Shown here one piece after another: positions 1 through 21,733 of a stretch of DNA of 21,733 nucleotides. Below the pieces are notes generated by a model that saw only the letters and a list, made by a program, of their open reading frames with translations, did not search any database and was not told the origin of the DNA. Source of the DNA: a virus; the IMG/VR virus record IMGVR_UViG_3300030430_004698, positions 1-21,733 of that record; one strand, written 5' to 3'. A program made the position numbers and the translations under genes. How positions within the stretch are numbered: the stretch's first letter is position 1; the number at the start of each line of letters is the position of its first letter.

Positions 1-176
1 GGAAGTTGAAAGGTCGAACAGGTAGGTGTAAATGCACCCGGCAGACTGAATAGAACCACACGTTTGCCTAAGAACAACTCATGTGATGTAACAGTTTTCC
101 AGGTATAAGGATTAGGTCCGTCAATAGAGTCATCACGAACACGAGTCATAAATTTAACATTAGGTATAATATCCAC
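1..176 (-). CDS. Peroxiredoxin (Prx5/AhpC-TSA type), N-terminal part only
   Basis: This gene begins just after RegA and runs off the left edge, so only the first 58 codons are present. The translation carries the peroxidatic-cysteine signature FSLPGAFTPTCS, with Cys at residue 53, preceded by a strand-loop region (PNVKFMTRVRDDS, GPNPYTW) typical of Prx5-type redoxins. Such enzymes reduce hydrogen peroxide or alkyl peroxides using thioredoxin, glutaredoxin or glutathione in the cytoplasm. The start is a GTG at 176, chosen because GGAG lies 7 nt upstream (187-184). The GTG at 189 meets a stop after three codons. The gap to the RegA stop is 16 nt, so it is probably co-transcribed with the clamp genes. 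Whether a C-terminal glutaredoxin domain follows cannot be seen. The family call is confident, the exact subtype less so. Confidence 0.87.
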   Translation of the reverse strand, partial: MDIIPNVKFMTRVRDDSIDGPNPYTWKTVTSHELFLGKRVVLFSLPGAFTPTCSTFQL

Positions 177-192
177 TTCACTTCTCCACAAA

Positions 193-594
193 TTATTTTT
201 TACGTCCAATACTATATTTCGCTACGAGTTCCCACTCACCCTTCTCTTTATAGGGTAAGATTTTGATTTGATTTAAAGGAGCAGAGGGTTCTGTAGTTTT
301 AGTTGAATCTACTAGAGTAACTAAGTCCCACTGTTCCAATAGATTAGCAATAGTGTTGCGTCTAGCAATGTCTGCTTCATTCTCATGGAAATCAGATGGT
401 TTACCATCTAAAGCAAAGAGTTCTTTGAAGTGGACAATAAAATATCTACCCTGTTTATGTAAGATGTGACAGGATTGATATAGTTTACGATCTTTACGAG
501 AGGCAACACCGATACGTGTTAGTGTTTCTTTTACTTTTAAGAAGTCATCTTCATTCTTGAGATGTACCTCAATCATTGTAGATAAATCTGTCAT
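193..594 (-). CDS. regA: RegA translational repressor
   Basis: Translational repressor of T4-like phages. It binds the ribosome-binding regions of early mRNAs, including those of the clamp and clamp loader and its own. At 133 residues it is slightly longer than T4 RegA (about 122). The core is strongly T4-like: DFLKVKETLTRIG, LYQSCHILHKQGRY, YFIVHFKELF and the C-terminal EWELVAKYSIG all have direct counterparts. I keep the ATG at 594 rather than the T4-like internal Met (MIEVHL, residue 7) because AGGTGG lies 6 nt upstream of the first ATG and nothing similar precedes the second. The start overlaps the gp62 stop by 4 nt (ATGA), which suggests translational coupling in a gp45-44-62-regA operon as in T4. 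The gene after it is a peroxiredoxin, not DNA polymerase. Confidence 0.95.
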   Translation of the reverse strand: MTDLSTMIEVHLKNEDDFLKVKETLTRIGVASRKDRKLYQSCHILHKQGRYFIVHFKELFALDGKPSDFHENEADIARRNTIANLLEQWDLVTLVDSTKTTEPSAPLNQIKILPYKEKGEWELVAKYSIGRKK

Positions 595-980
595 TTCATA
601 CCACCTTTACTCATTTTTTCTTTTATTGTTACCAATTGCTCATCACCAAGAATGTTGAGTGCTTCTTTCGCCTTTTTGACAGAATATCCGTAGTAGTCAA
701 TGACTGCTTGTAAATCCTCATCATCTGTGGTTTTGTGCCATTTAGAGAAACGTTTTCGTTTCCGTACAATATTTAGTAGAAACGAATATTGCATGATATT
801 ATCCAGGTCACTATACATATTCATTAAATTTGCATATTGAACTGTATCTGGAAAGTATGACAGTGCACGATTAGTCAGGAATGGGTTGTATGTCCTTTCT
901 GCTAGTTCTGGGTTTTCAGAGTTGGTGATGATATCCTTCTTTCCTAGATTGATATCAGTTACAAAGTCAAACGGGTTCAT
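591..980 (-). CDS. 62: Clamp loader small subunit gp62
   Basis: Small subunit of the phage clamp loader. With four gp44 ATPase subunits it opens and loads the gp45 ring at primer-template junctions. I assign it mainly by position between gp44 and RegA, with 4-nt ATGA overlaps on both sides, and by its N-terminal MNPFDFVTDINLGKKD, which resembles the start of gp62 proteins of marine T4-like phages. At 129 residues it is clearly shorter than T4 gp62 (187), so the C-terminal part of the T4 protein is missing or reduced. The rest is charged and helical with no catalytic motif, as expected for a non-ATPase subunit. Tight stoichiometric expression with gp44 through coupling is likely. Confidence 0.85.
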   Translation of the reverse strand: MNPFDFVTDINLGKKDIITNSENPELAERTYNPFLTNRALSYFPDTVQYANLMNMYSDLDNIMQYSFLLNIVRKRKRFSKWHKTTDDEDLQAVIDYYGYSVKKAKEALNILGDEQLVTIKEKMSKGGMK

Positions 981-1912
981 GACCAGTCACAATCTGTCAT
1001 GAGTTCAACAAGACACGCAACATTATTGATTTCGTGGTCAACTACAAACGCTGCCTGGTATTGATACTTTGCAAGAATGAGAACCATCTGTGCAATACTA
1101 GCTGGTTTCATATTTTTACTAGCATGATTGTATAGACTACGATATAAACTTGATGTTTCAATATCAGAGTTGTCTACAATCCACTTACGAATACCAGTGA
1201 AGTCTTGAGACTTAATCATCTTTACTAGTGATGTAAAAGACTCATCACTCATGTTAGTAAGAATACCAACATCAATCTTACCAGTAACGGAGTATCGTTG
1301 TAGTTCGTTTAGAATACGCCGCCAGTCTGGCATATGTTTCATCATCAATTCGGCGATGACTTTCTGGTCATATTGAATACCCTTCATCTTCAGAATATTC
1401 TCAATACGCTTCATAAACTGAGGTGCTAGACCAGCAAGGTCTTTCTTACTAATATTAAACTCTACGACAGAACATCGACTGTGTAGTGGTTCAATGATAC
1501 GGTTCTTGAAGTTACAAGTAAGAATGAAGCCACAATTATTAGAGAACTCTTCCATAAAGTTACGAAGAGCCGGTTGTGTAGACTGTGGATTTAGATAGTC
1601 TGCTTCATCAAGGATAACATATTTACGCTTACCATTGAATGACACAGTAGAAGCAAACTGTTGGATTTCAGTTCGAAGTGTATCAATGTTACCCTTCATA
1701 GACCCATTGATGATTAAGTAATCAAGGTCTAATTCATTCAGAAGTGCCCTGGCAACGGTTGTTTTACCGATACCAGGACCACCACTGAGAAGAAGGTTAG
1801 GAATTTCTCCTTTGTCAATAAAAGCTTGAAATACATCTTTCAGATTTTGAGGTAACACACACTCCTTAATTGATCGTGGACGATATTTTTCCACCCATAG
1901 ATATTCTGACAT
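977..1912 (-). CDS. 44: Clamp loader large subunit gp44 (AAA+ ATPase)
   Basis: ATPase subunit of the sliding-clamp loader (RFC/DnaX-like AAA+). The opening WVEKYRPRSIKECVLP is typical of clamp-loader subunits. The Walker A loop GGPGIGKT lies at residues 44-51, the Walker B DEAD box at 102-105 (VILDEADYL), and the SRC arginine-finger motif at 145-147 (LHSRCSVVEF). Length 311 against 319 in T4. The ATG is preceded by AAAGG with a 6-nt spacer. It lies between the unknown 84-residue gene (17-nt gap) and gp62, with which it shares an ATGA overlap. It acts with gp62 to load gp45 for DNA replication and, in T4, for late transcription. Confidence 0.97.
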   Translation of the reverse strand: MSEYLWVEKYRPRSIKECVLPQNLKDVFQAFIDKGEIPNLLLSGGPGIGKTTVARALLNELDLDYLIINGSMKGNIDTLRTEIQQFASTVSFNGKRKYVILDEADYLNPQSTQPALRNFMEEFSNNCGFILTCNFKNRIIEPLHSRCSVVEFNISKKDLAGLAPQFMKRIENILKMKGIQYDQKVIAELMMKHMPDWRRILNELQRYSVTGKIDVGILTNMSDESFTSLVKMIKSQDFTGIRKWIVDNSDIETSSLYRSLYNHASKNMKPASIAQMVLILAKYQYQAAFVVDHEINNVACLVELMTDCDWS

Positions 1913-1929
1913 AATAAACCTTTCAACAT

Positions 1930-2184
1930 TTACCGATACACTCCGTCCGGTGTTTCATCATAATAAGGACGATTTTCTCGTCCACGGTGTTTTTCTGATA
2001 CTACAACACCATCCTCATTGACTTCAATAACTCTACTTTTAATCTGATAACCAGTAGTGTTTAGTAGAGCGATAAAATCATTCATGAGACTATCCCAAGA
2101 TACATCTTCAGAATGTAATCTTGAAGCTGTAGTTTCCTCACCAAACATTCTTAGTGATATGTATAGCTCGACTTTATCCTCCAT
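1930..2184 (-). CDS. Hypothetical protein between gp45 and gp44
   Basis: Function not recognised. The reading frame is open further upstream, but I place the start at the internal ATG at 2184 (MEDKVELYISL). It has AAGGA 6 nt upstream and sits one base beyond the gp45 stop, giving an 84-residue protein. It is small and soluble-looking, with a predicted strand near the start, a helix around SWDSLMNDFIALLNTTG, a strand with YQIKSRVIEVNEDGVVV, and a charged, Arg-rich tail ending in DETPDGVYR. No catalytic motif or membrane segment is visible. Its place between the clamp and its loader means it shares their transcript. T4 has no obvious equivalent at this spot, and a link to clamp function is only positional. 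Confidence 0.72.
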   Translation of the reverse strand: MEDKVELYISLRMFGEETTASRLHSEDVSWDSLMNDFIALLNTTGYQIKSRVIEVNEDGVVVSEKHRGRENRPYYDETPDGVYR

Positions 2185-2185
2185 A

Positions 2186-2842
2186 TCAATTCCTTGACTC
2201 TGTTGCAACAAAGTAAGTTACTCGACCATCTTCCGTTGAAAATTTAGAGATACCCTTACTAGAAATTTCAACATTATAGTCTAACATCATCATCTTCATA
2301 TTGTCAACCTTAAAAGTATGTGTGAAGTCCTCGTCGGCTATCGCAACCTTTTTTGAGTACGAATTCATAGAACTGTTTTTAGAGTCACCAGCTTCGATAG
2401 TAACAACCTCATCGACACATTTAACGATAATCTCAGGTAAACCTAAGACACGAGCACCTTGTAATACATCTCTCAGAACATTAGATGATAGTTTGAACGA
2501 TGCATTAATATCTGGAAGTGTCAGAGCTTTTTCGGGTGGTGTAACAATCATCGACGCGTCAGCATAACGATAGTTTAGTGAAGTACCATTACCATCACTA
2601 ATCGTCATGCCGTTATCACCTAAGTCTAGTTCTGGATTCTCAACAAGAGATAATGCTGATAAGAATTGTCCCAAATCATAGATGCCAAAGTCTTGTGAAA
2701 ATTCATCTCCAACTTCTACTTCGGCTAGGACAGTTTTTTGTGGTGATACAGTTCGAAGTGTTCTACCTTCTCGAAACAGAAGAGACTGATTAATTGTAGA
2801 AAAGTTTTGTAACACTTCAACTGTTTGTTCTGATAGTTTCAT
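2186..2842 (-). CDS. 45: Sliding clamp gp45
   Basis: Trimeric DNA polymerase processivity clamp. In T4 it also couples late transcription to replication by contacting gp55 and gp33. The N-terminus MKLSEQTVEVLQNFSTINQS closely tracks T4 gp45 (MKLS...LLKNFATINS). Downstream, IYDLGQFLSALSLVENPEL matches the interdomain region and MKMMMLDYNVEISSKG the second domain. The frame is open upstream, but the ATG at 2842 fits the T4 start and has GGAG 6 nt upstream, giving 218 residues against 228 in T4. This start overlaps the end of the 2OG oxygenase gene by 26 nt. It is the first core gene of the gp45-x-44-62-regA cluster and probably a RegA target. Confidence 0.95.
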   Translation of the reverse strand: MKLSEQTVEVLQNFSTINQSLLFREGRTLRTVSPQKTVLAEVEVGDEFSQDFGIYDLGQFLSALSLVENPELDLGDNGMTISDGNGTSLNYRYADASMIVTPPEKALTLPDINASFKLSSNVLRDVLQGARVLGLPEIIVKCVDEVVTIEAGDSKNSSMNSYSKKVAIADEDFTHTFKVDNMKMMMLDYNVEISSKGISKFSTEDGRVTYFVATESRN

Positions 2843-3353
2843 AATATTCTCCAAAGTTTTCCCCAATGTTAAAGTTCATGTTGATATTAAATCTACCCTT
2901 TGCATCTGTACAAAGACTAGAATTGTGTAGTTTATATCCTTCAAATAGTAACACTCTGTTCTGTATGCTGTCAACTATTATTTCATCATTCAAACGAGTA
3001 TATCCGTTATTATTATTAAGATATAGTATTGCAGCTATATGTTTTTCTTCATAATCAGAATGAGGTAAATTCTCCATAGATTTATTTACATTAGGATAAA
3101 AGTTAGCCTTAATTCTGATTAATGTTTTAACGTTTAGTTTTTGTAGAAGAGTTTCCAGATAAGGAAACAAACTACTTTTAGTATTCTCTAAGAAGACGTT
3201 GTGGGTAAAATAGAAACTCTCTTTTTCTTCTCCAGTTTGAGGATTTGTTATTCCATCCTGGAAATACCAAGCAAATCTATCACTCATAACAATTTTCTTT
3301 ATAGAATTGAAGTAATCAATATCTAAAAAGTTATCTATGATAGCATATTGCAT
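2817..3353 (-). CDS. 2OG-Fe(II) dioxygenase
   Basis: A 178-residue non-heme iron dioxygenase of the 2-oxoglutarate/Fe(II) superfamily with a double-stranded beta-helix fold. The facial triad is visible: HxD at residues 98-100 (LPHSDY) and a distal His at 143 (GYKLHNSS). Arg154 (KGRFNINMNF) is placed to bind the 2-oxoglutarate carboxylate. The strand pattern IAAILYLNN before the distal His is usual for prolyl-4-hydroxylase-type members. Such genes are frequent in marine T4-like phages. The substrate is unknown, and protein hydroxylation, nucleic-acid demethylation or base oxidation are all possible. The TET/JBP group is not specifically indicated. The ribosome site is weak (A-rich upstream). 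The gene overlaps the start of gp45 and follows the glycosyltransferase gene by 4 nt. Confidence 0.88.
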   Translation of the reverse strand: MQYAIIDNFLDIDYFNSIKKIVMSDRFAWYFQDGITNPQTGEEKESFYFTHNVFLENTKSSLFPYLETLLQKLNVKTLIRIKANFYPNVNKSMENLPHSDYEEKHIAAILYLNNNNGYTRLNDEIIVDSIQNRVLLFEGYKLHNSSLCTDAKGRFNINMNFNIGENFGEYYETIRTNS

Positions 3354-3357
3354 TATT

Positions 3358-4212
3358 TTATTCTAATGGTTTTTCTTTACCCAACTGAGATACATCTGCT
3401 GTTGCCGAAGCTCCAATAGATGCGAGAGATGCCAGATCTCCACCAAAGATATATGAACCCATATGTTTTAGACGCATCCATGGACACATCCATACTTTAA
3501 TTCCTAGTTCGCGAGCCCATTGACAGAACATATAGTCTTCAGATAAGTAACGATTAGACTTAGGGTCAATTACTGTATCAAAGAATGCATGGATCTTACG
3601 AGTACCGTCAAAATTAGCAGTACGAATATGATCTGGTGTATAGAGTAATTCTGGATGTGCTTCACCAAACTTTTCAAAAACATGCTTCTGAATCATCATA
3701 AAACCAGTACCGGCTTCTAAGACTTCTGCAGGTTCATTGATTTTAATTTGTTCTGTACCAGGGGCAGGATTGAATACGAAATCACCAACATAGTTTTCAA
3801 GATTATTTGCATTGTCGTCAGCTACACCTTTGTCAACTGCTCGTTTAATCTTTTCCCATGAAATAGTCTTTTTTGGATATGGTGCTGCCACAATATCTTT
3901 ATCTGAATCGGGGTCTGCTAATGCAGCCAAGGCCAAGACATCAGATGCATCGAACCCAATATCGGCGTCGATAAACATCAGATGCGTATAGTGACTTCTC
4001 ATAAACTCATCAACCAAATAGTTACGTGCACGAGTAATTAAGCTCTCGTTAAAGATGTAGAAAAAACCTACATCAATACCATACTTGGCTGCTTGTTGTC
4101 CTAAGTCTACTGAAGATTTTGTATATTGTCCACCACACATTCCGCCATACATGGGTGTGGCCACCATAATTTTACGTTCTTGTAACTGTTCAACAGTGAT
4201 TTCAACTTCCAT
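3358..4212 (-). CDS. GT-A fold glycosyltransferase-like protein
   Basis: A 284-residue protein with GT-A (family 2-like) features. It opens with a strand and a short loop (IMVATPMYGG), followed by NESLITRARNYLVDEF. A DxD metal/nucleotide-sugar motif lies in MFIDADIGF (residues 82-84). There is a candidate catalytic acid in RYLSEDYMFCQWAREL (Glu225-Asp226) and a late His in KHMGSY (His250). This order (DxD, ED, late His) fits metal-dependent sugar transferases. The acceptor cannot be read: DNA base, virion protein or host surface are all possible, and similar genes occur in cyanophages without known function. The start at 4212 overlaps the upstream DUF3310-like gene by 11 nt. AAGGA is 11 nt upstream, which is long, so translational coupling is likely. 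Confidence 0.8.
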   Translation of the reverse strand: MEVEITVEQLQERKIMVATPMYGGMCGGQYTKSSVDLGQQAAKYGIDVGFFYIFNESLITRARNYLVDEFMRSHYTHLMFIDADIGFDASDVLALAALADPDSDKDIVAAPYPKKTISWEKIKRAVDKGVADDNANNLENYVGDFVFNPAPGTEQIKINEPAEVLEAGTGFMMIQKHVFEKFGEAHPELLYTPDHIRTANFDGTRKIHAFFDTVIDPKSNRYLSEDYMFCQWARELGIKVWMCPWMRLKHMGSYIFGGDLASLASIGASATADVSQLGKEKPLE

Positions 4213-4495
4213 TATTTAATTCATCCTTCTCAGTGTCATGTAAATATAAAGCCATAATAGTATAGTGTAAGACTTTCATCAAGTCTTTTCTGTTGTAACC
4301 TTCCTTTCTTCCATATCGTTGCGCATACTTCAGAACATTTCCAAGACAGAAACCAAGTCCTTGAACATGACCCATATCAAAGATAAACTCTGTTGCTTGA
4401 AACTTAGACTGTGAGTAATGAGCATTGTATGTAGTATCTATATAGGTCTTCAGTTCATCTAAAAGCCTATCTTCATCAAATTTATATTCAATCAT
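4202..4495 (-). CDS. DUF3310-like small phage protein
   Basis: A 97-residue protein whose core GLGFCLGNVLKYAQRYGRKEG followed by DLMKVLHYTIMALYL matches the hallmark pattern of the DUF3310 family (GFCLGNAIKY, R.G.K, DL.KA..Y). These proteins are widespread in phages and sometimes labelled nucleotide-kinase-like, but no enzymatic activity is established to my knowledge. No Walker motif is present here. The N-terminal half (FDEDRLLDELKTYIDTTYNAHYS) is helical. The ATG at 4495 has GAGG upstream and lies 7 nt after the CmoA-like gene stop. It sits between nucleic-acid-modifying enzymes and the glycosyltransferase, which is compatible with a nucleotide-metabolism role but does not prove it. Confidence 0.72.
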   Translation of the reverse strand: MIEYKFDEDRLLDELKTYIDTTYNAHYSQSKFQATEFIFDMGHVQGLGFCLGNVLKYAQRYGRKEGYNRKDLMKVLHYTIMALYLHDTEKDELNNGS

Positions 4496-4502
4496 TTCAT
4501 CC

Positions 4503-5198
4503 TCACTTAATTGCTATAAATCCAACAAAATTATGATTACGCCAGAATTGTTGTAAGACAGGAAATCCTGCACTGTAAATCATATCCTCAATCTCACCTA
4601 CCGTATTTGGTTTCATCATATTACGTAATGTTTTCTCTTTTGTCAAGATATCTTCTGCAGTAAAACTCTTTTGTTTGAAATCATAGTAGTTAAAGGTAAT
4701 CATCTCTTGAATTTGTGGGTTATCAGAGATAGTCTTTTCAGAGAAGATAAATGCTCCACCTGTATTTAATCCCTCATAGATGGAACGGATAACCTCTGCA
4801 CGATCTTTCTTAGACATGAACTGTAAAGTAAAGATAGAAGTTACCAAACTACAATTATAGAAACCACTGAACCGTACATCTTCTTCAGTATCAAATACGA
4901 TCTTTGTACATGGATATTTTGTTTGCAAACTAATTTGTCGTTCTTGTAAATCTTTAGTAAATCCTGTAGCAATCTCAATACCACGATATGTAGCCTCGCG
5001 AGCAAAGTCATTCTGTTCAATCATCATCTCAGTGACCTTACCAGTAGAACAACCAATATCTACCACATTTGTATCATTTTCAACAAAGTATCTAGACATT
5101 GAAATGATGTCCTCAAGTAAGGTACTATACCCACGAATAGAACTATCGATATGATTATCGAAGCCTTCGTCACGATGTGCAAATGTAAAATCAGCCAT
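4503..5198 (-). CDS. CmoA-like SAM-dependent methyltransferase-fold enzyme
   Basis: A class I Rossmann SAM-binding protein of 231 residues that resembles bacterial CmoA along its whole length. CmoA makes carboxy-S-adenosylmethionine from SAM and prephenate for tRNA U34 modification. Matching elements are FDNHIDSSIRGYSTLL (CmoA has R.VPGYSNII), motif I VVDIGCSTG at 45-53, FTLQFM at 123-128, IYEGLNTGGAFIFSEK, YDFKQKSF at 172-179 and the C-terminal FWRNHNFVGFIAIK. By my remembered alignment, E. coli Arg199, which binds the carboxylate of carboxy-SAM, corresponds to Glu188 here (TKEKTLRNMM). It may therefore be an ordinary methyltransferase rather than a Cx-SAM synthase. No cmoB is in the window. 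The start has AAGGA with an 8-nt spacer and overlaps the cytosine methylase stop by 8 nt. The superfamily is certain, the CmoA subfamily likely, the substrate unknown. Confidence 0.85.
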   Translation of the reverse strand: MADFTFAHRDEGFDNHIDSSIRGYSTLLEDIISMSRYFVENDTNVVDIGCSTGKVTEMMIEQNDFAREATYRGIEIATGFTKDLQERQISLQTKYPCTKIVFDTEEDVRFSGFYNCSLVTSIFTLQFMSKKDRAEVIRSIYEGLNTGGAFIFSEKTISDNPQIQEMITFNYYDFKQKSFTAEDILTKEKTLRNMMKPNTVGEIEDMIYSAGFPVLQQFWRNHNFVGFIAIK

Positions 5199-6588
5199 TT
5201 TGTAATTCCTTATAAGGTTTCAATATTTTTTCATATACAGACTCAGCAATAGCTTGTGTCATTCTAGGAGGCACCATCCGGCCAATACGTTCAGCCTTCT
5301 GTTTCCATTTACCAGTTAGTACAAAGTCATCTGGTAATGACATAGCTCGTTTTAACTCTCCTAGTGTTAATTTTCTCATTTCACTCCAATGATACAGACC
5401 ACCAGTAGCCGTGATGGTAGGACAGGGTTGATGGCGTGACACACGCTTCATGTTGAAATGATGACCTTTATCATGAAAATCACAACCTGTCAAGACTTTA
5501 TCTGGGTCAATACCCTTAATTGGTTGAATTTTATTGTAGTTCTTTTCATATGTACCAGAACCTTTAGAGTCTCGACAGTGTAATAACATCATTTCTTTTA
5601 TTTTTGGATCATCTTTGTTTGAAGGTAAAACCTTAAACCAAGGTTTCATAACAACTTCCACATTACCTTTTTTATCTAAACGTTCAACTAGACCTTTTTC
5701 TGCTTTATGAGTTTCAAGATGTTTGAATGGAATTTTATATCTCTTCTCTCCTTTATTCATTTCTAGTAGAGTAAGATAATGAGAACCTTTTTTAGTTTCT
5801 TCAAATAAATCTGATAACTCCGATTGGTCATACTCTAGATTTTCAAATGCATCACCAAGATTATATCTAACAAAAGACTCATTCGGAAAACGATCTTTTA
5901 GAGCTGAAACATGTGTAAGTTTAATTTTATTCATTACATCATTACGTACACCAATAAAAATAATTCTCTTACGAGTTTGTGGAACACCATAATTAGAAGA
6001 GTCTAAGACCTTATAAGTCGTACTATATCCTATTTCTTCAAATGTTTCTAAGATTTTAGTTTTGTAGTTCTTAGCCTCACCCATATCTAAACCAGCAACA
6101 TTTTCAGCTATGATAACTTTAGGACGAATTTCATTCGCCACACGTAAGAACTCAAAAAACAAATCTTCAATGTTTTCAACTTTTTTACCATCTGAATATT
6201 TCTTAGTTTGACCCCAGCCATCAGAGTGTTTACCACCACCACGAGATACAGACCCAGCCATAGAAAATGCTGAACATGGTGGTGAACCATCTAAGATATC
6301 AAGTTCTCCCGGTTCTAAACCAATTTTGTCTAAAAAATCTTTACCGGTTAATTCTTTAATATCTCCAGGCATAATAGGTGTTTCTGGATAATTTTTATGG
6401 TAAGTTTTTTGTGCCTCTTCTACAAATTCATTCATAGCCAAGACATTACCACCGGCCAGTTTATAACCAGTACTTGACCCACCACCACCTGCAAATGTAC
6501 TAACAACCGTAAATTTATTAAGAGAAGAATTCTTGTAAACTTCCTCCATTAGATAAGGTTTGTATTTTTGACCAATCTCTATAGACAT
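5191..6588 (-). CDS. C5-cytosine DNA methyltransferase
   Basis: A 465-residue DNA (cytosine-5) methyltransferase with the motifs in canonical order: motif I FAGGGG (32-37), motif IV GSPPCSAFS with catalytic Cys105, motif VI AENV (161-164), motif VIII QTRKR (204-208), motif IX PCPTITATGG (388-397) and motif X GRMVPPRMTQAIAESV (436-451). The region of about 175 residues between VIII and IX is the target-recognition domain. The recognition sequence cannot be read from it. No cognate restriction endonuclease is adjacent, so it is an orphan methylase, probably protecting phage DNA or feeding further base modification. The ATG at 6588 has AAGGA 6 nt upstream, within the end of the AsnB-like gene (71-nt overlap). 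All key residues are intact, so it should be active. Confidence 0.96.
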   Translation of the reverse strand: MSIEIGQKYKPYLMEEVYKNSSLNKFTVVSTFAGGGGSSTGYKLAGGNVLAMNEFVEEAQKTYHKNYPETPIMPGDIKELTGKDFLDKIGLEPGELDILDGSPPCSAFSMAGSVSRGGGKHSDGWGQTKKYSDGKKVENIEDLFFEFLRVANEIRPKVIIAENVAGLDMGEAKNYKTKILETFEEIGYSTTYKVLDSSNYGVPQTRKRIIFIGVRNDVMNKIKLTHVSALKDRFPNESFVRYNLGDAFENLEYDQSELSDLFEETKKGSHYLTLLEMNKGEKRYKIPFKHLETHKAEKGLVERLDKKGNVEVVMKPWFKVLPSNKDDPKIKEMMLLHCRDSKGSGTYEKNYNKIQPIKGIDPDKVLTGCDFHDKGHHFNMKRVSRHQPCPTITATGGLYHWSEMRKLTLGELKRAMSLPDDFVLTGKWKQKAERIGRMVPPRMTQAIAESVYEKILKPYKELQNG

Positions 6589-7408
6589 CCATCATCCTTT
6601 TTCTGTTCTTGAAATTAATATCACGGTTATTTAGCAAACTTTCGAATAGTACATTTATACCACTTTCTAGCTGTAAATTCAAGTGTTTTTTTACCTTCCC
6701 AATCATTTTAAATTCATCAAAGGCTTCTCGTACATGGTGTTTCTGGTATGGTTCATTAAGTTCATACCAATCCATTTGATAGAAAAACTGTTTGATATCT
6801 TCTGATAGGTAAGGAGTGATAAACACTTTATCATACATATCCGAAACTTTTTTATGCCAGAGATAACCAGCTTGATTGTATTTAGCAAAATAATTATCTC
6901 TGAATTGGTCAAAAAGTTTTTTAGTATGTTTGTAATTTATTTGAGCTTTTTTAGATACACCAAAGTATCCATCTGCCGCCCATCCAGATAATACATATTT
7001 TTCTTTTATTTGTGGGTAAACATATAGAAATGGAAAGACACATTCAAAGTGTGTCTTTCGTACACATCCCATCTTCACTAGTCGATGGAAGTCTTCAACT
7101 AAGTTGTTTGTTGGAACTTCAATACCAGTGAACTCCCATCCAAATATATTAGCTGTTTCTTCAGCTTTACGAAAGTCATAGGAGATATTATCTTTTAGAT
7201 GAAAAGAATATGCATGGATACTCTTTCCTAATTGTTTGGCAGCAAATGCTACACTTAGGCTGTCTACACCACCAGAGAGAAGGACTGAAACCTTTTGGTC
7301 AGAAGGGCAAGCGGTTTTCAGGTGGGTTAGAAGTAGTTTTTTGAGTTGACTTGGACTTTTTTTGAGTTGACTTGAGCTCAATGTATCCATACTTTTCAAT
7401 CCATTCAT
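6518..7408 (-). CDS. AsnB-like PP-loop (asparagine synthase C-domain) protein
   Basis: N-type ATP pyrophosphatase related to the synthetase domain of asparagine synthase B. The PP-loop LLSGGVDS (residues 43-50) and the second signature LSGWAADGYFG (140-150), corresponding to LSGDGADELFGG, are both clear. PYLSED later matches the PF.D segment. No N-terminal class II glutamine amidotransferase domain is present, so free ammonia or another nucleophile would be needed. Such proteins adenylate a carboxylate and form an amide, but the substrate here is unknown. The start is uncertain: ATG 7408 has no clear ribosome site, while ATG 7390 has GGA 9 nt upstream. Both overlap the upstream gene by about 90-110 nt, including a 21-bp tandem repeat. 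The C-terminus overlaps the cytosine methylase by 71 nt, suggesting coupled expression. Confidence 0.82.
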   Translation of the reverse strand: MNGLKSMDTLSSSQLKKSPSQLKKLLLTHLKTACPSDQKVSVLLSGGVDSLSVAFAAKQLGKSIHAYSFHLKDNISYDFRKAEETANIFGWEFTGIEVPTNNLVEDFHRLVKMGCVRKTHFECVFPFLYVYPQIKEKYVLSGWAADGYFGVSKKAQINYKHTKKLFDQFRDNYFAKYNQAGYLWHKKVSDMYDKVFITPYLSEDIKQFFYQMDWYELNEPYQKHHVREAFDEFKMIGKVKKHLNLQLESGINVLFESLLNNRDINFKNRKRMMDVYRDWSKIQTLSNGGSLQEFFS

Positions 7409-7979
7409 CCCCAGTTAAATAACCCTTACTCTTTTCCCACTCTGTATACTTCTCTGAGATAGGAAGTTTAACATGATTTTGAGGAAGGAAAAATTCATCT
7501 TTACGCTTGTTTTTTGGACCCACTAAAATTTTTCCTACACCGAGGACTTGATATCGATCTTCTGTCAGAACTCTTTCATCGACCTCTTTCTCTTTGTTAG
7601 TTAAAGCTTTGTTCAGTTCATTTAGTTTTTTGGTTCCCTTAACTACCCTGTGTAGCTCTTTATAGAATTCTTCAAAGGCCTCAAAGTCTTCCATTAGACC
7701 TGTTTCAAGCATATACTCTAAAACCCTTATACTTGAAGGATTATAGATATGATCTTTTACAGAATTCCTTTTTCCATCCTTGTTGATATCAAAAAATTTA
7801 CCATTACTATCTACAGCTCTGTATTGAACTTCTCCAAAAGGAGCAGACCCATGAACTATGTCATAGTTCAATGCATGACTAAGTTTAGCAATGTCTTTCT
7901 CATCTATTCGATCATATTCAACATCTTTAAGTATTTTCCAAACTACTTCAATTAATGACAGTTTGTTCGAGATTTCCAT
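7299..7979 (-). CDS. Hypothetical protein, first gene of accessory block
   Basis: Not recognised. The protein has 226 residues from ATG 7979, which has AGGAG 6 nt upstream; a GTG one codon earlier is possible but too close to the ribosome site. It is charged and mixed alpha/beta. Residues 64-76 form a loop with Asp, Asn, Asp-Gly, Asn and Asp spaced like the calcium loop of EF-hands and dockerins (FDINKDGKRNSVKDH). A helical, Glu/Lys-rich middle follows (MEDFEAFEEFYKELHR). The tail holds a 7-residue repeat (KSTQKKS KSTQKTT) and ends in PPENRLPF, similar to tails of some single-stranded DNA-binding proteins but without their acidic character. It lies directly behind a strong sigma70-type promoter and shares about 110 nt with the AsnB-like gene in another frame. 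A partnership with that enzyme is a positional guess. Confidence 0.75.
   Translation of the reverse strand: MEISNKLSLIEVVWKILKDVEYDRIDEKDIAKLSHALNYDIVHGSAPFGEVQYRAVDSNGKFFDINKDGKRNSVKDHIYNPSSIRVLEYMLETGLMEDFEAFEEFYKELHRVVKGTKKLNELNKALTNKEKEVDERVLTEDRYQVLGVGKILVGPKNKRKDEFFLPQNHVKLPISEKYTEWEKSKGYLTGDEWIEKYGYIELKSTQKKSKSTQKTTSNPPENRLPF
7337..7374. repeat. 21-bp tandem duplication inside a two-gene overlap
   Basis: The 17-mer TTTTTTGAGTTGACTTG occurs at 7337-7353 and again at 7358-7374, a period of exactly 21 bp (7 codons). It lies where the unknown protein and the AsnB-like protein overlap in different frames. It therefore yields a 7-residue repeat in each: KSTQKKS/KSTQKTT in one and SQLKKSP/SQLKKLL in the other. 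Because the period is a multiple of three, the duplication left both frames intact. Confidence 0.85.
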
Positions 7980-8006
7980 CACGTACTCCTCATCAACAAC
8001 ATTTTC

Positions 8007-8035
8007 ATAATAACAAAAAGTAAATCATATGTCAA
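8007..8035 (-). promoter_or_regulatory. Sigma70-type promoter of accessory block
   Basis: On the minus strand, TTGACA (8035-8030), a 17-bp spacer and TATTAT (8012-8007) make a near-perfect bacterial sigma70 promoter. It lies in the 61-nt gap after the peptide deformylase stop. The expected transcript starts near 8000, about 20 nt before the ATG at 7979 and its AGGAG site. No late TATAAATA box is present, so this block is probably transcribed by unmodified host RNA polymerase early in infection. Confidence 0.75.
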
Positions 8036-8040
8036 TAGCT

Positions 8041-8550
8041 TTATGCAGCTCTTTTCATTCTACGTAGGTATAATTTGTAATTCTTATTGGCTTTTTCTAA
8101 GTGGTAGCGAGTGGCTCGTTTACGGAAGTCTAATCCTTCCATATGGTCGAATTCATGGCTGAAAACGCGTGCTGTCATACCGTTAAAGCGAGCTGTGTCG
8201 GTTTCGCCATTAATAGTGTCCATTCGTATACGGATTTCTGTAGGCCGTCGAATAGTGATGATAAATCCTGGAATTGACAGACAACCCTCATCTGCATATT
8301 CTTGATGATCTGATACAGATACAATACGAGGATTGAACACAGGTATGATAGAGTCAGGATCATTAGGAGAGCCCATTACAAACACTCTATAGGGTAGATT
8401 TACTTGATTACACGAAAGACCTACTCCCCCTAATCTACACATTGCTTCACCCAATGACTGAACTAACTCTTCAGGATCCATTGGAGGATTAGTCCAATCA
8501 AATGGAATTGTTGGTTTATATAATAGATTATCATTGAGTTCTAGTTTCAT
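8041..8550 (-). CDS. def: Peptide deformylase
   Basis: Metallo-enzyme that removes the N-formyl group from nascent proteins at the ribosome. All three motifs are intact: motif 1 GVGLSCNQ (42-49, the family's GxGLAAxQ), motif 2 EGCLS with metal ligand Cys90 (88-92), and motif 3 HEFDH at 132-136 with both His ligands and the catalytic Glu. Length is 169 residues with about 33 residues after motif 3, so the C-terminal helix is probably kept, whereas some cyanophage deformylases are shortened there. The start shares an ATGA overlap with the gp46 stop, so it is co-translated with the recombination genes. Phage versions are thought to keep newly made phage or short-lived host proteins processed during infection, but that role is inferred. 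Confidence 0.96.
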   Translation of the reverse strand: MKLELNDNLLYKPTIPFDWTNPPMDPEELVQSLGEAMCRLGGVGLSCNQVNLPYRVFVMGSPNDPDSIIPVFNPRIVSVSDHQEYADEGCLSIPGFIITIRRPTEIRIRMDTINGETDTARFNGMTARVFSHEFDHMEGLDFRKRATRYHLEKANKNYKLYLRRMKRAA

Positions 8551-10262
8551 ACTGCTATCCTTGAAAAGTTTCCTTGTTTCTCAAATCTAATGATCGAGCG
8601 GAATTTGTCAACCATAATATCTCCTTTATGCGAAATTATAAAAGTATTAGTTTCTGAAGTGAGTCCCTCTAGAATTTTTAGAAATTCGTCTACACCCCCA
8701 GCATCAAGTGAACTATCAAACACCTCATCCATGATAAGAAGATTGGTACTTACACTGTTTCGTAACTTAGCCACTGTTCGCCATGTGAATAGAAGAGACA
8801 GGTCAATACGCATCTTCTCACCCTCACTAAATGAATCATAAGAAAATTCGTCACGGAAACGTGATTTAATCCGCTCGCTAAAATTCTCATCGAGCTCGAA
8901 TTGCACGAAGAATCCTAACTGTTGAAGATAGTGATTTATTAGTTTGTTCATAACAGGTACATATTGTTTGATAATCAAACTTTTTATACCACTGTCTTTC
9001 AACATTTCAGAACCAACACGATATACAGTCTGTTGTTCTCCCAAATCAGTCTTTTGTTTTTGAAAGTCAGATAATTGATTTTTTAGCTCTTCAATCATAT
9101 TACCGTCATTACTGACCTCATCAACCTTTTGTGACAATTCAGTTATCTCTTTATTGAGAGAAGAAATAAACTCGTTATATGTAAAGATATTTCTGTTGCG
9201 ATCAGAGATTTGACTATTTAGCTCTGAGATTTGTTTGTTAACTTCAAAGATTTGTTCTAATCTTGTTTCTAACTCATCACGCTTCTTTTCTAACATGTCT
9301 AATGTTTCACTAGCTTCACTAAGTTTACCACTACGGTCTTCTACCATTTGTTCTTTGAAATGAATAGAAATATCCTGTTGACATGTAGGACAATTTTCAT
9401 GGTCGTGGAAAAAACTAATCTCTTTAGAGATTTTCTTCACTCGTCGCTGAAGAGTTTGAATTCCTTCTTTGACCTTGCTCTCTTTGCTTTCAGTTTTGTC
9501 CTTGTCTGAGATTCTAGTTTCCAGAGCTGTAATTTCATTCTGAATAGAGTCAAGTTCTGTGGACTCTTTTGTAATCTTTCCCTCAAATTCTGTAATTTGT
9601 TTTTTCTTGGCATCTATAGTTTTCCTATGATTGATAACCAAGTTATTTAGATGTTTTTTCTCCATCTCAATTTTTTCATTAATCAAATCAATCTGATACT
9701 CTAACTCTCGTATATCACTCTTATTTTCGGAAATACGTTCTTTTAGAATATTATTCATCGTGGAAAAGATTTGAAGATCAAGAAGGTCTTCTATGACTTC
9801 GCGGCGTTGAGCTGCTGGTAATTGCATAAAAGGTACGAAAGTTGAAGAACCTAATACGACCACTTGACTGAAAGACTTGTGATTCATCTTGAGAATATTC
9901 TTTTCAAGATGGTCTTGATAGTCTCTAGCTGAAGCATTCTGACTAATTAGATTGTCATTCTGATAAATTTCAAATATACCAGGTTTGATACCGCGTCTAA
10001 TTAGGTATGAATTTTTACCTACTTCAAACTCTAGCTCTACTACCATTCCTCTTTCGTTGATAGAGTTAATCAACTGTGGTTTATTAATCTTACGAAATGG
10101 TTTACCATATAAAACAAAGGATAATGCGTCAAGAACGGTGCTTTTTCCCGCACCGTTCTCTCCAATGATTAATGTTGTTTTATTTCTAGTCAGGTCAATT
10201 TCGGTAAAGGCATTTCCTGTACTCAGGATATTCTTATACCGAATACGATTAAAAATAATCAA
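8547..10262 (-). CDS. 46: Recombination endonuclease subunit gp46 (Rad50/SbcC-like)
   Basis: SMC-like ATPase that with gp47 resects DNA ends for recombination-dependent replication and host DNA breakdown. Order of elements: Walker A GENGAGKS (34-41), VVVLGSSTFVPFMQLP Q-loop region (134-149), a long coiled coil, zinc hook CPTC (291-294), a second coiled coil, the segment MLKDSGIKSLIIKQYVP, ABC signature SFSEGEK (477-483) and Walker B LLIMDE (508-513). Length 571 against 560 in T4. The initiator is TTG (10262-10260), supported by GGAG 7 nt upstream and the fit to the T4 N-terminus. No ATG is available near it. It begins 4 nt after the gp47 stop and overlaps deformylase by 4 nt. Confidence 0.97.
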   Translation of the reverse strand: MIIFNRIRYKNILSTGNAFTEIDLTRNKTTLIIGENGAGKSTVLDALSFVLYGKPFRKINKPQLINSINERGMVVELEFEVGKNSYLIRRGIKPGIFEIYQNDNLISQNASARDYQDHLEKNILKMNHKSFSQVVVLGSSTFVPFMQLPAAQRREVIEDLLDLQIFSTMNNILKERISENKSDIRELEYQIDLINEKIEMEKKHLNNLVINHRKTIDAKKKQITEFEGKITKESTELDSIQNEITALETRISDKDKTESKESKVKEGIQTLQRRVKKISKEISFFHDHENCPTCQQDISIHFKEQMVEDRSGKLSEASETLDMLEKKRDELETRLEQIFEVNKQISELNSQISDRNRNIFTYNEFISSLNKEITELSQKVDEVSNDGNMIEELKNQLSDFQKQKTDLGEQQTVYRVGSEMLKDSGIKSLIIKQYVPVMNKLINHYLQQLGFFVQFELDENFSERIKSRFRDEFSYDSFSEGEKMRIDLSLLFTWRTVAKLRNSVSTNLLIMDEVFDSSLDAGGVDEFLKILEGLTSETNTFIISHKGDIMVDKFRSIIRFEKQGNFSRIAV

Positions 10263-10266
10263 AAAA

Positions 10267-11331
10267 TTACTCCACTGTTAAGGCCTGAGAGTATAGACTA
10301 TGGAATAGTCCTTTTAGTTTCTTTCTGCTCACCTTTGTTTCTATTTGGTCAACATAACTTTCTAACATCTCAATAGTAGATTTAGCTTCATCAATTATAC
10401 CACTCTCATCTTCCATGTCAAGGTTTAAAACATCTTCAATAATTTGTAAATTTTGTACACCGGCTGTTTCAATCCTATCAACAAATAAGTCAAATAGATA
10501 TGGATTAGACTTATTCTTAACAATAAGTTTAATGTATGTACTATCAAAAACTGAAAAATCAATTTCATCTAAACCTTCGATAGTCATATCACTATCATCA
10601 TAATTAATTTTATAGTACATCTGTAGAGGGTTTTCTATGAATTCAAGTTCTCTAGTCTCAGTATCATAAATGTGAAACCCTTTTGTGTCTTCAAAGTCAC
10701 TCCATGTCATTTCATATGGACAACCGAGATATGAGATATTACCCTCTGTTGAGCGATGGTGGAAGTGACCCGAGAATACCTGGTCAAACTTTTTGAACTC
10801 TTCTCTATCAAAACCACTGTCACAGAATGCACCACGATGCATCTCAAAACCATTAAGTTCTAGATGACCCATCATGACCTGACTCTGTGTGTTCTTTACA
10901 GCATCCCAACTCTCATTCCAATTTTCTGTACATATCCATGGTAACATAAGAATATCTAAACCATCAATATTAATTTCAGTAGGTTTGTCAATTAAATTAA
11001 TCTCATACTCACTTGTGCCATACAACTGGTCAATAGCATTAATATCAAGTTTGTTACGAAAGTAAATATCATGGTTACCAATGATACACCAGAACTTCAT
11101 ACCACGATCTGCAATAGGTTTGATAAGGTCTTCGTGTAACTGATTTGCCGATACAAAGTTAATATACTTTCTACGATCTACGATGTCCCCTAGATGAATG
11201 ATATGGTCGATTTTATGTTCATCAATGTATGGAAAAAATACTTCATTCCAGAAGCGTGAAAAGAATCTAGCAAACACTTGGTTGTCATTACGAGCTCCAA
11301 AGTGAGTATCGGTGACAAGTGCTACTTTCAT
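10267..11331 (-). CDS. 47: Recombination endonuclease subunit gp47 (Mre11/SbcD-like)
   Basis: Metallophosphoesterase nuclease partner of gp46. The five-part metal site is visible: DTHFG (Asp8, His10), HLGDIVDRR (Asp49), IIGNHD (Asn86-His88 region), MGHLELNG (His156) and GHFHHR (His189, His191). At 354 residues it is close to T4 gp47 (339). The C-terminal part, which in the family binds the gp46 coiled coil, is helical and acidic (DMEDESGIIDEAKSTIEMLESYV). The gene starts in an ATGA overlap with gp55 and ends 4 nt before gp46, as expected for subunits made together. All catalytic residues are kept. Confidence 0.97.
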   Translation of the reverse strand: MKVALVTDTHFGARNDNQVFARFFSRFWNEVFFPYIDEHKIDHIIHLGDIVDRRKYINFVSANQLHEDLIKPIADRGMKFWCIIGNHDIYFRNKLDINAIDQLYGTSEYEINLIDKPTEINIDGLDILMLPWICTENWNESWDAVKNTQSQVMMGHLELNGFEMHRGAFCDSGFDREEFKKFDQVFSGHFHHRSTEGNISYLGCPYEMTWSDFEDTKGFHIYDTETRELEFIENPLQMYYKINYDDSDMTIEGLDEIDFSVFDSTYIKLIVKNKSNPYLFDLFVDRIETAGVQNLQIIEDVLNLDMEDESGIIDEAKSTIEMLESYVDQIETKVSRKKLKGLFHSLYSQALTVE

Positions 11332-11822
11332 TTATTGAACCTCTTTTCTTCGAAATCTTGAATGAATAAAGATGCATTCTCAGTTGCACCTTCACTTGAT
11401 TTAATTAATTCATGGTCTTCTCCACTTAAAGAAGATGTAAGATTAAAAATTTCTGTTGCTTTATACTTGGTATACAAGGCCTTCTTTTCTTTTTCAATAC
11501 GTCTTAGATAGGCATAATAAATGATTTGTGTAAAATACGCAAATGGGTTAGTAGATTTATCAGGATTAAAGTTGTCCACATACATAATACAATTTTCAAT
11601 ACCATCACCAATCATTTCTTCTTTGAAGGGATAGTTTATAAAGTTTGGTTTGTTAGAAAGTTTGTAGGCAATCCTCATGATGCAGTCACCAATATAATTT
11701 GGTACTCTTGGTGGTGTTTTACCTTCTTTCAATGCTGCTTCACGATTATCACGATATCTCAACATTTCAGCATAAAATCTTTTATTATCTACATAGTGTT
11801 CTCTACTTTGTACTTTTTTCAT
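11328..11822 (-). CDS. 55: Late-transcription sigma factor gp55
   Basis: Phage sigma factor that directs host RNA polymerase to late TATAAATA promoters, four of which occur in this window. Recognition rests on the gp55 core: YIGDCIMRIAYKLSNKPNF, MIGDGIENCIMYVDNFNP and STNPFAYFTQIIYYAYLRRI, a sigma region 2-like segment. Next comes EKKALYTKYKATE. Length 164 against 185 in T4. The C-terminus ends SLFIQDFEEKRF, where T4 gp55 has its clamp-binding hydrophobic/acidic tail that contacts gp45. AAGGAGGT sits 6 nt upstream of the ATG, one of the strongest ribosome sites in the window. It is preceded by a 113-nt gap with a likely sigma70 promoter and repeated CTTGAC hexamers, so it may be separately controlled. 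Confidence 0.94.
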   Translation of the reverse strand: MKKVQSREHYVDNKRFYAEMLRYRDNREAALKEGKTPPRVPNYIGDCIMRIAYKLSNKPNFINYPFKEEMIGDGIENCIMYVDNFNPDKSTNPFAYFTQIIYYAYLRRIEKEKKALYTKYKATEIFNLTSSLSGEDHELIKSSEGATENASLFIQDFEEKRFNK

Positions 11823-11850
11823 AATACCTCCTTATAACGGAATATATCTA

Positions 11851-11879
11851 ATAGTATAATAATATTAATTTCGCGTCAA
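11851..11879 (-). promoter_or_regulatory. Likely sigma70-type promoter of gp55
   Basis: On the minus strand TTGACG (11879-11874), a 17-bp spacer and TACTAT (11856-11851), or TATACT with 15 bp, lie upstream of gp55. The -35 is good and the -10 moderate. The site sits in one of the few real intergenic gaps here, next to a cluster of CTTGAC/GTCAAG hexamers (11875-11908). It would allow gp55 to be made before late transcription starts. Confidence 0.5.
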
Positions 11880-11908
11880 GGTATTTTTTTTCTTGACATA
11901 TACTTGAC
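11875..11908. repeat. CTTGAC hexamer cluster at the gp55 promoter
   Basis: GTCAAG at 11875-11880 is the inverted copy of CTTGAC at 11892-11897, and CTTGAC recurs at 11903-11908. The two direct copies start exactly 11 bp apart, about one helical turn. The inverted copy overlaps the putative -35 element. The arm pair encloses an A/T run, but no U-tract follows, so it does not look like a terminator. It may be an operator or a duplicated promoter element. Confidence 0.5.
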
Positions 11909-11935
11909 AAAGATGTACATTCTGTATGTTGAGCA

Positions 11936-12343
11936 TTAATGAATAGTACCTTTAATACTATTGAGTAGCTGAGCCATAGCATTAGATGTTGGTTTAGTTC
12001 CTTGATATTCGTATTCACTGGCCTCTTCAGCCTTAAAATCTTTAAACTCCTCAAAAGTATCTTTTAGATATTTTTCGTAATATTTCTTAATATCTTCATC
12101 TACTAATCCTATGGTAACAATTTGTGCAGCTGGAAAGAAAAAATTCCTACTTTTAGACATTCCGTTAAATAATACATTGAAGAAAACTTCTGTGTCTTCT
12201 ATACTACATATCACAGGATTTTTAATTAAAATCCCATAAGCTGTAGAATTCATAATTCTACCAATAATGTTTTGTCCATTATTTAATAAGAATATTCTGT
12301 ATCTATCATTTTGTAATACTTCATCTGAAAACTCTTGATCCAT
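11936..12343 (-). CDS. Hypothetical protein, possibly Sm-like
   Basis: A 135-residue protein between UvsW and gp55. Function not recognised with confidence. The first half (YRIFLLNNGQNIIGRIMNS, YGILIKNPVICSI, then NFFFPAAQIVTIG) has the strand pattern of an Sm/Lsm-type small beta-barrel: an opening 'L.nG..i.G.I' strand pair, a middle strand pair, and a closing 'a..v..i' strand. Similar small proteins occur in marine T4-like phages. The second half is a charged helix (EDIKKYYEKYLKDTFEEFKDFKAEE) and a low-complexity tail. If Sm-like it could bind RNA, but this is inferred from pattern only. The ATG has GGAG 7 nt upstream and lies 1 nt after the UvsW stop. The gp55 promoter region follows. Confidence 0.78.
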   Translation of the reverse strand: MDQEFSDEVLQNDRYRIFLLNNGQNIIGRIMNSTAYGILIKNPVICSIEDTEVFFNVLFNGMSKSRNFFFPAAQIVTIGLVDEDIKKYYEKYLKDTFEEFKDFKAEEASEYEYQGTKPTSNAMAQLLNSIKGTIH

Positions 12344-12344
12344 T

Positions 12345-13865
12345 TTAATTCTCCAAATCTATTTTATAAAGTTTATATTCGAACTTTTCTTGATTATAGA
12401 TCTTCACTCTTTCGTATAAATGTTTTAATGTGTAGTTGGTATGTTTTTTATGCTTTAAATCATCACCAATGTCAAATAGTGTACATTGATTTTTATTATC
12501 GTTAGTTCTTAAACCGCGACCAATAGATTGCAAATTTCTAATTTTACTTTTAGAAGGACTGGCAAATACAATATTGTGTAAAGCTCTAATATTAATACCA
12601 GTAGAAAAAGTGCCATATGAGGCAATGATAATCGCATTCGTTTCTTTCTCTGTGATTTCTCTGACGGACTCTCTGGTTTCACCGTCAGTGCCCCCGAATA
12701 CGAAAAATAACTTACGGTCTTTACTTATTTTATTATTTATAAGATCATATAAAACTTTTCCATGTTTTTCGACATACTGAAATAAGACTAATGTATTACC
12801 ATTTAGAGACAATGTTAGATTTTGAATAAACTTATTACGTTTATGATTACTAACTAAAAAATCCATTTCTTGTTGATATTTTAACTTAGCATTATCTTTA
12901 CATGTCTGTTGAGAATACTTTAGTACAAGTATTTTAATTTTAAGATCTGCTAGTTGATTATTCTCCATAAGTTCTTTTGTTTTAACTAGAGATTTAACAG
13001 GACCAAATAGACCCTCTAAAACAAGTTGATGTGTCTGTGAGCCATCAAGTGTACCGGTGAAACCAAATCTATACTTAATGTCTATCATCTTCTCTAAAAT
13101 AGAAGTTAACGATTTAGCTTTAAATAAATGTGCTTCATCACCAATAACGACACCAAACTGGTCATAGAAAGCTTTAGGCTGTTTATATACAGATTGCCAA
13201 GTTGTTATAACAACATTTGACTCTATCTTTTCTTTCCAGGCTTTATCAGTATCACCAGTAATTTTTAAAACTTCAAAAGGCCCTTGTTTATAGTCTTCAA
13301 AGTCTTTAGCTAATTGATGTACTAATGATATCGTAGGGACAATAATAAGTTTTTTGTGGGGATAAAAACGAGATAGTAAGTATATCATTAATGACTTACC
13401 AGAGCCTGTAGGTGATAATAACAGACACCTGTTATTACGTACAGCATATACAAATCCGTTTATTTGATAATCACGGGGAGTATGTTTGACTTTGATACTC
13501 TGTACAAACTGTCCGCATTCAAAAACTGAGAACTCATTAGCTGATTCTAGTTTTTCCTGTACATCTACAGTATAGTCCATGTTCTTGGCGAATTTTTTAA
13601 CTTCACCAATTAAACCTTTATATATTCGTTGTGTATTGAGATTATATAATCTTATCTTACCATCCCACATACGGGATTTATAAGCCGGCATATATTTGTA
13701 ACCAGGTACATAAAACGAAAAGTGTTCATAGAGTTCTTGTGCAATACCTCGTTCACAATCTACTCTAACAAACACTTCATTGTGAGGTTTTATGATAATA
13801 TCACCCAGCTCCGTTAGAGAACTTTCTCCATTCGATTGCGTTTCTAATATTCCATTGTCTACCAT
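12345..13865 (-). CDS. uvsW: DNA helicase UvsW
   Basis: Superfamily 2 helicase that unwinds branched DNA and R-loops, promotes branch migration, and shifts T4 from origin- to recombination-dependent replication. The N-terminal domain matches T4 (VFVRVDCERG, FFSFY-like segment, WDGKIRLYN, GLIGEVKKF). Helicase motifs: Walker A SPTGSGKS (151-158), motif Ia IIVPTISLVHQ, DEAH (243-246), motif III GFTGTL, and motif VI QSIGRGLR. Length 506, near T4's 503. The ATG at 13865 overlaps UvsY by 65 nt and has AAGG 7-8 nt upstream. Residues 1-28 extend beyond the T4 N-terminus, so a later start cannot be excluded, but no better ribosome site was found. Adjacent to uvsY as in T4. Confidence 0.97.
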   Translation of the reverse strand: MVDNGILETQSNGESSLTELGDIIIKPHNEVFVRVDCERGIAQELYEHFSFYVPGYKYMPAYKSRMWDGKIRLYNLNTQRIYKGLIGEVKKFAKNMDYTVDVQEKLESANEFSVFECGQFVQSIKVKHTPRDYQINGFVYAVRNNRCLLLSPTGSGKSLMIYLLSRFYPHKKLIIVPTISLVHQLAKDFEDYKQGPFEVLKITGDTDKAWKEKIESNVVITTWQSVYKQPKAFYDQFGVVIGDEAHLFKAKSLTSILEKMIDIKYRFGFTGTLDGSQTHQLVLEGLFGPVKSLVKTKELMENNQLADLKIKILVLKYSQQTCKDNAKLKYQQEMDFLVSNHKRNKFIQNLTLSLNGNTLVLFQYVEKHGKVLYDLINNKISKDRKLFFVFGGTDGETRESVREITEKETNAIIIASYGTFSTGINIRALHNIVFASPSKSKIRNLQSIGRGLRTNDNKNQCTLFDIGDDLKHKKHTNYTLKHLYERVKIYNQEKFEYKLYKIDLEN

Positions 13866-14238
13866 TAACTGCCTTCATTATTTCTTCAACGACATCGACT
13901 ACCTCTTGTTGGTAGGATGCACGTAAATTTAATTTAATCATATCGCTGTCTGTATCGACATAACTATGTATATCAGCTTTCAAAACGGTTTTTAGATAAG
14001 GTTCTCTACCAAGGTCTTTTAACTCTTGTTCTGACATTTCCCCACGATAATATTCGCCAAGAGTTTTAGCAAGTCTCTGTTTTTTAAGAGTTAGACTCCT
14101 AAGTTTTTGTCTTTCTTTTGTAAGGATATTAAGCCACTTTGCATGAAGATTAGGTATCTTCAAACTTTCTGTGTCTAAATCGATATTATCTATTTTCACA
14201 TCTTCAGACCACAAGTCCATAATATCTTCAATATTCAT
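13801..14238 (-). CDS. uvsY: Recombination mediator UvsY
   Basis: Mediator that helps the UvsX recombinase displace single-stranded-DNA-binding protein and form filaments. The opening MNIEDIMDLWSEDVKID followed by IPNLHAKWLNILTKERQKL is typical of T4-like UvsY, which starts with an acidic helix and a K/R-rich ssDNA-binding helix. The C-terminal helix (YQQEVVDVVEEIMKAVNGRQWNIRNAIEW) corresponds to the hexamerisation region. Length 145 against 137 in T4. AAAGG lies 6 nt upstream of the ATG. It sits 1 nt after the small membrane protein gene and overlaps UvsW by 65 nt. UvsX itself is not in the window. Confidence 0.95.
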   Translation of the reverse strand: MNIEDIMDLWSEDVKIDNIDLDTESLKIPNLHAKWLNILTKERQKLRSLTLKKQRLAKTLGEYYRGEMSEQELKDLGREPYLKTVLKADIHSYVDTDSDMIKLNLRASYQQEVVDVVEEIMKAVNGRQWNIRNAIEWRKFSNGAG

Positions 14239-14239
14239 A

Positions 14240-14422
14240 TCAAACCTTTCGAGGATTGGCTATCTGTTGTCTTTTTTTATTTTCTAGAGATTTTTTTGAT
14301 TTTTCTTCTATCAGTTTAATCTTCTCCCTGTCAATGATTTTTTGATACTCACTTCCAAAGTAAAGACCGGTAAAGTATGATACGACAATTATAGTTATAG
14401 TGAAAAATATAGAAGTCCACAT
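14240..14422 (-). CDS. Small membrane protein
   Basis: A 60-residue protein with one transmembrane segment at residues 3-22 (FFTITIIVVSYFTGLYFG) followed by a highly basic cytoplasmic-looking tail (EKIKLIEEKSKKSLENKKRQQ). Function not recognised. AGGAG upstream of the ATG and its tight fit between the tail protein gene (9-nt gap) and UvsY support it as real. Single-span proteins at this position occur in marine T4-like phages. It is too small for a canonical pinholin call, and no lysis genes are nearby. It shares the late promoter at 14956-14963. Confidence 0.75.
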   Translation of the reverse strand: MWTSIFFTITIIVVSYFTGLYFGSEYQKIIDREKIKLIEEKSKKSLENKKRQQIANPRKV

Positions 14423-14431
14423 ATCTTGCTC

Positions 14432-14935
14432 CTAGACTGATTCGATGACATAATCCTTATATCTAAATGAGGCTGTTGCTTCCAAGTAATCAATATCTGC
14501 TGCGTTAGTACTGAATTGTAATTCTGATATAGATTCTGGAAACATACCTCTAAACTTAACACGAAGATTTGGATTATACTTACTACTTAAAATAATAAGA
14601 GTACCATCTGATAAGTTATTTTGATTAACACTAGTATTCCTATACCTTTTGTATTGATCGAAAGATTCTGGAGAACCAAGACCAACAAGCCAATTGTATA
14701 ACTCCAGAAAGTTTTTCATGTCTTCATCGACCTTAAATGTAACACTAAAAGCAGAAAATGTCAACTTTTCTCCGGGCAATGGATAATCAATAATTGGCGT
14801 ATTAACTGTTGGTCCACCTAGACTAATACTGGGAATACTAGCAGACTGTGAAAAATATGTAGCTGTAGGAATCCGATCTAGTATCAGTCTAAAACCAGTT
14901 TGACCTAACATGTTTTTGTTTGTTGGTTCTACCAT
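14432..14935 (-). CDS. Tail tube superfamily protein (gp19-like)
   Basis: A 167-residue virion protein of the T4 gp19 tail-tube fold. The ATG at 14935 (MVEPTNKNML) is preceded by AAGGAGGT 6 nt upstream and a late promoter box at 14956-14963. Reading the open frame further upstream would run through a terminator and into gp23, so the longer version is rejected. The beta-strand pattern FRLILDRIP, LTFSAFSVTFKVDED, a helix (MKNFLELYNWLVGLG), GTLIILSS and the ending VKFRGMFPESISELQFSTN...YLEATASFRYKDYVI match the tube fold, especially the conserved 'P.....L.....' turn before the last strand. Which of gp19, gp54 or gp3 it corresponds to is not settled. Position after gp23 and before uvsY recalls the gp3 position in cyanophages. 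Confidence 0.78.
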   Translation of the reverse strand: MVEPTNKNMLGQTGFRLILDRIPTATYFSQSASIPSISLGGPTVNTPIIDYPLPGEKLTFSAFSVTFKVDEDMKNFLELYNWLVGLGSPESFDQYKRYRNTSVNQNNLSDGTLIILSSKYNPNLRVKFRGMFPESISELQFSTNAADIDYLEATASFRYKDYVIESV

Positions 14936-14955
14936 GTTATACCTCCTTAACATTA

Positions 14956-14963
14956 TATTTATA
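14956..14963 (-). promoter_or_regulatory. T4-type late promoter before tail protein gene
   Basis: Exact TATAAATA on the minus strand, 20 nt upstream of the tail protein ATG. It abuts the U-run of the gp23 terminator, sharing its last bases. Confidence 0.85.
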
Positions 14964-14992
14964 AAAAAAGAGGGGAGCCGCAGCCCCCCTCT
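14963..14992 (-). terminator. Rho-independent terminator after gp23
   Basis: On the minus strand a 10-bp stem (AGAGGGG pairing CCCCTCT, then a G-U pair and GC/GC) closes a UGCG loop at 14978-14983 and is followed by seven U. It lies 31 nt after the gp23 stop (15024), so it ends the head-gene transcript. The downstream late promoter starts within its U-run. Confidence 0.92.
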
Positions 14993-15023
14993 AGTTCTTG
15001 TTGGGTTTTCCCCAATCTTATGA

Positions 15024-16391
15024 TTACATGAGGTTGCTGACACCGACCAAGCGATAGTAGATGTTTTTCTTGGCGAATGCAATAGCACCATCGGCATTTG
15101 ATGTAGCGAATGGATTGGCTACCATACCGTAACGAGTTTTAAACCCGATTTTTGGCTGGAATGTATTCTCACCGACAGCACGAACCATTTGTAGTGGAAC
15201 GTATGGGCAGTAGAATAGACCAGCATCAAAGGCGCTAGTTCCTTTGTAACCTAGTGTGAAGTATTGCTTACCTGAAGCTGATGTGAAGTAAGGGTCAATG
15301 TAAACCCGAATACGACCATTTAGGACACCAGCGAAGGTGTTACCTGTATCATCAACATTTAGATTATTGCTAAGAGCAGGTGTGTAATCTAGAACACCAG
15401 CCATCTGTAGGGCAGAAGCAACATCTGAAGAACAGATCATTACATTACCTTTACCCCGACGAGTGGCTTTAGCAATGGCATTAGCTTCACGCTCGATTTG
15501 GAAAATCATTCCTTTGAAGCGCTCAACACTCCAACGACCGTTTGCATCAACGTCTAGGTCAAAAGTACCAGGAGTTGTTACATTGTCTTGTGCACCAGCA
15601 GTAGCGGTGTAGTTGACTGTACGAACAACTTCACGGTTGATTTCTGACAAGATTTCAGCTGATAGAATGTTTGATAGTTCTGTTTCTGCATCTAGACCAT
15701 GAATGGCTTTAAGGTCTTGAGCCAATTCCATGGTGTACTCAGCTTTTAGAGCCCGTGATTTAGCAGTAACGGAGACTTTCTCGACTGAGAATGCCATTTC
15801 TTGGAAACCGTTAGTAGCTTCATCACCAAGTGCTTCAGCATCAGCTGTTGACATGCCAGTACCGACTGTATAGCCTGAACCAGAGGCACGAGCTGTTGGG
15901 TCAGCACCGGTAGCAGCAGAACCAGTACCGTCAACAAATGTTTGAGAAGCAGTATTACCAGCAGCAGAACCTGAGAAGGTTGATGGAGCTTCGTTGAATA
16001 GTGCTTCTGTACCAGCTTGACCATCGAAACGTGAACGCATAGCAAAGATAAGACCAGTTGGACCAGTCATTGGCTGGACACCGGCAATATCGTATGCAAT
16101 CATGTTTGGCATGGAACGACGAACTAGTGAAATGAGTACTGGATCGAAAATATCGATTGACCCACTTGATGCATCTGAGGATGAAGCGCCCATTGCGTTA
16201 GTTGGTGCAGCTTCGCCCAATAGTGATGGCATGTGGTATCCACCAGAACCCATGGCTGCTTCTTTAGCAGCTTTTTCTTGGTTCTCTAGAAGAGTGGCTG
16301 TAACAGAACGACGATGTACATCTTTGATCTCTGGTAGATCACTGTGTTCAAGAACTGGTTGCCACTTCTTGATTAAATCTTCAGTAAGCAT
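15024..16391 (-). CDS. 23: Major capsid protein gp23
   Basis: HK97-fold major head protein. The N-terminus (LIKKWQPVLEH, IKDVHRRSVTATLLENQE) and the segment SIDIFDPVLISLVRRSMPNMIAYDIAGVQPMTGPTGLIFAMR are hallmarks of gp23. The end GFKTRYGMVANPFA and YYRLVGVSNLM also fit. Length 455, shorter than T4's 521. A gp21 cleavage site is likely after Glu60 in SLLGE/AAPTN, matching the family's (L/I)xE rule and removing about 60 residues at maturation, as in T4 (65). The ATG has AAGGAG upstream and a late promoter box at 16425-16432. A strong terminator follows. Gly/Ala/Thr/Ser-rich insertions around residues 125-190 probably form surface loops. Confidence 0.97.
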   Translation of the reverse strand: MLTEDLIKKWQPVLEHSDLPEIKDVHRRSVTATLLENQEKAAKEAAMGSGGYHMPSLLGEAAPTNAMGASSSDASSGSIDIFDPVLISLVRRSMPNMIAYDIAGVQPMTGPTGLIFAMRSRFDGQAGTEALFNEAPSTFSGSAAGNTASQTFVDGTGSAATGADPTARASGSGYTVGTGMSTADAEALGDEATNGFQEMAFSVEKVSVTAKSRALKAEYTMELAQDLKAIHGLDAETELSNILSAEILSEINREVVRTVNYTATAGAQDNVTTPGTFDLDVDANGRWSVERFKGMIFQIEREANAIAKATRRGKGNVMICSSDVASALQMAGVLDYTPALSNNLNVDDTGNTFAGVLNGRIRVYIDPYFTSASGKQYFTLGYKGTSAFDAGLFYCPYVPLQMVRAVGENTFQPKIGFKTRYGMVANPFATSNADGAIAFAKKNIYYRLVGVSNLM

Positions 16392-16424
16392 AGATTTTAC
16401 TCCTTAGTTATGAGTGTTACTTTT

Positions 16425-16432
16425 TATTTATA
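16425..16432 (-). promoter_or_regulatory. T4-type late promoter of gp23
   Basis: Exact TATAAATA on the minus strand in the short gp22-gp23 gap, 33 nt before the gp23 ATG. The following 19 nt to the AAGGAG site match those at the gp22 promoter in 15 positions. Confidence 0.9.
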
Positions 16433-16438
16433 ATAATA

Positions 16439-17533
16439 TTATTTCTTGACAGTTCTAGAAATTGCGTTCATATACTGTGCCATTTCACCGGTTACTCTTG
16501 GTGCGGAAGCTTCTTCTTCAAGAGGCTCGTCCTCATCAAAAATAGTTTCATTCTGTACTTCTTCTTCAATCTCTGAGAAATATGTGTCTTTAATCATTTC
16601 CAATTTTTCTTTGAAGTCTTCTTGTGAAACAAAGTCAACACCTTCAGCAAGACTCTTTAGTTTTTCTTCCTGAGCAACTGTTAGACCTTCTGAGACTTCA
16701 CTGATAGTTGAATCACGATGAAGTTCTTCAACTTCTTTGGAAAGATCAATATTCTTTTGTAGTTCTTTATTGAGTTCTTCTTCTAGTGAGTCTACTTTAT
16801 CAGATAGTTCACCGAGAACATCAACTTTTTCTTCTGGCATTTCAATATAACTTTGTTCAAATAGTGATTTTAAACCACCCATGAACTCTTCAGCGATTTC
16901 AGTACGAATACCATTTTCGATGGCTAGACGATTATTGTCCATCCACTCACTTACAACGTAGTCAAGAGAGCTCTCTAGTTTTTCAACCATTTCTTCTTTG
17001 ACTTCATCTTCTTCAAGTGACTTAGCGGTATCAAACATTGATGCCATTTCGTCCACTGATTCATTTACTTTTGAAACAACAGCTGCCTCAAAGATAGTTG
17101 TTGCTTTTTCTTTGAACTCTTCTGACAACTCTTCATCACCAAATAGAGCTTGAATATCATCGGAAAGATCAATATCTTCTTTCTTCATTTTCTTTCCATA
17201 ATGCATACCCTCTTTTTTGGCGTGTGCCATTTCATGGTAACCTTCAGCATTCTTCATCATCTCTCCGTACATTGCAGCGAGATCCTTCTTGCTTTTGCTA
17301 CCCATGTGTTGCATCATTGCATTTAGCATACCCATTTTGGTAGTTGGCATTTTATCACCTTGGTTTTTACTACCAGGTAAAGGTTTAGCTTTAGCTGCAG
17401 TAGCTGGTGGAACTTCAGATTGTCCATCATCTGATTTAAATTCTTTAAGTTCTTCTTCTTCTAAATCGGTAATTACCTCTTCTTGGAAGTTTTCATCTGC
17501 AGCGTCTAGATCTTTAAGGTTTTCATCTGACAT
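16439..17533 (-). CDS. 22: Prohead core scaffold gp22
   Basis: Major internal scaffold of the prohead core, digested by gp21 during maturation. Assigned from position between gp21 and gp23 and from composition: 364 residues, very acidic and helical, with coiled-coil stretches (DVLGELSDKVDSLEEELNKE and on) and a Met/Lys-rich region around residues 60-118. The C-terminal APRVTGEMAQYMNAISRTVKK matches the conserved end of gp22 proteins, thought to dock to the shell protein. It is longer than T4 gp22 (269), through the acidic N-terminal 40 residues and the Met-rich insertion. AAGGAG lies 6 nt upstream of the ATG, and a late promoter box is at 17565-17572. Confidence 0.92.
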   Translation of the reverse strand: MSDENLKDLDAADENFQEEVITDLEEEELKEFKSDDGQSEVPPATAAKAKPLPGSKNQGDKMPTTKMGMLNAMMQHMGSKSKKDLAAMYGEMMKNAEGYHEMAHAKKEGMHYGKKMKKEDIDLSDDIQALFGDEELSEEFKEKATTIFEAAVVSKVNESVDEMASMFDTAKSLEEDEVKEEMVEKLESSLDYVVSEWMDNNRLAIENGIRTEIAEEFMGGLKSLFEQSYIEMPEEKVDVLGELSDKVDSLEEELNKELQKNIDLSKEVEELHRDSTISEVSEGLTVAQEEKLKSLAEGVDFVSQEDFKEKLEMIKDTYFSEIEEEVQNETIFDEDEPLEEEASAPRVTGEMAQYMNAISRTVKK

Positions 17534-17564
17534 ATTACGCTCCTTAGTTAGTAGTGTTATATTT

Positions 17565-17572
17565 TATTTATA
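17565..17572 (-). promoter_or_regulatory. T4-type late promoter of gp22
   Basis: Exact TATAAATA on the minus strand, 31 nt upstream of the gp22 ATG. Its leader closely resembles that of gp23. Confidence 0.9.
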
Positions 17573-17596
17573 AAAAATAATAATTTGTAGGTAATA

Positions 17597-18244
17597 TTAT
17601 AATCTTTTTAAGAAATTTTCAAAGATTTTAAGTTTTGTAGCCTCTAAATCTGATTTGTTAGTATTATGAATTTGTCTTTGTGATTGTTCTACAAATTGTT
17701 CAACCCATTTACCACCTTCATATACCCATTCAACACCTTCCATAATACCCTCTACGAAAGCATCAGGTGCTGATGGGTCTGCTACAATATCGGCAGCAGT
17801 TGCCAGATAAAAATCACCTTGTACTTCATTAACACCGTTTTTAGATTTTAAACTACCCATACCTCTAGAAGACACTCCTAATGAAGCTCCTTCTTTGATA
17901 AGGTTCTTAACGATAGTACCATAAGGAGAGTCCATGATTTTGGCCTTCCCCATGAAATTATCGCCGTCTTGTTTCAATTCTTTAATCATATGAGAAACAC
18001 GCTCTAGATTAATAGTTGGTCCTTGTGGGTGACCAAGTTCACCAAAGGCACGATTTTTTTCAACATATTCTTTATTATATCTAGCTACTTCTCTCTGTAA
18101 TACCTCGGTAGGATATATTCTACCATTTCTATTCTTTTGATTAGCCTGCATGAAAATCCCTTCAATGAAAAATTCCTTTTCACCGTTTTCATTGGCTTCT
18201 GAGATATAGTCAAGACCTTCTATTACTTCTGTGATTAATTTCAT
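17597..18244 (-). CDS. 21: Prohead maturation protease gp21
   Basis: Serine protease of the herpesvirus-assemblin-like fold that trims gp23, gp22 and other head proteins. Visible elements are the early strand FFIEGIFMQANQKNRNGRIYP (residues 25-45), catalytic His72 in GELGHP, and the catalytic Ser region LGVSSRGMG (Ser125/Ser126), followed by DIVADPSAPDAFVEG typical of gp21. Length 215, matching T4 gp21 (212). The ATG has GGAG 6 nt upstream and follows the 120-residue gene by 1 nt. It starts inside the unit behind the late promoter at 19539-19546. gp22 then has its own promoter. Confidence 0.96.
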   Translation of the reverse strand: MKLITEVIEGLDYISEANENGEKEFFIEGIFMQANQKNRNGRIYPTEVLQREVARYNKEYVEKNRAFGELGHPQGPTINLERVSHMIKELKQDGDNFMGKAKIMDSPYGTIVKNLIKEGASLGVSSRGMGSLKSKNGVNEVQGDFYLATAADIVADPSAPDAFVEGIMEGVEWVYEGGKWVEQFVEQSQRQIHNTNKSDLEATKLKIFENFLKRL

Positions 18245-18245
18245 C

Positions 18246-18608
18246 TTACTCTCCAGATGACTTATGCATTTTCAGAATAATAGTTCCATCACCACTTGAT
18301 AAAACACAATGCACATTGGCAATAAGGTCACCATGTGAGGCTTCGAGTCTGATACCATTTCCCTGATAATCATGATGACCACTACCAGATAATACTAGGA
18401 CTGTATTACCACCTCTTGTAACTGTCCAGGTTTGTGCACCCTTAACACTCCATAATACCTCTGAAATTCTCATTTCAGTAACAGTTTCACCGGGAGTGTT
18501 TGCAGCGGGGACTCCTCCACCCGCAAAGTTCATATCAAATCCATCAGTTGATGTTGTTCTGAAAACAACATAACCACCAGGTTTGTGAGATTTTGTTACA
18601 ATAGGCAT
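18246..18608 (-). CDS. Hypothetical beta-rich protein in head gene cluster
   Basis: A 120-residue protein, function not recognised. I start it at ATG 18608 (MPIVTKSHKPGG) because AGGAG is 7 nt upstream. A TTG one codon earlier is less likely. The start overlaps the stop of the preceding gene (ATGA). It is Gly/Ser/Thr-rich with many short strands (GYVVFRTTSTDGF, TEMRISEVLWSV, QTWTVTRGGNTVLVLSGSG, GTIILKMHKS), suggesting a small beta-sandwich or barrel rather than an enzyme. Its place directly before gp21 and among late genes suggests a virion protein such as a head decoration protein or fibre component, but nothing specific supports either. Confidence 0.78.
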   Translation of the reverse strand: MPIVTKSHKPGGYVVFRTTSTDGFDMNFAGGGVPAANTPGETVTEMRISEVLWSVKGAQTWTVTRGGNTVLVLSGSGHHDYQGNGIRLEASHGDLIANVHCVLSSGDGTIILKMHKSSGE

Positions 18609-19333
18609 CAAACATCTCCTCGTGCAAAACTTAACATTTCATCGTAAGTTTCTTTGTCTTCAACCATTCTAGTTAACATAAGTGTACGATTCTCTGGATT
18701 AAGTGACTCTAGAACTTCATTGAATGATTCTGCATCATCTGCACTTACATCTACTACCTCACCGTCTTCTAACTCTAATAGACCCTCTTCAATCTCTTCT
18801 TTGACTAGTTTACCTTTTGTTGCCACATCCGCAAGAATTTTTGCAGCAACTTTAGGATTTTTCATTACCTTTGCTTTTAGGTCCGGTGGTAATCTAGACA
18901 TAAATGTATTAACATATTTTTCAACTGCTGCCATATCTTTTGGGGATAACGCCTCATCTAGTTCGACTTCTTCCTTGACAGTCTCACCTTTCATGTCACC
19001 TTGTGATTTATCACCTTTACGAATAGGTGTTTTTCCTATCTTTTCTCTGAAGTGAGCAAATTTAGTATCACCAGTTGTGCCTTGTTTGACCGGTTTATCT
19101 TCACCTTCAGCGTTATCTGACTCAGCATTTTTAGTGACAGCCTGATCTTTATCTGATTTAAATTGATTGTCACCAGCTACAGGATGGGCGATTGAAACAG
19201 CTGTATGTAAATCTACAAACTCAGCTTCACCATCTGCACGAGGAGCAAACTCTTCCTCATCATCATCAATGTCTAAGATGTACTCATCAGCATCAGCTTC
19301 GTTAATTACTCTTAAAGTTTTAAAATTATTCAT
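18608..19333 (-). CDS. Acidic hypothetical protein, possible prohead core component
   Basis: A 241-residue, strongly acidic protein, function not recognised. Features are an Asp/Glu-rich start (DADEYILDIDDDEEEFAPRADGEAEF), a polar disordered middle (residues 55-110) with Lys/Gly/Asp, then helical segments (SPKDMAAVEKYVNTFMSRLPPDLK, NPKVAAKILADVATKG, DDAESFNEVLESLNPENRTLMLTRMVED). Acidity, low complexity and position between a small core-like protein and gp21 parallel the T4 prohead core genes 67 and 68, but no sequence match is claimed. It overlaps its upstream neighbour by 8 nt and its downstream neighbour by 1 nt (ATGA), so the three are translated together. It contains several (L/I)xE sites that gp21 could cut. 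Confidence 0.75.
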   Translation of the reverse strand: MNNFKTLRVINEADADEYILDIDDDEEEFAPRADGEAEFVDLHTAVSIAHPVAGDNQFKSDKDQAVTKNAESDNAEGEDKPVKQGTTGDTKFAHFREKIGKTPIRKGDKSQGDMKGETVKEEVELDEALSPKDMAAVEKYVNTFMSRLPPDLKAKVMKNPKVAAKILADVATKGKLVKEEIEEGLLELEDGEVVDVSADDAESFNEVLESLNPENRTLMLTRMVEDKETYDEMLSFARGDV

Positions 19334-19517
19334 CGTCCATCTCTTCTGGTGTTAAATCAGGTGAAGTGAATAAGGTAGATGCTATTGATTGTTTTTCAAC
19401 ATCAATTCTATCGTTTGCCTTTTGTAACAAAATATCTGTCACAGTATCACGAAACTTAGTTACATCATTAGTATTGATGTAATCAATGGCATCTGATAAT
19501 TTTGCTTCTATATCCAT
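19326..19517 (-). CDS. Small prohead-core-like protein
   Basis: A 63-residue protein with the pattern 'F.d.v.diL..Ka.d.i...K..ia..lF' (FRDTVTDILLQKANDRIDVEKQSIASTLF). This recurs in short proteins encoded upstream of capsid genes in many phages and resembles T4 core components. It is helical and acidic, without catalytic or membrane features. AAGGAG lies 9 nt upstream of the ATG, and a late promoter box at 19539-19546 heads this unit (63-residue protein, acidic protein, beta-rich protein, gp21). A role as an internal head scaffold piece is inferred from pattern and position. Confidence 0.72.
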   Translation of the reverse strand: MDIEAKLSDAIDYINTNDVTKFRDTVTDILLQKANDRIDVEKQSIASTLFTSPDLTPEEMDDE

Positions 19518-19538
19518 TTGGTTATACTCCTTCGTGTT

Positions 19539-19546
19539 TATTTATA
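19539..19546 (-). promoter_or_regulatory. T4-type late promoter of the core/protease unit
   Basis: Exact TATAAATA on the minus strand, 21 nt upstream of the 63-residue protein ATG, in a 43-nt gap after the fibre-like gene. Confidence 0.88.
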
Positions 19547-19560
19547 AAATAATTTAATTG

Positions 19561-20154
19561 TTATATGAAAAATGGTAATTTATAATCTACACCACTAATA
19601 TGTACTACTAAATGACCATCTGGATTGGCCACAATTGGGTCATTGACACCTAAAGAACTAAATGTATTTGAAACTGCAGATATATTTGTTGTATTAGCTG
19701 TTATATCTCCACTAGACACACCAGGAGATGTATTTGCAACCGCTGCCATATAAGGAATTTTATAGTCAACACCATTAATATTGAAAACTAGATGTCCTAA
19801 TGGGTTTGCAACGATTGCATCACTAGTATCCAAATCGCCGAAGTTTTCAACAATACCTGCGGAAGCTGTGTTACCACTGTTAACTGTAACTGTATGACTT
19901 GAACTAAAACTCAAGTTTCCATTACCGTCAGTTTTCAAAACCTGACCGGCTTGACCGTCTGAAATAGGAAACGAGTATGCACTGTTCACAGAGAGAGTAG
20001 CTGGATTAGAACCTATCTCTAAAACAGTTGTATTATTCTTTGTATATAATCTCTTATCAGCAACATTTAAGGCTAATTCACCGAAATCAAGGTCTGAAGT
20101 AGAAGGCTTCTTGCCAGATATACTGGACCTTTTAACTTTAATAACAGTAGCCAT
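19561..20154 (-). CDS. Fibre-like virion protein with MTD-type N-terminus
   Basis: A 197-residue structural protein. Residues 1-40 (IKVKRSSISGKKPSTSDLDFGELALNVADKRLYTKN) resemble the N-terminal domain of major-tropism-determinant-type and other phage tail-fibre proteins, which fix the fibre to the virion. GQAGQVLKTDGNGNLSFSS (68-86) is the usual fibre linker motif. The C-terminal half holds two copies of a 25-residue unit at 112-136 and 171-195 (IVANP.GHLV...I.GVDYK.P), suggesting two repeated beta modules in a trimeric fibre. AGGAG lies 8 nt upstream of the ATG. A sigma70-type promoter and a terminator-like hairpin lie between it and the glycine-rich gene. The host target cannot be inferred. 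Confidence 0.82.
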   Translation of the reverse strand: MATVIKVKRSSISGKKPSTSDLDFGELALNVADKRLYTKNNTTVLEIGSNPATLSVNSAYSFPISDGQAGQVLKTDGNGNLSFSSSHTVTVNSGNTASAGIVENFGDLDTSDAIVANPLGHLVFNINGVDYKIPYMAAVANTSPGVSSGDITANTTNISAVSNTFSSLGVNDPIVANPDGHLVVHISGVDYKLPFFI

Positions 20155-20181
20155 AATAATAACTCCTATCTAGGATATTAA

Positions 20182-20210
20182 AAAGATAGATATCAAAACC
20201 CTCTATCTTT
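20182..20210 (-). terminator. Terminator-like hairpin in the leader of the fibre-like gene
   Basis: On the minus strand AAAGATAGA (20210-20202) pairs perfectly with TCTATCTTT (20190-20182) around an 11-nt loop and runs into U residues. The stem is A/U-rich and hence weak. It lies downstream of the promoter at 20248-20276 and 27 nt before the ATG, the position of an attenuator. Its function is untested. Confidence 0.45.
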
Positions 20211-20220
20211 CATATTAAAT

Positions 20221-20263
20221 TGTCTATATAGACATCTTTACAGTATAATTATACTAGGCTAGT
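20221..20263. repeat. Three successive palindromes in the 20155-20348 gap
   Basis: TGTCTATATAGACA (20221-20234), AGTATAATTATACT (20242-20255) and ACTAGGCTAGT (20253-20263, odd centre) are perfect dyads placed almost end to end. The middle one contains the -10 element of the promoter on the minus strand, so a dimeric regulator bound there would block transcription. They could also reflect A/T-rich chance. Confidence 0.5.
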
Positions 20264-20276
20264 TATATTTAGTCAA
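20248..20276 (-). promoter_or_regulatory. Sigma70-type promoter upstream of fibre-like gene
   Basis: On the minus strand TTGACT (20276-20271), a 17-bp spacer and a perfect TATAAT (20253-20248). It starts only 4 nt after the terminator of the glycine-rich gene. Transcription would begin near 20241, leaving a leader of about 87 nt with a terminator-like hairpin. No TATAAATA box is present. Confidence 0.7.
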
Positions 20277-20280
20277 AATG

Positions 20281-20308
20281 AAAAAGTAGGGGTTTTATCC
20301 CCTACTTT
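20281..20308 (-). terminator. Rho-independent terminator after glycine-rich gene
   Basis: On the minus strand AAAGTAGGGG (20308-20299) pairs perfectly with CCCCTACTTT (20292-20283) across a 6-nt loop, and the descending arm continues into a five-U tract. It lies 40 nt after the stop at 20349. Confidence 0.9.
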
Positions 20309-20348
20309 CTCTGTTTTTATCTTTAAAAATTGATTTTTATGTATTAGT

Positions 20349-21733
20349 TTATGGGATTGTGATCGATCCAGGTGCATCAAATTCTGTTGCTGAACCATCA
20401 ACTGTAACAACCACATAACCTGGACCACCGGGTGCATGTTTTGGACCTGGGCTGTGTCCACCCGCCCCAATCGTACCTGGAGCATTTCCAGGAAGAGGTG
20501 CATGGGCACCACCACCACGCCGTGCTGGATTGCCGTTCGTGCCAGGCAATCCTCCTAAGAGGTTACCAGTACCCGCCACGAATGCGATATCACCAGGTAG
20601 ACCAGTTGTTGCGAAATATCCGGATCCGCCACCACCAGAGGACGAGCGATTTGGTGGAGCCTGTCCACCAGCCCCGCCGCCATAGTAACCAGCACCACCG
20701 CCGCCTCGGGCCACCGGACCAGGCATATTACCGCCTAACAGTTTTCCACCATCATTACTTCTACCAGTAGGTGTTGATGGCACGCCAAATGGGAAGTTCT
20801 CACCACCAAGACCACCTCCAGTTTGCGTACCACCAGTACCAGCAGCACCAGCACTAAGACCACTTGGATGGTTACTTCTTGGTGTTTCTTGCTGTGGTGA
20901 GCCATCACCACCTGTTGTTCCACCACCTTGTCCACCATATTTGTTAGGTGAATTATGATTGGTTGAACCGCCGCCACCAGAGCCAGCGACAACTAGAGCC
21001 GCATCATGTAGTGCATCTACCGTTGGAGCTGATGCTGGGTTAAATCCAGCAGCTGGTGCAGTAAATACTCCGACCAAGGCACCGCCTTGACCAGAACCAC
21101 CACCACCACCAATTGGGTTTTCACCAAGACTACTTGGTGCTCTGGCACCACCACGACCGCCGCCGCCAACAAGAACAGTTAATTCTACACCTGATTGAAT
21201 TTCATACTCTGCAGTGGCATATCCACCGCCACCACCAGCACCAGGTGCGCGACCACCACCACCAGCACCCCAAGCTTGGATGACAACTGGTGTACCAGAC
21301 CCAGAACCAGCAGCAGCAATTGCTGCAGTGTTAGCAGCAGCAGGAATACCTTTTAGAGTAATCCGGCGTCTTTGCTCTTTCATTGCTGCAGATCCACCAT
21401 GCATGTTAACTGGTGTTGAATATGGAGAAGCTCCATATCTTGCATTACCTTTGGTCACACGGACTTCATCCATCCAACCTTGCCATTCTGTATTAGCAGC
21501 AGTACCTGAGCCAATCTTTAACTTATTACCTGTTGGGGCACCAGAACCACCTGCTGTTGCTTGTTTATAAACCAAAACAATTCCATCAATACCTGCAGCA
21601 CCACCACGGGGTCCACTTTCACCACCGCCTCCGGCACCACCACCGAATCCAGCACCACCATCAGCACCATCTGGAGCTGCGGCGTCACCACTGGAAAGAG
21701 GCGGATTAGTGACACCTGGTGCAGTAACTAGGA
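20349..21733 (-). CDS. Glycine-rich adhesin/tail-fibre protein, 5' end outside window
   Basis: The frame is open to the right edge, so the gene is partial; at least 460 residues are present. A glycine-rich stretch ends in AAGIDGIVLVYKQ (a usual end of such domains). Then comes a short segment WQGWMDEVRVTKGNARYG, the conserved last part of a LamG/concanavalin-like domain. A second glycine-rich domain follows, from VVIQAWGAGGGG through VELTVLVGGGG and many G-rich runs to the terminal GGPGYVVVTVDG. Phage adhesins with such domains (for example S16-type gp38) pack polyglycine helices and recognise the host surface through variable loops; that role is inferred here. The gene is visibly more GC-rich than its surroundings because of Gly, Ala and Pro codons. 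It ends 40 nt before a strong terminator. Confidence 0.85.
   Translation of the reverse strand, partial: LVTAPGVTNPPLSSGDAAAPDGADGGAGFGGGAGGGGESGPRGGAAGIDGIVLVYKQATAGGSGAPTGNKLKIGSGTAANTEWQGWMDEVRVTKGNARYGASPYSTPVNMHGGSAAMKEQRRRITLKGIPAAANTAAIAAAGSGSGTPVVIQAWGAGGGGRAPGAGGGGGYATAEYEIQSGVELTVLVGGGGRGGARAPSSLGENPIGGGGGSGQGGALVGVFTAPAAGFNPASAPTVDALHDAALVVAGSGGGGSTNHNSPNKYGGQGGGTTGGDGSPQQETPRSNHPSGLSAGAAGTGGTQTGGGLGGENFPFGVPSTPTGRSNDGGKLLGGNMPGPVARGGGGAGYYGGGAGGQAPPNRSSSGGGGSGYFATTGLPGDIAFVAGTGNLLGGLPGTNGNPARRGGGAHAPLPGNAPGTIGAGGHSPGPKHAPGGPGYVVVTVDGSATEFDAPGSITIP

Follow-up and report, generated by a model that had tools for sequence, protein, structure and literature searches.

The 194 nt that separate a gene for a Gly-rich protein from a tail-fibre gene raise the question of how the expression of this fibre is controlled. 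The window, that is, the whole stretch of 21,733 nt that was analysed, is a fragment of a T4-like phage whose main genes all lie on the minus strand according to the list of open reading frames (ORFs). PHROGs recognise the late sigma factor gp55, the tail tube, the major head protein, the scaffold and the protease; between the replication genes (3358–6588, minus strand) there are ORFs that we take to resemble a glycosyltransferase, a methyltransferase and a cytosine DNA methyltransferase. Upstream of the gap, the Gly-rich protein gene (20349–21731, minus strand, from the ORF list, 5'-open at the window end) has a product that belongs to PHROG 1589, for which no function is given (E 1.4e-9). 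Downstream, the gene at 19561–20154 (minus strand) encodes a protein of 197 aa with the N-terminus MATVIKVKRSSISGKKPST that matches PHROG tail-fibre families (best E 2.5e-10). The initial annotation had proposed that the fibre is expressed conditionally, by a DNA operator at a sigma-70 promoter and by attenuation in the leader.

The architecture on which this proposal was based is present on the minus strand: a terminator, a TTGACT-17-TATAAT site, a palindrome around the −10 box, a second palindrome and a hairpin with a U-run. The terminator-like hairpin of the upstream gene (20311–20280, minus strand, 13 pairs) is also terminator-like on the plus strand, and such sites number 14 in a scanned 9.7-kb stretch, compared to 5.4 ± 2.5 in shuffles. 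The promoter-like site, predicted from the sequence (minus strand, TTGACT at 20276–20271, 17 nt, TATAAT at 20253–20248), adjoins the terminator as claimed, starting 3 nt after the stem and not 4. It has both hexamers of a sigma-70 promoter at a spacing within 16–18 nt, as a sequence match only, and with 11 of 12 positions it is the top promoter-like site of the scanned stretch, where the count of such sites is at chance level (35 vs 31.0 ± 5.3). The palindrome around the −10 box, AGTATAATTATACT (20255–20242, minus strand), is perfect over 14 nt, as is hairpin H1 (20234–20221, minus strand, palindrome TGTCTATATAGACA), which reads UGUC[UAUAUA]GACA with the loop in brackets; these are two of the eight perfect palindromes with arms of at least 6 nt in the whole window. 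Hairpin H2 (20210–20182, minus strand) is a weak inverted repeat, AAAGATAGA/TCTATCTTT (AAAGAUAGA-11 nt-UCUAUCUUU), with an 11-nt loop and just two G-C pairs in its stem, followed by the U-run. Lastly, hairpin H3 (20175–20164, minus strand, small palindrome TCCTAGATAGGA), UCC[UAGAUA]GGA, lies over the Shine-Dalgarno sequence, so that most of AGGAG (20167–20163) sits in its 3' arm.

In the minimum-energy fold of the leader, H1, which folds locally, and H2 are present and H3 is not. The stability of this fold is ordinary (z −1.28) and H3 alone is weak (centroid −2.8 kcal/mol for 20183–20150, z −0.30); the folding energies of the window thus give little support for H3. The leader of one relative (L003) is more stable than its own shuffles (z −3.14).

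To compare the gap with related leaders, we used a protein search of viral contigs that resulted in 80 loci, among them ten near-full-length relatives of the fibre with 65–95% identity (L002–L011). The palindromes are conserved in their leaders, which run from a late box TATAAATA through a palindrome GTCTATATAGAC (replaced by GTCTACATAGAC in L011) and a middle hairpin to TCCTA(C/G)ATAGGAG over the Shine-Dalgarno sequence; the leader of L009 is short. In the window, the minus strand carries TATAAATA at 14963, 16432, 17572 and 19546, each time immediately 5' of a virion gene, and once more within a gene (12741). At the junction of gp23 and the tail-tube gene (14992–14956, minus strand), a strong terminator runs straight into TATAAATA, so that a terminator is fused to a late promoter. 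Our scan of the minus strand found no TATAAATA, and thus no T4-like late promoter, in the fibre gap, as the initial annotation had noted. It had taken this absence as a sign of special timing, which the comparison does not support: where the window has TATAATTA (20253–20246, minus strand), eight relatives (L003–L008, L010 and L011) carry TATAAATA, the leader of L009 being too short to judge. As the relatives carry the late box at this place, TATAATTA would most simply be a late box that has diverged, or else a −10 box of the sigma-70 type that has taken its stead. In T4 late promoters, transcription begins shortly downstream of the box. With this geometry the transcript of the window would start at about 20240, and with the sigma-70 reading at about 20241; in both cases H1 would be near the 5' end.

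The nearest relative, L002, departs from this order and shares the terminator, TTGACT and TATAATTATA with the window; the terminator stem is absent in L003–L008, L010 and L011. Between the two genomes, the −10 palindrome differs by a symmetric double change (AGTATAATTATACT vs GGTATAATTATACC, AGT/ACT to GGT/ACC), and H1 likewise changes symmetrically from UGUC/GACA to UGCC[UAUAUA]GGCA, which preserves the stem. In H3 only the middle of the loop has changed (UAGAUA to UACAUA), which is uninformative for the stem. TATAATTATA also follows the late box in the distant phage L082, and the symmetry of the −10 palindrome is retained in L002.

The comparison bears directly on the mechanism that was first proposed, in which expression from a sigma-70 promoter is subject to an operator in the DNA, placed at the −10 palindrome, and to attenuation at H2. 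It is in line with this mechanism that TTGACT-17-TATAAT, the top site of the stretch, is identical in L002, that the −10 palindrome has kept its symmetry and that a U-run follows H2. The identity of the promoter is weak evidence, since both leaders are alike throughout, and the arrangement is common to just these two genomes, the other relatives having a late box at the same place. A middle hairpin is kept in the relatives with other stems (e.g. GCAGGGG-GUUGA-CCCCUGC) and without a U-run, which is confined to the window and L002, and the two G-C pairs of H2 also speak against attenuation. We thus rejected a transcription attenuator, as a leader terminator hairpin with a U-run is not conserved. 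Together with the strand specificity described below, which holds for the H1 hairpin family, this makes the first mechanism quite improbable.

If not an attenuator, the conserved hairpins could be a recurrent element of another kind. A scan of viral contigs for TATAAATA with GTCTATATAGAC after it resulted in 20 matches, four of them at unrelated places; in the distant phages L082 and L093, the element was again found before a fibre-type gene, whose product starts with MAN(T/S)(I/V)K(V/L)KRS. When GTCTATATAGAC was required to lie at most 34 nt from ATGGC, 49 of 101 loci were at such fibre genes. The palindrome GACTATATAGTC, chosen as a negative control, failed as such: eight of its 53 loci were upstream of the same kind of fibre gene, and it proved to be a symmetric stem variant. 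This suggests that the stem may vary so long as pairing persists. Subsequent loci were thus collected by protein only and not by leader sequence. Most of their leaders contain a hairpin upstream of the ATG with the loop U-[A/U]-N-A-U-A and highly diverse stems, for instance GGC[UAGAUA]GCC, GCC[UACAUA]GGC, GUC[UUUAUA]GAC, UGCG[UAUAUA]CGCA and GG[UAUAUA]CC. We defined the hairpin by this hexaloop, UWNAUA, which is a WNAU tetraloop closed by a U-A pair, with at least three stem pairs including a G-C pair, within 70–100 nt of the fibre start. With this definition, H1 and H3 are both members, which gives the window two copies. We drew up the loop pattern when the first protein-chosen leaders had already been seen, a choice that favours our reading; named phages seen later, a paralogue query and bacterial contigs serve as tests of it.

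We surveyed 175 fibre starts from the protein-search loci, the named phages and the window, which were reduced to 105 leaders differing by more than 20% (a single cut-off). A hairpin within 70 nt was found in 76 of the 105 leaders, compared to 1.15 ± 0.95 (maximum 4) in 100 dinucleotide shuffles, and the fibre genes preceded by it start with MAxxIKxKRSxVxGKxPT. Other gene starts rarely have it: 5 of 278 after dereplication, taken from the 80-locus protein search, the window and 50 kb of P-SSM2, and including a weak hairpin before the tail protein gene PSSM2_034 that is detected under a looser rule. Positions 1–50000 of P-SSM2, which include several other tail-fibre genes, contain two matches with at least four pairs, both antisense to genes. 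By the rule used, the hairpin is missing in 29 of the 105 leaders, among them those of P-HM2, KP15 and Vibrio phage 1.208.B. The hairpin can also be present in tandem, as in 23 of the 105 leaders. In Synechococcus phage DSL-LC03 (L392:540–603), the predicted fold joins the two UAUAUA hairpins into a single long one (z −5.11), so that copies in tandem may be bistable.

Known Rfam families have no match at gathering score in the window, and between 20100 and 20420 there were two sub-threshold matches alone, with E of about 0.8; 20 leaders with the element gave no match at E ≤ 1. The open-licence literature that we searched yielded no description of such a fibre leader. Judged by these searches, the UWNAUA hairpin is new as an RNA element, while its kind, the cis-acting leader, is known.

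Does the element act as RNA or as a palindrome in the DNA? A loop match in a fibre leader is flanked by at least three Watson–Crick pairs in 84 of 157 cases, and elsewhere in 105 of 4103. The decisive cases are asymmetric loops, which have a stem of at least three pairs in 44 of 91 sense matches vs 0 of 23 antisense matches. Since these stems are found only in sense, the sequences argue that the family acts as RNA and is not a DNA operator. This also applies to the TATATA palindrome (H1) that had been proposed as an operator. The strand specificity likewise led us to reject the reading of the UWNAUA hairpins as recombination palindromes.

Covariation was analysed in an alignment of 79 candidates preselected for the loop and at least two pairs, from which three that we judged to be chance matches were dropped (L386, L389 and L039). 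Over the remaining 76 hairpins, the covariation score is 0.891, compared to 0.188 when shuffled and at most 0.206 for slid structures, and 145 cells contain double changes vs 52 ± 5.5. As the candidates were preselected, the counts are partly built in for both loop-proximal pairs; the outer three pairs are free of this. Fibre genes are frequently exchanged and polymerases can template the symmetry of a palindrome; as upstream neighbour genes also vary between the relatives, one might think of a DNA palindrome for recombination or switching of fibre cassettes. However, paired asymmetric loops are always in sense orientation and, as described next, pairing of the AUG and the Shine-Dalgarno sequence points to translation, which leaves this explanation with hardly any plausibility.

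In many relatives, the hairpins reach the signals of translation initiation. A second alignment listed 40 leaders, of which five with a different architecture were dropped (L338, L357, L362, L382 and L384). In the remaining 35, an outer stem pairs the Shine-Dalgarno sequence (AGGA, GGG) with an upstream UCC(U) or CCC. In this stem, 86% of cells are paired; both helices together have 45 cells with double changes vs 15.2, and RNAalifold without an input structure results in nearly identical two stems. Furthermore, the start codon itself can be part of a hairpin with a WNAU loop, GCC-WN-AUG-GC, which was found in 45 of 153 dereplicated leaders vs 1 of 278 control genes. Another 19 leaders have the AUG in a second register, CCA-UWNAUA-UGG. 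Counting both registers, the AUG lies in a hairpin of this loop type in 58 of 88 leaders with an upstream hairpin vs 6 of 65 without. The upstream hairpin is thus present in 88 of these 153 leaders, a lower share due to the loci from later queries and bacterial contigs. Leaders of genes with Pro as the second codon (AUGCC) have GGC and not GCC before the loop (two of two dereplicated leaders), which preserves the start-codon hairpin. GGC upstream of the ATG together with a Pro codon 2 is seen in L329, L330, L343, L360, L379 and L383.

A covariance model built from the 35 viral leaders of the outer-stem subclass was searched against 49 chosen sources and found two leaders outside its training set (L482, E 2.9e-8; L428, E 4.7e-7). 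Of eleven whole records, three had a single strong site (E below 1e-5), and training leaders are present in two of the three. Nothing was found in P-SSM2 and S-B05, where the leaders are of the tandem kind. In the window, it has no full-length match and a partial weak match to H1 alone (12.8 bits, E 0.5). The start region of the window, TTATTATTATGGC, has neither the outer stem on the Shine-Dalgarno sequence nor the start-codon hairpin. The window is thus an atypical member of the family.

A variable stem, a fixed loop, tandem copies and the pairing of Shine-Dalgarno sequence and AUG are as expected of a translational operator that is recognised through its loop, and from them we infer an effect on translation and a protein that binds the loop. 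Judging by these sequence features, the element is most likely a translational operator, and it probably sets the amount of fibre that is translated. We consider it reasonably likely that the gap is the 5' leader of a tail-fibre gene of a T4-like marine phage, with a recurrent RNA element that acts on translation. The leader would probably be expressed late and would carry one or two short UWNAUA hairpins, the last of them at or just 5' of the ribosome binding site. The hairpins would keep the initiation region closed, in many relatives together with the outer stem or the start-codon hairpin, and a factor reading the conserved loop would set how often it opens. In the window, H1 at the 5' end and H3 over the Shine-Dalgarno sequence would act, and H2 would be a spacer or a stabilising hairpin. 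Control of the fibre through its leader is thus an idea that comes out strengthened, by a mechanism other than the operator-plus-attenuator first proposed. That reading is right only in part: the gap is a regulatory leader of a fibre gene with palindromes that relatives conserve, but attenuation and a DNA operator are not supported.

The first hairpin might also serve a simpler purpose and shield the late mRNA from 5'-dependent decay, with no trans-acting factor involved. A late box NATAAATA is found 5' of the first hairpin in 17 of the 105 dereplicated leaders, at a distance of 2–20 nt in 16 of the 17; if the T4 late geometry applies, the first hairpin would be near the 5' end of the mRNA, where such protection would need it. 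However, a stability hairpin does not require a conserved loop, and the gene-proximal hairpins pair the Shine-Dalgarno sequence or the AUG. Within the 100 nt examined, 60 of 77 hairpin-bearing leaders have no late box, and the gp23 and gp22 leaders in the window have no such hairpin. We thus regard protection of the 5' end as unlikely.

If the element is a translational operator, the factor that recognises it is perhaps the fibre itself. As a special case of our preferred explanation, the N-terminal domain of the fibre or its trimer would bind the WNAU hairpins and repress its own translation, so that output matches assembly. The distribution of the element provides the evidence for this. The fibre of the window fits the subtype KR[ST].[VI].GK.P, and the element tracks this subtype in records with and without a detected gp23. 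In a paralogue query that played no part in defining the loop pattern, 39 dereplicated leaders had the hairpin in 4 of 5 KRS.V, 1 of 18 KRS.T and 2 of 16 other genes, the last two reading KRTSV and KRSSI. Within multi-member loci of the 80-locus search, it precedes 9 of 10 V/I-type genes vs 2 of 17 T-type genes, so that T-subtype paralogues of the same locus mostly lack it; the two exceptions (L007 and L008) have similar sequences. In the first set, V at the subtype column is found in 73 of 79 genes with the hairpin vs 10 of 26 without; in all of these subtype counts, kinship is ignored. Several T-subtype paralogues without the hairpin have TCCTATAGGA over the Shine-Dalgarno sequence and others a UUCG-loop hairpin (L007, L087–L089 and L401–L422). 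The same N-terminal domain also stands at the start of a gene of Prochlorococcus phage P-HM2 (L386) that carries the annotation baseplate wedge gp7; this gene lacks the hairpin and overlaps its upstream neighbour.

The element also recurs across diverse phages. Among named phages it was found at 6 of 14 fibre starts (P-SSM2, S-B05, DSL-LC02, DSL-LC03, S-CBS2 gp052 and, in a weaker form, Sf-CH8) and was absent from the other eight (P-HM2, KP15, Vibrio 1.208.B, S-T4, ACG-2014f, S-CBS2 gp032, S-CRES3 and Limnohabitans DC31). We detected gp23 in 9 of 20 hairpin-bearing viral records, which shows variety only in part, as several of the remaining records are short fragments; a T7-like RNA polymerase was found in none of the 20, which is uninformative as the search had no positive control. 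Among 12 loci on contigs from bacterial genomes, the element was present in 6, including contigs filed under Synechococcus lacustris, a Myxococcales MAG, Shimia haliotis and Roseobacter MED193; host names of MAGs in this set may be binning errors. This spread across contigs filed under Synechococcus, Roseobacter and Shimia is in agreement with autogenous control, as is the basic N-terminus of the fibre.

Shared descent of leader and gene would yield the same association, and may partly explain it. An AlphaFold2 model of the fibre has a confident fold for about residues 1–50 only, and a fold search with it gave no match at E ≤ 0.001. The best sub-threshold matches are small collagen trimerisation domains and not RNA-binding proteins, so that the model hints at trimerisation of the N-terminal domain; Pfam gave a weak Mtd_N match (2 of 33, best E 0.0086) plus chance-like matches. 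The fibre as its own repressor would thus be the boldest reading, drawn solely from co-occurrence, and we put it forward tentatively.

A conserved leader dedicated to receptor-binding fibres, present in cyanophages of the sea and of fresh water as well as in contigs filed under alphaproteobacteria, would offer a general approach to how fibre dosage is set. As the element and the N-terminal subtype co-occur, they allow fibre cassettes to be recognised by sequence and feedback by a virion protein to be tested directly in DNA phages. It is conceivable, if speculative, that the hairpins form a widespread uncatalogued fibre operator, in which WNAU hairpins sit at the start of the mRNA, on the Shine-Dalgarno sequence and on the AUG and are read by the N-terminal module of the fibre; receptor-binding protein and operator would then move between phages as a self-regulating cassette.

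Among phage genes, those for replication (T4 gp32 and gp43) and the metabolic genes of cyanophages are known to have structured leaders. In the coat-protein operator of MS2-type phages, a virion protein controls translation through a short stem that lies close to a start codon and has a conserved tetraloop. The fibre leaders share the short stem, the conserved tetraloop and its position; the MS2-type operator differs in belonging to RNA phages, in its loop consensus and in lying at the start codon of another gene. With T4-like late promoters, for which the motif (N/T)ATAAATA is given (PMC2984593), the fibre leaders share the motif, which precedes the first hairpin in 17 of the dereplicated set. 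That motif is a DNA signal, whereas the hairpins also occur in leaders without a late box. T4-like cyanophages have structured RNA leaders, namely wcaG, manA, PhotoRC-II and glnA, according to three studies (PMC2864571, PMC9964418, PMC10665884). These resemble the fibre element in being structured leaders in the same kind of phage; they differ in belonging to metabolic and photosynthesis genes and in their folds, consistent with the Rfam result for the 20 fibre leaders. The operator of gene 43 (DNA polymerase) in T4 and RB69 is an RNA hairpin whose loop is conserved; it lies about 40 bases 5' of the start codon, and its sequence extends to the ribosome binding site (PMC3014915). It has a UAAC loop and a single hairpin, whereas the fibre leaders have UWNAUA loops, sometimes in tandem, precede a different gene and have a putative binding protein; the likeness is that in both an RNA hairpin with a conserved loop is joined to a reach to the ribosome binding site.
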